A stretch of 64,000 bases of DNA, from contig NZ_FZOY01000007.1 in NCBI RefSeq assembly GCF_900188335.1, positions 186,001 to 250,000 on the forward strand. The letters run 5' to 3'. Source of the stretch: Tropicimonas sediminicola. GTDB taxonomy: Bacteria > Pseudomonadota > Alphaproteobacteria > Rhodobacterales > Rhodobacteraceae. Below the pieces are notes generated by a model, which was not told where the DNA came from, did no database searches, and was given only the letters and a program-made list of their open reading frames with translations. Both the position numbers and the translations under genes were made by a program. Of this stretch, positions 1 through 64,000 are shown piece by piece (within the stretch, counting starts at the first letter, position 1; each line of letters begins with the position of its first letter).

Positions 1-822
1 GGCTGGCTGCTCTTCGAGCGGTTCGGTTTGACCTGTAAGGTCCGCAAGGTGGACTTCCTCGAAGCCGGCGTCGCGGAGCAACTGGAAGCCGTTCCGCCGG
101 CCCGCACCGTGCCGACCCTGCGCATGACCGACGGGACGATCCTCTGGGATTCGCTCGCGATCGCCGAGGAACTGGCAAGCCGTCACCCCGAGGCCGGCCA
201 CTGGCCCTCCGACCCCACCGCCCGCGCCATCGCCCGCTGTCTCGCCGCCGAGATGCACAGCGGGTTCACCGCACTGCGCAGCCAGTGCCCGATGAACCTG
301 CAGGCCGCCTATTCCGAAGCGCCGGTGCGCGGGGACCTGCAGGCCGATCTCGACCGGATCGAACAGATCTGGGACCACGCCCGCACGAGCCTCCGCCCCA
401 AAGGCCCGTGGCTCTGCGGAGATTATTCGATCGCCGACGCGTTCTTCGCTCCGGTTGCGGCGCGGATCGCGGGCTATGGCCTGCCGGTCTCCGAGGCCGG
501 CCAGGCCTATGTCGCGGCCCATCTGGCCGACCCCGCGTTCCGGCGTTGGCGGGCGATGGGGATCGCGGAGGGCACCGACCTGCCCTGGTACGACCGCGAC
601 TACCCGCTGGCCGACTGGCCCGGACCGGAACCGATCCCGGCGCGGGCGGTCGATGCGGGGCCGTCGATTAACGAGACCTGCCCCTATTCCGGCGATCCGG
701 TAACCGACTACGCCGAGATCGCCGGCCGTGTCATCGGCTTCTGCAACCCGTTCTGCCGCGACAAATCCGTCGCCGATCCGGCGGCTTGGCCGCAGCTGGC
801 CCCTCTCATTAAGACTATGTAA
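1..822 (+). CDS. Glutathione S-transferase family protein with C-terminal YHS-like cysteine tail (5' truncated)
   Basis: The gene enters from the left edge; the frame is open from base 1 (GWLLFERFG), so the start lies outside the window. The visible part has the end of a thioredoxin-like GST N-domain, including the cis-proline motif VPTL and the sequence DSLAIAEEL typical of GSTs, followed by an all-helical GST C-domain with SIADAFFAPV. The role is probably glutathione-dependent conjugation or isomerisation in the cytoplasm; the substrate is unknown. After the GST fold there is an extra tail of about 50 residues with CPYSG and FCNPFCRDK, spaced like a YHS/TRASH metal-binding finger. That part is inferred from the cysteine pattern only. 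It is followed closely by comM on the same strand. Confidence 0.85.
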   Translation, partial: GWLLFERFGLTCKVRKVDFLEAGVAEQLEAVPPARTVPTLRMTDGTILWDSLAIAEELASRHPEAGHWPSDPTARAIARCLAAEMHSGFTALRSQCPMNLQAAYSEAPVRGDLQADLDRIEQIWDHARTSLRPKGPWLCGDYSIADAFFAPVAARIAGYGLPVSEAGQAYVAAHLADPAFRRWRAMGIAEGTDLPWYDRDYPLADWPGPEPIPARAVDAGPSINETCPYSGDPVTDYAEIAGRVIGFCNPFCRDKSVADPAAWPQLAPLIKTM

Positions 823-870
823 ACCATCCTGCCCGCATCCTCGGCCGACTTTGTCGAAGCGAGGCGGTGA

Positions 871-2385
871 ATGGTTGCGCGGGCGCATACGGTGGCCTTC
901 GAGGGTGTGGACGCACGGCCCGTCGAGGTACAATGCGCAATCAGCCCCGGCATCCCGGCCTTTTCCATCGTTGGCCTGCCGGACAAGGCGGTGAGCGAGG
1001 CCCGAGAGCGTGTGCGGGCGGCGCTCGGCGCGATGGCTATCGCCCTGCCCTCCAAGCGGATCACCGTCAATCTCTCGCCCGCGGATCTGCCCAAGGAAGG
1101 ATCGCATTTCGACCTGCCGATCGCGATGGCGTTGCTCGCGGCGCTGGAGATCGTCCCGGCCGACCTCGTCGAACAGACCGTAGCCCTTGGAGAGCTTTCT
1201 CTGGATGGCGACCTGGTATCGGTCATCGGCGCGCTGCCCGCCGCGATGACCGCCGCGGAGGACGGCCGCAGCCTGCTCTGCCCGGCGTCCTGTGGCCCCG
1301 AAGCGGCCTGGGTCGATGCCGTGCAGGTCATTGCACCGGCCTCCCTCACCGCCGCCGTGCGCCACTTCACCGGCCAGACGCCCCTCGCCCCGGCCAGCGC
1401 CGGAGAGGTCATCGCCACCGGCAACCTGCGCGACTTTCGCGACGTGAAGGGCCAGGAGCGCGCCAAGAGGGCGCTGGAGATCGCCGCGGCCGGCCGCCAC
1501 CACGTTCTGCTCGTCGGCGCGCCGGGCGCCGGCAAGTCGATGCTCGCGGCACGGATGCCCGGAATCCTGCCGCCGCTCTCGCCGGCCGAGGCGCTGGAAA
1601 CCTCGATGATCCACTCGCTGACCGGCCTGCTGGACGAAGGTGGCATTTCCCGCGACCGGCCGTTCCGGGAGCCGCATCACACCGCCTCGGTCCCGGCCAT
1701 CGTCGGCGGCGGCCGCGGAGCGAAACCGGGGGAGATCTCGCTCGCCCACAACGGCGTCCTGTTTCTCGACGAACTGCCGGAGTTCCCGCGACAGGTGCTC
1801 GAGACCCTGCGCCAGCCGATCGAGACCGGCGAGGTCGTGGTCGCCCGCGCCAATGCCCATGTGCGCTACCCGTGCCGCTTCCTGCTGGTCGCCGCGGCAA
1901 ATCCCTGCCGCTGCGGCCATCTTGCCGAACCGGGCCGCGCCTGCGCCCGCGCGCCCGCCTGCGGCGAGGATTACCTCGGCCGGATCTCCGGGCCGCTGCT
2001 CGACCGGTTCGACCTGCGCATCGAGGTGCCGCCCGTCGCCTTTTCGGACCTAGACCTCCCGGAGGCCGGGGAAGGATCGGCAGAGATCGCAGCCCGGGTA
2101 TCTCGCGCCCGCGACGTCCAGACGGAAAGGTATGCAGAAGCCTCCGGCGTGCGCGTCAATGCCGACGCCGAAGGCGGCCTGCTGGAGCAATCCGCACGCC
2201 CCGATTCCGAGGGCCGCGCGCTCCTGCAGAAGGTCTCGGACCGTTTCGGCCTGACCGCGCGCGGCTACCACCGGGTTCTGCGTGTCGCACGCACCATTGC
2301 CGACCTCGATGGAAGCGCAGAGGTGCGCCGGCCCCATGTCGCCGAAGCCGTTTCCTTCCGGCTCAGCAGCGCGCTTGCGGGATAG
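871..2385 (+). CDS. comM: YifB/ComM family Mg-chelatase-like AAA+ ATPase
   Basis: 504 residues, the usual family length. An N-terminal ChlI-like domain (about 1-165) precedes an AAA+ module with Walker A GAPGAGKS near residues 216-223, Walker B FLDELPEF, and the family-specific NPCRCG cysteine motif followed by ISGPLLDRFDL. A C-terminal Mg-chelatase helical domain ends the protein. Characterised ComM proteins are hexameric helicases promoting branch migration during integration of transformed DNA; that role here is inferred from family. ATG at 871 is preceded by GAGGCGG, a reasonable ribosome binding site. It converges with the alpha/beta hydrolase gene 22 bases downstream. Confidence 0.9.
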   Translation: MVARAHTVAFEGVDARPVEVQCAISPGIPAFSIVGLPDKAVSEARERVRAALGAMAIALPSKRITVNLSPADLPKEGSHFDLPIAMALLAALEIVPADLVEQTVALGELSLDGDLVSVIGALPAAMTAAEDGRSLLCPASCGPEAAWVDAVQVIAPASLTAAVRHFTGQTPLAPASAGEVIATGNLRDFRDVKGQERAKRALEIAAAGRHHVLLVGAPGAGKSMLAARMPGILPPLSPAEALETSMIHSLTGLLDEGGISRDRPFREPHHTASVPAIVGGGRGAKPGEISLAHNGVLFLDELPEFPRQVLETLRQPIETGEVVVARANAHVRYPCRFLLVAAANPCRCGHLAEPGRACARAPACGEDYLGRISGPLLDRFDLRIEVPPVAFSDLDLPEAGEGSAEIAARVSRARDVQTERYAEASGVRVNADAEGGLLEQSARPDSEGRALLQKVSDRFGLTARGYHRVLRVARTIADLDGSAEVRRPHVAEAVSFRLSSALAG

Positions 2386-2407
2386 CGCCCCGCAGCCGCG
2401 TCCCGGA

Positions 2408-3295
2408 TCAGTGCTGCTCGATGAACCGCGCCACCGAACCGATGCATTCGCGCGCCTCGGGGATGTAGCCGTCGAAGATCGGCCAGATATGCGGCACGTC
2501 CTCCCATTCGTTCAGCTCGACCATGCCCCCGGCATCCCGAAGATGCGCTGCCATGCGCCGGCTGTCGTCCCTCAGCATCTCCGTCGTGCCGACGTGCAAC
2601 TGAACCGGCGGCGGCGCGTCGTAGCGCGCGAAGAGCGGCGAGACCCGCGGATCGTCCGCCGGCAAATCGCCCAGCGCCAGTTCGCTGGCGCGCCGCAATC
2701 GGGCCGACGGAAGGAACGGATCGCGCGCCGCGTTCTCGACGATACTGGCGCCGGAGAGTCCGAGGTCGACCCAGGGCGAAAAGGCGAAAACGGCCGCGGG
2801 CCGCTGCCCTTGCGCGCAGAGCCGGGCCAGCAGCGCAAGCGCCAGCCCCCCGCCGGCGCTGTCGCCGCCCAGAATGATCCGGTCCGACGCGTAGCCGAGC
2901 TCCAGAAGGCGCTCATGCGCGCGGCAGGCGTCGTCGAATGCGGCGGGCGCGGGATGCTCGGGCGCCAGCCTGTAGGCCGGCGCCGCGATGGGAAGGCCCG
3001 TCACTCGAGACAGACGCCCCATGATGCTCAGGAAGTTCTCCGGTCGGCCCGCGATATAGGCGCCGCCGTGGAAGTAGAGGATCACACGCGCCTGCGACAC
3101 CGGTCCGGAGCTGACCCAGTGGAGGACGGGCTCGCCTGCCGATCTCTGATGCAGCAGGTAGGGCGGGCGGCGCAGGAAACGCGCCGCCATCCGGTCGAGG
3201 TCGCGCCGTGCCTCGGCGATCGAGGAGGTCGCGGCGAGCCGGGGCTTGACCACCCGGCGCAGCACCGCGTTCAGGAGCCGGAGCCGCCGGCTCAC
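2408..3295 (-). CDS. Alpha/beta hydrolase of the hormone-sensitive-lipase (acetyl esterase) family
   Basis: 295 residues. The oxyanion-hole motif HGGAY is at 76-80, the nucleophile elbow GDSAGG at 144-149 (Ser146), the likely acid is Asp243 or 244 in LRDDS, and the catalytic His is 269 in DVPHIW. This set matches HSL-type carboxylesterases acting on short-chain esters. I place the start at a GTG (3295) whose GTGA overlaps the gshB stop by 4 bases. The frame stays open further upstream inside gshB, but that part has no family similarity. It is the last gene of a rsmI-yraN-gshB-hydrolase series. The substrate is unknown. Confidence 0.85.
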
Positions 3296-4236
3296 ACCGC
3301 CCGCCGCGCCTCGATCGCCTGCCAGATCTTCTCCGCGACGTTGATCCCGTCGAAACGCTCGAGCTCCTGAATCCCGGTGGGAGAGGTCACGTTGATCTCG
3401 GTCAGGTAGTCGCCGATCACGTCGATGCCCACGAAGATCTGGCCGCGCTCCCGCAACAGCGGACCGATGGCCGCGCAGATTTCCCGGTCGCGCTCGGTCA
3501 GCGCGACCTTCTCGGGCCGCCCGCCGACATGCATGTTCGACCGCGTCTCGCCCTCCGCGGGCACCCGGTTGATCGCCCCAACCGGCTCGCCGTCCACCAG
3601 AATGACCCGCTTGTCGCCGTTGCTGACGTCGGGGATGAACTTCTGGGCGATGAGGGGCTCGCTGCTCAGCGACTCGAAGAGCTCGTGCAGCGAGGCGAGG
3701 TTGCGGTCGTTCGGGTCGAGCCGGAACACGCCGGCGCCGCCGTTGCCGTAGAGCGGCTTGAGGATGATATCGCCATGTTCCTTCTTGAAGCGCCGCAGGT
3801 CCTGCAGGTCGCGCGCGATCATCGTCGGCGGGATCAGGTCGGGGAACTGCAGGACGAGCAGTTTCTCGGGGCAGTTGCGGACCCAGAACGGGTCGTTGGC
3901 CACGAGAACCTTCGGCGACAGCCACTCGAGGATGTGCGTGGTCGTGATGTAGCCCATGTCGAACGGCGGGTCCTGCCGGAGCCAGACGACATCCATCTCA
4001 CCGAGGTCGAGCTGCACCTCGGGGCCGAGCGTCACGTGATCGCCCTGGACCCGCCGCACCGTCATCGCCTGCGCCCGCGCCATGACGCGGCCGTCCTGCC
4101 AGGTCAGCCGCTCGGGGGTGTAGAAGAACATCTCGTGACCGCGAGCCTGGGCTTCCTCGGCCAGCCGGAACGTGCTGTCCGCGTCGATATTGACCCCGGT
4201 CACCGGGTCCATCTGAAAGGCAATTCGCAGTGGCAT
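3292..4236 (-). CDS. gshB: Glutathione synthetase
   Basis: 314 residues, standard for GshB. It ligates gamma-glutamylcysteine and glycine with ATP in the cytoplasm, the last step of glutathione synthesis. Visible hallmarks are an N-terminal preATP-grasp domain with [13 protein letters not shown], the ATP-grasp lysine and glycine-rich loop [12 protein letters not shown], the substrate segment [11 protein letters not shown], and the Mg-binding end motif [15 protein letters not shown] at 4236 is used. The stop overlaps the start of the hydrolase gene, suggesting translational coupling. A GST gene is encoded about 2.5 kb away. Confidence 0.96.
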
Positions 4237-4301
4237 TGCTGGCGCTCCCGTAAGCTTTGCGACTTCATCGCCGATGTGCCCGGAGGAGGCAACCGCCCGC
4301 G

Positions 4302-4655
4302 TCAGGCGCCGAAGGCATTCTCCAGCACGCGGAGCCCGCCGCGGCCATCGACCAACGCAACGTCGAACCGCATCTCGGTGAGTTGTCCGTTCGGCATCCG
4401 GCCGATGTATTCGGATGCGGACGCCACGATCCGCTCCATCTGGCGCGGTGTGACCCGCTCCACGGCGCGTGCGAAATCCCGCGCCTTCTTGACCTCGACG
4501 AAGATCAGGCCATCGCCATCGCGGACGATCAGGTCGATTTCCCCGCCGCGCCCACGCCAGCGCCGTTCGACCACTGGAAGACCGGTTCCAGCGTAATGGC
4601 GCTCGACGATGTCCTCCGCCGCGAGCCCGGCATGGTAGGACACCGAACCGCTCAT
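4302..4655 (-). CDS. yraN: YraN family (UPF0102) nuclease-like protein
   Basis: 117 residues, typical of UPF0102. It contains the restriction-endonuclease-like core in which [11 protein letters not shown] and FVEVKKAR supply the D...ExK-type residues. The biochemical role is unsettled; the fold suggests a nuclease or Holliday-junction-resolvase relative. Its ATG overlaps the stop of rsmI by 4 bases (ATGA). The rsmI-yraN pairing beside a PBP activator gene recalls the yraL-yraM-yraN order of enterobacteria. Confidence 0.9.
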
Positions 4656-5545
4656 CCCTCGTCCTTTCCTTCCTGCTTCATCTGCAAGGCCATCTGGTAG
4701 ACGTCCCGCCGTTTCAGACCATAGACACCGGCCACTTCCGACGATGCTTCCTTCACCGTCAGCCTGCCGAGCGCCTCGCGCAGCGCGGCCTCGACGTCTT
4801 CCGGCGCCGCCTCCCGGTGCTGCGCCCGGTCGATCACCAGAACGATCTCACCCTTCAGGGACCGCTCCGACAACCTCTCCGAGAGGTCCGCCAAGGTTCC
4901 GCGCTCGACCTCCTCGAATCGCTTGGTCAGTTCCCGGCAGACCGCTGCCTCGCGATCCCCGCCGAAACTCTGGATCAGTTCCCCTAACAATCGGCTAATG
5001 CGCTTGGGCGACTCGAACAGAACCAGCGTGGCGTCGCTACCCGCGAGTCCGTCGAGCCAGCTGCGGCGCGCCCCTGCGGCGGCAGGCGGGAAACCGGCGA
5101 ACAGGAACCGGTCGCTCGGGAGGCCGGACAGGGTGAGCGCCGCGAGGACGGCCGAAGGGCCCGGTGCGCAGGTCACCAAGACCCCTGCCTCGATCGCAGC
5201 GCGTCCGAGCTGGTAGCCGGGGTCGGCGACGAGCGGCGTTCCGGCTTCGGAGACATAGGCGATGGAGCGCCCCTCCTGCGCCATCCGAAGCAGGCGCGGC
5301 CGTTGGCTGGCGCCGTTGTGGTCGTGATAGGCCACCATCGGCCGCCCGCCGAGCGGAATGCCGTGCAGCTCCATCAGGTGGCGCGCGGTGCGGGTATCCT
5401 CCGCCGCGATCACGTCCGCGGAGGCGAGAATGTCGAGGCCGCGCAGGGTGATGTCGCGGGCCGTTCCGATCGGCGTCGCAACGAAATGGAAGCCCGCCGG
5501 CAAGGTCTCCACGCGAAACACCGGTGCCTGTTCTGTGTGAGACAT
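4652..5545 (-). CDS. rsmI: 16S rRNA (cytidine-1402 2'-O)-methyltransferase
   Basis: 297 residues. It methylates the ribose of C1402 in the ribosomal P site using S-adenosylmethionine. It belongs to the tetrapyrrole-methylase fold: [17 protein letters not shown] near the N-terminus, [11 protein letters not shown], a glycine-rich turn [12 protein letters not shown] and the APGPSA loop are all family signatures. The C-terminal segment [22 protein letters not shown] is the usual HTH-like end. It is first in the minus-strand series and divergent from the PBP-activator gene, with a 94-base intergenic region. Confidence 0.95.
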
Positions 5546-5573
5546 TTACTTGCGACCCTCCACGGCTTACGGT

Positions 5574-5593
5574 CGGCCCCGTTCCGGGGGCCG
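5574..5593. other. GC-rich inverted repeat in the rsmI/PBP-activator divergent region
   Basis: CGGCCCC and GGGGCCG form a 7-base-pair stem around a 6-base loop, 47 bases before the PBP-activator ATG. It could be a 5' UTR hairpin of that operon or a protein site. No T-run follows on the plus strand, so I do not call it a terminator. Confidence 0.35.
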
Positions 5594-5639
5594 CAAATGC
5601 CCGATACCAGCCCAGACCACGAAGAGCGAGATTTAGTCC

Positions 5640-6809
5640 ATGTTTTCTGCATTGAGAATGCCCCGAGCGATCGCGACCCGCGGCCTGGCCCTCGTTGCTG
5701 CCGCCTTCCTGGCCGCCTGTGACACCGTACCGACCGCCGGCGGCGGCCCCCGTATCGACGCGGGCGCGCCGGTCGCCGTGGCGCTCCTGGTTCCCGGCGG
5801 GGCGGGCGGCGACGCGCTGGTTTCGCGCAGCCTCGAGAACGCGGCCCGCATGGCCATCGCCGATCTCGGCAACGTGCAGATCGACCTGCGGGTCTACACC
5901 ACGGGCGGCAACGCCGCCGGCGCCTCCACCGCCGCCAGCCGCGCCGCCGACGAGGGCGCCAAGATCATCCTCGGCCCGCTCTATTCCGAGGCCGCGAATG
6001 CCGCGGGCCTCGCCGTCGCCAGCCAGAACATCAACGTCCTGTCCTTCTCGAACAACGCCGCGATCGCCGGCGGCAACGTGTTCGTGCTCGGCAACACCTT
6101 CGACAACACCGCCTCGCGGCTGGCCAGTTTCGCCGCTTCCCGCGGCAAGGGCGACATCTTCGTCGTGAACGCCCGGACCACTGCCGAGGAAGTTGGCCGG
6201 GATGCGATCCTGCGGGCGGTCAACAGCAGCCGGGCACGGCTCGCGGGCAATGCCTCCTTCGACTTCTCGCAGCAGGGGATCGTCGCGGCGGTGCCCGAGA
6301 TCAGCCAGCAAGTGCAGGCCTCCGGGGCGAACGCGATCTTCTTCACCTCCGACAACGACGGGGCGATGAGCTTCCTCGCACAGCTCCTGCCGGAGAACGG
6401 CATCGGCGCGCCTAACCACCAGTTCATCGGCCTGACCCGGCTCGACGTGCCCGCCGAGGCGCTCTCCCAGCCCGGCCTGCAAGGCGCGTGGATGGCCCTG
6501 CCCGATCCGCAGCTCAACGCCAGCTTCCGCGACCGTTACGTCTCCGCCTACGGCAGCCAGCCGCACCCGCTGGCCGGCCTGTCCTACGATGGCATCGCCG
6601 CCGTGGGCGCGCTCGTCGGCCGTGGGCAATCCGATGCGCTGACCCGCTCGGCGCTCACCCAGGGCTCCGGCTTCGTCGGCGTCAACGGCATCTTCCGGCT
6701 GATGGACAACGGCACCAACCAGCGTGGCCTCGCCGTCGGCCAGATCCAGAACAACCAGGTAATCGTCATTGACCCTGCCCCAAGAAGCTTCGGCGGCTTC
6801 GGCTTCTGA
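5640..6809 (+). CDS. Penicillin-binding protein activator (LpoA-like lipoprotein with periplasmic-binding fold)
   Basis: 389 residues. The N-terminus is a lipoprotein signal with lipobox around FLAAC, lipidated Cys27. The mature part has the type-I periplasmic-binding fold seen in LpoA: a VAVALLVPGG opening strand, GPLYSEAANAAG, and a second lobe with GLSYDGIAAVGAL. In enterobacteria LpoA activates the peptidoglycan synthase PBP1A; the same role is inferred here. It is shorter than E. coli LpoA because the N-terminal TPR-like domain is missing, as is usual in alphaproteobacteria. Its last 41 bases overlap the start of glnD in another frame. Confidence 0.85.
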   Translation: MFSALRMPRAIATRGLALVAAAFLAACDTVPTAGGGPRIDAGAPVAVALLVPGGAGGDALVSRSLENAARMAIADLGNVQIDLRVYTTGGNAAGASTAASRAADEGAKIILGPLYSEAANAAGLAVASQNINVLSFSNNAAIAGGNVFVLGNTFDNTASRLASFAASRGKGDIFVVNARTTAEEVGRDAILRAVNSSRARLAGNASFDFSQQGIVAAVPEISQQVQASGANAIFFTSDNDGAMSFLAQLLPENGIGAPNHQFIGLTRLDVPAEALSQPGLQGAWMALPDPQLNASFRDRYVSAYGSQPHPLAGLSYDGIAAVGALVGRGQSDALTRSALTQGSGFVGVNGIFRLMDNGTNQRGLAVGQIQNNQVIVIDPAPRSFGGFGF

Positions 6810-9585
6810 GCCGACGCCCGCCTTCGTTGCACCGGCCGCGCCGCGCGACCTGATCTGCGCGCCCGACACGATCTTCGATGCCGCCGGCCTGCCCGACCGC
6901 CTCGCCGAGGCGGTCGAAGGCAAGGAGGGCACGGGCCGCCGCGCCCGTGCCACCACGATCCTTGCCGAGGCGCTTTCCAACGGCCGGGACGCCATCGAAA
7001 AGGCGTTCGAGGCGTCGCCGCGCGCGGCGCGCCCGCTGGTGCATTCCTATGCCTGGCTGACGGACTGCATCATCCGGAGCGCCTACTGGACGGCCTCGAC
7101 CCTGCTGTCGGACACGCCCGCCAAGCGCGCGTCCCAACGCATGTCACTCGTCGCCGTCGGCGGCTATGGCCGCGGCGAAATGGCCCCCCACTCGGACGTC
7201 GATCTGCTGTTCCTCTGCGAGGATTCGGTCACGCCGGAGGTGGAGCATATCGTCGAGGAGATGCTCTACATCCTGTGGGACCTGCGCCTGAAGGTCGGCC
7301 ACGCCACCCGCACCATCCGCGACTGCCTGAAGCTCGGTCGCGAGGATTTCACGATCCGGACCTCGCTGCTAGAGATGCGCCACCTCGAGGGCGACGCGGC
7401 CCTGACCGAAACCCTCGCGGACCGGCTCTGGAACGAGCTCTTCAAGGGATCGAGCAAGGATTACATCGAGGCCAAGCTGGCCGAGCGGGCCGAGCGTCAC
7501 CGCAAGCAGGGCGGGCAGCGCTACATGCTGGAGCCCAACATCAAGGAGGGCAAGGGCGGCCTGCGCGACCTGCAATCCCTGTTCTGGATCGCGAAATACG
7601 TCAACCGGGTGCAGAGCATCGAGGAACTCGTGGGCCTCGGTGTGTTCACGCCAGAGGAATACTGGGCCTTCGAACAGGCCGAGTCCTTTCTCTGGGCCTG
7701 CCGTGCGCATCTGCATCTGCTGACCGACCGTCCGGTGGACCAGCTGACCTTCGACGTGCAGGTGCCGGTGGCCGAACGGCTCGGTTACACCGACCATTCC
7801 GGGCGCCGGGCGGTCGAGCATTTCATGCAGGATTACTTCCGCCATGCCACGCAGGTAGGCGAGCTGACGCGAATCTTCCTGACCGCGCTGGAGACCGCCC
7901 ATGTGAAGCGGGCGCCCAAGCTCGCCAAGCTTTTCCGCCGCCGCAAGAAGGTCCGCGAAGGCTTCGAGATGGAGAACGGGCGGCTGGCGATCGTCGACGA
8001 GGAGGCGTTCCTCTCCGACAAGCTCAACATCCTGCGGCTCTTCGACGAGGCGCTGCGGACCGACACGCTGATCCATCCCAACGCCATGCGGCTGGTCTCG
8101 GCCAACCTGAACCTGATCGACGCCGACATGCGCCGCAATCCGGAGGCGGCGCGGATCTTCCTTCGCCTCATGCTCGACCACGGCAACCCCGAGCGGGCGC
8201 TCCGGCGCATGAACGAACTCGGCGTCCTTGCCGCCTTCGTGCCGGAGTTCGAGCCGATCGTGGCGATGATGCAGTTCAACTTCTACCACGCCTACACGGT
8301 CGACGAGCACACGATCCAGTGCATCCGCGTCCTTGCGCAGATCGAGCATCGCGAGCTGATCGAGGAGCTGCCCGTCGCCTCGCGCATCCTCGAAAAGGGC
8401 GTGAACCGCCGCGTTCTCTACCTCGCGGTCTTCCTGCACGACATCGGCAAGGGCCGGGTGGAGGACCATTCGATCCTCGGCGCCCGTATCGCCCGCCCGG
8501 TCTGTCAGCGCCTGGGCCTCGACGAGGAGGAGGTCTCCACGGTCGAGTGGCTGGTGCGCTCCCACCTCGTGATGTCGGACATGGCGCAGAAGCGCGACAT
8601 CTCCGATCCGCGCACGGTGCGCGACTTCGCCAAGGCGGTGAAAACCCGCAAGCGGCTCGACCTGCTCACCGTCCTGACGGTCTGCGACATCCGCGGCGTC
8701 GGGCCGGACGTCTGGAACAACTGGAAGGCGCAGCTTCTGCGCTCGCTCCATCGCCAGACCGCCGACGCACTGGAAAACGGGCTGGAAGAGATCAACCGGG
8801 ACAACATCGCCGAGGAGGCCCACGCCGCCCTGCGCGACTCGTTGCAGGACTGGACGCCCGAAGAGATCGAAGCCGAGATCGAGCGGCATTACCCGCCCTA
8901 CTGGCAGGGCCTGCAGAACGAGACCCACCAGATCTTCGCCCGCCTCCTGAAGGGCATCCCGAACGACGAGATCCGGATCGACCTGACCCAGGACCCCGGG
9001 CGGGACGCCACGCGGGCCTGTTTCGCGCTGGCCGATCACCCCGGCATCTTCTCGCGGCTGGCCGGGGCGCTGGCACTGGTGGGCGCCAACGTGGTGGACG
9101 CACGGACCTATACGACCAAGGACGGCTACGCGACCGCGATCTTCTGGATCCAGGACGGCGACGGCGCGCCCTATGAGGCCGACCGCCTGCCGCGCCTTCG
9201 GGCGACGATCCACAAGAGCCTCAAGGGCGAGATCATCACCGGCCAGGCCCTCAGCAAGCGCGACAAGCAGAAACGGCGCGAGCGCGAGTTCCGCTTCCCC
9301 ACGTCGATCCATTTCGACAACGAAGGTTCCGACATCTACACGATCATCGAGGTCGACACCCGCGACCGGCCCGGCCTGCTCTACGATCTGACCCGCACCC
9401 TCGCCAACGCGAATATCTATATTGCGTCGGCCGTGATCGCGACCTATGGCGCTCAGGTAGTGGACACCTTCTACGTGAAGGACATGTTCGGCCTGAAGAT
9501 CCACTCCGAGAGCAAGCGCAGCGCTCTCGAGAAAAAGCTGATCCAGGCCATCGAGCGCGGGGCTGAAAGGGCCAGAACCGAATGA
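6769..9585 (+). CDS. glnD: Bifunctional PII uridylyltransferase / uridylyl-removing enzyme
   Basis: 938 residues. It senses glutamine and adds or removes UMP on PII proteins, controlling nitrogen assimilation. The nucleotidyltransferase motif GGYGRGE...SDVD is near residue 131, the HD hydrolase motif HDIGKG near 557, and two ACT domains (starting near 744 and 857, with DHPGIFSRLAGAL and DRPGLLYDLTRTL) bind glutamine. The frame has no ATG or GTG near its 5' end. TTG at 6769, preceded by AGGT 8 bases upstream, is the best start and lies inside the preceding lipoprotein gene. The stop overlaps the murJ start by 4 bases. Confidence 0.95.
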   Translation: MTLPQEASAASASEPTPAFVAPAAPRDLICAPDTIFDAAGLPDRLAEAVEGKEGTGRRARATTILAEALSNGRDAIEKAFEASPRAARPLVHSYAWLTDCIIRSAYWTASTLLSDTPAKRASQRMSLVAVGGYGRGEMAPHSDVDLLFLCEDSVTPEVEHIVEEMLYILWDLRLKVGHATRTIRDCLKLGREDFTIRTSLLEMRHLEGDAALTETLADRLWNELFKGSSKDYIEAKLAERAERHRKQGGQRYMLEPNIKEGKGGLRDLQSLFWIAKYVNRVQSIEELVGLGVFTPEEYWAFEQAESFLWACRAHLHLLTDRPVDQLTFDVQVPVAERLGYTDHSGRRAVEHFMQDYFRHATQVGELTRIFLTALETAHVKRAPKLAKLFRRRKKVREGFEMENGRLAIVDEEAFLSDKLNILRLFDEALRTDTLIHPNAMRLVSANLNLIDADMRRNPEAARIFLRLMLDHGNPERALRRMNELGVLAAFVPEFEPIVAMMQFNFYHAYTVDEHTIQCIRVLAQIEHRELIEELPVASRILEKGVNRRVLYLAVFLHDIGKGRVEDHSILGARIARPVCQRLGLDEEEVSTVEWLVRSHLVMSDMAQKRDISDPRTVRDFAKAVKTRKRLDLLTVLTVCDIRGVGPDVWNNWKAQLLRSLHRQTADALENGLEEINRDNIAEEAHAALRDSLQDWTPEEIEAEIERHYPPYWQGLQNETHQIFARLLKGIPNDEIRIDLTQDPGRDATRACFALADHPGIFSRLAGALALVGANVVDARTYTTKDGYATAIFWIQDGDGAPYEADRLPRLRATIHKSLKGEIITGQALSKRDKQKRREREFRFPTSIHFDNEGSDIYTIIEVDTRDRPGLLYDLTRTLANANIYIASAVIATYGAQVVDTFYVKDMFGLKIHSESKRSALEKKLIQAIERGAERARTE

Positions 9586-11132
9586 AACCAATCCGCCTGA
9601 TGGCGGGATTCCTGACGGTCGGGGTCTGGACCCTGATGTCGCGGATCCTTGGATTCGTGCGCGATATCGTCATCGCGGCCAAGCTGGGGGACGGGCCTGT
9701 GGCGGAGGCCTTCCTGATCGCCTTCAGCCTTCCAAACATGTTCCGCCGCTTCTTCGCCGAGGGCGCGTTCAACATGGCCTTCGTGCCGATGTTCTCCAAA
9801 AAGCTGGAGCGCGACGAGGACCCGAAGGGCTTTGCCCAGGACGCGTTCAATGGCCTCGCCTCGGTGCTGATCCTGTTCTCGCTGCTGGCGCAGGCGGTGA
9901 TGCCCTGGCTCGTGCTGGCCATGGCCTCGGGCTTTGCCGGCGACGAACGCTTCGGCATGGCGGTGCATTTCGGCCGCATCGCCTTTCCCTACATCCTGTT
10001 CATCTCGCTCGCGGCGTTGCTCTCGGGCGTGCTGAACGCGACGGGCCGCTTTGTTGCGGCCGCCGCGGCGCCGGTTCTGCTGAACGTGATCCTCGTCACC
10101 TCGATGCTGCTGGCCGAGGCGACTGGTGGCGATTTCGGCACCTTTCTCGTCTGGGCCGTGCCGGTCGCGGGCGTGGCGCAGCTCGGGCTGGTCTGGTGGT
10201 CGGCCGCCCGGGCCGGGTTCCGGCTGACGCTCTCGCGGCCGCGGCTGACACCGGACATGAAACGGCTGGCGCGGATCGCCGCCCCGGCGATGCTCGCCGG
10301 CGGCGTGGTGCAGGTGAACCTGCTGGTCGGCCGGCAGGTCGCCAGCTATTTCGACGGCGCGATCCAGTATCTCAACCTCGCCGACCGGCTCTACCAATTG
10401 CCGCTGGGTGTGGTGGCCATCGCCATCGGCGTGGTGCTGCTGCCCGACCTCTCGCGGCGCCTCGCCGCCGACGACACAGTGGGCGGCCGCGCCGCTCTGA
10501 ACCGCGCAACCGAGTTCGCGCTGCTCCTGACCCTGCCCGCCGCGGTTGCGCTGGTGGTCATCGCGGAGCCGATCGTCTCGGTGCTCTACCAGCGCGGCGC
10601 CTTCGGGGCGGAGGCCGCGGCGCGCACGGCGCTGGTCACAGCGATCTACGGGCTCGGCCTGCCCGCATTCGTGCTTCAGAAAGTGTTCCAGCCGCTCTAC
10701 TTCGCGCGTCACGACACGCGGACGCCGTTCAACTACGCGCTCGTCGCGATGGTGCTGAACGCGGTCATTGCCATCGGCGGTTCCTACTTCTTCGGCTTCT
10801 ACGCCGCCGCCTGGGCGACCACCCTCGCGGCCTGGGCGATGGTGCTTCTGCTGTGGCGCGGATCGCGGCGGATGGGCGAGGCCGTGATGCTGGATGACCG
10901 CCTGAAACGGCGCAGCTGGCGCGTCCTGGTAGCCTGCGGCGTGATGGCCGCCTGCCTTCTCGCGACCGAATGGGCCCTGGGCGATGCGCTCTACCAGTCC
11001 GGGGTGCGCTACGCGGCGCTGCTGGTGCTGGTGGGCGTGGGGATCGTGAGCTACTTCGGCGCCGCGCAGTTGGTCGGGGCAACGCAGCTCACCGAGATCC
11101 GCCGCGCGATGCGTCGCAACCACTCCGCCTGA
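9582..11132 (+). CDS. murJ: Lipid II flippase MurJ
   Basis: 516 residues, polytopic inner-membrane protein of the MOP superfamily. It moves lipid-linked peptidoglycan precursor across the membrane. Family features include the N-terminal MSRILGFVRDIVIAAKLG segment, the first-lobe motif FAEGAFNMAFVPMFS, and FQPLYFARHDTRTPF in the second half. The ATG sits within ATGA at the glnD stop, so translation is probably coupled. The glnD-murJ pair is common in alphaproteobacteria. Confidence 0.95.
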   Translation: MKPIRLMAGFLTVGVWTLMSRILGFVRDIVIAAKLGDGPVAEAFLIAFSLPNMFRRFFAEGAFNMAFVPMFSKKLERDEDPKGFAQDAFNGLASVLILFSLLAQAVMPWLVLAMASGFAGDERFGMAVHFGRIAFPYILFISLAALLSGVLNATGRFVAAAAAPVLLNVILVTSMLLAEATGGDFGTFLVWAVPVAGVAQLGLVWWSAARAGFRLTLSRPRLTPDMKRLARIAAPAMLAGGVVQVNLLVGRQVASYFDGAIQYLNLADRLYQLPLGVVAIAIGVVLLPDLSRRLAADDTVGGRAALNRATEFALLLTLPAAVALVVIAEPIVSVLYQRGAFGAEAAARTALVTAIYGLGLPAFVLQKVFQPLYFARHDTRTPFNYALVAMVLNAVIAIGGSYFFGFYAAAWATTLAAWAMVLLLWRGSRRMGEAVMLDDRLKRRSWRVLVACGVMAACLLATEWALGDALYQSGVRYAALLVLVGVGIVSYFGAAQLVGATQLTEIRRAMRRNHSA

Positions 11133-11196
11133 GGCGGAGCGGGCCCTCCCGCCCGTCGTCGCCACATCGAAGATGTCCCGCCGCCCGTTGGGCGTG

Positions 11197-11218
11197 GCCG
11201 CGCACCTGCGTGCGCGGC
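11197..11218 (+). terminator. Hairpin downstream of murJ
   Basis: GCCGCGCAC and GTGCGCGGC make a perfect 9-base-pair stem with a CTGC loop, 64 bases after the murJ stop. The following bases (GAAGCATCCTTTG) are only weakly T-rich, so intrinsic termination is possible but not certain. Confidence 0.5.
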
Positions 11219-11312
11219 GAAGCATCCTTTGCGACCGCGCTCCATTCCGAAAACGCATAGCAGATCCGCAAATTTCGCACATAAAATATTTTTTACTTTA
11301 GATATTTCATTT

Positions 11313-11334
11313 TTCGAACTATCTGGCGTTCGAA
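11313..11334. promoter_or_regulatory. Candidate operator for the MarR regulator
   Basis: Inverted repeat TTCGAAC, 8-base spacer, GTTCGAA, 17 bases before the marR ATG. It lies at the end of an AT-rich stretch (about 11270-11318) that stands out from the GC-rich surroundings and is a plausible promoter region. MarR proteins commonly bind such palindromes and repress their own operon; assignment is by position only. Confidence 0.5.
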
Positions 11335-11350
11335 CGGTTACGGAGGCCTC

Positions 11351-11839
11351 ATGACTGGCGTGACAGCAGACTGCATCTTCGGCGACGACCTGAACCTGAT
11401 TCCCCAGGAGCTGCGCATCATGTTCGGCACCCTGGTGCTTGCGCGTGCGCTCGAGGAACAGATGGAAGAGTTCAGGACCGAAGTGCCGCTGACCAAGTCG
11501 GAGCGGCACATGCTGATGAACCTCGGCGTTCCGCGACGCATGGGCCAGATCGCCGAGACGCTCAACACCCAACCCTCGACCGTCACCGCCGTCGCCGATG
11601 CGCTCGAAGCCAAGGGCCTGCTGGAACGGGAACGCGACCCCGACGACCGGCGCGCCTGGCAGCTCCGCCTCACCGAGGCCGGCATCTCCGCCCGCAGAAA
11701 CCTGATCGAGGTCGCCGTGTCGAAGTTCCGGGAGATCTCCGGGCTGTCGACCAGCGAGATCGAGCAGGTTGCAGGCTTCTTCGATTCCGTGACCGAACAC
11801 GTCCTCAAATCCGGATTCCCCAAGGGATTGACACTATGA
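11351..11839 (+). CDS. MarR family transcriptional regulator
   Basis: 162 residues. The winged-helix core is visible: MGQIAETLNTQPSTVTAVAD as the HTH and the wing RERDPDDRRAWQLRLTEAG, which carries the DxRxxxxxLT signature. It is probably dimeric and ligand-responsive. It is the first gene of a three-gene operon with an RND adaptor and pump, and its stop overlaps the adaptor start by 4 bases. The likely job is local repression of this efflux system through the palindrome just upstream. Confidence 0.9.
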   Translation: MTGVTADCIFGDDLNLIPQELRIMFGTLVLARALEEQMEEFRTEVPLTKSERHMLMNLGVPRRMGQIAETLNTQPSTVTAVADALEAKGLLERERDPDDRRAWQLRLTEAGISARRNLIEVAVSKFREISGLSTSEIEQVAGFFDSVTEHVLKSGFPKGLTL

Positions 11840-12909
11840 TTACCAAGAAACTCGTCATCGGCGCCGCGGTCGCCGGCTGCATCGGGCTGGCCGCAATCGC
11901 GCAAAGCACCACGCAGGAGGAAACGCCTGCGGAGATGGCGCTCAAACCCGTCAAGCTCATGCTGGTCGAGGAAGCTGAAGCGACACTCACGCGGCAGTTC
12001 TTCGGCAAGGTCGTTGCCCGCAAGACGGTGGACCTCGCCTTCCAGGTGGCCGGCCAGATCCAGGATTTCCCCGTGATCGAAGGCACCCGGATCGAGCAAG
12101 GCGCGCTGGTCGCGCAGCTCGACCTGCGCCCCTTCGAGCTCGCCCTGGAGCAGGCCAGGCTGCAGAAGGAGCAGGCGGACCGGACGGTCGACCGCCTCGA
12201 GAAGCTCAAGGGCAGCACGGTCGGCCAGGTCGCCATCGACGACGCGGTGACATCCGCCGGCCTCGCGGAGATCGCGCTGGAGAATGCCGAGATCGCGCTC
12301 GAGGATGCGACCTTGCTGGCACCGTTCGATGCGCTGGTGGCCTCGCGGAGCGTCGAGAACTTCACCACGATCTCCGCCGGCACGCCGGTCGTGCGGCTGC
12401 ACGACATGTCCGAGATCCGGGTGGAAGTCGATCTTCCGGAGGTGCTGGTCCAGAAGGCCGGCCTCGCCGAGAAGGTCAACGTGTTGGCGAAATTCCCATC
12501 GTCCGCCACGGAATACCCGCTGGAGGTCCGCGAACTGACCGCGGAAACCTCGGCCATCGGCCAGACCTACAGCGCCACCTTCGGAATGCAGGCCCCCGAG
12601 GGGCTGTCCGTCCTGCCCGGCTCCTCGGTCACAGTGACCGCGACCCTCGCACAGGACGACGGCGGCATCATCGTGCCGGCCTCGGCCATCGCGATCGACA
12701 CGGATGGCAGCACCTACGTCTACGTTTTCCGCCCGACCGGCGCCGCCGAGGGCTCGCTGACCAAGGCCATGGTCACCGTCGAGCCCACCGACGACGGCGA
12801 GGTCCGGGTCGTCTCCGGCCTGACTCCGGGCGAGGAAATCGCTGTGGCCGGCGTGAACGAGCTGAACGACGGCATGCAGGTTCGCCGCTTCGCGGGCTTC
12901 GGGAACTGA
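11836..12909 (+). CDS. RND efflux periplasmic adaptor (membrane fusion protein)
   Basis: 357 residues. An N-terminal hydrophobic segment (about 5-25, LVIGAAVAGCIGLAAIA) acts as signal or anchor. Then come the barrel-sandwich lipoyl-like half motif VDLAFQVAGQIQDFPVIEG with EQGALVAQLD, a short coiled-coil hairpin around residues 95-140, the second half motif ATLLAPFDALVASRSV, and a beta-barrel and membrane-proximal end (VVSGLTPGEEIAVAGVNEL). It joins the inner-membrane pump to an outer-membrane channel. No outer-membrane factor gene is adjacent. It lies 10 bases before the pump gene. Confidence 0.92.
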   Translation: MITKKLVIGAAVAGCIGLAAIAQSTTQEETPAEMALKPVKLMLVEEAEATLTRQFFGKVVARKTVDLAFQVAGQIQDFPVIEGTRIEQGALVAQLDLRPFELALEQARLQKEQADRTVDRLEKLKGSTVGQVAIDDAVTSAGLAEIALENAEIALEDATLLAPFDALVASRSVENFTTISAGTPVVRLHDMSEIRVEVDLPEVLVQKAGLAEKVNVLAKFPSSATEYPLEVRELTAETSAIGQTYSATFGMQAPEGLSVLPGSSVTVTATLAQDDGGIIVPASAIAIDTDGSTYVYVFRPTGAAEGSLTKAMVTVEPTDDGEVRVVSGLTPGEEIAVAGVNELNDGMQVRRFAGFGN

Positions 12910-12919
12910 GGACGCTTTC

Positions 12920-15900
12920 ATGACCATTGCACGCGCCTCCATCGAGCGGCCGATCTACACCTGGCTGATCATCCTGGGCTGCCTTCTCGGCGGCATCTGG
13001 GGCTTCAATTCCATCGGCCGGCTGGAAGATCCGGCCTTCACCATCAAGAACGCGGTCATCGTCACCGCCTACCCCGGCGCCACCGCCGAGCAGGTGGCGA
13101 CGGAAGTTTCCGAACCGATCGAATCCGAGATCCAGAAAATGGGCGAGGTGGACAACATCACCTCGACCAACCGCCCGGGCTCGTCGCTGATCGAGGTCGA
13201 GATCAAGTCGACCTATGACGGCACCGAGCTGCCCAAGATCTGGACCGACCTGCGCAACCGCGTCGCCGATGCCCAGCTGCCCGACGGCGCCGGGACGCCC
13301 TATGTCAACGACAGCTTCGGCGACGTTTTCGGCATCTTCTACGCGATCACCGCGCCGGGCTTCTCGGATGCCGAGAAGCACGAGCTGGCGACGTTCCTGC
13401 GGCGCGAACTGCTCGCCGTCGAAGGCGTGGCCGATATCGAGGTGTCCGGCCTGCCCGAGGAGGCGGTCTTCGTCGAACCCGACATGACGCTTGCGGTCAA
13501 CCAGAACATCTCTCCTTCCGCCCTTGCCGCGGCGCTTTCCACCGCCGACTCGGTGGTCGACGCCGGCGGGGTCGAGCATGGCCCGAGCCGGACCATCATC
13601 CAGCGCCCGCAGGGTGACGATACCGTCTCGGCGATTGCCGGGCTGACGGTCGGGGTCGGTGGCGAGGTGCTCAACCTCTATGACCTCGCCAATGTCTATC
13701 GCGACCGCGAGGAGAACCCCTCGCTGATCATCCGCCAGGACGGCAAGGATGCCTTCACCCTCGGCATCGCCGGACTTTCGACCGAGAACATCGTGACCGT
13801 CGGCAAGAGGGTCGACGAGCGCCTCGCCGAACTGAGCGCCGAGATCCCGTTCGGGGTCGAGATGAGCCCGATCTACCAGCAGCACATCGTGGTCGAGGAG
13901 GCCTCCGACGCCTTCCTGCAGAACCTCGCGATGTCCGTCGCCATCGTCGTCGCGGTGCTCGCGATCTCGATGGGCTGGCGGGCGGCGGTCGTCGTCGGCG
14001 CGACGCTGCTCCTGACCGTGGTCGGCACCGTGTTCTTCATGGACATGTTCTCCATCGAGATGGAACGGATCTCGCTCGGGGCGCTGATCATCGCCATGGG
14101 GATGCTGGTGGACAACGCCATCGTCGTCGCCGAGGGCATGCAGGTTGCGATGCTCCACGGCAAGAACGGCCGCGTGGCCGCCGACGAAGCGACCAAGAAG
14201 ACGCAGATTCCGCTGCTCGGCGCGACCGTGATCGGCATCATGGCCTTTGCCGGCATCGGCACCAGCCCCGACGCCACCGGCGAGTTCCTGTTCTCGCTCT
14301 TCGCGGTGATCGGCATCTCGCTGATGCTGTCGTGGATCCTCGCCATCACGGTGACGCCCTACCTCGGCAACCTGCTGTTCCGCGAGATCGACGAGGGCGA
14401 GCACGATGCCTATGGCGGCCCGTTCTTCCGCGCCTTCGGCTGGACGCTGAACCTGGCGCTGCGGCTGCGCTGGCTGGTCGTCGTCGGCCTCATCGCGTTG
14501 ACGGCCGTCTGCTTCAACGCCTTCGCGAAACTGCCCCAGCAGTTCTTCCCCGACAGCAACACGCCGCTGTTCTTCGTCCACTACAAGCTGCCCCAGGGCG
14601 CGTCGATCAACGCGACGTCGGAACAGATGGCGGTGGTCGAGGACTGGCTCGACGAGCGCGACGACGTGGTTTCCTACACCACCTTCGTGGGTCAGGGCGC
14701 GACGCGATTCATGCTGACCTACTCGGCGGAAAACGCGAACCCCAGCTACGGGCACATGATCGTGCGCACCGAATCCATCGAGCAGATCCCGGCGCTCAAG
14801 GCCGATCTTGATGCCTTCGGGGCCGAGGCTCTGCCCGAGGGCGAGTTCCGCACCAAGCGGCTGGTCTTCGGGCCCGGCGGTGGTGACCCGATCGAGCTGC
14901 GCCTGTCCGGAAACGACCCGGAGGTCCTGCGCACCCTCGCCGACGAGGCGATGGGGATCATGCGGGGCGCCAGCGACAACCTCACCACGATGCACACCGA
15001 CTGGCGCGAGAAGGAGCTGGTGCTGCGGCCGATCTACTCGACCGACCGGGCGCAGACCGCGGGCATCACCCGCGACGACATCGCCTCGATCCTGCAGTAC
15101 GCCACGGACGGCACCCGCGGCGGCACCTACCGGGAAGACGACCGGCTGATCCCGATCATCATCCGCGAGCCGCTCGACTCGAGCCTCACGCTGATGGACC
15201 AGGTGGTCTATTCGACGGCGGCCGGGACCTTTGTGCCGATCGAGCAGGTCATCGACGGCTTCGAGTTCATCCCCGAGGACACGCTGGTGCAGCGGCGGGA
15301 CCGCCAGTTCACCATCACCGTCGGCGCAGACATCCGCGACGACGTGACGGCCGCCACCGTTCACAGCGAGATCAGCGCGGCCATCGAGGCGATGGACCTG
15401 CCGATCGGCTACAGCATGGCCTGGGGCGGCGAGCACGAGAACTCCGGCGAGGCGCAGGCCGCGCTCGGAAAGCAGCTCCCGATGAGCTTCCTCATCATGG
15501 TGCTGATCTCGATCGTGCTGTTCAACGCCCTTCGCCAGCCGCTGATCATCTGGCTGCTGGTGCCGATGTCGGTGAACGGCGTGGTGATCGGGCTCGGGAT
15601 GACCGGTTTGCCCTTCAGCTTCACCGCCCTCCTGGGCCTGCTGAGCCTCTCGGGCATGCTGATCAAGAACGGCATCGTCCTGGTCGAGGAGATCGACCTG
15701 CTGCGCCACGACGGGCTGGAGCTGAAACCGGCGATCATCCGGGCCTCGACCTCGCGTCTGCGGCCGGTGGTGCTGGCGGCGGCGACGACCATCCTCGGGA
15801 TGATCCCGCTGCTGACCGATGCCTTCTTCGTCTCGATGGCGGTGACCATCATGGGCGGGCTGGCCTTTGCCACGGTGCTCACCCTCGTGGCCGCGCCGGT

Positions 15901-15988
15901 GCTCTACTACATCTTCTTCCGCAAGCAGGGGATGGCCGAAGAGCGCAACCGGCATGCGAGGGATCTCGCCACCGGCGTCCCGGCATAG
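12920..15988 (+). CDS. RND family efflux pump permease (AcrB-type)
   Basis: 1022 residues, consistent with a full 12-segment RND transporter with two large periplasmic loops. It exports small hydrophobic compounds using the proton gradient. Hallmarks are the N-terminal ASIERPIYTWLIILG helix, YPGATAEQVATEVSEPIE in the first loop, GMLVDNAIVVAEGM in the TM4 region, and LLGLLSLSGMLIKNGIVLVEEI in the second half. The subfamily is nearer the divergent alphaproteobacterial pumps than AcrB itself. It is the last gene of the MarR operon and is followed 5 bases later by a strong terminator. The substrate is unknown. Confidence 0.93.
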   Translation: MTIARASIERPIYTWLIILGCLLGGIWGFNSIGRLEDPAFTIKNAVIVTAYPGATAEQVATEVSEPIESEIQKMGEVDNITSTNRPGSSLIEVEIKSTYDGTELPKIWTDLRNRVADAQLPDGAGTPYVNDSFGDVFGIFYAITAPGFSDAEKHELATFLRRELLAVEGVADIEVSGLPEEAVFVEPDMTLAVNQNISPSALAAALSTADSVVDAGGVEHGPSRTIIQRPQGDDTVSAIAGLTVGVGGEVLNLYDLANVYRDREENPSLIIRQDGKDAFTLGIAGLSTENIVTVGKRVDERLAELSAEIPFGVEMSPIYQQHIVVEEASDAFLQNLAMSVAIVVAVLAISMGWRAAVVVGATLLLTVVGTVFFMDMFSIEMERISLGALIIAMGMLVDNAIVVAEGMQVAMLHGKNGRVAADEATKKTQIPLLGATVIGIMAFAGIGTSPDATGEFLFSLFAVIGISLMLSWILAITVTPYLGNLLFREIDEGEHDAYGGPFFRAFGWTLNLALRLRWLVVVGLIALTAVCFNAFAKLPQQFFPDSNTPLFFVHYKLPQGASINATSEQMAVVEDWLDERDDVVSYTTFVGQGATRFMLTYSAENANPSYGHMIVRTESIEQIPALKADLDAFGAEALPEGEFRTKRLVFGPGGGDPIELRLSGNDPEVLRTLADEAMGIMRGASDNLTTMHTDWREKELVLRPIYSTDRAQTAGITRDDIASILQYATDGTRGGTYREDDRLIPIIIREPLDSSLTLMDQVVYSTAAGTFVPIEQVIDGFEFIPEDTLVQRRDRQFTITVGADIRDDVTAATVHSEISAAIEAMDLPIGYSMAWGGEHENSGEAQAALGKQLPMSFLIMVLISIVLFNALRQPLIIWLLVPMSVNGVVIGLGMTGLPFSFTALLGLLSLSGMLIKNGIVLVEEIDLLRHDGLELKPAIIRASTSRLRPVVLAAATTILGMIPLLTDAFFVSMAVTIMGGLAFATVLTLVAAPVLYYIFFRKQGMAEERNRHARDLATGVPA

Positions 15989-15993
15989 AAAAA

Positions 15994-16021
15994 AAGGCCG
16001 CGCGTGAAAACGCGCGGCCTT
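15994..16021. terminator. Bidirectional terminator between the RND pump and IMPase genes
   Basis: AAGGCCGCGCG and CGCGCGGCCTT form a perfect 11-base-pair stem around TGAAAA. An A-run precedes it (a U-run on the minus strand) and TT follows it. It separates two convergent genes. Confidence 0.85.
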
Positions 16022-16049
16022 CGTCGTTCCAGAAGGGCGCGAACGGCGA

Positions 16050-16901
16050 TCAGCCGGCCGCCGCGCCTTCTTCGACCATCCACGAGAGTTCCTTGCGCAG
16101 CGCCTCCAGCGTCTCCGCATTGCGCGCCGAGACCATGTACCCCTCGTGGATCGTTGGCGCATAGTCGCGCCCGTCGAGCAGGCCGACCGCGCCACCGGCC
16201 TCGACGACGGCCAGCGCACCCGCCGCGTGATCCCAGGGCATCAGCTTGAAATCGAAGCTGAACTGCCCGTTGCCGAAACAGAAGGTCCGGTAGGCGTGGC
16301 AGGCGCAGCGCATGTCCGTGACCCGGCCCCGCCCAAGCAGGAACAGCGCGAAGCGCTCCCGCAGGTGTTCCGGCAAAAGCCAGGGCGAGCCGAAGCCGGC
16401 GAAACCGGTCGGCCCTTCCGGCACATCGAGCCGCAGCTGCCGGCGCTTCCCGTCCGCGGTGCAGAACCACGTCCCGCCGCCGCGGATCGCCATGACCCAG
16501 TCGTCGTTCAACGGGTCGTAAAGCAGCCCGAACACCGTCTCGCCGCGATGGGTCACCGCCAGCAGAACGCCGAAGACGGAGACGCCCTTGGCGAAGTTCC
16601 AGGTGCCGTCGATCGGATCGATGATGACGGCCGTTTCCGCGATGCCGATCCGGTCCAGCAGCGTGGGGTCTTCCGCGACCGCTTCCTCGCCGACAATCTC
16701 GGCCTCGGGCAGGATTTTTGCCACCGCTGCCGAGATCGAGGCTTCGGATAGCCTGTCCGCGATGGTCACGAGGTCGTCCGGGTTGCTCTTGGCGTCGACC
16801 GAGCCGGCCTCCAGGTTCCGGAACCGTGGCAGGATCTCCTCCCGCGCGGCGGTCCGGACCGCCTCGACGAGGGCGTCCTGCTGTTGCTGGTTGGGGATCA
16901 T
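16050..16901 (-). CDS. Inositol monophosphatase family protein
   Basis: 283 residues. It has the two metal-binding signatures of the Mg-dependent, Li-sensitive phosphatase family: VGEEAV followed by IIDPIDGTWNF, and near the C-terminus WDHAAGALAVVEAGG. Family members hydrolyse inositol phosphate, histidinol phosphate (HisN) or PAP; sequence alone does not decide. The gene lies 133 bases downstream of a minus-strand FAD oxidase and might be cotranscribed with the polyamine transporter operon, though no functional link is evident. Confidence 0.88.
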   Translation of the reverse strand: MIPNQQQQDALVEAVRTAAREEILPRFRNLEAGSVDAKSNPDDLVTIADRLSEASISAAVAKILPEAEIVGEEAVAEDPTLLDRIGIAETAVIIDPIDGTWNFAKGVSVFGVLLAVTHRGETVFGLLYDPLNDDWVMAIRGGGTWFCTADGKRRQLRLDVPEGPTGFAGFGSPWLLPEHLRERFALFLLGRGRVTDMRCACHAYRTFCFGNGQFSFDFKLMPWDHAAGALAVVEAGGAVGLLDGRDYAPTIHEGYMVSARNAETLEALRKELSWMVEEGAAAG

Positions 16902-17034
16902 GCCTGTTTCCTTTCAGTTCCGGACGGGGCCCTCGGCCCACGCGCCCGCCGCCCTGCCGGGCGGCTTCCTGCCCGCGGTATAGTCGCACCATGCGACAGC
17001 CGTAAGTGCGATGCCCGGACGCGCCCGGCTGCCC

Positions 17035-18378
17035 TCAGATCCTGTCCAGCAGACGATACCAGCGGTAGGTCAACGGCAGGATGGCACGCCGGTGGCGACC
17101 GAAAGGAAAGCGCGGCGGCGGGCGGCGCATCAGGTCCGGCAGCGGTTGCCGTTGCGGGCGGCCAAGCGCCAGGTCGGCCAGCCGTGCGCCGGCATAGCTG
17201 CCCATGGCAACGCCATTGCCGTGATAGCACATGGCGCCGAAGGCATTCCCGAGGCCTTCCAGCGGCCCGGCAAAAGGCGTCAGATCCCGCGACAGGGCGA
17301 CCAAGCCCGACCAGAAATAGGGCGTTTCCACCTTGCGCCAGGCAGGGAATATCCGCTCGAAATCGGCCCGCGCCATGGCGCGGACCTCGGCATGGGCGGC
17401 CTCCGTCGCCCGCATCGCCCCGCGCAACCCGAACAGCATGCGCCGGTTCGGCATCAGACGGAAATAGTGCAGCAGGTGGCGCGTGTCGTAGCACATCTGG
17501 TTGGAAGTCCAGCCCTGCTCGGCCAGTTCGGCTTCGGTCATCTCGCGCGTCACGAGGATGTTGGTCTGCACTGGCAGGAACCGCCCGGCCATCCAGTTCG
17601 GAATATCATCCGAGCCGTAGCCATTGGTGGCCATCAGCAGTTTCGCTGCTCGCACGACACCGCGCGGCGTCTTGATCCGCCAGCCGCCGGACTCCTCGGC
17701 GATTGCCTGTGCAGGCGAGGCGGCGAAGATCCGCGCCCCCGCCTCTCCGGCCGCGCGGGCAAGGCCGAGCGCGTATTTCAGAGGATTGAGCGCGAAGCCG
17801 ATCGGGGTCGTCACCGCGCCGTGGAATTCCTCGCTCGCCATGCCGTGGGCCGCCAGGTCCCCACGACCCAGAACCTCGCAGCGCACGCCGAAACGGGCGC
17901 TGGCTTCCCGAGCCTCGGCCTCCAGCCCGCGCACATCCGACGCGCGGTGCGCCAGCAGCGTCTCGCCCTTGGAATGCACATCGGCGGCAATACCGTGACG
18001 CTCCAGCCGCTCGGCCACCAGCTCCACCGCGAGCTTCTCGGCCGTGAAGAACCGGGCGGCGTCTTCCGCCCCGTAGCGGCGCTCCAGCGCGGCCGGCGAA
18101 AGCTTGGCGCCTCCGATGCAGCAGAAGCCTCCGTTGCGGCCGGACGCCCCCCAGCCCGGGGTTTCGGCCTCGAGCACCACGACGTCCGCGCCGGCATCTG
18201 CCAGGTCGAGCGCCGCGGAGAGCCCGGTGTAGCCACCGCCCACCACGGCAAAATCGCAACGGATCTCGCCTTCGCATTCCGGCCAGCGGGGCCTCTCGGC
18301 CACAGGCACCGTCTCGCGCCAGTAGCTCGCCTCGATCGGGCGCGGCCCGTAGGCCATCTCTTCGTAGGGTCTCAGCAT
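17035..18378 (-). CDS. FAD-dependent oxidoreductase, gamma-glutamylputrescine oxidase-like
   Basis: 447 residues from ATG 18378, which has GGAAAGG just upstream; an earlier in-frame ATG at 18438 would overlap the permease gene and adds a non-conserved arginine-rich stretch. The N-terminal dinucleotide-binding fold reads VVGGGYTGLSAALDLADAG, followed by GASGRNGGF, both typical of the DAO/PuuB group. PuuB-type enzymes oxidise gamma-glutamylputrescine to the aldehyde with release of ammonia and hydrogen peroxide. It lies 16 bases after the permease gene, in an operon with a polyamine importer, which supports a polyamine role. A paralogue is at 27547. Confidence 0.85.
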   Translation of the reverse strand: MLRPYEEMAYGPRPIEASYWRETVPVAERPRWPECEGEIRCDFAVVGGGYTGLSAALDLADAGADVVVLEAETPGWGASGRNGGFCCIGGAKLSPAALERRYGAEDAARFFTAEKLAVELVAERLERHGIAADVHSKGETLLAHRASDVRGLEAEAREASARFGVRCEVLGRGDLAAHGMASEEFHGAVTTPIGFALNPLKYALGLARAAGEAGARIFAASPAQAIAEESGGWRIKTPRGVVRAAKLLMATNGYGSDDIPNWMAGRFLPVQTNILVTREMTEAELAEQGWTSNQMCYDTRHLLHYFRLMPNRRMLFGLRGAMRATEAAHAEVRAMARADFERIFPAWRKVETPYFWSGLVALSRDLTPFAGPLEGLGNAFGAMCYHGNGVAMGSYAGARLADLALGRPQRQPLPDLMRRPPPRFPFGRHRRAILPLTYRWYRLLDRI

Positions 18379-18394
18379 CGCGCCTTTCCGGCCG

Positions 18395-19210
18395 TCAGGT
18401 CTGGGCGGCGGCTTTCTCTTCGCGCGCCTGCCGGGCAATGGCGTTCTTCGACATCAACGAAGCGACGATCACGCCCACCGCCACGATCGCGATCATGATC
18501 GTCGACAGCGCGTTGATCTCCGGGCTGACGCCCAGTCGCACCGAAGAGAAGATCTTGATCGGCAGCGTCGTCGCGCTCGGACCGGCGGTGAAGGAGGCGA
18601 TCACGAGGTCGTCGAGCGACAGCGTGAAGGCCAGAAGCCAGCCCGACGCCACCGCTGGCAGGATGATCGGCAGGGTCACCAGCCGAAATGCCTGGAACGG
18701 CGTGCAGCCGAGGTCGAGCGCCGCTTCCTCGACCGAGCGGTCGAAGCTGACCAGCCGCGACGACACCACGACGGAGACGTAGCACATGGAAAAGGTCGTA
18801 TGGGCTAGGACGATGGTGATGATCCCGCGATCCAGCCCGATCGCGATGAAGAGCAGCAGCAGCGACAGGCCGGTGATCACCTCGGGCATGACCAGCGGAG
18901 CGTAGATCATGCCGGAGAACAGCGTGCGGCCGAAGAACCTTCCGCCGCGGACCATGACATAGGCCGCCATCGTCCCCAGCACCGTCGCCACGGTGGAGGA
19001 CAGCACCGCCACCCGCAGCGTCACCCAGGCTGCGTCAAGGAAGGCCTCGTTGCGGATCAGCTCGCCGTACCACTTGGTCGAGAACCCGGCCCAGACCGTC
19101 ACCAGCTTGCTCTCGTTGAAGGAGAAGATGATGAGGATCAGCATCGGGATGTAGAGAAAGGCGAACCCGATCGTCAGCGAGACGGTGTTGAACCAGGTGA
19201 GGCGTCTCAT
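18395..19210 (-). CDS. potI: Polyamine ABC transporter permease (PotI/PotC type)
   Basis: 271 residues with about six membrane helices. The EAA loop that contacts the ATPase reads EEAALDLGCTPFQAFRLVTLP. ATG 19210 follows the potH stop in an ATGA overlap; upstream in-frame sequence belongs to potH. It forms the translocation pore with the neighbouring PotH-type permease for uptake of putrescine or spermidine. The C-terminus is charged (RQAREEKAAA). Operon order is potF, potA, potH, potI, oxidase. Confidence 0.92.
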   Translation of the reverse strand: MRRLTWFNTVSLTIGFAFLYIPMLILIIFSFNESKLVTVWAGFSTKWYGELIRNEAFLDAAWVTLRVAVLSSTVATVLGTMAAYVMVRGGRFFGRTLFSGMIYAPLVMPEVITGLSLLLLFIAIGLDRGIITIVLAHTTFSMCYVSVVVSSRLVSFDRSVEEAALDLGCTPFQAFRLVTLPIILPAVASGWLLAFTLSLDDLVIASFTAGPSATTLPIKIFSSVRLGVSPEINALSTIMIAIVAVGVIVASLMSKNAIARQAREEKAAAQT

Positions 19211-20103
19211 TGCTCTGCCTCCTGCTGGCGTTGCTGCTGCCGCTGGAACAGGATGATCGGGACGATCAGGATCGCCAGCAGCACCACGGCCACCGCGGAC
19301 GCCACCGGCCAGTCGCGGTTGGAGAAGAACTCCTCCCACAGCACCTTGCCGATCATCAGCGTGTCGGACCCGCCCAGCAACGACGGAATGACGAACTCAC
19401 CAAGCGCCGGGATGAAGACCAGGAAGCAGCCGGCGATCATGCCCGGCCGCGAGAGCGGCAGGGTGACCAGCCAGAACGCGCCCGCGCGGGTGCAGCCCAG
19501 ATCCTCGGCCGCTTCCAGCAGCGAGGCGTCGAGCTTTTCCAGCGTCGCGTAGATCGGCAGGATCATGAACGGCAGGTAGGTGTAGACGATGCCGATGTAG
19601 ACGGCCGTGTTGGTGTTCAGGATCGTCAGCGGCTCCGAGATCAGGCCGGTCCAGAGCAGGAACTGGTTCAGGAAACCCTCGTTCGACAGGATGCCCATCC
19701 AGGCGTAGACGCGGATCAGGAAGCTGGTCCAGAATGGCAGGATCACCAGCATCATCAGCGTCGGGCGCCATTCGTCCGGCGCGTTGGCCATGCCATAGGC
19801 CACCGGATAGCCGACCAGCAGCGTCAGGAAGGTGGAGATCAGCGCGATCTTGAGACTGGAGAGGTAGGACTTCCAGTAGAGCGAGTCCTCCGACAGGAAG
19901 ACGTAGTTCTCGAAATCGAGCTCGGACAGGAAATCCCGGAACCCCGCCCAGCCCGCCGAGAGATCCAGCGTCGGCGTATAGGGCGGGATCGACAGCGCCA
20001 CGTCCGACAGCGAGATCTTCAGGACGATGAGGAAGGGCACCAGGAACAGCGCCAGCAACCACAGGTAGGGGACGAGGATCAGCAGGGCCTTGCGCGGGTT
20101 CAT
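19207..20103 (-). CDS. potH: Polyamine ABC transporter permease (PotH/PotB type)
   Basis: 298 residues. The first membrane helix is near the N-terminus (LLILVPYLWLLALFLVPFL). The EAA loop is EAAEDLGCTRAGAFWLVTLP, and the protein has about six helices in all. It partners PotI in the membrane domain of the importer. The start is ATG 20103, 4 bases after the ATPase stop. The glutamine-rich C-terminus (RQQQRQQEAEQ) is unusual but cytoplasmic. Confidence 0.92.
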   Translation of the reverse strand: MNPRKALLILVPYLWLLALFLVPFLIVLKISLSDVALSIPPYTPTLDLSAGWAGFRDFLSELDFENYVFLSEDSLYWKSYLSSLKIALISTFLTLLVGYPVAYGMANAPDEWRPTLMMLVILPFWTSFLIRVYAWMGILSNEGFLNQFLLWTGLISEPLTILNTNTAVYIGIVYTYLPFMILPIYATLEKLDASLLEAAEDLGCTRAGAFWLVTLPLSRPGMIAGCFLVFIPALGEFVIPSLLGGSDTLMIGKVLWEEFFSNRDWPVASAVAVVLLAILIVPIILFQRQQQRQQEAEQ

Positions 20104-20107
20104 CGCA

Positions 20108-21259
20108 TCACTCCGTCAGCACGACGCCGGCAGTCTCGCTCCACCAGAGCCAGACATTGTCCTCCCAGGTGAACTTGCGGCGTTCGATCCGGCGCGTGTT
20201 GGCGGACTGCGCCTTGAAGATCTCGCCGGTCGGGATCTGCACGTGATAGGTGGAGAGATTGCCCAGATAGGCGATGTCGATGATCTTCCCCTGCATGATG
20301 TTGGTCTTGCCCTCGGGGTGCTCCTTGGAGATGTGCACTTTCTCGGGCCGGATCGCGAAGGTGCAGCGCGTGCCGTCCGCGATCGGCTGCATCGGCGTGC
20401 CGATGATCGGCTCCTTGCCCTCCGCCCAGTGGATCTGCACCTTGCCGTCCTTCTGATGCGAGGTGGCCACGCCCTCCACGAGGTTCACGTCCCCGATGAA
20501 ATCCGCCACGTAGACCGATTTCGGCGTCTCGTAGATCCGGTCCGGGGTGTCGACCTGAATCATCTTGCCGTGGTCCATCACCGCCACGCGGGAGGCGACG
20601 GTCATCGCCTCTTCCTGGTCGTGGGTCACGATGACGAAAGTCGTCCCGGTCTTTTCCTGAATTTCCATCAGTTCGAACTGGGTGTCGGTGCGCAGCTTCT
20701 TGTCGAGCGCGCCGAGCGGTTCGTCGAGCAACAGCAGCTTCGGCGCCTTGGCGAGGCTGCGCGCCAGCGCCACCCGCTGCCGCTGGCCGCCGGAGATCTG
20801 GTGCGGCTTGCGGGCCGCGAATTTCTGGAGCTGGACCAGGCGCAGCATCTCGTCGACGCGGGCGGCGATCTGGTCCTTGGGCAGGTTGTCCCGCTTCAGC
20901 CCGAAGGCGATGTTCTCGGCCACCGTCAGGTGCGGGAACAACGCGTAGGACTGGAACATCATGTTGACCGCGCGCTTGTTGGGCGGCACCGGGCCGATGT
21001 CCTGGCCGTCGAGCAGGATATACCCCTCGGTCGGCGTCTCGAAACCGGCGAGCATCCGCATCAGCGTGGTCTTGCCGCATCCCGACGGCCCGAGCAGGGC
21101 AAAGAACTCGCGGGCGTAGATATCCACCGTCAGATCGTCGATCGCGGTGAAGTCGCCGAACCGCTTGGTCACGTTCTGGAACTGGATCAGCGGGCGTTGG
21201 TTGGGGTCATTCCAGGGCGCGAAAACGTCCGGACGGGATGTGGGTGCGGGATCAGACAT
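20108..21259 (-). CDS. potA: Polyamine ABC transporter ATP-binding protein
   Basis: 383 residues. Walker A GPSGCGKT at 57-64, Q-loop in MFQSYALFPH, signature ISGGQ at 155-159, Walker B LLLLDE at 175-180 and the H-loop VTHDQEEAM are intact. The last 140 residues form the TOBE regulatory domain. It powers import by the PotHI permease pair. A GC hairpin separates it from the binding-protein gene upstream, which probably lets potF be expressed at a higher level. Confidence 0.95.
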   Translation of the reverse strand: MSDPAPTSRPDVFAPWNDPNQRPLIQFQNVTKRFGDFTAIDDLTVDIYAREFFALLGPSGCGKTTLMRMLAGFETPTEGYILLDGQDIGPVPPNKRAVNMMFQSYALFPHLTVAENIAFGLKRDNLPKDQIAARVDEMLRLVQLQKFAARKPHQISGGQRQRVALARSLAKAPKLLLLDEPLGALDKKLRTDTQFELMEIQEKTGTTFVIVTHDQEEAMTVASRVAVMDHGKMIQVDTPDRIYETPKSVYVADFIGDVNLVEGVATSHQKDGKVQIHWAEGKEPIIGTPMQPIADGTRCTFAIRPEKVHISKEHPEGKTNIMQGKIIDIAYLGNLSTYHVQIPTGEIFKAQSANTRRIERRKFTWEDNVWLWWSETAGVVLTE

Positions 21260-21284
21260 TGCAGGCCTTCGGAATGCAGTCAGG

Positions 21285-21311
21285 GGCCCCGCGCAACTTG
21301 CGCGCGGGGCC
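21285..21311 (-). terminator. Intercistronic hairpin between potF and potA
   Basis: GGCCCCGCGC and GCGCGGGGCC make a perfect 10-base-pair stem around a 7-base loop, 17 bases after the potF stop. There is no U-run, so it more likely protects the potF message end or partially attenuates read-through into potA than fully terminates. Confidence 0.6.
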
Positions 21312-21328
21312 GGTCTCAGCGTGTAAGA

Positions 21329-22414
21329 TCAGGTGCCGGACTTGATCTTGGTCCAGAGCCGGGTGACGACCCGCTGCACCTTCGCGTCGTAGGGCGTGGT
21401 GGTGAACAGGTTGTCCAGCGTCGCCTCGTCCGGGTAGATCGCGGTGTCGCCGATCACGTCTTCCACCAGGAACTCCTGCGAGGCCTTGTTGCCGTTGGCG
21501 TAGTAGACGTAGTTCGACGCCGCGGCCATGTTCTGGGCATCCATGATGAAGTTCAGGAAGACATGGGCGCCTTCCGGGTTCGGCGCATCGGCAGGGATCG
21601 CCATCTGGTCGAACCACATCTGCGCGCCTTCCTTGGCGGCGTTGTAGACGATCTCGACGCCGTTGTCGGCCTCGACCGCCCGGTCGCGCGCCTGCAGGAT
21701 GTCGCCGGACCAGCCGACCGCAACGCAGATGTCGCCGTTGGCCAGCGCGTTGATGTATTCGGAAGAGTTGAACTTGGAGATGTAGGGACGGATTGCCATG
21801 AAGACCTCTTCGGTCTTGGCGATCACGTCCGGATCGTGGCTGTCGGGGTCCTCACCGATGTACTTCAGCGCGGCCGGGATCATCTCTGCCGGCGCGTCGA
21901 GGAAGTAGACGCCGCATTCCGCGAGCTTCTCCATGTTGGCCGGGTCGAACACCAGCGCGAGGCTGTCGAGCGGCGCATCCTCGCCCAGCACTTCCTGGAC
22001 CTTGCCGACGTTGGCGCCGATGCCCGTGGTGCCCCACATGTAGTTGATCGAATAGGCGTTGTCCGGGTCGTACTGCGCGGTGCGCTTCTCGATCACGTCC
22101 CACATGTTCTCGAGGTTCGGCAGCTTTTCCGCGTCGAGCTTCTGGAACGCGCCGGCCATGATCTGGCGCTGCAGGAAGGTACCGGAGGGCACGACGACGT
22201 CATACCCCGAACCGCCGGCGAGCATCTTGGTTTCAAGCACTTCGTTGGAGTCGAAGACGTCGTAGATGAGGTCCAGACCGGTCTCTTCCTCGAACTTCGC
22301 CAGAAGCTCCTCGTCGATGTAGTCGGACCAGTTGTAGACGCGCACCTCTTCGGCCATTGCGGCCGTGGCGGTCAGCGAGACCGTCACCAGCAGCGTCGAG
22401 ATTCCCTGTTTCAT
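21329..22414 (-). CDS. potF: Polyamine ABC transporter periplasmic substrate-binding protein
   Basis: 361 residues. A Sec signal peptide (MKQGISTLLVTVSLTATAAMA) ends near residue 21. The mature protein begins VRVYNWSDYIDEELL, a classic PotD/PotF opening that includes aromatic and acidic residues of the polyamine pocket. Other family matches are YDVVVPSGTFLQRQ, WGTTGIG and GWSGDILQAR. It captures putrescine-like polyamines for the PotAHI importer. AAGGGAAG precedes the ATG. It is first in its operon and divergent from the GntR regulator, with a palindrome in between. Confidence 0.93.
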   Translation of the reverse strand: MKQGISTLLVTVSLTATAAMAEEVRVYNWSDYIDEELLAKFEEETGLDLIYDVFDSNEVLETKMLAGGSGYDVVVPSGTFLQRQIMAGAFQKLDAEKLPNLENMWDVIEKRTAQYDPDNAYSINYMWGTTGIGANVGKVQEVLGEDAPLDSLALVFDPANMEKLAECGVYFLDAPAEMIPAALKYIGEDPDSHDPDVIAKTEEVFMAIRPYISKFNSSEYINALANGDICVAVGWSGDILQARDRAVEADNGVEIVYNAAKEGAQMWFDQMAIPADAPNPEGAHVFLNFIMDAQNMAAASNYVYYANGNKASQEFLVEDVIGDTAIYPDEATLDNLFTTTPYDAKVQRVVTRLWTKIKSGT

Positions 22415-22458
22415 AGTGTCTTCCCTTGGTGGTTATCAGGCTTCGACATGAGTTTTTA

Positions 22459-22468
22459 TTTGATCAAA
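22459..22468. promoter_or_regulatory. Candidate GntR operator in the potF/gntR divergent region
   Basis: Perfect palindrome TTTGATCAAA, about 45 bases before the potF ATG and 107 before the gntR ATG. A closely related copy occurs before puuA (23271). Sites of this size and symmetry suit GntR-family dimers; binding is inferred from the repeated motif and position. Confidence 0.5.
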
Positions 22469-22574
22469 CGTCGCCTTTCGACGCAAGCTTCGCGGTAACG
22501 CGCCAAAAAGCAAGCCCCCAGTTGCGCTCCGCACCCCCTGTCGGTCGCCCGCGACCAAGAAAAAGGCAACGCCG

Positions 22575-23243
22575 ATGACCACGCAAGAGGCAAAGACGCC
22601 GGAACACGAGGCGATCTACATGCGCCTGCGCCAGATGATCCTGTTCGGGGAAGTCGCCCCGGGCGAACCGCTGACCATTCTGGGCCTGCGGGAGCGTATT
22701 GGCGCGGGGATGACGCCGGTCCGCGAGGCGATCCGCAGGCTCACCGCGGAGGGCGCCCTCGCAGCCCTTGGCAACCGGCGCATAAATGTCCCGGAGATGA
22801 CGCTCAACCACTTGGAACAAATAGCCTTCGCCCGGAGATCCATCGAGCCGGAGCTGGCCCGGCGCGCCGCTGAGCGGGCCAATCCCGAGATGATCCAGGA
22901 GCTTCGCGAGATCGACCGGCGGCTGGACCAGGCAATCGGCAGCGGCGATGTGCGCGGATACCTGGAGCAGAATTACCGGTTCCACTTCCGGCTCTACGAA
23001 CAGGCCGACGCGGACGTCCTGCTGACACTCGCCAGCGGCCTGTGGATGCGGGTCGGTCCGTCCCTCCGAATCGTTTGTGGACGTTACGGCACTTCGAATC
23101 TGCCGGACCAACACGACGCCGCGATAGACGCCCTTGTTGCAGGCGATGCGCACAAGGTTTGTGCAGCGATGGAACAGGACATCCTTCAGGGCCTCGATCA
23201 GATTCGGAACTCGCTCAAGGAATCCGGTGCGGACACGGCCTGA
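22575..23243 (+). CDS. GntR family (FCD domain) transcriptional regulator
   Basis: 222 residues. The winged HTH occupies about 10-75, with AIYMRLRQMILFGEVAPGE and MTPVREAIRRLTAEGAL as the recognition part. The C-terminal all-helical FCD domain follows to about residue 205 and would bind an effector, often a carboxylate with a metal ion. It is divergent from the potF operon and upstream of the puuA-aminotransferase genes. It is likely the local regulator of polyamine use, through the two TTTGATCA-type palindromes on either side of it. Confidence 0.9.
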   Translation: MTTQEAKTPEHEAIYMRLRQMILFGEVAPGEPLTILGLRERIGAGMTPVREAIRRLTAEGALAALGNRRINVPEMTLNHLEQIAFARRSIEPELARRAAERANPEMIQELREIDRRLDQAIGSGDVRGYLEQNYRFHFRLYEQADADVLLTLASGLWMRVGPSLRIVCGRYGTSNLPDQHDAAIDALVAGDAHKVCAAMEQDILQGLDQIRNSLKESGADTA

Positions 23244-23270
23244 GGGCGCTCGCGTTGACTTCCGGATAAA

Positions 23271-23280
23271 TTTGATCATA
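23271..23280. promoter_or_regulatory. Candidate GntR operator upstream of puuA
   Basis: TTTGATCATA, matching 9 of 10 bases of the palindrome at 22459, and lying inside a wider near-palindrome that runs from GGAT at 23264 to ATCC at 23285. It is 93 bases before the puuA ATG. Confidence 0.5.
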
Positions 23281-23372
23281 AATCCGAGCAACGCCGGGCT
23301 GCCGCCCCGGCGTCGCGACGCTGCGGCGTCGACCCGCCGCGGCATTCCTCATCGGTGAAGGACGCATCCGAC

Positions 23373-24746
23373 ATGTCGAGACATTCGCACAGCTGGGAAG
23401 ACGATCTCCCGCCGGCATTCCTCGCCCATCGCGCGGAGCGGCGGCTGGAGGAGGTCGAGGCGATCATCCCCGATCTCGTAGGCATGTCGCGCGGCAAGGC
23501 GATGCCGAGCCACAAGTTCTCTCCGGAGGAAACCTTCTTCCTGCCGATCTCGCTCTTCTACCAGACGGTGTCGGGCGAGTACGTCGACATGGACGACATC
23601 ACCGACCAGTGGCTGGAAAAGGACATCGTCCTGCGGCCGGACATGAGCACCGCGACGGCGGTGCCCTGGGCCGAGGACGCCACGCTGCAGGTGATTTGCG
23701 ACCTCGAGACCCGTGACGGCACCCCGCTCGGCATCGCGCCGCGCAACGTGCTCAAGCGGGTCCTGAGCTTCTACGAGACCAATGGGTGGCAACCGGTGGT
23801 GGCGCCGGAGCTGGAATTCTACCTCACCAAGCCCAACACCGACCCCAACGAGCCGATCGAGCCGCCGCTCGGCCGCACCGGGCGCAAGGGCGCCAGCCGT
23901 CAGGCCTATTCGATGGTCGCGGTGGATGAATACGGCGAGGTGATCGACACGATCTACGATTACGCCGAGGCGCAGGGCCTGGAGATCGACACCGTGATCC
24001 AGGAGGGCGGCGCCGGCCAGATCGAGATCAACCTGCTGCACGGCGACCCGCTCAAGCAGGCCGACCACGTCTTCTATTTCAAGCGGACGATCCGGGAGGC
24101 CGCGCTGAAGAACGGCGTCTTCGCCACGTTCATGGCCAAGCCGATGCGCGACGAGCCGGGCTCGGCGATGCACATCCACCAATCCGTGGTGGACCGGGAC
24201 GGGCGCAACATCTTTTCCGCCGAGGATGGCAGCGAGACCGATGCCTTCCGCAACTTCATCGGCGGCAGCCAGAAATACCTGATGTCCGTCGTCCCGCTGC
24301 TCGCGCCCTACGTGAACTCGTTCCGACGGTTCAACGCCGAGGGCATGAGCGCGCCGACCAACCTTGAATGGGGCAGCGACAACCGCACCACCGGCCTGCG
24401 CATCCCGAATTCCAAGCCGGACGCTCGGCGCGTGGAGAACCGGGTGATCGGGATCGACTGCAACCCCTACCTCGCGATCGCTGCCAGCCTCGCCTGCGGC
24501 TATCTCGGCATGGTGAACCGCACCGCGCCGCGCCCGATCGCGGAACATGAAGTCTATGAAAGCGAGACCCGCCTGCCCGAGGATCTCGGCTACGCGCTGG
24601 AGCTTTTCGACGAGGACCGCGACGTCCGCGAGATCCTCGGCGCCGAGTTCTGCCAGCTCTATTCCGGCATCAAGCATGCCGAGCACGATGAATACAAACG
24701 CGAAATCTCCCCTTGGGAACGTCAGCACCTGCTGCTGAACGCCTGA
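23373..24746 (+). CDS. puuA: Glutamine synthetase family protein, gamma-glutamylpolyamine synthetase-like
   Basis: 457 residues from ATG 23373, preceded by GAAGGA; an in-frame GTG at 23355 is less likely. The beta-grasp N-domain precedes a glutamine-synthetase catalytic domain with the metal-binding APELEFYL, GAGQIEINL and HIHQSV motifs and a C-terminal NRVIGIDCNPYLAIAASLA segment. PuuA ligates glutamate to putrescine with ATP, the first step of the Puu pathway. The adenylylation loop of true GlnA is absent. The neighbours (Pot importer, PuuB-like oxidases, aminotransferase) support the polyamine role over ammonia assimilation. Confidence 0.88.
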   Translation: MSRHSHSWEDDLPPAFLAHRAERRLEEVEAIIPDLVGMSRGKAMPSHKFSPEETFFLPISLFYQTVSGEYVDMDDITDQWLEKDIVLRPDMSTATAVPWAEDATLQVICDLETRDGTPLGIAPRNVLKRVLSFYETNGWQPVVAPELEFYLTKPNTDPNEPIEPPLGRTGRKGASRQAYSMVAVDEYGEVIDTIYDYAEAQGLEIDTVIQEGGAGQIEINLLHGDPLKQADHVFYFKRTIREAALKNGVFATFMAKPMRDEPGSAMHIHQSVVDRDGRNIFSAEDGSETDAFRNFIGGSQKYLMSVVPLLAPYVNSFRRFNAEGMSAPTNLEWGSDNRTTGLRIPNSKPDARRVENRVIGIDCNPYLAIAASLACGYLGMVNRTAPRPIAEHEVYESETRLPEDLGYALELFDEDRDVREILGAEFCQLYSGIKHAEHDEYKREISPWERQHLLLNA

Positions 24747-24761
24747 TGAAGGAATGACAAG

Positions 24762-26153
24762 ATGAACATGATCACCAACCACCTGCCCACCGCCGAGCTT
24801 CAGGCCATCGACGCCGCCCACCACATGCATCCGTTCACCGACGGCGCCGAACTCGCGGCCAAGGGCGCGCGGATCATCACCCGCGCCAAGGGCGTGACGC
24901 TCACTGACAGCGAGGGCGAGGAGATCCTCGACGGGATGGCGGGCCTGTGGTGCGTGAATGTCGGCTACGGGCGCGAGGAACTGGCCGATGTCGCGGCGCG
25001 CCAGATGCGCGAACTGCCCTATTACAACACCTTCTTCCAGACCTCGCACGTGCCGGCCATCGCGCTGGCCCAGAAGATCGCCGAGCTGGCGCCGGGCGAC
25101 CTGAACCACGTGTTCTTCGCCTCCGGCGGGTCGGATGCGAACGACACGAACCTGCGCCTCGTCCGGCATTACTGGGCCGCGAAGGGCAAGCCCTCCAAGA
25201 CCGTCGTGATCAGCCGGACGAACGCCTATCACGGCTCCACCATGGCCGGCGCGAGCCTTGGCGGCATGGGCGGGATGCATGCGCAGGGCGGCCTGCCGAT
25301 CCCGGGCATCGTGCACATCAACCAGCCGCACTGGTATGCCGAAGGCGGCGAGATGTCGCCCGAGGAATTCGGCCTGGCCCGGGCCCGCGAACTCGAAGCC
25401 AAGATCGCCGAAGTGGGCGAGGACAATGTCGCCGCCTTCATCGCCGAGCCGATCCAGGGCGCGGGCGGCGTGATCATTCCGCCCGAAACCTACTGGCCCG
25501 AGATCCAGCGCATCTGCGACGCCCACGAGATCCTGCTGATCGCCGACGAGGTGATCTGCGGCTTCGGCCGGACCGGCAACTGGTTCGGCAGCCAGACCCT
25601 CGGGATCCGCCCCGACATCATGACCGTCGCCAAGGGCCTGTCCTCCGGCTACGTGCCGATCGGCGCCTCGATCGTCTGCGACGAGGTCGCCGAGACGGTC
25701 GCCAAGGCCGGCGATTTCAACCACGGCTACACCTACTCGGGCCATCCGGTTTCCTGCGCCGTGGCGCTGGAGAACCTGCGTATCATCGAGGAGGAGAAGC
25801 TGATCGAGAACGTGGCCACCGGCACCGGCCCCTACCTGAAGGAAAAGTGGGAGCAGCTGGCCGATCACCCGCTGGTCGGCGAGGCGCACACCCGCGGCTT
25901 CATGGGCACCCTGGCGCTCACCCCCGACAAGGCCCGCCGCGCGCAGTTCGAGGCGTCCGAAGGCACGGTCGGCCTGATCTGCCGCGGCCATTGCTTCCAG
26001 GGCAATCTCGTGATGCGCCACGTCGGCGACCGGATGATCATCGCCCCGCCGCTGATCTTCCAGAAATCCGACGTCGACCTGCTGATCGAACGCGCGGTCA
26101 AGGCGCTCGACCTGACGCTGGCAGAGATCAAGGACAAGGGTCTCTACAAGTAA
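24762..26153 (+). CDS. Class III aminotransferase, polyamine:pyruvate type
   Basis: 463 residues, a fold-type I PLP enzyme. The PLP lysine is Lys291 in TVAKGLSSGYVPIGAS. Other family marks are FFASGGSDANDTNLRLVR, the LLIADEVICGFGRTG segment with the PLP-binding Asp, and GYTYSGHPVSCAVAL. It is closest in layout to SpuC-like putrescine or omega-amino acid:pyruvate transaminases. It starts 15 bases after puuA in the same operon. It could deaminate free putrescine or a downstream aminobutyrate, so a direct transamination route may run alongside gamma-glutamylation. Confidence 0.9.
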   Translation: MNMITNHLPTAELQAIDAAHHMHPFTDGAELAAKGARIITRAKGVTLTDSEGEEILDGMAGLWCVNVGYGREELADVAARQMRELPYYNTFFQTSHVPAIALAQKIAELAPGDLNHVFFASGGSDANDTNLRLVRHYWAAKGKPSKTVVISRTNAYHGSTMAGASLGGMGGMHAQGGLPIPGIVHINQPHWYAEGGEMSPEEFGLARARELEAKIAEVGEDNVAAFIAEPIQGAGGVIIPPETYWPEIQRICDAHEILLIADEVICGFGRTGNWFGSQTLGIRPDIMTVAKGLSSGYVPIGASIVCDEVAETVAKAGDFNHGYTYSGHPVSCAVALENLRIIEEEKLIENVATGTGPYLKEKWEQLADHPLVGEAHTRGFMGTLALTPDKARRAQFEASEGTVGLICRGHCFQGNLVMRHVGDRMIIAPPLIFQKSDVDLLIERAVKALDLTLAEIKDKGLYK

Positions 26154-26267
26154 CCGGACCGGGCGAGCGGCACAGCGATGCAAGACCAGAGCAACGCCCG
26201 AATGCGCGCACCGGCGCGCCCTGCCCTCGCCCGGACTTCGAATTGCGGAAAGTCGGCCCCGGCCGGC

Positions 26268-27440
26268 TCACCCCCGCTCCAGCACCTCCACGCTCAGCAC
26301 CGTCGGCAGGTGCTGGGCCACCGGCGCCCAGCTCTCGCCCTCGTCGGTGCTGGCAAAGACGCTGCCGCTATTGGTGCCGAAATAGACCCCGGCCGGTTCC
26401 TGCGCATCCGTCGCCATCGCCTGCCGGAGCACCGTGAAGAAGCAGTCCTTCTCCGGCAGGCCCGACTGCTTCCGCTCCCAGCTCTCCCCGCCATCGCGCG
26501 AGCGCCAGACCGCGGCCGACGCGCCCGGCGGATAACGCCCGATGCTGTCACCGTTGAGCGGCAGCACCCAGATCGTCTGCGGGTCGCGCGGGTGCACGGC
26601 GATCGGGAAGCCGAAGGTCGAGGGCAGCCCCTCGGTCCGATCGTCCCAGCTGCGCCCGCCATCGGTGCTGCGGAACACGCCGTGGTGGTTCTGCTGGTAC
26701 ATCAGGTCGCCCGCGCCGCGCGCCCGCACCATGTTGTGCACGCAGAAGCCGATGCTTCCCGCCTCCGCCAGCGGATCGTGGGAATGGCCGGGATGCGCCT
26801 CGTGGGCCTCCGCGGCCTCGGCATTGGACAGCCGGTTGCGCCGCTCCCAGCTCTTGCCGCCGTCCTCGGTGGCAAAGATGCCGGCCGCCGAGATCCCGAC
26901 CCAGAGCTTCTCCGGCCGGTCCGGGTCCGGCACGATGGTGTGCAGCACCAGCCCCGCCCCGCCGGGCATCCAGCTGTCACGGGACGGATGCTCCGTCAGC
27001 GCGGGCACCGGCTCCCAGGTCACCCCGCCGTCGCCGCTGGCATAGAGCGAGGCAGGCTTCGCACCGGCATAGACCCTGCCGTTCGAAACCCCGAGCGACC
27101 AGAGCTTTTCCACCGCCCCGCTGAACGGGGCAGGCGCCTCGCGTTCCATGCCGAACAGCTTCGCCTCCTCGGGATTCTCGTCGATGAAGGCGTTGCGCTG
27201 TCCGTTGGCGAGGAGGCTCAACTCCCAGGTCTCGCCATGGTCGGCCGACCGCCAGACGCCCGCGCCCTCCCATTCGCCGCCCCCGGCCGCCCAGATCGTA
27301 CCGCTCGCGGGGTCGCCGATCATGTGGTTGACGGGCCAGCCATCGCACAGCGGGCCCCGGACGGACCATGCGGTCCGGCCCTCGTTTCCTTCAATGAGAA
27401 AGACCCCCTTGGTGGTCCCCACAAGCAACGTCACCGGCAT
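26268..27440 (-). CDS. BNR/Asp-box repeat beta-propeller protein (sialidase-like)
   Basis: 390 residues. At least six Asp-box repeats of the form SxDxGxTW are visible: SADHGETW, SGDGGVTW, TEDGGKSW, STDGGRSW, SRDGGESW and STDEGESW. They predict a beta-propeller. There is no signal peptide (MPVTLLVGTTKGVFLIEG), so it is probably cytoplasmic. The arginine triad of true sialidases is not evident, so glycosidase activity should not be assumed; the function is unknown. It lies between two polyamine genes on the opposite strand. Confidence 0.8.
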   Translation of the reverse strand: MPVTLLVGTTKGVFLIEGNEGRTAWSVRGPLCDGWPVNHMIGDPASGTIWAAGGGEWEGAGVWRSADHGETWELSLLANGQRNAFIDENPEEAKLFGMEREAPAPFSGAVEKLWSLGVSNGRVYAGAKPASLYASGDGGVTWEPVPALTEHPSRDSWMPGGAGLVLHTIVPDPDRPEKLWVGISAAGIFATEDGGKSWERRNRLSNAEAAEAHEAHPGHSHDPLAEAGSIGFCVHNMVRARGAGDLMYQQNHHGVFRSTDGGRSWDDRTEGLPSTFGFPIAVHPRDPQTIWVLPLNGDSIGRYPPGASAAVWRSRDGGESWERKQSGLPEKDCFFTVLRQAMATDAQEPAGVYFGTNSGSVFASTDEGESWAPVAQHLPTVLSVEVLERG

Positions 27441-27546
27441 CGCGCAGCCTCCTGTTCACGCCCGCCCAAGGTAGCACAGCCTCACCCCTCTCCCTAGCGC
27501 CGACACCACCCCGCCGGCCCTTCCTCCAGCCTCCGAGTCCACCGCC

Positions 27547-28860
27547 ATGGCACATTCCCTCGACCTCCTGACCGCCAACGACAAACCCGGCGAATACCCC
27601 GGCTCCTACTACGCTCAGGCCACGACCCCGCTGCCGCCCTTCCCGGCCGCGAAAGGGGCGCTGCGCTGCGATGTCTGTGTCATCGGCGCGGGCTTCACCG
27701 GCCTCTCCGCTGCCCTCCACCTCGCCCGTCGCGGCTACGACGTGATCGTGCTCGAGGCCCAAAGGGTCGGCTTCGGCGCCTCCGGTCGCAACGGCGGACA
27801 GGTGGGCATGGGGCAACGGCTGGATCAGGACGATCTGGAGACGCTGGTCGGAAAGGACGATGCGAGGAAGCTTTGGGACATCGCCGCGCAATCGGTGGAT
27901 CTGGTCCGCGATCTCGCCAGCAATCCGGCTGTCGAAGCCACGTTCCATCCCGGCGTGCTGCACCCGAACCATCGCCCCCGCTACGACAGCCACAGCCGCG
28001 CCTATGCCGAGAAACTCAACAACGAATACGGCTACGACCAGATCCGCTTTGTGCCGCCTGAGGAAATGCGCCACCTGATCGGCTCGACGGCCTATTCCGG
28101 CGGCACGCTCGACATGGGCTCGGGCCATATCGATCCGCTTCAACTGGCGCTCGGCCTCGCTCGTATGGCCCGAGACGCCGGCGCCCGCATCTTCGAGCGC
28201 AGCCGCGTCACCGGCCTCGCCGAGGACGGCCCGGCCACCATCGAGACCGAGACCGCGCAGGTCACCGCCGAGCATGTCGTGCTGGCCTGCAACGGCTACC
28301 TGGGCAAGCTCGACAAGCGGGTCGCGACCCGCGTCATGCCGATCAACAACTTCATCGTGGCGACCGAACCGATGGACGACGCGGCCCGCGAAGCGCTGAT
28401 CCGCGAGAACTACGCGGTCGCCGACAGCAAGTTCGTGGTCAACTACTACCGCTTCTCGGACGACAACCGCCTGCTGTTCGGCGGCGGCGAGACCTATGGC
28501 TACCGCTTCCCCTCCGACATCCGCGCGCTGGTCCGCAAGCCGATGTTGGAGATCTATCCGCAACTGAAGGATGTGCGGCTCGACCACGCCTGGGGCGGCA
28601 CCCTGGCAATCACCATGAACCGGATGCCGCATTTCGCGCGGCTCGGGGACAACGGGCTGAGCCTGTCTGGCTATTCCGGCCACGGGTTGGCGATGGCGAC
28701 GCTCGCCGGACAGATCGCCGCCGAGACCATCGCCGGCCAGGCCGAGCGCTTCGACGTGATGGCCCGCGTGCCGAGCCCGCGCTTCCCCGGCGGCAGCGCC
28801 CTGCGCTCCCCGTTGCTGGTGCTCGCGATGCTCTGGTTCTCTTTGCGCGACAGGCTCTGA
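27547..28860 (+). CDS. puuB: FAD-dependent oxidoreductase, gamma-glutamylputrescine oxidase (PuuB) type
   Basis: 437 residues. The FAD fold near residue 42 reads CVIGAGFTGLSAALHLARRG, followed by LEAQRVGFGASGRNGGQVGMGQ, which is characteristic of PuuB. The C-terminal FAD-contacting region LSGYSGHGLAMATLAGQ is also present. It is the better PuuB match of the two oxidases here, with the family-typical ANDKPGEYPGSYYAQ opening. It would oxidise gamma-glutamylputrescine made by PuuA. It is separated from puuA and the aminotransferase by the minus-strand BNR gene, so it needs its own promoter, which I could not identify. Confidence 0.9.
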   Translation: MAHSLDLLTANDKPGEYPGSYYAQATTPLPPFPAAKGALRCDVCVIGAGFTGLSAALHLARRGYDVIVLEAQRVGFGASGRNGGQVGMGQRLDQDDLETLVGKDDARKLWDIAAQSVDLVRDLASNPAVEATFHPGVLHPNHRPRYDSHSRAYAEKLNNEYGYDQIRFVPPEEMRHLIGSTAYSGGTLDMGSGHIDPLQLALGLARMARDAGARIFERSRVTGLAEDGPATIETETAQVTAEHVVLACNGYLGKLDKRVATRVMPINNFIVATEPMDDAAREALIRENYAVADSKFVVNYYRFSDDNRLLFGGGETYGYRFPSDIRALVRKPMLEIYPQLKDVRLDHAWGGTLAITMNRMPHFARLGDNGLSLSGYSGHGLAMATLAGQIAAETIAGQAERFDVMARVPSPRFPGGSALRSPLLVLAMLWFSLRDRL

Positions 28861-28893
28861 GCGCAACCGCCAGCTTCTTCTGTCCACAATTGT

Positions 28894-28934
28894 CCCCGCC
28901 GGTGGCACGCCGCGAAGCGGCGCCCCCGGCGGGG
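28894..28934. terminator. Nested hairpin between convergent puuB and proS
   Basis: Outer arms CCCCGCCGG and CCGGCGGGG (9 base pairs) enclose an inner CGCCGC-GAA-GCGGCG hairpin. It lies between two convergent stop codons, so it probably ends both transcripts. No long T-run is present. Confidence 0.65.
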
Positions 28935-28940
28935 CCTTGG

Positions 28941-30278
28941 TCAGAGACCGGCGTAGATCTCCGCGACGCGCGCCACCGCGGTCTCGGGCGCGAGTTCCTC
29001 GCTCTCGCCGGTGCGGCGGCTGGTGAGCTCCACCACGCCGTTCTTCAGGCCGCGCGGCCCGACGGTGATCCGCCAGGGCAGGCCAATCAGGTCCATGGTC
29101 GCGAACTTGGCGCCGGCGCGTTCCTCGCGGTCGTCGTAGAGCGGCTCCAGCCCCCTGGCCTTCAGCGCCTTGTACAGGTCCTCGCAGGCCGCGTCGGCCT
29201 CCGCGTCCCCCTGCTTCAGGTTGACGATGCCGCAGTGGAACGGCGTCACGCCCTCGGGCCAGATGATGCCGTTCTCGTCGTGGTTGGCCTCGATCAGCGC
29301 GCCCAGCAGGCGGCTCACGCCGATGCCGTGGCTGCCCATGTGCACGGGCACCCGCTCGCCGCTCTGCGTCACGACCGTCGCGCCCATCGGCTCGGAATAC
29401 TTGGTGCCGAAATAGAAGATCTGGCCGACCTCGATGCCGCGCGCGGAGCGGCGGCGCTCCTCGGGGATCTCGTTGAAGACCGCCTCGTCGTGGGTCTCGT
29501 CGGTGCGGGCGTAGAGCGAGGTGAACTCCTCCATCACCGCGCGGCATTCCGCGTGGCTGTCGTAGTCGATCTCGCGCTCGCCGAGCCGGATGTCGGTCAC
29601 CTTGCTGTCGTAGAACACCTCGGACTCCCCGGTTTCGGCAAGCACGAGGAATTCATGGGTGTCGTCGCCGCCGATCGGGCCGCTGTCGGCCCGCATCGGG
29701 ATCGCCTGCAGGCCCATCCGTTCGTAGGTGCGCAGGTAGCTCACGAGATGCCGGTTGTAGGCGTGCAGCGCGTCTTCCTTGGTCAGGTCGAAGTTGTAGC
29801 CGTCCTTCATCAGGAACTCGCGGCCGCGCATCACGCCGAAGCGCGGGCGGATCTCGTCGCGGAATTTCCACTGGATGTGGTAGAGCGTCAGCGGCAAGTC
29901 CTTGTAGCTCGTCACATGGGCGCGGAAGATGTCGGTGATCATCTCCTCGTTGGTCGGCCCATAGAGCATGTCCCGGCCATGACGGTCGGTGATGCGCAGC
30001 ATCTCCTCGCCGTAATCGTCGTAGCGCCCGGATTCGCGCCACAGGTCCGCCGATTGCAGCGTCGGCATCAGCAGCGGAATATGGCCCGCGCGCTGCTGCT
30101 CCTCGTGCACGATCTGCTCGATCCGGCGCAGCACGCGGTAGCCGAGCGGCAGCCACGAATAGATGCCGGCGGATTGCTGGCGGATCATCCCGGCCCGCAG
30201 CATCAGCCGGTGGCTGGCGATCTGGGCGTCCGCGGGGGTCTCCTTGAGGACGGGAAGGAAGTAACGGCTCAGGCGCAT
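28941..30278 (-). CDS. proS: Prolyl-tRNA synthetase (compact, without editing insertion)
   Basis: 445 residues, a class II aminoacyl-tRNA synthetase charging tRNA-Pro. Motif 1 is in [20 protein letters not shown], motif 2 runs through [10 protein letters not shown] and [20 protein letters not shown], and motif 3 is [14 protein letters not shown]. The C-terminal anticodon-binding domain contains [20 protein letters not shown]. The roughly 180-residue INS editing domain of the E. coli enzyme is absent, as is normal in alphaproteobacteria. Mischarged Ala-tRNA-Pro would then need a separate deacylase, not seen in this window. Confidence 0.96.
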
Positions 30279-30322
30279 TGGTCGATTCCCAAATTCACGT
30301 TCCGCTCTCCGTTACGCAAAGG

Positions 30323-30364
30323 GCGGGGGGTTTTCCACCCCCCGCACCCCCCGGAGGGTATTTT
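30323..30364 (-). repeat. Short GC-rich intergenic element, copy B
   Basis: On the minus strand it begins AAAATACCCTCCGGGGGG and ends in a hairpin of GCGGGGGG and CCCCCCGC (8 base pairs, 7-base loop). A related element in plus orientation is at 53586. It sits upstream of proS (minus strand) and of the AI-2E gene. It resembles G-rich elements common between genes of this bacterial group. Confidence 0.55.
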
Positions 30365-30459
30365 CCGGCAGGAGATGAGGGCACGCACCCCCACCTCACA
30401 TGCGGTCCGCTTGCAGAATCCCGTGTCTTGCGCGAAACCCGCGAACGAAAGGAGCAACC

Positions 30460-31548
30460 ATGGCCCTGACCCAACGATCTCAGGTCAAGATCTGGAGCAT
30501 TGTCGCGGTGGTGTTCCTCGCGCTGATGTGGCTGCTTGGCGACGTGATCCTGCCCTTCGTTCTGGGCGCGGCGATCGCCTATCTGCTCGACCCGCTGGCC
30601 GACTGGCTGGAGGCGCGCGGCCTGTCGCGGGCCACCTCGGTGTCGATCATCACGCTCGTTTCGGTGATGATCTTCGTCCTGTCGATCCTGCTCGTGATCC
30701 CGACGCTGGCACAGCAGACGACGCGCCTGTTCGCCACGGTGCCAACGCTGTTCCAGGACCTGCAGAGCTTCCTGACCGAGCGGTTCCCGACGCTCGCGGA
30801 ATCCGATTCCACGATCCGGCAATCGCTCTCCTCGCTCGGGAACGTGATCTCCTCCAAGGGGGCGGCCTTTCTCGAAGGGGTCATGGGCTCGGTAAGCAGC
30901 CTTTTCAGCGTCGTGATGCTGCTGGTCGTGGTGCCGGTCGTTGCCTTCTACCTGCTGCTCGACTGGGACAATATGGTGGCCCGTGTGGACGAGCTTCTGC
31001 CGCGCGACCACGCGCCGGTCATTCGCAGGCTCGCCGGCGAGATCGACCGCACCCTGGCCGGGTTCATCCGCGGGCAGGGCACCGTCTGCCTGCTGCTCGG
31101 GATCTACTATTGCATCGGGCTGGTGCTGGTGGGGCTGGATTTCGGGATCGTCGTCGGAGCGCTCGCCGGGCTCCTGACCTTCATTCCCTATATCGGGGCG
31201 CTGGTCGGCGGGGCGCTGGCCATCGGGCTGGCGCTGTTCCAGTTCTGGGGGGAGTGGACGATGATCGCCATCGTCGCGGCGATCTTCTTTTCCGGCCAGT
31301 TCCTGGAGGGCAACGTGCTGACCCCCAAGCTGGTGGGTAGCTCGGTCGGTCTGCACCCGGTCTGGCTGCTGCTTGCGCTGTCGGTCTTCGGTTCGCTCTT
31401 CGGCTTCGTGGGGATGCTGGTCGCCGTGCCCGTGGCCGCAGCCATCGGCGTGATCGTGCGCTTCGCCATCGAGCAGTACAAGCATGGCCGGCTCTACCAG
31501 GGCGTGGCCGGCCGCCAGCCCGACACCGTCGATCCAGAAGACCAGTGA
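30460..31548 (+). CDS. AI-2E family transporter (PerM/TqsA-like)
   Basis: 362 residues from ATG 30460, which has AAAGGAG just upstream; an in-frame ATG at 30400 adds an unconserved arginine- and cysteine-containing leader. Eight or so membrane helices are predicted by hydrophobicity. Family features include the early GDVILPFVLGAAIAYLLDP and the late GQFLEGNVLTPKLVGSSVGL followed by HPVWLLLAL. Members export the signal AI-2 or act as Na/H antiporters; the substrate here is unknown. Its stop overlaps hdaA by 4 bases. Confidence 0.88.
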   Translation: MALTQRSQVKIWSIVAVVFLALMWLLGDVILPFVLGAAIAYLLDPLADWLEARGLSRATSVSIITLVSVMIFVLSILLVIPTLAQQTTRLFATVPTLFQDLQSFLTERFPTLAESDSTIRQSLSSLGNVISSKGAAFLEGVMGSVSSLFSVVMLLVVVPVVAFYLLLDWDNMVARVDELLPRDHAPVIRRLAGEIDRTLAGFIRGQGTVCLLLGIYYCIGLVLVGLDFGIVVGALAGLLTFIPYIGALVGGALAIGLALFQFWGEWTMIAIVAAIFFSGQFLEGNVLTPKLVGSSVGLHPVWLLLALSVFGSLFGFVGMLVAVPVAAAIGVIVRFAIEQYKHGRLYQGVAGRQPDTVDPEDQ

Positions 31549-32222
31549 TGAGCCGACAGCTGACCTTCGATCTGCCGGTTCGGATGGCGAGCGGGCGCGA
31601 GGACTTCTTCGTGACCGAAGCGAATGCCATGGCCGTGGCCGAGATCGACCGCTGGCAGCACTGGCCCGCCGGCAAGCTCGCGCTGATCGGCGACGAGGGC
31701 GCCGGAAAGACCCACCTCGTGCATGTCTGGGCCGAGGCGAGCGGCGCACGGATCCTCTCGGCACAGGACCTGCTGCAGCGTGATCCCGCGCCCGGGCATC
31801 TCGCCATCGAGGACGTGCCCGCCATCGCCGGCGACAGGGACGCCGAGACCGCGCTGTTTCACTGGCACAACCTCGTGCTGGCCGAGGGCGGGCGCTTGCT
31901 GCTGACCGGCACGACACCCCCAGCGCTGTGGCAGATCGCGCTGCCCGACCTCGCCAGCCGGATGCGGGGCACGCCGAGCGTGCGGCTCGAGGAGCCCGAC
32001 GACATGCTGCTTCAGGCGGTGCTGCTGAAGCTTTTTGCCGACCGGCAGATCACGCCGCAGCCGAGCCTGCTGCCCTGGCTCCTGCGCCGGATGGACCGCT
32101 CATTCGCCGCGGTCGGGCGCGTGGTGGCGGCGCTGGACGCCGAGGCGCTGCGGACCGGGCGGGCGGTCGGGCCGAAACTGGCGGCAGATGTCTTGGAGCG
32201 GTTTGACGATCCGGCTACATAG
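31545..32222 (+). CDS. hdaA: DnaA regulatory inactivator HdaA (DnaA-related ATPase)
   Basis: 225 residues, with homology to the AAA+ part of DnaA only. The P-loop GDEGAGKT is at 48-55 and LAIEDVPAIAG is the Walker B region; a DnaA-like lid follows (LPDLASRMRGTPSVRLEEPD). The opening MSRQLTFDLP contains the QLxFDLP clamp-binding peptide, which ties Hda proteins to DNA polymerase clamp DnaN. It promotes hydrolysis of DnaA-bound ATP after initiation. It is coupled to the upstream transporter by ATGA and followed by ppk1. Confidence 0.9.
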   Translation: MMSRQLTFDLPVRMASGREDFFVTEANAMAVAEIDRWQHWPAGKLALIGDEGAGKTHLVHVWAEASGARILSAQDLLQRDPAPGHLAIEDVPAIAGDRDAETALFHWHNLVLAEGGRLLLTGTTPPALWQIALPDLASRMRGTPSVRLEEPDDMLLQAVLLKLFADRQITPQPSLLPWLLRRMDRSFAAVGRVVAALDAEALRTGRAVGPKLAADVLERFDDPAT

Positions 32223-32279
32223 GGTCGACACGGCACCGATTGCGAGGTGACCGTTCACGCGGATACCCAGCAGGACCCC

Positions 32280-34454
32280 ATGACCCAGGCCGATTTTCTG
32301 AACGCTCCCTTTCCCGAACCCGTCGAGATTCCCGCCGCCCATGTCACTGGGCCCAAACGTTTCTTCAACCGCGAGCTCTCCTGGGTCGCGTTCAACTGGC
32401 GGGTGCTCGAGGAGGCGACCAATCCGAAGGTGCCGCTGCTCGAACGCGTGCGCTTCGTCTCGATCTCTGCCACCAACCTGGACGAGTTCTACACCGTCCG
32501 CGTCGCCGGCCTTCGCGAGCTTGCGCGCGAGGGGCACACCATTCCCGCCGCCGACGGGCTGACCCCGGCGGAGCAGTTGAGCGAGATCAACGAGACGGCC
32601 CGGAAGCTGCTGCAGGAGCAGCAGGCGACCTGGAACAAGCTCAAGCGGGAGCTGGAAGCCGAAGGCATCCGGATCCTGACGCTGTCCAAGCTGACACGCG
32701 ACGACAAGGCCTTCTTGCAGGATTACTTCCTGTCTCAGGTGTTCCCGGTGCTGTCGCCGCTGGCGATCGACCCGGCGCACCCGTTCCCCTTCATCCCCAA
32801 CACCGGCTTCTGCCTCGCGCTGCAACTGATCCGCGAATCCGACGGCGTGTCCCGCCAGGCGCTGCTGCCGATCCCGGCGCAGATCGACCGTTTCGTGCGC
32901 CTGTCGAGCGACCCGTCGGAGCATCGCGTGCTGCCGCTGGAGGACCTGCTGATTCTGCATCTCGGCTCGCTCTTTCCCGGCTATCGGCTGGAGGGGCATT
33001 GCGCCTTCCGGGTGCTGCGCGACAGCGACCTCGAGGTCGAGGAAGAGGCCGAGGATCTCGTGCGCGAATTCGAGGTGGCCCTGAAGCGCCGCCGGCGCGG
33101 CGAGGTGATCCGCATGAAGCTGACCGCCGGCGCTCCGGAACGGCTGCGGGCGACGATCATGGAAGAGCTGGCCATCGGCGAGGAAGAGGTCGTCGAGGTC
33201 AAGGGCCTGCTCGGCCTCGCCGACCTCAAGGAACTGGTGATCGACAGCCGCCCCGATCTTCTCTGGCCGAGCTACACGCCGCGCGTCCCGGAGAGGGTTC
33301 AGGACCACGAAGGCGACATGTTCGCGGCGATCAAGCAGAAGGACATGCTGCTGCATCACCCTTACGAGACCTTCGACATGGTGGTGCGCTTCCTGGCCCA
33401 GGCGGCGAACGATCCCAACGTGCTCGCGATCAAGCAGACGCTCTATCGCACGTCGAAGGATTCCCCCATCGTCGCCGCGCTCTGCGAGGCGGCCGAGGAC
33501 GGCAAGTCGGTGACGGCGCTGGTGGAGCTCAAGGCGCGGTTCGACGAGGCGGCCAACATCCGCCAGTCGCGCAAGCTGGAGCGGTCCGGGGCGCATGTCG
33601 TCTACGGGTTCACCAACTACAAGACCCACGCCAAGATCAGCACCGTGGTCCGCCGCGAGGGCGACCGGTTGGTGACCTACACCCATTACGGCACCGGCAA
33701 CTACCACCCGATCACCGCCAAGATCTACACCGACCTCAGCTTCTTCACCTGCGACGACGCGCTCGGCCGCGACGCGACCAAGGTCTTCAACTACCTCTCT
33801 GGCTACGCGCAGCCGGAAGTGCTGGAGAACCTCGCGATCTCGCCGCATTCGCTGAAGCCGCGCCTGCTCGAGATGATCTCCCGCGAGGCCGATTTCGCCC
33901 GCGCCGGCAAGCCCGCCGAGATCTGGGCCAAGATGAACTCCCTGATCGAGCCCGAGGTGATCGACGCGCTCTATGCCGCCAGCCAGGCCGGGGTGAAGAT
34001 CAACCTCGTGATCCGCGGGATCTGCGGCCTGCGTCCCGGCATCAAGGGGCTCAGCGAGAACATTCGCGTCAAGTCGATCGTCGGCCGGTTCCTGGAGCAC
34101 TCGCGGATCGTCTGCTTCGGCAACGGCGCGGGGCTTCCGAACAAGCGCGCGCGGGTCTTCATCTCCTCCGCCGACTGGATGGGACGGAATCTCAACCGCC
34201 GGGTTGAGACGCTGGTCGAGACCACCAATGTCACCGTCAAGGCACAGATCGTGAGCCAGATCATGGCCGCAAACATGGCCGATGAAGCGCAGAGCTGGGT
34301 GCTGAACCCCGATGGCACCTTCACCCGCCACCCGATCGGCGAGGGCGACACCGGCTTCAGCTGTCACAAGTTCTTCCTCGAGAATCCGTCGCTCTCCGGC
34401 CGGGGTTCGGCGGGGGCAGCGGACGTGCCGGAACTTACGCACAGCAAGGATTGA
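32280..34454 (+). CDS. ppk1: Polyphosphate kinase 1
   Basis: 724 residues from ATG 32280; an in-frame GTG at 32247 would add 11 residues and cannot be excluded. It polymerises ATP gamma-phosphate into polyphosphate at the inner membrane. The four-domain layout is visible: N-domain FFNRELSWVAFNWRVLEEA, head domain, and two PLD-like catalytic halves. The first carries HYGTGNYHPITAKIYTDLS (phosphorylated His about 469) and the second SSADWMGRNLNRRVETL. It is followed 52 bases later by ppx, so synthesis and breakdown are encoded together. Confidence 0.95.
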   Translation: MTQADFLNAPFPEPVEIPAAHVTGPKRFFNRELSWVAFNWRVLEEATNPKVPLLERVRFVSISATNLDEFYTVRVAGLRELAREGHTIPAADGLTPAEQLSEINETARKLLQEQQATWNKLKRELEAEGIRILTLSKLTRDDKAFLQDYFLSQVFPVLSPLAIDPAHPFPFIPNTGFCLALQLIRESDGVSRQALLPIPAQIDRFVRLSSDPSEHRVLPLEDLLILHLGSLFPGYRLEGHCAFRVLRDSDLEVEEEAEDLVREFEVALKRRRRGEVIRMKLTAGAPERLRATIMEELAIGEEEVVEVKGLLGLADLKELVIDSRPDLLWPSYTPRVPERVQDHEGDMFAAIKQKDMLLHHPYETFDMVVRFLAQAANDPNVLAIKQTLYRTSKDSPIVAALCEAAEDGKSVTALVELKARFDEAANIRQSRKLERSGAHVVYGFTNYKTHAKISTVVRREGDRLVTYTHYGTGNYHPITAKIYTDLSFFTCDDALGRDATKVFNYLSGYAQPEVLENLAISPHSLKPRLLEMISREADFARAGKPAEIWAKMNSLIEPEVIDALYAASQAGVKINLVIRGICGLRPGIKGLSENIRVKSIVGRFLEHSRIVCFGNGAGLPNKRARVFISSADWMGRNLNRRVETLVETTNVTVKAQIVSQIMAANMADEAQSWVLNPDGTFTRHPIGEGDTGFSCHKFFLENPSLSGRGSAGAADVPELTHSKD

Positions 34455-34506
34455 CCTCGACGTCACGCCCTGCGCAATGTCGGGCTGCACGAAAACGGAG
34501 ACCGAC

Positions 34507-36069
34507 ATGGACGATGGGATACCAGAACCGCATGGCGACTGGGGCCCCTTCGGCAGACCGATCTTCACCGATCCGGCAGCGCGCGCGCTTTCCCGGGTCG
34601 GTGTGCTCGATGTCGGTTCGAACTCCATCCGCATGGTCGTCTTCGACGGCGCGGCCCGCAGCCCCGCCTATTTCTACAATGAGAAGGTCATGGCCGGCCT
34701 TGGCGCGGGCCTGGACCGGACAGGCACGCTCAATCCCGAAGGCCGCGACCGTGCACTCTCCGCGATCAAGCGCTTCTCGACGCTGGCCGACGGCATGGGC
34801 ATCGCCCCGCTGACCGCCGTCGCCACGGCGGCCGTCCGCGTCGCCAGCGACGGCGACGAGTTCCGCGCGCTGGTCGAGAGGGAGACCGGCCAGACGATCC
34901 ACGTGATCGACGGCGAGGAGGAGGCGCGGCTGTCGGCGCAGGGCGTCCTGCTCGGCTGGCCGGATGCCGCGGGGCTGGTCTGCGACATCGGCGGCTCCTC
35001 GATGGAGCTGGCCCGGATCGAAGGCGGGCGCGTCTGGGAACGCGCCACCTCTCCGCTGGGTCCGCTCCGGCTGTCCACCATGGGTGGCGGCAAGAAGGCC
35101 CGCAACAAGGAAATCAAGACGGTCATGGCCGGGCTCGCCGAACGGATCGAGCGGCATGAGCGGCTCTATCTCGTCGGCGGCTCCTGGCGGGCGATCGCGC
35201 GGCTGGACATGGTGCGCAAGGACTACCCGCTCTCCGTGCTCCACGACTATCGCATGACGCCGAAATCGATCCGCGAAACGCTCGACTGGATCGACGGGCA
35301 GGATCTCGAGGTTCTGCGGCAGCAGGCCAGGCTCTCCTCGGCGCGGATCTCGCTGGTGCCGATGGCGGGCGAGGTTCTGCGGCGGCTGATGTCCACATTC
35401 GGTATCCGGGAGGTGGTGACCTCCGGCTACGGCATCCGCGAGGGTCTGCTCTATGAGCAGATGCCGCACCGGATCCGTTCCCGCGACCCGCTGATCGAGG
35501 CCGCCCGCTATTCGGAGGCCATGTCCGCGCGCCTGCCGGGCTTCGGCCATGTGCTCCACCACTTCATAAAGCCGCTGTTTCCGCGCCCGCGGGCCGACAA
35601 GCGGTGGATCGAGGCGGCCTGCCTGCTGCACGACGTCAACTGGCGGGCGCATCCCGACTACCGCGCCGAGGTCTGTTTCGACAGCGCCACGCGCGGCAAT
35701 CTCGGCGGGGTGGATCACGAAGGGCGGGTATTCCTCGGCCTCGCGCTGGCGCACCGCTATCGCAACGCCCGGCCGGGAAGCCAGTTCACGCCGCTCCTCG
35801 ACATGCTCGACGAGCGCCTGGTGAAGGAAGCGGAGGTACTGGGCAAGGCGATGCGCTTCGGCGCGATGTTCTCCTTTGCCAATCCCGACGGCATGGGCGT
35901 CTTCCGCTACAGGCCCAAGAAGATGACGCTCGAACTGTGCCTGCCGCCCGCCTCGGCGTCGCTCTTCGGCGAGGTGGCCGTGGCCCGCTTCGCATCGCTG
36001 GCGCGGGCCCTGGGAGTGGAGACCAGCGTGACGCTCACCAAGGCGCGAGCCGCCGTTAAGCCGGATTAG
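34507..36069 (+). CDS. ppx: Ppx/GppA family exopolyphosphatase
   Basis: 520 residues from ATG 34507, which has GGAG at a good distance; an earlier ATG at 34477 and the long open frame further upstream overlap ppk1 and look non-coding. The actin-like ATPase fold shows VGVLDVGSNSIRMVVFDG and CDIGGSSMELA as phosphate-binding loops. A C-terminal HD-like domain contains HHFIKPLF and LLHDVNWRAHPDYRAE. It removes terminal phosphate from polyphosphate or pppGpp. The pairing with ppk1 favours polyphosphate. Confidence 0.92.
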   Translation: MDDGIPEPHGDWGPFGRPIFTDPAARALSRVGVLDVGSNSIRMVVFDGAARSPAYFYNEKVMAGLGAGLDRTGTLNPEGRDRALSAIKRFSTLADGMGIAPLTAVATAAVRVASDGDEFRALVERETGQTIHVIDGEEEARLSAQGVLLGWPDAAGLVCDIGGSSMELARIEGGRVWERATSPLGPLRLSTMGGGKKARNKEIKTVMAGLAERIERHERLYLVGGSWRAIARLDMVRKDYPLSVLHDYRMTPKSIRETLDWIDGQDLEVLRQQARLSSARISLVPMAGEVLRRLMSTFGIREVVTSGYGIREGLLYEQMPHRIRSRDPLIEAARYSEAMSARLPGFGHVLHHFIKPLFPRPRADKRWIEAACLLHDVNWRAHPDYRAEVCFDSATRGNLGGVDHEGRVFLGLALAHRYRNARPGSQFTPLLDMLDERLVKEAEVLGKAMRFGAMFSFANPDGMGVFRYRPKKMTLELCLPPASASLFGEVAVARFASLARALGVETSVTLTKARAAVKPD

Positions 36070-36096
36070 CCAAACAACCCGAGCGAGGTCGTCAGA

Positions 36097-36471
36097 TCAG
36101 ATGTCGACTTCGCCGTCTTCCGCCGGGGGCACCTCCTGCGGCGTCTTGCGGCGCAGGATGATGTCGCCGTTCGGCATCTTTTCGGGCGGATGGTACATGT
36201 CCAGGTCGCCGATCAGGTCCGAGAACTCATCCAGCATCGGCATGAAATCCTCGGCGAAGGCCCGCAGCTTGGGCTCCATCTCGGTCGCCAGGTCCTCCAT
36301 CAGCGGCTCGATCTCATCGGTCAGGCCGCGCAGCAGAAGCTTGGCGCCCTCCTCGATCAGGCTGAACCCCTCCTCGACCTCGCCATCGGCGGCTGGCGCG
36401 TCCTGCGCAGCCGCGCCGAACGGCGCGAGCGCGAGAGAGAGCACGAGGGCGAGGCGGTTTACACGGGTCAT
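36097..36471 (-). CDS. Small secreted acidic protein of unknown function
   Basis: 124 residues from ATG 36471 (an in-frame ATG at 36498 extends into the neighbouring gene). A signal peptide MTRVNRLALVLSLALAPFGAAAQ is clear. The mature part is strongly acidic and helical (LLRGLTDEIEPLMEDLATEM), followed by a proline-containing tail with MYHPPEKMPNGDIILRRK. It has no recognised catalytic motif. It begins 8 bases after the stop of the endonuclease-family gene, so the two are probably cotranscribed. It is presumably periplasmic; the role is unknown. Confidence 0.75.
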   Translation of the reverse strand: MTRVNRLALVLSLALAPFGAAAQDAPAADGEVEEGFSLIEEGAKLLLRGLTDEIEPLMEDLATEMEPKLRAFAEDFMPMLDEFSDLIGDLDMYHPPEKMPNGDIILRRKTPQEVPPAEDGEVDI

Positions 36472-36478
36472 GCGGTGA

Positions 36479-37540
36479 CTATAGCGACCCGCCCCCAATC
36501 GCGGAAGCGCGCAGGTCGAGGTCGAGCGTCACAGGGAAGTGATCGGAGGCATCGAGCAACGCATCGCGCAGCTCCGGCACCTGAAAGATCCGCGGATCGT
36601 CGAACGGATGCCAGATCCGCCAGTCCGGCGCGTACTCGCGCAGCGGCTGCGAGATCATCACGTAGTCCAGCAGCGCCGAGAAATACCGCTTCTCCACGTC
36701 ATTGAAGAACCGCGCCGTGGAGGGCCGCGCCGCGGTCGGGCGGAGGAGGGCCGGATTCGCATGCGGGTCGTAGAGCTGCTCCGGCGTCGGGCGTTCCAGC
36801 CCCTGCACGATGTCCACCCCGGAGCGGCCGAACAGCTCCTCGTATTCGTCGAGCCCCGGACCGTCGTTGAAATCCCCCAGCACGATCAGCGGATCGCCGG
36901 CGGCGATGATTTCATCCACCCGCTGCCGCAGCCAGATGCATTGCGCGAGCTGCTTGCGACGGTTGGCGATGGCGCGGCGCATGATCTCGGCGCTGCCCCG
37001 CGCGCCGTGCGGGGCCTTGGACTTCACGTGCACGCCGATCATCCGGAAGGCAAAGCCCTCGGTCGTCCGCAGCGCCAGCTCCAGCGGCGGCTTGGAAAAC
37101 TGCACCACGTCCAGCGTCGCGTCGATATCGAGATCGATCTGGAAGGAGCCGTCGAAGCGCGGCGCGTCCCCCGCGCCCTTCTTGCCGGCAAACTCTCCCA
37201 GCGGTGCATGCTCCGCCGTCAGCACGTCCGGATCGAAGAGCAGCGCGATCTCCTGCTCGGTATGGTTCTGGAAGCCGATCACCGCCCGCCGCTGGCGCAG
37301 CTCGAACACCTCCGCGAACCTCTCCAGCGCCCGGACCGTGCTGCGGCGGCGATTGGTGTCCGGCGCCTCGACGATCAGCACGGCATCGGCATCGAGCGCC
37401 GCGAACACGATGCCGAGCGCCTCGAGCTGTCCTGCGCGGGTGACGTTGTAGCGGGCCGACCATTCTTCGTCCGCCAGCGGTTCACCGTCGTCGTCGAACA
37501 GCGCGTTCATCCATTCGACGTTGTAGGTCGCGATGCGCAT
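36479..37540 (-). CDS. Endonuclease/exonuclease/phosphatase family protein
   Basis: 353 residues from ATG 37540. It has the DNase I-like fold signatures: MRIATYNVEWMNALF at the start with the metal-binding Asn, an early acidic position in VLIVEAPDTN, VLGDFNDGP in the core, and the terminal DASDHFPVTLDL with the catalytic Asp-His pair. Substrates in this superfamily range from DNA to phospholipids and inositol phosphates, so the function is open. No signal peptide is seen. It starts a two-gene operon with the small secreted protein. Confidence 0.88.
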   Translation of the reverse strand: MRIATYNVEWMNALFDDDGEPLADEEWSARYNVTRAGQLEALGIVFAALDADAVLIVEAPDTNRRRSTVRALERFAEVFELRQRRAVIGFQNHTEQEIALLFDPDVLTAEHAPLGEFAGKKGAGDAPRFDGSFQIDLDIDATLDVVQFSKPPLELALRTTEGFAFRMIGVHVKSKAPHGARGSAEIMRRAIANRRKQLAQCIWLRQRVDEIIAAGDPLIVLGDFNDGPGLDEYEELFGRSGVDIVQGLERPTPEQLYDPHANPALLRPTAARPSTARFFNDVEKRYFSALLDYVMISQPLREYAPDWRIWHPFDDPRIFQVPELRDALLDASDHFPVTLDLDLRASAIGGGSL

Positions 37541-37755
37541 CCGTCTCTCCATCCGGCCCGGCGCGCGAATCACACCGTTCTGCCGGTCGCGTCCCGCGCC
37601 TTCCCGGCCCCTTGGGGCGGACGCTGCCGCGAAACCGCCCTCGCATCAATCACAAAGACCTTCGGCGCTACCACGACAGATCCATGCCCGCCCGCCGCGA
37701 CTCGGGCGACTTGAAGCGCTAACGGTCTGACGGGGTTGCGAAAACCGCGGAACAG

Positions 37756-37775
37756 ACAATGACTTCGGTCATTGT
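37756..37775. promoter_or_regulatory. Perfect 20-base palindrome upstream of the 2-oxoacid oxidoreductase operon
   Basis: ACAATGACTTCGGTCATTGT: 8-base arms around TTCG, ending 34 bases before the first ATG. The core TGAC-N4-GTCA has the geometry of CRP/FNR-family sites, with A instead of T at the outer position of the FNR consensus. Alternatively, it forms a UUCG-capped hairpin in the leader RNA. Confidence 0.5.
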
Positions 37776-37809
37776 TGGCGCAACGGCTCGCCCCTACCGT
37801 TCCGACACC

Positions 37810-38376
37810 ATGATCGAATATCGCATCCATGGCCGCGGGGGACAGGGCAGCGTGGCAGCCGCCTATCTGCTTGCTTCGGCGGCTTTTGAGGCTGGGCACA
37901 CCTGTCAGGCGTTCCCGTCCTTCGGCGCGGAGCGACGCGGTGCCCCCGTCACCGCCTTCGTCCGCATAGACAATCAACCGATCCACCTGCGCAGCCAGGT
38001 CCGCACGCCGGACTTCCTGATCGTGCAGGACGACACGCTGCTGCTCGACAGGGGGATCACCGACGGGCTGAAGCCGGGAGGCGCGATGATCGTGAACTCC
38101 CGCCGCTCGGACGAGGATGTGGCGGAGGCGTTCTCCTGCAGAACGAAGTGCATCCCGGCGACCGAGCTGGCCCTCGACTACATCGGCCGGCCGATCCCCA
38201 ACACCGCCCTGCTCGCCGCCTTCCTCACCATGACCGGACACCTGCCGGTCGACGCCCTGGCGGCCGCGCTGAAGGGCCGGTTCAAGGGCGCGGTCCTGGA
38301 AAAGAACCTCGCGCTGGTCGACGCCGTGGCGGGCATGGTTCCCGCCGGCGCCTGGAAGGAGAGCGAAGATGCGTGA
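37810..38376 (+). CDS. 2-oxoacid:acceptor oxidoreductase, gamma subunit
   Basis: 188 residues from ATG 37810; an upstream ATG at 37759 would place the palindrome inside the gene and is less likely. It begins MIEYRIHGRGGQGSVAAAYL, the hallmark of POR gamma subunits, followed by FPSFGAERRGAPVTAFVRI. The gamma subunit helps form the coenzyme A site and subunit contacts. It is the first gene of a four-gene operon and overlaps the alpha-subunit gene by 8 bases. Confidence 0.92.
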   Translation: MIEYRIHGRGGQGSVAAAYLLASAAFEAGHTCQAFPSFGAERRGAPVTAFVRIDNQPIHLRSQVRTPDFLIVQDDTLLLDRGITDGLKPGGAMIVNSRRSDEDVAEAFSCRTKCIPATELALDYIGRPIPNTALLAAFLTMTGHLPVDALAAALKGRFKGAVLEKNLALVDAVAGMVPAGAWKESEDA

Positions 38377-39538
38377 AGCCCTCGAAGGCAGCCAGGCCAT
38401 CGCCCGCGCGGTGGCGCTCTGCGAGCCCGACGTCGTCGCCGCCTACCCGATCACCCCGCAGACCCATATCGTCGAGAACCTCTCCAAGCTGGTCGCAGAC
38501 GGCGAGCTGCACACCGAATTCGTGAGCGTGGAGAGCGAGTTCTCCGCAGCCTCCGTGGTGCTGGGCGCCGCCGCCTCCGGTGCGCGCGCCTATACCGCCT
38601 CGTCTTCCCAGGGCGTGCTGCTGATGGCCGAGGTGCTGTTCAACATCGCCGGGATGCGCATCCCGCTGGTGATGACGGTTGCGAACCGCGCCGTCTCTGC
38701 GCCGCTCAACATCTGGAACGACCATGCCGACAGCATGGCGGTGCGCGACAGCGGCTGGATCCAGCTCCATTGCGAGAACAACCAGGAAGCGGTGGACACC
38801 ACGATCCAGGCCTTCCGGATCAGCCAGGAAACCGACCTGCCGGTGATGGTCTGCATGGACGGTTTCGTGCTGACCCACACGATGGAGGTGATCGACATCC
38901 CCACCATCGCGCAGGTCCGAAAGTGGCTGCCGCCCTTCGAGTTCAAGCGCGCGCTCGATCCGAGCGACCCGAAGTCGCTGGGCGCGCTGGTCGGGCCGGA
39001 CTTCTTCCCCGAAGTGCGCCATTCGCACCACGCCGCCGTGACCAAGGCCCTGCCCGTGATCGAAAAGACCGACCGCTCCTGGGCGCGTGCCTTCAAGCGC
39101 GGCTGCGGCGGGCTGCTGACCACGGAAGGGCCGAAGGACGCGAAGATCGGCATCATCGCCATGGGCTCCACCGTCGGCACCCTGCGCTCCGGCCTCGCCA
39201 AGACCGAGGACGCCGGCGTCCGGCTCATCAAGCTGCGCGCGTTCCGGCCACTGCCGGAAGAGGCGCTGCGGGAGGCGACACGCGGCCTGGACCACCTGAT
39301 CGTCATTGACCGGGCGATCTCTCCCGGCCTCGGCGGCATCCTCGGCACGGAGATCAAGGCGGTGCTCTACGGCACCCCGGACGCGCCGCGCATCCACAAC
39401 CACGCCATCGGCCTCGGCGGGCGGGACATTCCCGAAACCATCGTGGGCGATCTGCTCTCGGCGATCGAGGACCCCGATGCCACGCCGTTCTCCGTCTTCG
39501 ACGCCGATCTGACCATGCTGCCCCCGGAGGACAGATGA
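38369..39538 (+). CDS. 2-oxoacid:acceptor oxidoreductase, alpha subunit (pyruvate type)
   Basis: 389 residues. N-terminal pyrimidine-binding domain of PFOR-like enzymes: GSQAIARAVALCEPDVVAAY with PITPQTHIVE, and the conserved VESEFSAASVVLGAAASGARA loop whose Glu activates thiamine diphosphate. A second domain with MGSTVGTLRSGL and LRAFRPLPEE follows. It catalyses, with beta and gamma, CoA-dependent oxidative decarboxylation of a 2-oxoacid, delivering electrons to iron-sulfur carriers. The PITPQT motif and the beta-subunit features favour pyruvate. ATGA overlap with the beta gene. Confidence 0.92.
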   Translation: MREALEGSQAIARAVALCEPDVVAAYPITPQTHIVENLSKLVADGELHTEFVSVESEFSAASVVLGAAASGARAYTASSSQGVLLMAEVLFNIAGMRIPLVMTVANRAVSAPLNIWNDHADSMAVRDSGWIQLHCENNQEAVDTTIQAFRISQETDLPVMVCMDGFVLTHTMEVIDIPTIAQVRKWLPPFEFKRALDPSDPKSLGALVGPDFFPEVRHSHHAAVTKALPVIEKTDRSWARAFKRGCGGLLTTEGPKDAKIGIIAMGSTVGTLRSGLAKTEDAGVRLIKLRAFRPLPEEALREATRGLDHLIVIDRAISPGLGGILGTEIKAVLYGTPDAPRIHNHAIGLGGRDIPETIVGDLLSAIEDPDATPFSVFDADLTMLPPEDR

Positions 39539-40611
39539 TGAGCGACAACGACACCGATCAGAGGGCCGAGCGACTGGCCGAGCTTCGCGAGAAATTCGGG
39601 CGCCACCCCGTCGAGCCGAAGAAACCCTTCCACCAGGGCGCCTCGCTGCGCGACCGACAGCCCCGGTTCTGCGCCCTCGAGAGCGGCCACCGGGCCTGCC
39701 AGGGCTGCGGCGAAGCGCTGGCCGCGCGGCTGGTGATGGAATGCGCCGGTCCTGACGTGATGGTCGCCAATGCCACCGGCTGCCTCGAGGTCTTCACCAC
39801 GCCCTGGCCGCAATCGGCCTGGCAGGTACCCTGGGTCCATTCCCTGTTCGAGAACTCCGCGGCGGTCGCCTCCGGCATGGAGGCGGCGATGAAGGCCAGG
39901 GGCAAGAATACCAAGATCCTCGCCTTCGGCGGCGACGGCGGCACCTACGACATCGGCTTCCAGGCGCTGTCGGGGATGCTGGAGCGGTATCACAACATCC
40001 TCTACGTCTGCTACGACAACGAGGCCTACATGAACACCGGCATCCAGCGGTCGTCCTCGACGCCCCACGCGGCCTCGACCACGACCTCGCCGGCCGGGCC
40101 CGAGCGAATGGGCAAGCGGCACCTCAAGAAGGACCTGCTCGGCATCATCGCCGCCCACCACATCCCCTATTCCGCCTCTGCCTCGGTCGCCTATCCGGCC
40201 GATCTGCAGCGCAAGGTGCGCTATGCGATGGGGATCAACGGGCCGACCTTCCTTGTGGTCCACTCGCCTTGCCCGCTCGGCTGGAAACACGACAGTCACC
40301 TGACCATCGAGGTCGCCCGGCGGGCGGTGGAATGCGGGCTGTTCCCGATCGTCGAGATGGAGCGGGGCGAGCTGGCAAACGTGATGCCGATCCGCGAGGT
40401 GCGGCCGGTGAAGGACTACCTCGCGCTTCAGGGCCGCTTCGGCCACCTGATGAAGCCCGACGACCCGCGCGCGGTTGAGGAACTCACCCACCTGCAGGCG
40501 CTGGCCGACTACAACATCACGTATTTCAACCTGCGCGGCGAAGGCGAGGATCCGGCCGACACGGTCGGCATCAGCCAGGTCGCACGCGACCGCGCAGCAG
40601 GGGAGGCCTGA
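39535..40611 (+). CDS. 2-oxoacid:acceptor oxidoreductase, TPP-binding beta subunit (pyruvate type)
   Basis: 358 residues. The cluster-binding cysteines are in RACQGCGEAL, NATGCLEVF and HSPCPLGW, giving the four ligands for one [4Fe-4S]. The thiamine diphosphate and Mg motif is FGGDGGTYDIGFQALSG with the partner YDNEAYMNTGIQRS, a form typical of pyruvate-specific PorB. An N-terminal extension of about 40 charged residues precedes the core. Enzymes of this group are usually oxygen-sensitive, so its presence suggests micro-oxic or anaerobic use. Only 1 base separates it from the flavoprotein gene. Confidence 0.93.
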   Translation: MMSDNDTDQRAERLAELREKFGRHPVEPKKPFHQGASLRDRQPRFCALESGHRACQGCGEALAARLVMECAGPDVMVANATGCLEVFTTPWPQSAWQVPWVHSLFENSAAVASGMEAAMKARGKNTKILAFGGDGGTYDIGFQALSGMLERYHNILYVCYDNEAYMNTGIQRSSSTPHAASTTTSPAGPERMGKRHLKKDLLGIIAAHHIPYSASASVAYPADLQRKVRYAMGINGPTFLVVHSPCPLGWKHDSHLTIEVARRAVECGLFPIVEMERGELANVMPIREVRPVKDYLALQGRFGHLMKPDDPRAVEELTHLQALADYNITYFNLRGEGEDPADTVGISQVARDRAAGEA

Positions 40612-40612
40612 G

Positions 40613-42322
40613 ATGGTTGTCATCAACCGAGGCGCACATGCCGAACCCGGCACCTCGCTGGAATTCAAGACCGGCAACTGGCGGTCCAGCGAATGCCCCG
40701 TCCACGTCCATGCCAAGGCTCCCTGCCACGCCGCCTGCCCCGCGGGGGAGGACCAGCAGGCCTGGTTCGCCTGGCTGCAGGAAGGCCACGTCGAGGAGGC
40801 CTGGCGCGAGCTGGTCTCGAAGAACCCGCTGCCGTCGGTAACGGGCCGTGTCTGCCCCCACCCCTGCGAGACCGCCTGCAACCGCACCAGCATCGATTCC
40901 GCGCTGGCGATCCACAACGTCGAGCGCTGGCTGGGGGACGAGGCGGTGGCCAAGGGCTGGGCCTATCCGGTGGAGGCCCCGGCCGAGGACGCGCCCTGCG
41001 TCGCCATCGTGGGCGCCGGCCCCGGCGGGCTCTCGGCGGCCTATCACTGCCTGCGCAACGGGCTCCGGGCCGAGATCTTCGAGGCGCTGCCCGAGGCCGG
41101 CGGCCTGCTGCGCTCGGCGATCCCGCCCACCCGCCTGCCCCGACCGGCGCTCGACGCGGAGCTGAACCGCCTGCTGGCCCTTCCCGGCATCAAGCTCAAC
41201 CTGCGTTGCAAGCTGGGTCGCGACGTCGGGCTCGACGAACTCAAGCACAGCCACGCCGCGGTGATCCTCGCGCCGGGCTGCGGCCTCAGCAAGGAGTGGA
41301 ACATCGACGGCGCCGTGCCGACGGACCTGCACGAGGGGCTGCACCTGCTGCGCGAGTTCATGGACCACGGCGAGTTCCCGGAGGCCCGCCGCGTCGCCGT
41401 CCACGGCGGCGGCAACACCGCCATCGACCTCTGCCGGCTGATGAAACGTCACGGCGTGGAGCAGGTCACGCTGATCACCGCCTCCGCCCTGCCCGGGCCG
41501 GACACCGATCCGGAGGACCTCATCAACGTGGTCCCCCGAGAACTGGAGGAAGCGCTCGAGGAAGGTATCGAGATCATCGAGCACGCCACGGTCAAGCGTC
41601 TGATCATGAAGGGCAGCCGGATGACCGGCGTGGAGATTGTCGCCCTCAAGAAGCTGCTCGGCACCGACGGGCGGATGCACCGGGTACAGTTCGAGGGCAC
41701 CGAGCGCGTGGTCTCGGTGGACATGGTGATCCCCTGCATCGGCGAACGCGTCGACCCTGAAGGCATGCACAACCTGATGAACCGCTGGCACTATCTCGAC
41801 GCGCGCGACCGCTGGAGCCGCACGCCGCAGGAGAACGTCCACGCCATCGGCGACGCCCGCGGCGACCGTGGCACCGTGGCCGAGGCGATCGGGGATGGGC
41901 GGCTGGCGGTGGAGGCTGTCGCGGCGCGGCTGCAAGGCCGGGCCGACCCTGTCGAGGACACGCGCCCGGAGATGCCGGCAAGCGGCCTCAACCCGGTCTA
42001 CTTCGGCCGCATCTCGCGCACCGCCGTGCCCAAGCTGCCGGTGGCGGAGCGGACGTTCGAAGCCGAGATCGAGGGCGACATCGGCCGTATGGCCGCCCTG
42101 CGCGAGGCCACGCGTTGCCTGAGCTGCGGCAATTGCCTGGCCTGCGACAATTGCTGGGTCATGTGCCCCGACAACGCGGTAATCAAGACGGCGGAGCTGG
42201 CCTCCGACGGGTCGCATTACGTGTTCGACCTGGATTTCTGCAAGGGCTGCGGCATCTGCGCCAAGGAATGCCCGACCGGCTTCATCCAGATGGCCGAGGA
42301 CACCTGGCACGAAGGCGATTGA
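40613..42322 (+). CDS. GltD-like NAD(P)-binding flavoprotein fused to a C-terminal 2[4Fe-4S] ferredoxin domain
   Basis: 569 residues from ATG 40613. N-terminal Fer4_20 region with cysteines in APCHAACP and GRVCPHPCETACNR; FAD-binding VAIVGAGPGGLSAAYHC near 131; NAD(P)-binding VAVHGGGNTAIDLCRLMKR near 262; and after residue 500 two ferredoxin motifs, CLSCGNCLACDNCWVMCP and CKGCGICAKECP. The tail replaces the separate delta (ferredoxin-like) subunit of classic PFORs, and the flavoprotein part would pass electrons to or from NAD(P). A GltD-like third component of this kind is known from 2-oxoglutarate:NADP oxidoreductase of aromatic-degrading betaproteobacteria; NAD(P) linkage here is inferred. 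Confidence 0.9.
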   Translation: MVVINRGAHAEPGTSLEFKTGNWRSSECPVHVHAKAPCHAACPAGEDQQAWFAWLQEGHVEEAWRELVSKNPLPSVTGRVCPHPCETACNRTSIDSALAIHNVERWLGDEAVAKGWAYPVEAPAEDAPCVAIVGAGPGGLSAAYHCLRNGLRAEIFEALPEAGGLLRSAIPPTRLPRPALDAELNRLLALPGIKLNLRCKLGRDVGLDELKHSHAAVILAPGCGLSKEWNIDGAVPTDLHEGLHLLREFMDHGEFPEARRVAVHGGGNTAIDLCRLMKRHGVEQVTLITASALPGPDTDPEDLINVVPRELEEALEEGIEIIEHATVKRLIMKGSRMTGVEIVALKKLLGTDGRMHRVQFEGTERVVSVDMVIPCIGERVDPEGMHNLMNRWHYLDARDRWSRTPQENVHAIGDARGDRGTVAEAIGDGRLAVEAVAARLQGRADPVEDTRPEMPASGLNPVYFGRISRTAVPKLPVAERTFEAEIEGDIGRMAALREATRCLSCGNCLACDNCWVMCPDNAVIKTAELASDGSHYVFDLDFCKGCGICAKECPTGFIQMAEDTWHEGD

Positions 42323-42342
42323 GCCTCGCGGGAGTGCGACAG

Positions 42343-42373
42343 GGGGCGTTCGGCGCAAGCCGCCGGGCGCCCC
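42343..42373. terminator. Hairpin between the oxidoreductase operon and the TRIC gene
   Basis: Outer arms GGGGCG and CGCCCC enclose an inner CGGC-GCAA-GCCG hairpin. It is located 20 bases after one stop codon and 3 bases before the convergent one, so it probably terminates both directions; GTTCTA follows on the plus strand. Confidence 0.5.
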
Positions 42374-42376
42374 GTT

Positions 42377-42985
42377 CTAGTCCGGACGCTGCCGGGCCAG
42401 CACCAGCAGCCGCACGCCCAGCATGGCGGCAAAACTGATCGCCGCTGCCGGACCTTCGGGCGCGACCTCCAGCAGCAGCAGGTAGAGCGCGCCTCCGGCC
42501 AGCGAGATCGTGGCGTAGAGATCCTGCTTCAAGACCAGCGGGGTCACGTTGCACAACAGGTCGCGGATCATCCCGCCGACGGTTCCGGTGATGCAGCCGA
42601 TGATCACCGCGATGATCGCCGAGGTGTCCGCCTGTTGCGCGACCCGAACCCCCATCAGCGTGAAGAGCGCGAGCCCCATCGCATCGAGCCGCATCAGCCA
42701 CGCCAGCCGCCGGCCATTTCCCGCGGCCATCCGCGTGGCGACGAAATACCCGGCGATGGCGACCGGAACGGTGGTCACAATGAAGGTCAGGTCGTTGATC
42801 CAGAACACGGGCAGACGTCCCAGCAGCATGTCGCGCACCGTGCCGCCGCCAAGCGCCGCGGCGATGGCAAGCACCGTCGCGCCAAACAGGTCAAGCTCGT
42901 GGCGGACTGCCTGGATTGCGGCCGAGGCGGCCATGACGGCGGTGGCCAGGACCATCAGGCCGAGGCTGAGATATTCGAGCGTCAC
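42377..42985 (-). CDS. Trimeric intracellular cation channel family (YicG-like) membrane protein
   Basis: 202 residues. The tandem three-helix TRIC repeats are visible: FGATVLAIAAALGGGTVRDML in the first half and GCITGTVGGMIRDLLCN in the second, each with the GGGxxRD-type glycine kink. Eukaryotic TRIC forms potassium channels; bacterial relatives (formerly UPF0126) may conduct glycine or ions. It is encoded 10 bases after a J-domain gene on the minus strand. Confidence 0.88.
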   Translation of the reverse strand: MTLEYLSLGLMVLATAVMAASAAIQAVRHELDLFGATVLAIAAALGGGTVRDMLLGRLPVFWINDLTFIVTTVPVAIAGYFVATRMAAGNGRRLAWLMRLDAMGLALFTLMGVRVAQQADTSAIIAVIIGCITGTVGGMIRDLLCNVTPLVLKQDLYATISLAGGALYLLLLEVAPEGPAAAISFAAMLGVRLLVLARQRPD

Positions 42986-42995
42986 GAGGCCTCCC

Positions 42996-43667
42996 TCACG
43001 CGGAGATTTCTTCCCAGGCGCGGTTGATCGCGATCAGCCGCTGTTCGGCCAATCGCACGGCCTCCTCCGGCACGCCGCGCGCAATCATCCGGTCCGGGTG
43101 GCTTTCCCGCACCGCCCGGCTCCAGGCGCGGCGGATCTCGGCCATCGGCATGTCCGGCGTGACGCCGAGCACGTCATAGGGATCGGGCGCGGCATCGGGC
43201 ACCGAGCGCGCTCGCAGGCTGCGGAACTCGCGCTCGCTCAGCCCGAAGATCGTCGCAACCTGGAACAGCACCTCGTTCTCGGCCTCGTGGTAGCTGCCAT
43301 CCGCGGTGGCGATGTGAAACAGCCCTTCCATGAGGTCGTGCAGAACCTCGTGCCCGTCCTCGAAAAGCGAGGCGATCCGCCGGGCGTATACATCGTACCC
43401 GGCCACGTCCTGCCGGGCGAGATTGAAGACTCGGGCGGCGTTGGCCTCCTCGCTCTCGGGGATGATGAACACCTCGCGGAAGGCGCGCACCTCGTCGCGG
43501 GTCACCGTGCCGTCGGCCTTTGCCAGCTTGGCGCCGAGGGCAATCACCGCAATGGCGAAGGCGACGCTCCGCTCCGGCGGCGTGCGCAGCCGGTCGAAAA
43601 CGTCGGACAGCGGCTCCCCGGTCGCCAGCGCAGACAGCGCGGCCGTTATGCGACTCCAGATCGACAT
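42996..43667 (-). CDS. TerB-like and J-domain protein (DjlA-like co-chaperone)
   Basis: 223 residues. The N-terminal two thirds contain a TerB-like helical domain (AIAVIALGAKLAKADGTVTRDE and IATADGSYHEAENE, with acidic repeats). The last 65 residues are a J domain, DPYDVLGVTPDMPMAEIRRAW followed by the HPD triad in SHPDRMIA. The layout matches DjlA without its membrane anchor. It would stimulate DnaK ATPase. It sits between a GNAT gene and the TRIC gene with gaps of about 10 bases, suggesting an operon. Confidence 0.88.
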   Translation of the reverse strand: MSIWSRITAALSALATGEPLSDVFDRLRTPPERSVAFAIAVIALGAKLAKADGTVTRDEVRAFREVFIIPESEEANAARVFNLARQDVAGYDVYARRIASLFEDGHEVLHDLMEGLFHIATADGSYHEAENEVLFQVATIFGLSEREFRSLRARSVPDAAPDPYDVLGVTPDMPMAEIRRAWSRAVRESHPDRMIARGVPEEAVRLAEQRLIAINRAWEEISA

Positions 43668-43676
43668 GGGCGCACC

Positions 43677-44186
43677 CTATCCGGCCTGTTCGGGGTCCGA
43701 CAGGAATTTCTGCATCAGCACAAGGTCGAGCCAGCGGCCGAATTTCCAACCGACCCGGGGCAGCCGGGCAACCTCCCGGAAGCCGATCGCGGCATGGAAT
43801 GCGACGCCCGCGGGGTTCTCGGCGCTGACCCCTGCAAAGATGCTGTGCGCCCCGTTCGCGGCGGCATGGCTCTCCAACGCGGCCATCAGCGCACGCCCGG
43901 CGCCGTGACCGCGCCCGCCGGGGGCGAGGGCGATGCTGTGCTCCAGCGTGCGGGCATACCCAGGCCCGTTGCGGAACTGGAAGGAGGTCGCGTAACCGGT
44001 GATCCGCCCCTCGTGCTCCGACACCCAGACCGGTCGTCCACCGGCAATCAGTGTGGCGAATTCCTCTGCCGTCTTCTCCTCGGTCGAAAAGGAGATCGTC
44101 GTCTCGCGCACGATGGGGTTGATGATGTCCACGATGGCTTGCGCATCGGCCGGCACCGCCGCCCGCACGATCACCGGACACCCCAC
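43677..44186 (-). CDS. GNAT family N-acetyltransferase (phosphinothricin acetyltransferase-like)
   Basis: 169 residues. The acetyl-CoA-binding loop RGHGAGRALMAALE and the opening IVRAAVPADAQAIVDIINPI followed by TTISFSTEEKTAEEF place it with Pat/Bar-like acetyltransferases. Another family mark is the C-terminal FHAAIGFREVARLPRVGWKF. The natural substrate is unknown; many such proteins acetylate amino acids or methionine sulfone. The start may be ATG 44186 or a GTG slightly inside. It is first in a probable operon with the J-domain and TRIC genes. Confidence 0.87.
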   Translation of the reverse strand: MGCPVIVRAAVPADAQAIVDIINPIVRETTISFSTEEKTAEEFATLIAGGRPVWVSEHEGRITGYATSFQFRNGPGYARTLEHSIALAPGGRGHGAGRALMAALESHAAANGAHSIFAGVSAENPAGVAFHAAIGFREVARLPRVGWKFGRWLDLVLMQKFLSDPEQAG

Positions 44187-44318
44187 AGCGCAGGTACCAG
44201 CGCCGAAGCGCGGCTATCGGAAGGATGACGCCGGATACATGGCGCGGTTCCGGCCCCGAGCCGGAGCGCCGCAGCCGCGCGATCTTGGAATTCAAGCAAG
44301 CCCGCCTCCAAAGCAAGA

Positions 44319-44341
44319 GGCGCGCCCTTGCCGGGCGCGCC
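44319..44341 (-). terminator. Terminator downstream of methylmalonyl-CoA mutase
   Basis: GGCGCGCCC and GGGCGCGCC form a perfect 9-base-pair stem around a 5-base loop, 43 bases after the scpA stop. On the minus strand it is followed by TCTTGCTTT, a moderately T-rich tail. Confidence 0.7.
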
Positions 44342-44383
44342 CCTTTCGTTTCTCCGTTTCCCGTGCCGATGGCAAGGGGCGGG

Positions 44384-46528
44384 TCAGGCAGCCGTCTCCT
44401 TCGGAGCGCCGATCAGGTTCAGGATATCCTGCGCGGCGGAGGGAATGTTCGTTCCCGGCCCGAAGATCGCCTTGACCCCGGCGTTGTAGAGGAACTCGTA
44501 ATCCTGGTGCGGGATCACGCCGCCGCAGATCACGATGATGTCCTCGGCGCCCTGCTTCTTCAGCTCCTCGATCAGCCGAGGCGCCAGCGTCTTGTGACCG
44601 GCGGCCTGGCTGGAGATGCCGATGATGTGGACGTCGTTGTCGATGGCGTCCTGCGCGGCCTCTTCGGGGGTCTGGAACAGCGGGCCGACGTCGACGTCGA
44701 AGCCGATGTCGGCAAAGGCGGTGGCGATCACCTTGGCGCCGCGATCATGGCCGTCCTGGCCCATCTTGACCACTAGCATCCGCGGCCGGCGGCCCTCCTT
44801 CTCGGCGAAATCCTCCACCGATTTCTGGATCGCGGCAAAGCCGTCGTCGCCCTCATAGGCCGCGCCGTAGACACCGGCGAGCGTCTTGACCTCGGCCCGG
44901 TGCCGCCCGAACACCTTTTCCATCGCCATGCTGATCTCTCCAACCGTTGCCCGCGCGCGGGACGCCTCGACGGCGGCCTCCAGCAGGTTGCCGCCCTCGC
45001 TCGCCCGGCGGGTGATCTCCTCGAGCGCGGCCTGGCAGGCGGCCTCGTCGCGTGCCGCGCGGACCTTTTCGATCCGGGCGATCTGGCTGGCGCGGACGGC
45101 CATGTTGTCCACGTCGAGGATGTCGATCTCCTCTTCCTTGGCCAGCTTGTACTTGTTGACGCCGACGATCACTTCCTCGCCGCGGTCGATCATCGCCTGA
45201 CGCTTGGCGGCGGATTCCTCGATCCGCAGCTTCGGCATGCCGGAGTTCACGGCCGCCGTCATGCCGCCCATCTCCTCGACCTCTTCCATCAGCGCCCAGG
45301 CCTTCTCCACCAGCTCGGCGGTCAGGGCCTCGACGTAGTAGGAGCCGGCCAGCGGGTCGACGACCTTGGTCACGCCGGTTTCTTCCTGGAGGATGATCTG
45401 GGTGTTGCGGGCGATGCGCGCCGAGAACTCGGTCGGCAGGGCAATGGCCTCGTCGAGCGCGTTGGTGTGCAGCGACTGGGTACCGCCGAGCGCCGCCGAC
45501 ATCGCCTCGTAGGCGGTGCGGATGACGTTGTTGTAGGGGTCCTGCTCGGCGAGGCTGACGCCCGAGGTCTGGCAGTGGGTGCGCAGCATCTTGGATCGCG
45601 GATCCTTGGCGCCGAACTCGTCCATCACCCGCGCCCAGAGCGTGCGCGCGGCACGCAGCTTGGCGGCTTCCATGAAGAAGTTCATGCCGATGGCGAAGAA
45701 GAAGCTCAGACGGCCGGCGAACTTGTCGACCTCCATGCCCGCCTTGATCGCGGTGCGGACGTATTCACGGCCGTCGGCGAGCGTATAGGCCAGCTCCTGC
45801 ACGAGGTTCGCGCCGGCTTCCTGCATGTGGTAGCCCGAGATCGAGATCGAGTTGAACTTCGGCATCTCGTTCGAGGTGTATTCGATGATGTCGCCGATGA
45901 TCCGGATCGAGGGATCGGGCGGATAGATGTAGGTGTTGCGGACCATGAACTCCTTGAGGATGTCGTTCTGGATGGTCCCGGAGAGCACCTTGCGGTCGTG
46001 CCCCTGCTCCTCGCCCACGACGATGAAGTTGGCCAACACCGGGATCACGGCGCCGTTCATGGTCATGGAGACGGAGATCTTGTCGAGCGGGATACCGTCG
46101 AACAGGATCTTCATGTCCTCGACGCTGTCGATCGCCACGCCGGCCTTGCCGACATCGCCCTCGACGCGGGGGTGATCGCTGTCATAGCCGCGGTGCGTGG
46201 CCAAGTCGAAGGCGACCGAGACGCCCTGCTGACCGGCGGCCAGCGCCTTGCGGTAGAAGGCATTCGATTCCTCGGCGGTGGAGAAGCCGGCGTACTGGCG
46301 GATCGTCCAGGGGCGGCCGGCGTACATCGTCGCCTTGACGCCGCGGGTGAAGGGTTCGAAGCCAGGCAGCGAGCCCATGTGCGCGAGGCCCTCGGTGTCC
46401 TCGGCGGTGTAAAGCGGCTTGACCCGGATCCCTTCAAGGGTGTCCCAGGTCAGGTCGTCAAGAGAGCGGCCGCGCAACTCCTTCGTGGCCAGTGCCGCCC
46501 ACTCCTGTGGTAGCTGTTTTTCGGTCAT
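44384..46528 (-). CDS. scpA: Methylmalonyl-CoA mutase
   Basis: 714 residues from ATG 46528 (GAAGGAAG upstream). It interconverts methylmalonyl-CoA and succinyl-CoA using adenosylcobalamin. The catalytic TIM-barrel half contains [13 protein letters not shown] and [20 protein letters not shown]. The C-terminal cobalamin domain has the DxHxxG motif DGHDRG with axial ligand His594, plus [12 protein letters not shown] and VICGGVIP. It is a single-chain homodimeric type. It completes the propionate route with pccA and pccB. The first 71 bases overlap the end of the sulfotransferase-like gene. Confidence 0.96.
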
Positions 46529-47453
46529 CGGGCTGTCTTCCTTCTGTCCTGTCCACCGTGCGCAGCTCGCTGGCGTCTGCGGTCGCGATGAGGGTTGCAC
46601 GCCCGTTCGCACCGGAGCGCAACCAGGCAAGATCTTCGGCGTAGTGTTCGGCGAAGGCAGCGCGCTGGACATCGTCGAACGGCTGCCATCGGCCGGTCAC
46701 ATCCACCGACAGGGGGCCGGGCAAAGAGCCGCTATGGTCGGATAATACCCTGCCCAGATGCGGTGTAGAAGGGCTCCGGCGATGCCAATCTCGCACGCCT
46801 GCCATGTGCCCTGCGACGCCCAAGGGCAAAGGCCGCCCCAGCATTGCGGCAAGCTGTCGCTCCGGCATGCCGGCCAGCCGCTCGAAGGGCAGCACGAGGA
46901 CCTCCGCATGCGGAAAACAGCTCGCCACTTCTTCCACCAAACGGCGCCAGCGCAGGGGCTGCAGGACCAGCCGGTCGAGCAGCGCGCGCGAAGGCAACGG
47001 GTGACCGCAGACCACGGCCTGCGCCATTAGCGAGGCCCAGAACCGGTCGTAGGCGCGGATCGTCAGCACGATCCGGTCGCAACGGTCCTCGAACGCGGGA
47101 AGGAAACGGCCCAACCGCTCGCCCGGCCAAGGATAGAGCCGCTCCTGCGCGAAGCATTGCGCCGGCATCCCGATCATCGCCGGCTCGCTGACGATCAGGC
47201 GACCGACACCCTGCCGCGCCAACCGCTCCTGCCGCAGGCGCATCGCGCGCAGCGAGCGGCGGCCGATGCGCTCGTCGATGAGCGACACCGCCTCCGGCCT
47301 GCGCACAAGGGCGGACATCATGCCGCGGCGCGTATCCGGCGCCAGCCAGGCCGCAACGCCCATCCGGTGCAGGCTCGGCGCATTTCGCCGCAGGAAGTGC
47401 TGAAAGGTGGTGACGCCGGTTCGATGCGCACCGAGGTGGAGAGTTACATCCAT
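46458..47453 (-). CDS. Sulfotransferase-like protein
   Basis: 331 residues from ATG 47453. The N-terminus [20 protein letters not shown] fits the PAPS 5'-phosphosulfate loop (usual form HIGAHKTGTTSLQ), although the common GTT is here GVTT. The later segment [20 protein letters not shown] resembles the 3'-phosphate-binding strand and helix with the conserved Arg. The acceptor is unknown. The last 23 codons lie inside scpA in another frame, and the C-terminal 45 residues look non-conserved (charged, Thr- and Gly-rich), which suggests stop-codon loss. Confidence 0.7.
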
Positions 47454-47619
47454 ATGGGACCACTGGCTTGGAACATGCGCCCATCCGGCGCCACCCAGCC
47501 ATAGCCTGCCACGCATTTCCGGGCCGTTAAGGACGTCGCACCCGCCTGCACGCGGCGATTTTTCCTTAGATTTCCCGAACCCCTCACCTATATCATGATC
47601 GACACGAGGAGAGCCCGAC

Positions 47620-48105
47620 TTGCGCCGCAAATCCCTGACAGCCTTGCTTGCCGGCCTGATGCTGGCCGTGGCGCTTCCCGCACAGGCGCAGGAAGCCGCG
47701 CAAGCCCCTGCCGCCGAAGCCGCCGCCGAAGGCCTGCAGATCATCGACGCGGCGACGGTCGATATCAGCGAATTCCTGTGGCTGAAGCGCGTCCTCGCCG
47801 TGTTTTCCGACACACCCGCCGATCCGCGGTACATCCAGCAGATGCAATTGCTGGCCGAGCGCCCCCGCGACCTGGTGGAGCGCGACGTTATCGTGATCAC
47901 CGATACAGACCCCGCCGCCCGCTCCGAGGTCCGAAAGGAACTCCGGCCGCGCGGCTTCGCGCTCGTTCTGGTCGACAAGGACGGCGTGGTGAAGCTCCGC
48001 AAGCCCTCGCCCTGGTCGACCCGGGAAATCTCGCGCTCCATCGACAAGACGCCGCTCCGGCGCGACGAGATCCGCGAAGGCCGCGGCGGCACACTCACCC
48101 AGTGA
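47620..48105 (+). CDS. Secreted DUF4174 domain protein
   Basis: 161 residues starting at TTG 47620, chosen because GAGGAG lies 8 bases upstream and the signal peptide (MRRKSLTALLAGLMLAVALPAQA) begins there. The mature part carries an Ala/Pro/Glu linker and then a thioredoxin-like DUF4174 fold (LKRVLAVFSDTPADPRYIQQ through GFALVLVDKDGVVKLRK) without the CxxC motif. It is periplasmic; the function is unknown. It is the only plus-strand gene inside the minus-strand propionate locus. Confidence 0.82.
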   Translation: MRRKSLTALLAGLMLAVALPAQAQEAAQAPAAEAAAEGLQIIDAATVDISEFLWLKRVLAVFSDTPADPRYIQQMQLLAERPRDLVERDVIVITDTDPAARSEVRKELRPRGFALVLVDKDGVVKLRKPSPWSTREISRSIDKTPLRRDEIREGRGGTLTQ

Positions 48106-48121
48106 CTGGCCGCCGCACAGG

Positions 48122-49687
48122 TCATTGATCGGCCTCAGGCTGAGGGATGAAGCGCGCGCCCTCGGGCAGCCCCGGCACCCAGGCCTCAAGCTTGGCGCGC
48201 AGGGCTCCGGCGGCCTCGGGGGAGGTGGCGTAGAAGGCGACCTCCGGCTTGGCGGAATAGTGCCAGGGCCCGGAGAGCTCGAGCTGGCCGAGGCGCACCC
48301 AGTCCGGGCCGATGTCACCGCCGAACCAGTCGTCGTAGATCATCGCCAGTTCCACGCCATGCTGCTGTGCCAGCAGGTCGACCCAGTGCTCCGGGCCGCC
48401 GTTCTGCCGGTAGTCCAGCGCCGCGAGAGAGCCCAGCCCCCAGATGTCGAGCACATAGTCGGGATTGCCCCAGGCCACCCGGCCGAGATCGTTCACCGCC
48501 ACGGGCTCGCGATGGAACTCCTTCGCAAATCGCGCCATCTGCGCCTGCTGGCGGTCGATGGTGCGCGTGGCGGTGGGGTAATGGTGGACGAAATGCGGGG
48601 CATAGACCGCGCCAGCGGCAATTACCGGAAGGACGGCGAGAAACCGTGCCAGCGGGCCAGACCGCGCTGCCAGCGCCAGAAGCCCCGCCGTAGCGGCGGC
48701 CAGAACGTAGCCCTCGTAGCGGTTCATCCAGCCGAGTTTGCCGGCAACGGCATGGGCGCCAAGGGCGAGGAACAGGACCAGCAGCAGCCAGCGACGCGGC
48801 GATTGGCGCAGTTCCGGCGCGGCGAAAGGCATGGCGGCGGTCGCACTGAGGGCCGCGATCATGATCCAGATATTGTGGCCCTCAAAGGCGCGGATCAGCC
48901 CGACGATGACCCCGGCGAGGTCGTTGGACAGCTCGTCGTTGCCGAGCTTCGCCTGGACCGAACTGGGCAACGGGTCGAGCCCGAGGCTCGAGAGAAACCA
49001 CATGAAGAGACCGACGATGGCCAGCGCGCCCGCAGCGGACGCCAGACCGGTCAGCCACCGGCCGCGCAGCATCAGAACACCGGCTGCGAGAAGCGACAGC
49101 GCCAGCCCCTCGAACCGCATCGCGGGTCCGAGCAGGATGCCGAGGATGAGCAGCGGCGAGACGCGGTCTTCATCGAGGAGCACCAGCAGCCCGAATACGA
49201 CCGCGAGGCTGGCCGCGGCGTGCAGGGAGTGCTCCATCCCGGCAAAGGCCAGCCCCGGCAGGTTGATGACCAGCGGCACGAGGATCGCAAGTGCCAGGCC
49301 CGTGCCGCGGCGCAAGTCCTCGTACCCCGCCTGCACAAGGATCCGCCCCCAGAGCCACCCGCAGGCGGCCAGCGCCGCGATATTCCAGGCCAGCGGCAGG
49401 AAGCGCTGCGCCTCGGTTCCGGCCAAGGGCACGAGCAGCAGCGGGTAGAGTGGCGAGGAGGCCGCCGAGGCATATTCCCCTGGGTTCACCCCGTAGCCCC
49501 CGGCGGCGATCTGCTCGGCCACCGCGAGGTGGATGTAGACGTCGTCCAGCGGGTATTCGAAGACACCGGCATTCAGATAGGCAGCGATCTGGAGGGCGGC
49601 GAAGCCCAGCAACACGCTCGCAAGGCTCACCGCCGGCAGCCGGAGCCGCCCGCGCGCCGCGCCCTCCAGTGTCGCCGCCTGGCTCAT
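48122..49687 (-). CDS. Polytopic membrane protein, possibly GT-C fold glycosyltransferase-like
   Basis: 521 residues with roughly ten membrane helices. The first periplasmic loop reads FEYPLDDVYIHLAVAEQIAAG, with an acidic DD pair like the catalytic acid of GT-C family glycosyl- or mannosyltransferases, and ASAASSPLYPLLL follows. The C-terminal soluble part contains FHREPVAVNDLGRVAWGNP and a WHYSAKPEVAFYAT segment. It is coupled to pccA by an ATGA overlap. The acceptor and donor are unknown; a transferase role is inferred from topology and the DD motif only. Confidence 0.7.
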   Translation of the reverse strand: MSQAATLEGAARGRLRLPAVSLASVLLGFAALQIAAYLNAGVFEYPLDDVYIHLAVAEQIAAGGYGVNPGEYASAASSPLYPLLLVPLAGTEAQRFLPLAWNIAALAACGWLWGRILVQAGYEDLRRGTGLALAILVPLVINLPGLAFAGMEHSLHAAASLAVVFGLLVLLDEDRVSPLLILGILLGPAMRFEGLALSLLAAGVLMLRGRWLTGLASAAGALAIVGLFMWFLSSLGLDPLPSSVQAKLGNDELSNDLAGVIVGLIRAFEGHNIWIMIAALSATAAMPFAAPELRQSPRRWLLLVLFLALGAHAVAGKLGWMNRYEGYVLAAATAGLLALAARSGPLARFLAVLPVIAAGAVYAPHFVHHYPTATRTIDRQQAQMARFAKEFHREPVAVNDLGRVAWGNPDYVLDIWGLGSLAALDYRQNGGPEHWVDLLAQQHGVELAMIYDDWFGGDIGPDWVRLGQLELSGPWHYSAKPEVAFYATSPEAAGALRAKLEAWVPGLPEGARFIPQPEADQ

Positions 49688-51684
49688 TCGAACTCCATGA
49701 TCACGTCATCGACGGCCAGGCTGTCGCCGGGCCCCGCGTTGATCGCGCTGACGACCGCCTGTTTCTCGGCGCGCAGGATGTTCTCCATCTTCATCGCCTC
49801 GACGGTGCACAGCGCCTGCCCCTCCTGCACCTCGTCGCCGACCTGCACGTTCACCTTCACCACCAGCCCGGGCATCGGGCAAAGCAGCATCTTCGAGGTA
49901 TCGGGCGGCAGTTTCTCCGGCATCAGCCGTGCAAGCTCGGCCTGCCGCGGCGTGTAACAGCGCACCTTCACGTCGGCGCCACGGAAGCGGATCCGGAAGC
50001 CGGCGGTGATCTTCTGCATCTTGAAGGCGTGCTTGACGCCGTCCACCTTGACCACTGCGAGGCTGTCGCCCGGCGTCCAGTCGCTCTGCATCTTGATGCA
50101 GCGGCCATCCTCGAACAGCACGTCGGTGCCCTTGCGATGCGCCTCGATGGCTACCGGGAATTCCTCGCCATCGACCGATACGATCCACTCCTTGCCGACC
50201 TGGCGCTTGTGGTTGTCGATGGTGCCGCTGATCCGCGTGCGCCGGATTTCCGCCACGCGGAAGGCGCCCGCCGCGACCGCAGCCACCATCTGCCGGTCCT
50301 CCGGCGAAAGCTGCACGCCGCCGAAGCCTTCGGGATATTCCTCGGCGATGAATGCCGTGGTGATGTTGCCCCCGATGAAACGCGGGTGATCCATCACTGC
50401 CGACAGGAACGGCAGGTTATGCCCGATGCCCTCGACCTCGAAACTGTCCAGCGCGTCGCGCATCACCTCGATCGCCGCGCCGCGATCCGGAGCCCAGCTG
50501 CAGAGCTTGGCGATCATCGGGTCGTAGAACATAGAGATCTCGCCGCCCTCGAACACCCCGGTGTCGTTGCGCACCGCGGCCTCGCCGTTCGCCACCTCCG
50601 CCGGAGGGCGATAGCGCGTCAGCCGGCCGATCGACGGCAGGAAGTTGCGATAGGGGTCCTCGGCATAGAGCCGGCTCTCGATGGCCCAGCCGTTGATCCC
50701 CACGTCCTGCTGGGCGATCTCGAGCTTCTCGCCCGCCGCCACGCGGATCATCTGCTCCACGAGATCGACGCCGGTGATCAGCTCGGTCACAGGATGCTCC
50801 ACCTGAAGGCGGGTGTTCATTTCGAGGAAGTAGAAGTTCTTGTCGCCGTCGACGATGAATTCCACCGTTCCTGCAGAACAGTAATCCACCGCCCGCGCCA
50901 GTGCGCAGGCCTGTTCGCCCATCGCCTTGCGGGTCTCGGGGTCGAGAAACGGGCTCGGGGCCTCCTCGATCACCTTCTGGTTGCGCCGCTGGATCGAGCA
51001 TTCGCGCTCGTTGAGATAGATCGTGTTGCCGTGCTTGTCGGCCAGCACCTGGATCTCGATGTGCCGCGGCTGGGTGACGAACTTCTCGATGAAGATCCGG
51101 TCGTCGCCGAAGCTGCTGGCCGCCTCGTTCTTGGACGACTGGAAGCCCTCGCGCGCCTCGTTGTCGGTCCAGGCGATCCGCATGCCCTTGCCGCCCCCCC
51201 CGGCGGAGGCCTTGATCATCACCGGATAGCCGATCTCGTTCGAGATCCGCACCGCTTCCTCGGCATCCTCGATCAGGCCCATGTAGCCGGGCACGGTCGA
51301 GACCCCGGCCTCCTGCGCCAGCTTCTTGGAGGTGATCTTGTCGCCCATCGCCTCGATCGCCCCGGCCGGCGGCCCGACGAAGGCCACGCCCTCGGCCTCA
51401 AGCGCCTGCGCGAACTTCATGTTCTCGGAAAGGAACCCGTAGCCGGGGTGCACCGCCTCCGCGCCGGTCTGCCGGATCGCGTCCATGACCTTGTCGATCA
51501 CGATGTAGGACTGGTTGGCCGGCGGCGGGCCGATATGCACCGCCTCGTCCGCCATCTTGACGTGCAGCGCGTCGCGGTCGGCGTCCGAATAGATCGCGAC
51601 GGTCTGGATTCCCATCTTCCGCGCGCTCTTGATGACCCGGCAGGCGATCTCGCCCCGGTTGGCAATCAGCAGCTTCTTGAACAT
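49684..51684 (-). CDS. pccA: Propionyl-CoA carboxylase alpha subunit (biotin carboxylase and carrier)
   Basis: 666 residues. The biotin carboxylase domain opens FKKLLIANRGEIACRVIKSA; VHPGYGFLSENMKFA and the ATP-grasp loop KASAGGGGKGMRIAW follow. The middle BT domain links to a C-terminal biotin carrier with CTVEAMKMENILRAEK (biotinylated Lys632). It carboxylates biotin with bicarbonate and ATP for transfer by PccB. It is encoded apart from pccB, with four small genes between, a layout common in this group. The stop overlaps the next membrane-protein gene. Confidence 0.95.
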   Translation of the reverse strand: MFKKLLIANRGEIACRVIKSARKMGIQTVAIYSDADRDALHVKMADEAVHIGPPPANQSYIVIDKVMDAIRQTGAEAVHPGYGFLSENMKFAQALEAEGVAFVGPPAGAIEAMGDKITSKKLAQEAGVSTVPGYMGLIEDAEEAVRISNEIGYPVMIKASAGGGGKGMRIAWTDNEAREGFQSSKNEAASSFGDDRIFIEKFVTQPRHIEIQVLADKHGNTIYLNERECSIQRRNQKVIEEAPSPFLDPETRKAMGEQACALARAVDYCSAGTVEFIVDGDKNFYFLEMNTRLQVEHPVTELITGVDLVEQMIRVAAGEKLEIAQQDVGINGWAIESRLYAEDPYRNFLPSIGRLTRYRPPAEVANGEAAVRNDTGVFEGGEISMFYDPMIAKLCSWAPDRGAAIEVMRDALDSFEVEGIGHNLPFLSAVMDHPRFIGGNITTAFIAEEYPEGFGGVQLSPEDRQMVAAVAAGAFRVAEIRRTRISGTIDNHKRQVGKEWIVSVDGEEFPVAIEAHRKGTDVLFEDGRCIKMQSDWTPGDSLAVVKVDGVKHAFKMQKITAGFRIRFRGADVKVRCYTPRQAELARLMPEKLPPDTSKMLLCPMPGLVVKVNVQVGDEVQEGQALCTVEAMKMENILRAEKQAVVSAINAGPGDSLAVDDVIMEFE

Positions 51685-51750
51685 CCTCGGTCCCTTCCCC
51701 GTTCTCCCATGGGCCGCGCGCGCGGCCCCTCCTGTCTGTCAGGCACGACA

Positions 51751-51783
51751 AGGGCCACCGGAGCGATCAGCTCCGATGGCCCT
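51751..51783 (-). terminator. Hairpin between the small lipoprotein gene and pccA
   Basis: AGGGCCA-C-CGGAGC pairs with GCTCCG-A-TGGCCCT around a 5-base loop: 13 base pairs with one mismatch. It starts 43 bases after the lipoprotein stop on the minus strand and 67 bases before the pccA start. No strong U-run follows, so it may be a terminator or a processing site. Confidence 0.55.
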
Positions 51784-51825
51784 GCCATGCATCTTGCCTG
51801 GCCGGTGACCCGGCCGAATTTCTGG

Positions 51826-52035
51826 TCAGTTGATGGCGTCGCGCGCGTCGTTCGAAAGCGCACCGGCTGCAGCGCCGACAGCGACGGACGTGCCGAGATC
51901 GGTCCCGGTGAGCGCCGAGACGCCTGCGCCTGCGCCTGCCCCGATTGCGGCATTCTCCAGGTTGGAGTTGCCTTCACACGCTGCCAGGAGCGCGATGCCG
52001 GCCAGCAGAGACGCGAGCTTGATAGGTTTTGCCAT
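51826..52035 (-). CDS. Small glycine-zipper lipoprotein
   Basis: 69 residues from ATG 52035, which has GAAAGGA upstream. Lipoprotein signal MAKPIKLASLLAGIALLAAC, lipidated Cys20, then a Gly/Ala-rich zipper (AAIGAGAGAGVSALTG and SVAVGAAAGAL) of the YMGG/SlyB-like kind. Probably outer-membrane attached. The function is unknown; such proteins often respond to envelope stress. It is located between pccB and pccA, separated from pccA by a hairpin. Confidence 0.8.
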   Translation of the reverse strand: MAKPIKLASLLAGIALLAACEGNSNLENAAIGAGAGAGVSALTGTDLGTSVAVGAAAGALSNDARDAIN

Positions 52036-52345
52036 CTCGTTTTTCCTTTCGAGGATTGTTGTTTCGGCGATCCTAGTCCGCCGAACGCAAAAGGAAATCG
52101 GATGCTGGCCCCGACGGCCAAATCCCGCCGATGCCGACTGCCGGAAAAGATCGGCGGCCGGGACAAAGCCCACGGCCGCCGTAAGTGAGAAAGGGTACCT
52201 GGATAGATCCCGAAAACGGCGGGTGTGCTGGGATGCGCCGTTCTCGAGACATTCGTGCAGCAAGCGGCCCACAGATCAAAGCACTTGCGCGCGGCGGCCC
52301 GGCAATCAGCCACTTCCCGCCGGAATCCGGTAGGGTTCGGCAGGT
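52036..52345. other. Noncoding stretch between the lipoprotein and an unknown gene
   Basis: 310 bases without a convincing gene; the short open frames here lack ribosome binding sites and conserved features. It contains the lipoprotein ribosome site and probable promoter at its left end (a TAGGAT-like -10 on the minus strand near 52075) and a hairpin with T-run at 52153-52180. Confidence 0.5.
52153..52180 (-). terminator. Probable intrinsic terminator, minus strand
   Basis: GGCGGCCG and CGGCCGCC form a perfect 8-base-pair stem with a 12-base loop. On the minus strand GATCTTTTCC follows. It would end transcripts from the unknown gene cluster at 52346-53518. Confidence 0.55.
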
Positions 52346-52738
52346 TCACGCCCATTCTTCGCCGTCCTCGTCGCCGTCTTCGATGATCTCGAAGTTATCC
52401 AGCATGTTCGGGTAGCTACGCTGCACCTCCGCCAGGTCGACACGCAGCAGCGCCTCGTAGGACGCCGGATCGAACGGCTCCTCCGCCGGCACCACCTCGC
52501 GCCCGAACAGCCAGCTGAGCCGGCCCGCGTCGAGATTGCCGCGCTCGAAGGGCGCGTCGCCGAACTGCTCCAGCAAGGCCAGCAAAAAGCCCTCGTCCGC
52601 GCGCCGATCCGCCGGCCTGCGGTCCGCATGACGTTTGCGCGCCTGGAGCGGCGTGGCGCCGGACTTGTTCTCCCGGCGAATGGTGAACTGGTAATCGGTT
52701 CCGGCCAGGCGGCTCGGAAATCCTCTGTGCTTCAGCAT
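52346..52738 (-). CDS. Unknown acidic-tailed protein
   Basis: 130 residues from ATG 52738. The N-terminal third is basic (MLKHRGFPSRLAGTDYQFTI and KRHADRRPADRR), the C-terminal third is very acidic and ends EIIEDGDEDGEEWA. No signal peptide, membrane segment or catalytic motif is recognised. Codon use matches the neighbours. It lies 40 bases after the DUF6497 gene in the same direction and may be cotranscribed. I do not recognise the family. Confidence 0.65.
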   Translation of the reverse strand: MLKHRGFPSRLAGTDYQFTIRRENKSGATPLQARKRHADRRPADRRADEGFLLALLEQFGDAPFERGNLDAGRLSWLFGREVVPAEEPFDPASYEALLRVDLAEVQRSYPNMLDNFEIIEDGDEDGEEWA

Positions 52739-52778
52739 GCGCTGCCCTTTCCGGCCGCCTCTTTCTCCGGACCCCACC

Positions 52779-53174
52779 TCATTGCCAGACACATCCCATG
52801 TCGGTCAGCAGGTAGGCCCCTATGAACATCGTCGCTTCGGGATCGAACGTGCCCCGCTCGATGGCGCGGTCCATCAGGGTGATGTTCACCTGCTGCACCG
52901 CACCCGCTTCCGCCGCTTCGGCGCGCCCCTGCGTCTCGCAGAGCGCATCGAGATCGGCGGAAATCTCGTCATAGCCGACCTCCCCGTCCTCCGCACCGAT
53001 CCGGGGCGAGATGTAGCGCAAGGTCAGCCAGGTCTCGCCGTCGGACTGGACCTCGACGATCCGGTCATGAAAGCTGACGACCAGCCCCGACGGCAGGCTC
53101 ACCTCCTGCGCCGCAGCCGCCTGGCCTCCCAGCAGGATCGCAGCCGCCAGCGCGGCCCCGCGCGGATCCATCAT
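52779..53174 (-). CDS. Secreted DUF6497 family protein
   Basis: 131 residues. The start is ATG 53174, overlapping the stop of the preceding gene by 4 bases. A signal peptide (MMDPRGAALAAAILLGGQAAAA) is followed by a beta-rich domain with LRYISPRIG and YDEISADLDALC, then VNITLMDRAIERG and a terminal MGCVW. Two cysteines (in ALCETQ and GCVW) could form a disulfide in the periplasm. The family has no known function. Confidence 0.75.
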   Translation of the reverse strand: MMDPRGAALAAAILLGGQAAAAQEVSLPSGLVVSFHDRIVEVQSDGETWLTLRYISPRIGAEDGEVGYDEISADLDALCETQGRAEAAEAGAVQQVNITLMDRAIERGTFDPEATMFIGAYLLTDMGCVWQ

Positions 53175-53518
53175 CCGGCCCTCCCGGCACAGCGCAACCA
53201 TCGCGCCCGGTTGCGGGGCTCCGCCAGCACGGCCTCGATCCGCGCCTCCAGCCCGGCCCGGTCGAACCCGCCCGCGGCCACCCTGCCTCCGGCCCGAACC
53301 TCGACGAAATCGCCGCGGTCGGTCACCTCAACCACCGGGGAAAAGCCCCGCTGCCCCTGAAGCGCGCGCCAGAGGTCCTGGCGGATCTGCGTCGCAAGCC
53401 GCTCCCGGCGCACCGTGGGGAACCGACCGGCCGCCACCACGTCGAACCGCGGCGGAACCTGGCGCGTCAGCACCAGGACCGCGCCATCGCGCAGCACATG
53501 CCAGCCGCCACGCCTCAT
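53171..53518 (-). CDS. Unknown protein, first gene of a small cluster after pccB
   Basis: 115 residues, ATG 53518, arginine-rich. It reads MRRGGWHVLRDGAVLVLTRQ, then FPTVRRERLATQIRQDLWRA and FVEVRAGGRVAAGGFDRAGL, suggesting a small alpha/beta domain. No signal peptide. Its stop overlaps the DUF6497 gene. This three-gene set between pccB and pccA recurs with the locus in related genomes as I remember it; the function is unknown. Confidence 0.7.
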   Translation of the reverse strand: MRRGGWHVLRDGAVLVLTRQVPPRFDVVAAGRFPTVRRERLATQIRQDLWRALQGQRGFSPVVEVTDRGDFVEVRAGGRVAAGGFDRAGLEARIEAVLAEPRNRARWLRCAGRAG

Positions 53519-53585
53519 GCGCCTCTCCCCTGCAGGGCCACCCGTCCGTCAGGCAACATCTCGTCCGACACCTTCTTCTTGGCTC

Positions 53586-53619
53586 AAATACCCCGGGGGT
53601 CCGGGGGCAGTGCCCCCGG
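53586..53619 (+). repeat. Short GC-rich intergenic element, copy A
   Basis: Begins AAATACCCCGGGGG and ends in a hairpin CCGGGGGC-AGT-GCCCCCGG (8 base pairs). It corresponds to copy B at 30323 in the opposite orientation. It lies 14 bases from the pccB stop and could serve as its terminator on the minus strand. Confidence 0.55.
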
Positions 53620-53632
53620 CCTCGGCCTCATC

Positions 53633-55165
53633 TCACAACGGGATGTTGTTGTGTTTCTTCCACGGTGTCTCGCGCCGCTTGTTGCGCAGGCTGGCAAAGG
53701 CGCGGGCCACTCGGCGGCGGGTCGAATGCGGCTGGATCACCTCGTCGATAAAACCGCGCTCGGCGGCCACGAAGGGGTTGGCGAACCGCGACTCGTATTC
53801 CGCGGTGCGCGCCGCGATCTTCTCCGGGTCGCCCAGTTCCGAACGATAGAGGATCTCGGTGGCGCCCTTGGCCCCCATCACCGCGATCTCGGCAGTCGGC
53901 CAGGCATAGTTGATGTCGCCCCGCAGGTGCTTCGAGCTCATCACGTCATAGGCCCCGCCATAGGCCTTGCGGGTGATCACCGTCACCTTCGGCACCGTCG
54001 CCTCGCCAAAGGCGAAGAGCAGCTTGGCGCCGTGCTTGATGACCCCGCCGTATTCCTGGCCCGTCCCCGGCAGGAAGCCCGGCACGTCGACAAAGGTCAG
54101 CAGCGGGATTTCGAAGGCGTCGCAGAAGCGCACGAAGCGCGCCGCCTTGCGCGAGCTGTCGATGTCGAGACAGCCGGCCAGCACCATCGGCTGGTTGGCC
54201 ACGACGCCGGTGGTCTGCCCCTCGATCCGGATGAAGCCGGTGATGATGTTCTTCGCGTAATCCTCCTGGATCTCGTAGAAGTCGCCCTCGTCCGCGACCT
54301 TCAGGATCAGCTCCTTCATGTCGTAGGGGGTATGGGCGTTGTCGGGGATAAGCGTGTCGAGGCTCTCCTCCACGCGGGCGGGCGAGTCGAAGAAGGGCCG
54401 CACCGGCGCCTTCTGGCGGTTGTTCGAGGGCAGGAAGTCGAACAGCCGCCGGATCTCGATCAGCGCTTCGACATCGTTCTCGAAGGCCCCGTCGGCGACC
54501 GACGACTTCCGGGTGTGCGTCGAGGCGCCGCCCAGCTCCTCGGCCGTGACGACCTCGTTGGTCACCGTCTTCACCACGTCGGGGCCGGTGACGAACATGT
54601 AGGAGGTATCCTTCACCATGAAGATGAAGTCGGTCATCGCCGGCGAATAGACCGCACCACCGGCACAGGGCCCCATGATCACCGAGATCTGCGGCACCAC
54701 GCCGGAGGCCTCGATGTTGCGCTGGAACACCTCGGCATAGCCGGCAAGGCTGTCGACGCCCTCCTGGATCCGCGCCCCGCCCGAGTCGTTCAGCCCGATA
54801 ACCGGCGCGCCGTTCTGCACCGCCATATCCATGATCTTGCAGATCTTCTGCGCATGGGTCGCCGAGAGCGAGCCGCCGAAGACGGTGAAGTCCTGGCTGA
54901 ACACGTAGACCATGCGCCCGTTGATCGTGCCCCAGCCGGTGACCACCCCGTCACCGGCGGGCTTCTCGGCCTGCATGCCGAAATCGGTGCAGCGATGGGC
55001 CACGAACATGTCGAACTCCTCGAAGGAGCCTTCGTCGAGCAGCAGGTCGATGCGCTCACGCGCCGTCAGCTTGCCCTTCTGGTGCTGGTTGTCGATCCGG
55101 CGTTGCCCGCCACCCAGGCGCGCAGAGGCACGGCGGGTTTCCAGCTCTTCGAGAATGTCCTTCAT
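53633..55165 (-). CDS. pccB: Propionyl-CoA carboxylase beta subunit (carboxyltransferase)
   Basis: 510 residues from ATG 55165 (GGAG upstream); the frame is open further upstream but runs into the regulatory region. Crotonase-fold carboxyltransferase: the acyl-CoA oxyanion loops are [19 protein letters not shown] with [15 protein letters not shown], and [17 protein letters not shown] with [16 protein letters not shown]. It transfers the carboxyl group from PccA biotin to propionyl-CoA, giving methylmalonyl-CoA. It is probably controlled by the PccR-type regulator through TTTGCAAA 75 bases upstream. Confidence 0.96.
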
Positions 55166-55239
55166 GTCTCCGTCCCCTTGATTTGCTGGTCCAATGCCTA
55201 TCAAAACGGGAGCCCATTCAGGAAGCGCCATTTTGAAAA

Positions 55240-55258
55240 TTTGCAAAGTATTGGCAGA
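55240..55258. promoter_or_regulatory. Candidate PccR site upstream of pccB
   Basis: TTTGCAAA at 55240-55247, followed after three bases by TTGGCAGA, a 6-of-8 match. PccR of Rhodobacter is reported to use paired TTTGCAAA motifs. It lies in the divergent region shared by pccB and the MFS gene, and the same octamer occurs twice before the regulator gene. Confidence 0.65.
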
Positions 55259-55356
55259 TCAATGAGAGCAAAATGCAAATCTGGAAAGCCCTTGGCGCGG
55301 AGCGATTTTCCCTTGCCCCGATAGACTTCGCGCCGGCGAGCAGATAAGGCCCGAGC

Positions 55357-56577
55357 ATGTATACACCGCCCACGGTCCGCATTCTGGACCGAACCACGCC
55401 GCCACATATCGTCACACTCGTCTTCCTCGCCGGATTGTCGGCGATGAACATGAGTATCTTCCTGCCGTCCCTGCCCGCGATGACCGAGCATTTCGGCACA
55501 GATTACGCGATCATGCAGCTCTCGGTCTCGCTGTACCTCGCCACAACCGCGGTCATGCAGCTGCTGATCGGGCCGATCTCGGACCGCTACGGACGCCGCC
55601 CGGTGGTGGGCATCTCGATCTCGGTGTTTCTGATCGCCACGCTGGGCTGCCTGCTGGCACCGAACGTGACCGTCTTCCTCGCCTTCCGGATGCTGCAGGC
55701 CATTGTCGCGGTGGGCATGGTGCTGTCGCGCGCCGTGGTGCGGGACATCTATCCGCAGGACCAGGCGGCCTCCCGCATCGGCTATGTTACCATGGGCATG
55801 TCTTTGGTGCCGATGTTCGCGCCGATGATCGGCGGCACGCTGGAGCAGCTCTTCGGCTGGCAGGCGATCTTCGTCTTCCTGATGCTGGCGGGCGGGCTGA
55901 TCGGCTGGCTCGCCTGGGCCGACATGGGCGAGACCGCCACCAATACCGGCACCAGCTTCGCCCGGCAGGTGCGCGACTACCCCGAACTCCTCGCCTCGCC
56001 GCGGTTCTGGGGCTACGCGCTGGCGACCGCCTTTGCCTCCGGCGCCTTCTTCGGCTTTCTCGGCGGAGCGCCCTACGTGGCGGACGAGATCTTCGGCCTC
56101 TCGCCCTTCTGGACCGGGGTCTGCTTCGGCGCGCCCGCCATCGGCTACACGCTGGGCAATTTCATCTCCGGCCGGTTCTCCGCGCATTACGGCATCAACC
56201 GGCTGATCCTCTGGGGCACGCTGGCCACCACCGCTGGCATGGGGCTGTCCCTGCTGCTGGGATTTGCCGGGCTGCACGAGCCGATCATCTTCTTCAGCCT
56301 CGTCACCACCCTGGGGCTTGGCAACGGCATGGTCATTCCCAACGGAACCGCCGGGATGCTCTCTGTCCGGCCGCAACTCGCCGGCACGGCAAGCGGGCTC
56401 GGCGGGTTCATCCAGATCGGTGGCGGCGCCGCGCTTTCGGTGATGGCCGGGCATGTGCTCGAAGGCGCCACCACGCCGATGCCGCTGCAATGGCTGATGG
56501 CGGGCACATCGCTGGTGTCGCTGCTCTGCATCCTCTACGTGCGCCGCCGGGAGCGGATATTGCAGCTTGCCAGCTGA
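55357..56577 (+). CDS. MFS transporter, Bcr/CflA drug-resistance family
   Basis: 406 residues with 12 predicted membrane helices. The loop 2-3 motif GPISDRYGRRPVVG and the TM4-5 region RMLQAIVAVGMVLSRAVVRD are Bcr/CflA hallmarks. It exports drugs or metabolites by proton antiport; the substrate is unknown. It is divergent from pccB and ends only a few bases before a TTTGCAAA site of the regulator gene, so its expression may also respond to the propionate regulator, by inference only. Confidence 0.9.
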   Translation: MYTPPTVRILDRTTPPHIVTLVFLAGLSAMNMSIFLPSLPAMTEHFGTDYAIMQLSVSLYLATTAVMQLLIGPISDRYGRRPVVGISISVFLIATLGCLLAPNVTVFLAFRMLQAIVAVGMVLSRAVVRDIYPQDQAASRIGYVTMGMSLVPMFAPMIGGTLEQLFGWQAIFVFLMLAGGLIGWLAWADMGETATNTGTSFARQVRDYPELLASPRFWGYALATAFASGAFFGFLGGAPYVADEIFGLSPFWTGVCFGAPAIGYTLGNFISGRFSAHYGINRLILWGTLATTAGMGLSLLLGFAGLHEPIIFFSLVTTLGLGNGMVIPNGTAGMLSVRPQLAGTASGLGGFIQIGGGAALSVMAGHVLEGATTPMPLQWLMAGTSLVSLLCILYVRRRERILQLAS

Positions 56578-56579
56578 TC

Positions 56580-56587
56580 TTTGCAAA
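56580..56587. promoter_or_regulatory. Candidate PccR site 1 upstream of the regulator gene
   Basis: TTTGCAAA within the palindrome CTTTGCAAAG, 40 bases before the regulator ATG and immediately after the MFS stop. Site 2 is 31 bases further, about three helical turns. Confidence 0.6.
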
Positions 56588-56610
56588 GATTAGATCGGCT
56601 CAAACGCGAA

Positions 56611-56618
56611 TTTGCAAA
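56611..56618. promoter_or_regulatory. Candidate PccR site 2 upstream of the regulator gene
   Basis: A second TTTGCAAA, ending 9 bases before the ATG at 56627. It overlaps the ribosome-binding region, so binding there would suit autorepression. Confidence 0.6.
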
Positions 56619-56626
56619 GAGCCCCG

Positions 56627-58012
56627 ATGGCCCAGAAAAAGCTCTATGCCGGCGCCAAGCTGAACGAGATCCGGTCCAAGCTGGGACTGACGCAGAAGGT
56701 CTTTGCCGCCAAGCTGGGCGTCTCGCTTCCCTACCTCAACCAGATGGAGAACAACCACCGGCCGATCTCCACCTCGGTGGTGCTGGCTCTGGCGCAGGAG
56801 TTCGGGCTCGACGTGACCGAACTCAGCTCGGGCGATACCGAGAGGCTGGTCAGCGATATGCGCGAGGCCTTGGCCGACCCGATCTTCTCCGGCACGCCGC
56901 CACTGGCGGACCTGCGCCTCGTCGCCTCGAACGCCCCCGCGCTGACCCGCGCCTTCCTGGAGCTTCACAGCGCCTATCGACGGACCCAGGAACGGCTGAT
57001 CTCGCTCGACGCCGCCCTCGGCCAGGACAGCGCCCGCATGGCCCGCACCCCCTGGGAGGAAGTGCGGGACTTCTTTCATTACATCGACAACTACATCGAC
57101 GCGGTGGACCGCGCCGCGGAGCATTTCGCCGGGGACGACCCGATGGCCGCCGCCCGCGCCGCGCTCGACGACCGCGGCATCGGCATCCGGGTCGGCGAGG
57201 CAGCCAGCCTTCGCGCCTACAACGCCGATGCGCGGGTCCTGAACCTTTCCGCCCGCGCCAGCCCGGCGACGCAGAACTTCCAGCTACTGCACCAGGTCGC
57301 GCTGCTGACCCAGAACGACCTGCTGGAAGCGACGCTGGATCTCGCCCGCTTCCAGACCGAGGAGGCGCGCGCCATCGCCAAGATCGGCATGGCCAACTAC
57401 TTCGCCGGCGCGGCGCTGCTGCCCTATGGCCGGTTCCGCGCCGCCGCCCGCGAGACGCGGCATGACCTCGAGCGGCTGGCCCTGCGCTTCGGGGCCTCGA
57501 TCGAGCAGGTGGCGCACCGGCTCTCGACGCTCCAGCGTGGCGGCGACAAGGGCGTGCCGTTCTTCTTCGTGCGGGTGGATCAGGCGGGCACGATCACCAA
57601 GCGGCACTCGGCCGCGCGGATGCAGTTCGCCCGCTTCGGCGGCGCCTGCCCGCTGTGGAACGTGCACCGCGCCTTCGAGACGCCGGGCCACTTCCTGCGC
57701 CAACTTGCCGAAACGCCCGACGGCGAGCGATACATCCTGCTGGCGCGCGATGTGTCCAAGTCCGGCGGCGCCTGGGGCGAGCCCGACCGGCGCTTCGCCA
57801 TCGCGCTCGGCTGCGACGTGGGGTTCGCGCCGGAACTGGTCTATGCCGACGGGCTCGACACCGGAAATCCGTCCGCCTTCGAGCCCATCGGGACGTCGTG
57901 CCGGATCTGCGAAAGGCGCAACTGCCACCAGCGATCGCTTCCGCCGCTGGAACACAGCCTCCGTGTCACGCCCGACCGGCGCGGCACCTTGCCTTACGAG
58001 ATCGGCGAATAG
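56627..58012 (+). CDS. pccR: Short-chain fatty acyl-CoA responsive XRE regulator (PccR type)
   Basis: 461 residues from ATG 56627; a TTG at 56612 lies inside the operator. An XRE HTH occupies residues 1-65 (GLTQKVFAAKLGVSLPYLNQ). The middle is an ImmA/IrrE-like (DUF955) domain, in which LLHQVALL around residue 222 stands where zinc peptidases have HExxH. A C-terminal domain contains CRICERRNCHQR near 425. This order defines ScfR-type regulators that sense acyl-CoA; PccR of Rhodobacter controls propionyl-CoA carboxylase. The position beside pccB and the TTTGCAAA sites support that assignment. Confidence 0.88.
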   Translation: MAQKKLYAGAKLNEIRSKLGLTQKVFAAKLGVSLPYLNQMENNHRPISTSVVLALAQEFGLDVTELSSGDTERLVSDMREALADPIFSGTPPLADLRLVASNAPALTRAFLELHSAYRRTQERLISLDAALGQDSARMARTPWEEVRDFFHYIDNYIDAVDRAAEHFAGDDPMAAARAALDDRGIGIRVGEAASLRAYNADARVLNLSARASPATQNFQLLHQVALLTQNDLLEATLDLARFQTEEARAIAKIGMANYFAGAALLPYGRFRAAARETRHDLERLALRFGASIEQVAHRLSTLQRGGDKGVPFFFVRVDQAGTITKRHSAARMQFARFGGACPLWNVHRAFETPGHFLRQLAETPDGERYILLARDVSKSGGAWGEPDRRFAIALGCDVGFAPELVYADGLDTGNPSAFEPIGTSCRICERRNCHQRSLPPLEHSLRVTPDRRGTLPYEIGE

Positions 58013-58027
58013 GGCGGCTTACCGCCC
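58012..58027. terminator. Small hairpin between pccR and the DUF465 gene
   Basis: GGGCGG-CTTA-CCGCCC, a 6-base-pair stem starting at the last base of the pccR stop codon and lying 9 bases from the convergent DUF465 stop. Confidence 0.45.
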
Positions 58028-58035
58028 GGGCCGGC

Positions 58036-58275
58036 TCACGCCTCCGCCAGCCTTCGGTTGATTTCGTCCTTCAGAAACGCGCGGCGCTTCTTCAACTGGT
58101 GCTCCGCCAGTTCTTCCATAGGCTTCACATAGGTGTCGGCCTCGTGGACGCGCTGGTTGAGCTTCATGTATTCCGCGGCCATCTCGGCAAACTCGGGATC
58201 TTCGCTCACGAGTTTGCCGATCAGGGCGATCTGCGACGGAAATTCCTCCGAAAGCTCATGGGGGACGTGGGACAT
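58036..58275 (-). CDS. DUF465 (YdcH-like) small coiled-coil protein
   Basis: 79 residues. The sequence MSHVPHELSEEFPSQIALIG and a heptad-like helical middle ending LKKRRAFLKDEINRRLAEA are typical of DUF465. No catalytic residues are seen. Family members are abundant small cytosolic proteins of unknown function. GAGGAGAG precedes the ATG. It is divergent from the antiporter gene, with an FNR-like box 60 bases upstream, suggesting oxygen-dependent expression. Confidence 0.88.
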   Translation of the reverse strand: MSHVPHELSEEFPSQIALIGKLVSEDPEFAEMAAEYMKLNQRVHEADTYVKPMEELAEHQLKKRRAFLKDEINRRLAEA

Positions 58276-58334
58276 GGCGTCTCTCCTCTCTTCTTATTCG
58301 AACAATTCTTGACGCCGCGACTCGGACGGCGTCG

Positions 58335-58348
58335 TTGACCTGCGTCAA
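58335..58348. promoter_or_regulatory. FNR/FnrL-type box
   Basis: TTGACCTGCGTCAA, a perfect TTGAC-N4-GTCAA inverted repeat. It is 60 bases upstream of the DUF465 ATG and 76 bases before the antiporter ATG. FnrL and related CRP/FNR regulators of Rhodobacterales use TTGAY-N4-RTCAA sites. Confidence 0.65.
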
Positions 58349-58424
58349 ACGCTGTCGAATTCGCCGGATGTGACGGGGAGCCGCCGTTACAGGCGGCCGA
58401 TCTACATCCTAGACTGGCCGCGTC

Positions 58425-59603
58425 ATGGAGACCGCCGTCACCTTCATCACCCTCGGCGCGCTGTTTCTCGCGGGCCTGCTCGCCGACCAGATCGGGCGGC
58501 GCACACGGCTGCCCCGGGTCAGCCTCCTGCTCGGCTGCGGCATCCTGGTCGGGAGCGGCGGGCTGGACCTGCTGCCGGACGAGGTCAAGGCGCTCTACGA
58601 GCCGCTCTCGATCATCGCGCTCACGATGGTAGCCTTCCTGCTCGGCGGCGCGCTGACGCTGGGAAACATCCGGGAGCACGGCACCGTCATCATCGCGATC
58701 TCCCTGACGGTCGTGGTGGCGACACTCCTCGTGGTCGGCGCCGGCCTCTGGCTGATCGGCGTCCCGGCCGGCCTGGCGTTCGTGCTGGCTGCGGTTGCCA
58801 CCGCCACCGATCCCGCCGCGACCAACGACGCGCTCGACCAGTCGGGGGAAACCGGCGGATTTGCCGCCACCCTGCGCGGCATCGTGGCGATCGACGACGC
58901 CTGGGGCCTGATCGCCTTCAGCCTCGTGATGGTGGCGGTTGTTCAAGGCACCGGCGCTACCGAGACGGGGATGGTCTCGGGCGCGCTCCGCGAGATCGCG
59001 GGTTCGGTTGCGCTCGGCCTGGCCGTCGGCCTGCCCGCCGCCGCGCTGACGGGCCGGCTCAAGCCGGGCGAGCCCTCGCAATCCGAGGCGCTGGCCATCG
59101 TCTTCCTGACCGCGGGGATCGCGATCCGCTTCGAGCTGTCCTACCTGATCGCCGGGATGACGGCGGGCGCGATCATCGTGAACGCCGCCCGGCACCACGA
59201 GCGTGCCTTCCACGAGATCGAGGGGTTCGAATGGCCGTTCCTCGTGCTGTTCTTCATCCTCGCGGGGGCCACGCTCGACCTCGGCGCGCTCTGGCAGATC
59301 GGAACGCTCGGGCTGGCCTACGTCGCCCTGCGCGTCGCGGCTCGGCTCGCCGGAGGCTGGGTCGGGGCCTGGCTGGCCGGCGCCCCGAGGGAGCAGCGGC
59401 CGCTGATGGGTCTGTCGCTGCTGCCGCAGGCCGGCGTGGCGGTCGGCATGGCGCTGGTAGCCGCCGAGGCCTTCCCGGAATGGGGCGAGACCCTCACCGT
59501 CCTGGCCGTCGGCACCACCGTCGTCTTCGAGCTCGCAGGACCACCGGCAACGCTCTGGGCCGCGCGCCGCGCAAACGCGCCAAAAGGCCCCACCGACACG
59601 TGA
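58425..59603 (+). CDS. Cation:proton antiporter
   Basis: 392 residues, about 11-12 membrane helices. Features of the CPA superfamily are LPRVSLLLGCGILVGSGG early on, and the ion-binding segment AVATATDPAATNDAL, where Asp carries the exchanged ion. There is no C-terminal TrkA/RCK domain, so the protein is only the transport domain. It exchanges Na or K for protons across the inner membrane; specificity is not evident. It may be influenced by the FNR-like box upstream. Confidence 0.88.
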   Translation: METAVTFITLGALFLAGLLADQIGRRTRLPRVSLLLGCGILVGSGGLDLLPDEVKALYEPLSIIALTMVAFLLGGALTLGNIREHGTVIIAISLTVVVATLLVVGAGLWLIGVPAGLAFVLAAVATATDPAATNDALDQSGETGGFAATLRGIVAIDDAWGLIAFSLVMVAVVQGTGATETGMVSGALREIAGSVALGLAVGLPAAALTGRLKPGEPSQSEALAIVFLTAGIAIRFELSYLIAGMTAGAIIVNAARHHERAFHEIEGFEWPFLVLFFILAGATLDLGALWQIGTLGLAYVALRVAARLAGGWVGAWLAGAPREQRPLMGLSLLPQAGVAVGMALVAAEAFPEWGETLTVLAVGTTVVFELAGPPATLWAARRANAPKGPTDT

Positions 59604-59699
59604 CCGTTCGCCCCTGCCCGCGTCCACGGCTACCCTTGCGTCTGCTGCGCCCTTCCCCTATCCCCGCTCGCGGACAACACGAAGGGATAGGCGGGCACC

Positions 59700-60938
59700 A
59701 TGCCGCTTCTGGTGATGAAATTCGGCGGCACCTCGGTCGCCACACTGGACCGGATCCGGCGCGCGGCGAAGCGTGTCGGCCGCGAGGTCGCGAATGGATA
59801 CGACGTCATCGTGATCGTCTCGGCCATGGCCGGCAAGACCAACGAGCTCGTGGGATGGGTCGAGGAGACCTCGCCGCTGTTCGACGCGCGCGAATACGAC
59901 GCCGTCGTCAGCTCGGGCGAGAACGTGACCGCCGGCCTGATGGCCCTGACGCTCCAGGAAATGGACATCCCCGCCCGCTCCTGGCAGGGCTGGCAGGTGC
60001 CGCTCAAGACGACGAGCGCCCACGCCTCCGCCCGTATCGAATCGATCCCGACCGACAACATGAACGCCAAGTTCGCCGAAGGCATGAAGGTCGCGGTGGT
60101 CGCCGGCTTCCAGGGCATCTCGCCCGAGGGGCGGATCACCACGCTCGGCCGCGGCGGCTCCGACACCACCGCCGTCGCCTTCGCCGCCGCTTTCGGCGCG
60201 GAGCGCTGCGACATCTACACCGACGTGGACGGCGTCTACACGACCGACCCGCGGATCAGCACCAAGGCCCGCAAGCTCGACAAGATCGCCTTCGAGGAGA
60301 TGCTGGAGCTCGCCAGCCTGGGCGCCAAGGTTCTGCAGACCCGCTCGGTCGAACTCGCAATGCGCTACAAGGTGCCGCTGCGGGTCCTGTCGAGCTTCGA
60401 GGAATATGACCCCACAGCAGGCACGCTGGTCTGCGACGAGGAGGAAATCATGGAAAGCAATGTCGTCTCGGGCGTGGCCTACAGCCGCGACGAAGCCAAG
60501 GTCACGCTGCTGTCGGTCGCCGACCGTCCGGGCGTGGCCGCCGCGATCTTCGGGGCTCTCTCCGAGGCCGGCGTGAACGTGGACATGATCATCCAGAACA
60601 TCTCGGAGGAGGGTCGCACCGACATGACCTTCTCCTGCCCGACCAACCAGACGACCCGCGCCGACCGCGCCGTCCAGGAAGCCCGCGAGAAGGGGCTGAT
60701 CAACTTCCACGGGCTGGAAGTGGACAGCGATGTGTGCAAGGTTTCGGTCGTCGGCATCGGGATGCGCAGCCATACCGGCGTCGCAGCGCAAATGTTCGAG
60801 GCACTTTCCTCGGAAGGTATTAATATCAAGGTCATTACAACATCGGAGATCAAGATCTCCGTCCTGATCGACCGGAAATATCTGGAACTGGCGGTTCAGG
60901 CGCTCCATGATGCCTTCGGGTTGGAGAAAGCGGGCTAA
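59700..60938 (+). CDS. lysC: Aspartate kinase
   Basis: 412 residues. It phosphorylates aspartate, the entry step to lysine, threonine and methionine synthesis. The kinase domain starts VMKFGGTSVATLDRIR (KFGGTS at 7-12), with GRGGSDTTAVAFAAA and the catalytic TDVDGVYTTDPR region. Two ACT domains at the C-terminus (VADRPGVAAAIFGALSEAGV and GIGMRSHTGVAAQMFEAL) bind inhibitory amino acids. A good ribosome site (GGGATAGG) precedes the ATG. It is followed 33 bases later by ptsP. Confidence 0.96.
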   Translation: MPLLVMKFGGTSVATLDRIRRAAKRVGREVANGYDVIVIVSAMAGKTNELVGWVEETSPLFDAREYDAVVSSGENVTAGLMALTLQEMDIPARSWQGWQVPLKTTSAHASARIESIPTDNMNAKFAEGMKVAVVAGFQGISPEGRITTLGRGGSDTTAVAFAAAFGAERCDIYTDVDGVYTTDPRISTKARKLDKIAFEEMLELASLGAKVLQTRSVELAMRYKVPLRVLSSFEEYDPTAGTLVCDEEEIMESNVVSGVAYSRDEAKVTLLSVADRPGVAAAIFGALSEAGVNVDMIIQNISEEGRTDMTFSCPTNQTTRADRAVQEAREKGLINFHGLEVDSDVCKVSVVGIGMRSHTGVAAQMFEALSSEGINIKVITTSEIKISVLIDRKYLELAVQALHDAFGLEKAG

Positions 60939-60971
60939 CGCCGCCCCGCCACCCGCAGGGGATAGGGACTG

Positions 60972-63212
60972 GTGAGCGACAGGCAGACTTCAAGCAGGCG
61001 GCTGCTGGGCCGGCTGAAGCAGGCTCTTGCGGAGCCGGCCGAGGGCCAGGAACGTCTCGACCGCATCACCCGGCTGATCGCGGAGGAGATGCACACTCCG
61101 GTCTGCTCGATCTACCTGTTCCGGGACGAGGAAACGCTGGAACTCTGCGCGACCGAGGGCCTGAAGGCCGAGGCCGTGCACAAGACCCGGATGCGGATGG
61201 GCGAGGGCCTCGTCGGCCGCGTCGCTGCCTCGACCAAGCCGATCAACACCGGCAACGCGCCCTCCGAGGCCGGCTTCCGCTACATGCCGGAGACCGGCGA
61301 GGAGATCTATTCGGCCTTCCTCGGCGTGCCGATCCAGCGGCTGGGCGAGAAGCTCGGCGTGCTCGTCGTCCAGTCCAAGGAACAGAAGGCCTATGTCGAC
61401 GACGAGGTCTATGCGCTCGAGGTCGTGGCCATGGTGCTGGCCGAGATGACCGAGCTTGGCGCCTTCATCGGCGAAGGCGCGGCCATGGCGGCGCCGCACC
61501 AGCACCCGGTGATGGTGCGCGGCAACGTCGGCCAGGAAGGCGCGGCGATGGGGCAGGTTTTCCTGCACGAACCGCGCGTCGTGGTGACCAACCCCTTTGC
61601 CGACGATGCGGAGGCCGAACTCAGCCGCCTCCAGCAGGCCGTGGACAAGCTGCGGATCTCGGTCGACGAGATGCTGACCGGCGCCGACGACGCCGACAAG
61701 GATCAGCGCGACGTGCTGGAAGCCTATCGCATGTTCGCCAATTCCAAGGGCTGGATGCGGCGCATGGAGGCCGACATCAACCGCGGCCTGTCGGCCGAGG
61801 CCGCCGTCGAGAAGGAACAGACCGCCGCGCGGGTCCGGATGCAGCAGGTGCCGGACCCCTATCTGCGGGAACGGCTGCACGACCTCGACGACCTCAGCAA
61901 CCGGCTCCTGCGCCTGCTAACCGGCCAGGGGACCGACAGCGGCGTCGAGATGCCCGAGGACCCGGTGCTGGTGGCGCGCAACATCGGCCCCGGCGAGCTG
62001 CTGGCCTATGGCCGCGGGCTCAAGGCGATCGTGCTGGAGGAAGGCTCGGTCGGCAGCCATGCCGCCATCGTCGCGCGGGCCCTTGCGATCCCGCTGGTCA
62101 TCAACGCCGAACGGATCACCACCGAGGCGCTGAACGGCGATCGCGTGCTGGTCGATGGCGACCAGGGCATCGTCCACCTGCGCCCGGAGGAATCCGTCAC
62201 CGCCGCCTTCCGCGACAAGATGGCGATGATGACCAAGGCGCAGGAGCGCTACGCCTCGATCCGCCGCGTTCCGGCCACCACGGTCTACGGCCCGACGATC
62301 CGGCTGGACATGAACGCGGGCCTGATGGCCGACCTCCCCTCTCTGCGCTCGTCCGGCGCCGAGGGGGTGGGCCTGTTCCGCACCGAACTCCAGTTCCTCG
62401 TCCGCAGCAAGCTTCCGAGCCGGGGCGAGCTGGCCGCGCTCTACAGCCGCGTGCTGGACGCCGCCGAGGGCAAGCGCGTGGTGTTCCGCACCCTCGACAT
62501 CGGCTCGGACAAGGTGCTGCCCTACATGAAACCGCAAGACGAGCCTAACCCGGCGCTCGGCTGGCGTGCGATCCGGGTCGGGCTCGACAAGCCCGGGGTC
62601 ATGCGGATGCAGCTTCAGGCGCTGATCCGCGGCGCCGCGGGCCGGCCGCTGACCATCATGTTCCCCTTCGTGGCGCAGTTCGAGGAATTCCTCGCCGCCC
62701 GCCGCGCGCTGCTCGCGGAGATGGAGAGGGAGGACAGGCTCGGCCATGTCCTGCCCCAGAAGCTCGAGATCGGCGCCATGCTCGAGACCCCGAGCCTTGC
62801 CTTCGCGCCGAAACAGTTCTTCGAGGAGGCCGATTTCGTCTCGGTCGGCGGCAACGATCTCAAACAGTTCTTCTTCGCCGCCGACAGGGAGAACGAACGC
62901 GTCCGCCGCCGCTACGACACGCTCAACGTCTCCTTCCTGACCTTCCTCGAATGGATCGTCATGCGCTGCCGGGAGACCAAGACGCCGCTGAGCTTCTGCG
63001 GCGAGGATGCCGGCCGGCCGGTCGAGGCATTGTGCTTTGCCGCCATGGGGTTCCGGGCGCTGTCGATGCGGCCGGCGTCCATCGGGCCGGTCAAGCATCT
63101 GCTGCGCCGGTCCAACCTGGCGGAGGTGCGCGAGATCATCGACGAGGCGCGCGCCACCGGCATGCAATCGGTGCGGCCCGCGGTGATGGACTGGCTTCGC
63201 CAGCAGGGGTGA
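60972..63212 (+). CDS. ptsP: Phosphoenolpyruvate-protein phosphotransferase, nitrogen PTS enzyme I
   Basis: 746 residues, GTG start with GGGATAGG before it. An N-terminal GAF domain (about 20-165, TPVCSIYLFRDEETLELCAT) precedes the EI module: phospho-His363 in GSVGSHAAIVARALAIPL, and the C-terminal PEP-binding TIM barrel with EGVGLFRTELQFL, FRTLDIGSDK and SFCGEDAGRP. It transfers phosphate from PEP to the NPr protein to regulate nitrogen and potassium physiology. In E. coli glutamine inhibits it through GAF. The lysC-ptsP order is common in this order of bacteria. Confidence 0.95.
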   Translation: MSDRQTSSRRLLGRLKQALAEPAEGQERLDRITRLIAEEMHTPVCSIYLFRDEETLELCATEGLKAEAVHKTRMRMGEGLVGRVAASTKPINTGNAPSEAGFRYMPETGEEIYSAFLGVPIQRLGEKLGVLVVQSKEQKAYVDDEVYALEVVAMVLAEMTELGAFIGEGAAMAAPHQHPVMVRGNVGQEGAAMGQVFLHEPRVVVTNPFADDAEAELSRLQQAVDKLRISVDEMLTGADDADKDQRDVLEAYRMFANSKGWMRRMEADINRGLSAEAAVEKEQTAARVRMQQVPDPYLRERLHDLDDLSNRLLRLLTGQGTDSGVEMPEDPVLVARNIGPGELLAYGRGLKAIVLEEGSVGSHAAIVARALAIPLVINAERITTEALNGDRVLVDGDQGIVHLRPEESVTAAFRDKMAMMTKAQERYASIRRVPATTVYGPTIRLDMNAGLMADLPSLRSSGAEGVGLFRTELQFLVRSKLPSRGELAALYSRVLDAAEGKRVVFRTLDIGSDKVLPYMKPQDEPNPALGWRAIRVGLDKPGVMRMQLQALIRGAAGRPLTIMFPFVAQFEEFLAARRALLAEMEREDRLGHVLPQKLEIGAMLETPSLAFAPKQFFEEADFVSVGGNDLKQFFFAADRENERVRRRYDTLNVSFLTFLEWIVMRCRETKTPLSFCGEDAGRPVEALCFAAMGFRALSMRPASIGPVKHLLRRSNLAEVREIIDEARATGMQSVRPAVMDWLRQQG

Positions 63213-63439
63213 CCGGGAAATCCGGCCCTGCCCGCGGCGCCTCGACTCAAACCTATCTAAAAAGCCAGTACCTCAACCCGCCCCGCACGGTTGAGATCGA
63301 TCGCATCCCGCTCTAGTTTCCGCGCAGGAGCAGGATGCGCCGGACCGTCCGACCACCGGACACCGGCCCCTCATCCCCAGCCTGGTCCGAATAAAAAGAA
63401 GAACCGCGTCTGAAGCCATTTCGGACGTAGGGACGGACA

Positions 63440-63787
63440 TTGGCCGAGAGGAACGGGGCGAGCATCCCCGAACATGACATTCAGATGACGAACGTGCTTG
63501 AGATCGAGATCCCGAGGAGCCGCAGCGAAACGGCGCGCCAGGTCCTGGAGCGTATCGCCTGGCGCGGCTACATCCCGCCCGAAGCGGGCCAGGACAGCAC
63601 GGTCTGCTGGCACCTGCCCGCAGACCAGATCGACCTCATCCGCTCGGTCCTGCGCCGCAATCGCCGGCTCGCGGGGGAGTCCCCTGTACAATGGGGCTCG
63701 ATCGATCGGGTCTGCGAAACCATCGAGGCCGAGTCCCGACGCACCGGCACCCGGCCGCACTACGGCTACGACAGCTTCAAGCCCTGA
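63440..63787 (+). CDS. Small unknown protein (weak gene call)
   Basis: 115 residues from TTG 63440 with GGGACGG upstream; an internal ATG at 63485 is an alternative with no clear ribosome site. The sequence has a regular alpha/beta look (VLEIEIPRSRSETARQVLER, then VCWHLPADQIDLIRSVLRRN) and ends HYGYDSFKP. No family is recognised. It overlaps the convergent GNAT gene by 22 bases. About 230 bases before it (63213-63439) hold no gene and no clear hairpin. Confidence 0.45.
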   Translation: MAERNGASIPEHDIQMTNVLEIEIPRSRSETARQVLERIAWRGYIPPEAGQDSTVCWHLPADQIDLIRSVLRRNRRLAGESPVQWGSIDRVCETIEAESRRTGTRPHYGYDSFKP

Positions 63788-64000
63788 TGGGACGGCGGCG
63801 TGCTGGCGCCCGCGACCCGCAGCACCTGGCCACTGATCCCGTTCCAGTCGCCGACGCCCAGCACCCTGTCCGGGTTGGTGGGCGGCGGCATCTCCACACC
63901 GTCGAGCCGGGTGAATCCGAACCGCCCGTAATAGGGCGCGTCTCCCACCAGCATCAGCCGCTCCCAGCCGATATGGTGCGCGCGGTCGATCACTTCGCGG
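63766..64000 (-). CDS. GNAT family N-acetyltransferase, C-terminal part (5' end outside window)
   Basis: About 77 codons visible. The pattern GWERLMLVGDAPYYGRFGF with a following ...DRVLG segment is typical of YhbS-like acetyltransferases, where the YYGRFGF motif contacts acetyl-CoA. The frame is open to the right edge (preceded by RE), so the start and most of the catalytic domain lie beyond the window. The substrate is unknown. Its stop overlaps the small plus-strand gene by 22 bases. Confidence 0.75.
   Translation of the reverse strand, partial: REVIDRAHHIGWERLMLVGDAPYYGRFGFTRLDGVEMPPPTNPDRVLGVGDWNGISGQVLRVAGASTPPSHQGLKLS

Follow-up and report, generated by a model that had tools for sequence, protein, structure and literature searches.

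A four-gene operon of Tropicimonas sediminicola that may link pyruvate oxidation to NAD(P)+ through a flavoprotein fused to a ferredoxin domain

Four genes of Tropicimonas sediminicola encode the parts of a pyruvate-type oxidoreductase together with a flavoprotein. The genes occupy positions 37810-42322 of the window, the whole 64,000-nucleotide stretch that was analysed (contig NZ_FZOY01000007.1, positions 186,001 to 250,000), and lie, like all features described below, on its forward strand. They are found where the initial annotation had placed them, and encode the gamma subunit PorG (188 residues, 37810..38376), the alpha subunit PorA (389 residues, 38369..39538), the TPP-binding beta subunit PorB (358 residues, 39535..40611) and the flavoprotein (40613..42322), whose length of 569 residues was also given correctly. 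Short overlaps of a few bases join the first three genes, and the flavoprotein gene starts one base past the beta stop. Because of these overlaps and this spacing, we read porG-porA-porB-flavoprotein as one operon.

Pfam assigns the domains POR to gamma (PF01558, 134.5 bits), POR_N and PFOR_II to alpha (PF01855, PF17147) and TPP_enzyme_C to beta. For all three core subunits the best NCBIfam scores are of the pyruvate type and not of the 2-oxoglutarate type. Gamma exceeds the cut-off of TIGR02175 (183.4 versus 81.1 bits); with the pyruvate equivalog models, none of the three subunits reaches the curated cut-off (PorA_Arch, alpha, 420 against 550 bits; PRK11865, beta, 372.2 against 405; PRK08534, 208 against 225). 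A solved relative, PDB 9bt4, is matched by gamma (E 5.3e-50), alpha (E 1.2e-98) and beta (E 8.1e-103), and by the delta-type domain. The initial annotation had named 2-oxoglutarate oxidoreductases as the nearest relatives, a placement that is not retained: the core subunits score as pyruvate-type, and a fused-alpha oxidoreductase with its own GltD-like gene sits elsewhere in the genome (G000:C29:98015-102472). PorA carries the motif YPITPQT as well as R107, which is present in 97 of 100 aligned rows and replaced by gaps or X in the other three (the 100 are those longer than 250 residues among 118). Four cysteines of PorB (C55, C58, C83 and C246) are kept in 102, 102, 102 and 103, respectively, of the 103 rows that exceed 250 residues among 109, and by this conservation are the probable ligands of one [4Fe-4S] cluster.

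The fourth protein combines a GltD/NfnB-like FAD-NAD(P) module with a C-terminally fused ferredoxin domain of the PorD type. Pfam finds Fer4_20 and Pyr_redox_2 followed by C-terminal 4Fe-4S dicluster models, and NCBIfam matches residues 500-562 to PorD (PorD_Arch, 65.5 bits with a cut-off of 120; TIGR02179, 59.7 bits with a cut-off of 60.05). These matches, with no separate PorD gene in the operon, bear out the earlier proposal of FAD and NAD(P) folds and of a 2[4Fe-4S] domain standing in for delta. The FAD-binding motif GAGPGG comprises residues 134-139 (41012..41029) and the NAD(P)-binding motif GGGNTA residues 265-270 (41405..41422). Fe-S motifs had also been claimed for the N-terminus, and here the claim stands for C38, C42, C81, C85 and C89 (C38-x3-C42-P and G-R-V-C81-x3-C85-x3-C89; 40724..40879) but fails for the leading RCx2C, which is missing. 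NfnB keeps that motif at its N-terminus (PMC6405883); in the present protein R501-C502-x2-C505 (42113..42127), invariant in 132 of 132 homologues, precedes the ferredoxin domain instead. The eight cysteines of that domain (C508, C511, C514, C518, C543, C546, C549 and C553; 42134..42271) are likewise kept in all 132. E104 (40922..40924; 131 of 132) aligns with K170 of StnC and with the glutamate that in NfnB is reported to ligate the cluster next to FAD (PMC10482914). The full set of 15 cysteines plus E104 occurs in 131 of the 132 homologues and would provide enough ligands for four clusters; as ligands are assigned by conservation, C502 and C505 might instead serve another cluster. An AlphaFold2 model of the flavoprotein (mean pLDDT 90.2, pTM 0.89) is confident except for residues 1-13, and its best Foldseek matches are NfnABC (9bov) and StnC (8oh5), both with a TMq of 0.77 and with rmsd values of 6.2 and 8.5.

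The four-gene layout is widespread in bacteria and is not an oddity. All four genes occur together in 67 of 70 homologous loci from several phyla, these 70 being the ones with at least 3.6 kb of upstream sequence among the best-scoring of the matches listed. The full sets, 90 best-scoring loci among those matches and 132 proteins, each count one genome twice (L032 and L096) and include two entries, L111 and L114, that are nearly duplicates of each other. Since orthologues of the flavoprotein with 73-89% identity lie within four-gene sets of three other genomes, the arrangement is far from chance. NCBI holds an unnamed family for this type of flavoprotein (NF009410/PRK12771, 'NAD(P)-binding protein'), which the window's copy matches from one end to the other (its residues 11-562 against positions 24-564 of 566) with 458.9 bits, below the cut-off of 516. 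Three other members of its clade also score below this value (L036, 511.7; L039, 484.7; L158, 500.6), and five members outside the clade reach 537-790 bits. Phylogenies of the beta and flavoprotein subunits, suggested earlier as a check, were built by a quick method. The clade forms one group in the flavoprotein tree (15 rows, SH-aLRT 100; 57 of 132 rows, hand-picked to include all 15 clade members) and in the beta tree (13 rows, SH-aLRT 99), which comprises 46 rows because 8 of the 57 loci have no beta row and 3 rows of less than 200 residues were dropped, and in which, by the tool's warning, long branches meet outside the clade. Both trees recover the clade; the parts therefore travel together. 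In the open-licence literature we found no earlier description or biochemistry of this operon, which does not prove that none exists.

The window's copy is part of a small 15-member branch with a changed coenzyme pocket. A YRR motif is characteristic of NADPH-binding relatives, and a YRR-like motif is present in 105 of 117 other homologues, such as those of the Sulfurisoma and Nocardioides operons, versus none of the 15 clade members. An altered loop (residues 284-308; 41462..41536) replaces the YRRTRExMPAHD type, and the segment aligned with residues 281-310 measures 27-31 residues in clade members, against a median of 22 (21-30) in the others. Because the YRR motif is absent, the pocket hints at NAD+ as the acceptor, a hint that comes from this absence and not from a positive NAD+ signature.

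Taken together, we consider it likely that the operon encodes a pyruvate:NAD(P)+ oxidoreductase in which a linear wire runs from TPP through FAD to NAD(P)+ without bifurcation, with NAD+ the probable acceptor in this clade. Pyruvate and CoA would be converted at TPP to acetyl-CoA and CO2, and the electrons would depart one at a time, first by way of the beta cluster (C55, C58, C83 and C246) and then the two PorD-type clusters. From there they would pass a bridging cluster (C38, C89, C502 and C505) and a FAD-proximal cluster (C42, C81, C85 and E104) to FAD, which would hand a hydride to NAD(P)+. For StnC, a linear route from NADPH via FAD to the clusters is reported within this same domain (PMC10482914). 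The direct link of 2-oxoacid oxidation to NAD(P) that the initial annotation proposed is thus upheld as likely, because a GltD-like flavoprotein with its own ferredoxin domain takes the place of delta. The predicted role of such an enzyme would be to work alongside the pyruvate dehydrogenase complex when oxygen is low.

The same machine might act on another 2-oxoacid, such as 2-oxoisovalerate or an aryl-glyoxylate, which we regard as unlikely though worth weighing. Pyruvate and branched-chain models are close on beta (372.2 bits for PRK11865 versus 316.8 for PRK11864), and four genes near the operon in the clade, run through Pfam (an FtsH-type protease, an inositol phosphatase, PPK2 and a tRNA synthetase), give no hint of a pathway. 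Against this, the pyruvate type is best for all three subunits, and the phenylglyoxylate models remain far below their cut-offs (PadE 139 of 300 bits, PadG 257 of 700, PadI 203 of 700, and also PadF 38 of 150). At the position of the active-site arginine of oxalate oxidoreductase (YPIRP), PorA has threonine. Somewhat less probable still is an ordinary ferredoxin-linked enzyme that happens to be co-transcribed with an independent ferredoxin:NAD(P)+ reductase, the flavoprotein, with free ferredoxin as the carrier between them. GltD-type proteins do exchange electrons with ferredoxin in Nfn (PMC6405883), and in the clade member from Thiorhodospira (L039) the flavoprotein is encoded in a 17.7-kb locus with no gamma, alpha or beta match on either strand. 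Because that locus lacks the core genes, a flavoprotein of this kind may also work with free ferredoxin. However, the exit ferredoxin of the core lies within the flavoprotein chain itself, and the linkage of the four genes described above also speaks against this reading.

Bifurcation or confurcation, with NAD(P) and ferredoxin both used, had been put forward earlier and appears very improbable. The flavoprotein is NfnB-like and R174, at the place of R239 in StnC and R201 in NfnB, is kept in 132 of 132 homologues; an Nfn-like fusion (L013) is encoded elsewhere in the genome and could act in trans with the operon. Because no NfnA-like partner, with its second FAD and [2Fe-2S] cluster, is present among the four operon genes, only a linear electron path is visible there. 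Moreover, the reaction with NAD+ runs downhill, so that coupling would be unneeded, and StnC shares the arginine and the domain with a FAD that is reported to be non-bifurcating (PMC10482914). We give equally little weight to a pyruvate synthase, with CO2 fixation driven by NAD(P)H, although the clade includes Thioalkalivibrio and Gallionellaceae. These are autotrophic lineages, and PORs are reversible with ferredoxin. From NAD(P)H, however, the reductive carboxylation that had been suggested would be uphill by about 35 kJ/mol (calculated from standard potentials).

The preferred reading, a linear pyruvate:NAD(P)+ oxidoreductase, implies an oxygen-sensitive enzyme, which had been called unexpected in this setting. 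Such an enzyme need cause no surprise, because the genome encodes napA (periplasmic nitrate reductase) and PDH E1, and because FNR-like sites are enriched upstream of such operons. With at most one mismatch to the FNR consensus TTGAT-N4-ATCAA, such sites occur in 7 of 53 operon upstream regions but in 10 of the 488 other upstream regions that served as controls (p 5e-4 by Fisher's test); for perfect sites the excess is not significant (2 of 53 versus 3 of 488, p 0.08). The 53 regions, which are not independent, come from those of the 90 best-scoring loci listed in which the start of gamma is recognised and preceded by 200 bases of sequence; L096, from the same genome as L032, had been removed beforehand. 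Upstream of the operon in the window lies a perfect palindrome, ACAATGAC-TTCG-GTCATTGT (37756..37775), with a core of the CRP/FNR kind (TGA-N6-TCA, 37760-37771); with 4 of 10 mismatches to the consensus it is, on its own, a weak FNR-like candidate. The core alone, and not the full palindrome, recurs at the corresponding alignment position in the other two operon-bearing species of the genus (G007 and G005, 2 mismatches each).

Across nine genomes of the genus, napA does not track the operon: it is present in all six genomes without the operon and lacking from one of the three with it (G005). These three share a single site for the operon, flanked by an exonuclease-like gene (PF03372) and a gene labelled by eye as djlA-like; in five others the same flanks are about 20-700 bases apart with no operon homologue between them, and in the ninth (G003) the contig ends at the site. 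Given this fixed position, and five matching records in a plasmid collection that are all below 60% identity, recent arrival on a plasmid is unlikely.

More tentatively, and with rather less confidence than in the reaction itself, the clade may constitute a distinct NAD+-specific pyruvate oxidoreductase, an Fe-S counterpart of the PDH complex that bacteria with an otherwise aerobic life would induce when oxygen is low. Electrons would run through five [4Fe-4S] clusters, and the N-terminus and the beginning of the fused ferredoxin domain would hold one of these between them; sister clades would use NADP+ with the same layout. If so, many facultative aerobes would own a soluble enzyme that needs neither lipoate nor free ferredoxin to convert pyruvate directly to acetyl-CoA and NAD(P)H, and annotations as 'ferredoxin-linked POR' would point to the wrong electron carrier. 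The natural division into clades with and without YRR would then offer a ready-made test of the choice between NADP+ and NAD+.

Among known systems, PRK12771/NF009410 shares the architecture from end to end and, for the five scored members outside the clade, the same kind of operon; the window's clade differs by scores below the cut-off in four members, the missing YRR and the longer loop. The four-subunit pyruvate:ferredoxin oxidoreductase (9bt4) has gamma, alpha, TPP-beta and the delta-type domain in common with the operon, whereas delta is fused to the flavoprotein here and has no gene of its own in 37810-42322. NfnABC (9bov, 9n5u), StnC (8oh5) and NfnB (4ylf, 5jca) share the FAD/NAD(P)/two-cluster module and are the best structural matches. 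In contrast to the Nfn systems, the flavoprotein is coupled to a POR and has no bifurcating [2Fe-2S]/second-FAD partner in the operon, so it is not assigned to the Nfn transhydrogenases. KorABC, the 2-oxoglutarate:NADP+ oxidoreductase of Azoarcus and Thauera, resembles it in pairing a GltD-like subunit with an oxoacid oxidoreductase, but its alpha is fused and its GltD subunit is not known to carry a ferredoxin domain, a layout found instead at G000:C29:98015-102472. In the window gamma and alpha are separate, the fused gamma-alpha of the OAFO type is absent (TIGR03710, 50.6 and 107.7 bits on gamma and alpha, cut-off 482.75), and membership is rejected. Phenylglyoxylate dehydrogenase PadEFGHI also has a flavoprotein subunit, and NCBIfam names the Pad models NADH-dependent; the low Pad scores set the operon apart from it. 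The pyruvate:NADP+ oxidoreductase of Euglena (PNO) is a single chain with a domain of the cytochrome-P450-reductase type, to which the window's flavoprotein is unrelated. What the two have in common is the linkage of pyruvate oxidation to a pyridine nucleotide, and PNO is reported to be able to co-exist with PDH (PMC8611851).

The operon occupies 37810-42322 of the window on the plus strand of contig C9, in a genome (G000) of 5.17 Mb. Its four tightly packed genes, all on that strand and assigned by Pfam and NCBIfam, encode the gamma subunit PorG (37810-38376), the alpha subunit PorA (38369-39538), the beta subunit PorB (39535-40611) and a GltD-like flavoprotein of 569 residues (40613-42322). 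Profile searches with the same collections place PorD models on flavoprotein residues 500-562. In the PDB, the solved pyruvate:ferredoxin oxidoreductase 9bt4 matches all three cores and the ferredoxin domain, and the flavoprotein body matches NfnABC, StnC, NfnB and GltD. Because all four genes have such matches, the domain make-up proposed in the initial annotation is correct apart from the N-terminal Fe-S motif, part of which is missing. A UPF0126/glycine-transporter-type gene (PF03458; 42380-42985, minus strand) adjoins the operon.

The NfnB N-terminus carries RCx2Cx4Cx3CP, according to an excerpt of PMC6405883. In contrast, the N-terminus of the window's flavoprotein type lacks the RCx2C half, and RCx2C is found at residues 501-505 in 132 of 132 flavoproteins. 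C38, C42, C81, C85, C89, C502, C505 and E104, jointly with ferredoxin-domain cysteines C508, C511, C514, C518, C543, C546, C549 and C553, are all kept in 131 of these 132; the sole exception, L042, is a broken gene. We infer that these 15 cysteines and one glutamate would form four clusters, two of them ordinary ferredoxin clusters, with a bridging cluster held by C38, C89, C502 and C505. The FAD-proximal cluster would include E104, at a position that is glutamate in NfnB and lysine in StnC (excerpt of PMC10482914; our alignment). The AlphaFold2 model of the flavoprotein is confident (pLDDT 90.2, pTM 0.89). In the beta subunit, C55, C58, C83 and C246 are conserved.

In a tree of 57 flavoproteins, that of the window and 14 others form one clade (SH-aLRT 100), drawn from Chromatiales, Thioalkalivibrio, Thiorhodospira, Thiotrichaceae, Gallionellaceae, unplaced Gammaproteobacteria, Nitrospirae and a few Alphaproteobacteria. 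The beta tree has the same split (13 rows in the clade, SH-aLRT 99), and the operon genes have therefore moved together. The PRK12771 cut-off of 516 is missed by each of the four clade members that were scored (459-512) and exceeded by each of the five non-clade homologues that were scored (537-790). A clade flavoprotein of Thiorhodospira sibirica (L039, 8001-9695) has intact motifs; searches of both strands of its 17.7-kb locus found no gamma, alpha or beta gene.

In the alignment, three NADPH-dependent relatives (StnC, Thermotoga maritima NfnB and a bacterial GltD) have the motif YRR[TD] following their second Rossmann strand. The form [YF]R[RNK] is kept in 105 of 117 non-clade homologues and was found in none of the 15 clade members, whose coenzyme loop is also longer (27-31 versus a median of 22, range 21-30). 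An acidic residue at the YRR place is typical of NAD-binding enzymes, and some of the 12 non-clade exceptions have one. None was found there in the aligned window flavoprotein, so NAD+ would be only the likelier coenzyme of its clade. In a separate sub-group (L033, L034 and L125), an acidic residue replaces the YRR arginines, perhaps through an independent switch to NAD+; the order at L033 and L034 is gamma-flavoprotein-alpha-beta.

On the best reading of these features, the product would be a pyruvate:NAD(P)+ oxidoreductase with a linear electron path, and its acceptor in the window's clade is probably NAD+. Its parts are read from sequence; we infer its substrate, acceptor, wire order and complex. 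For electron bifurcation, which had also been raised, a better candidate is another G000 locus (L013, C29:166527-174277), where a 1664-residue one-chain PFOR-like protein precedes a 919-residue PRK12779 protein, a fused Nfn-like protein joining a GltD module to a DHODB-type FAD/NAD and Fe-S module. Each of the three PF01558 loci of G000 has a GltD-like neighbour.

The genomic setting is consistent with a putative role of the operon at low oxygen, alongside an aerobic PDH. PDH E1-alpha exceeds its cut-off in 9/9 genomes of the genus, G000 included; napA does so in nine of ten searched (G000 but not G005) and narG in G253 only. Within the genus, the presence of napA does not follow that of the operon: all six operon-less species carry napA. 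FNR-like sites (matches to the consensus TTGAT-N4-ATCAA; loci not independent) with at most one mismatch lie upstream of 7/53 operons against 10/488 other upstream regions (Fisher p 5e-4; shuffle mean 0.27 versus the seven seen). The counts are 19/53 against 58/488 at up to two mismatches (p 2.4e-5) and 2/53 against 3/488 at none (p 0.08). For the clade alone they are 1/12 (shuffle mean 0.05) at up to one mismatch and 5/12 (0.82) at up to two. The window's own site has only the TGA-N6-TCA core, at -51, and both sister species have this core in the same place.

A full-length flavoprotein occurs in 3/9 genomes of the genus. In three species the same pair of genes flanks the operon; in five these flanks meet without it, and in one the contig ends there. 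This pattern is as compatible with a single gain as with several losses. Counting the window's own, beta homologues (E <= 1e-40) occur in 9/292 sampled genomes of the order; the other eight all have the four genes, two in the order gamma-flavoprotein-alpha-beta. Flavoprotein matches (E <= 1e-75), again with the window's own, occur in 16/385 sampled genomes of the class and 60/398 of the phylum. There are at least 572 confirmed relatives among named genomes, the best 80 including Gallionella, Rhodocyclaceae, Nitrospirota, Actinomycetota, Planctomycetota and one Chloroflexota record. Among the 90 best-scoring loci, in which one genome enters twice, 67 of the 70 with at least 3.6 kb upstream have all four genes. 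The window's order is found in 69 of 73 complete sets, gamma-flavoprotein-alpha-beta in three and gamma-alpha-flavoprotein-beta in one. The four-gene layout is not an oddity. In two closely related Gammaproteobacteria, an FtsH-type protease gene (identified by Pfam at L085, 9801-11714, and by a matching start at L042, 9660-11591) lies immediately 3' of the operon.

We found no biochemical description of PRK12771 in the open-licence literature searched, which does not prove that none exists. The third oxoacid oxidoreductase of G000 (L012, C29:98015-102472), with a fused alpha subunit of 643 residues, a KorB-type beta subunit of 329 and a GltD-like protein of 502, has a KorABC-like layout. As PRK12771 already exists as an unnamed family, the operon is a variant within a known type of system.
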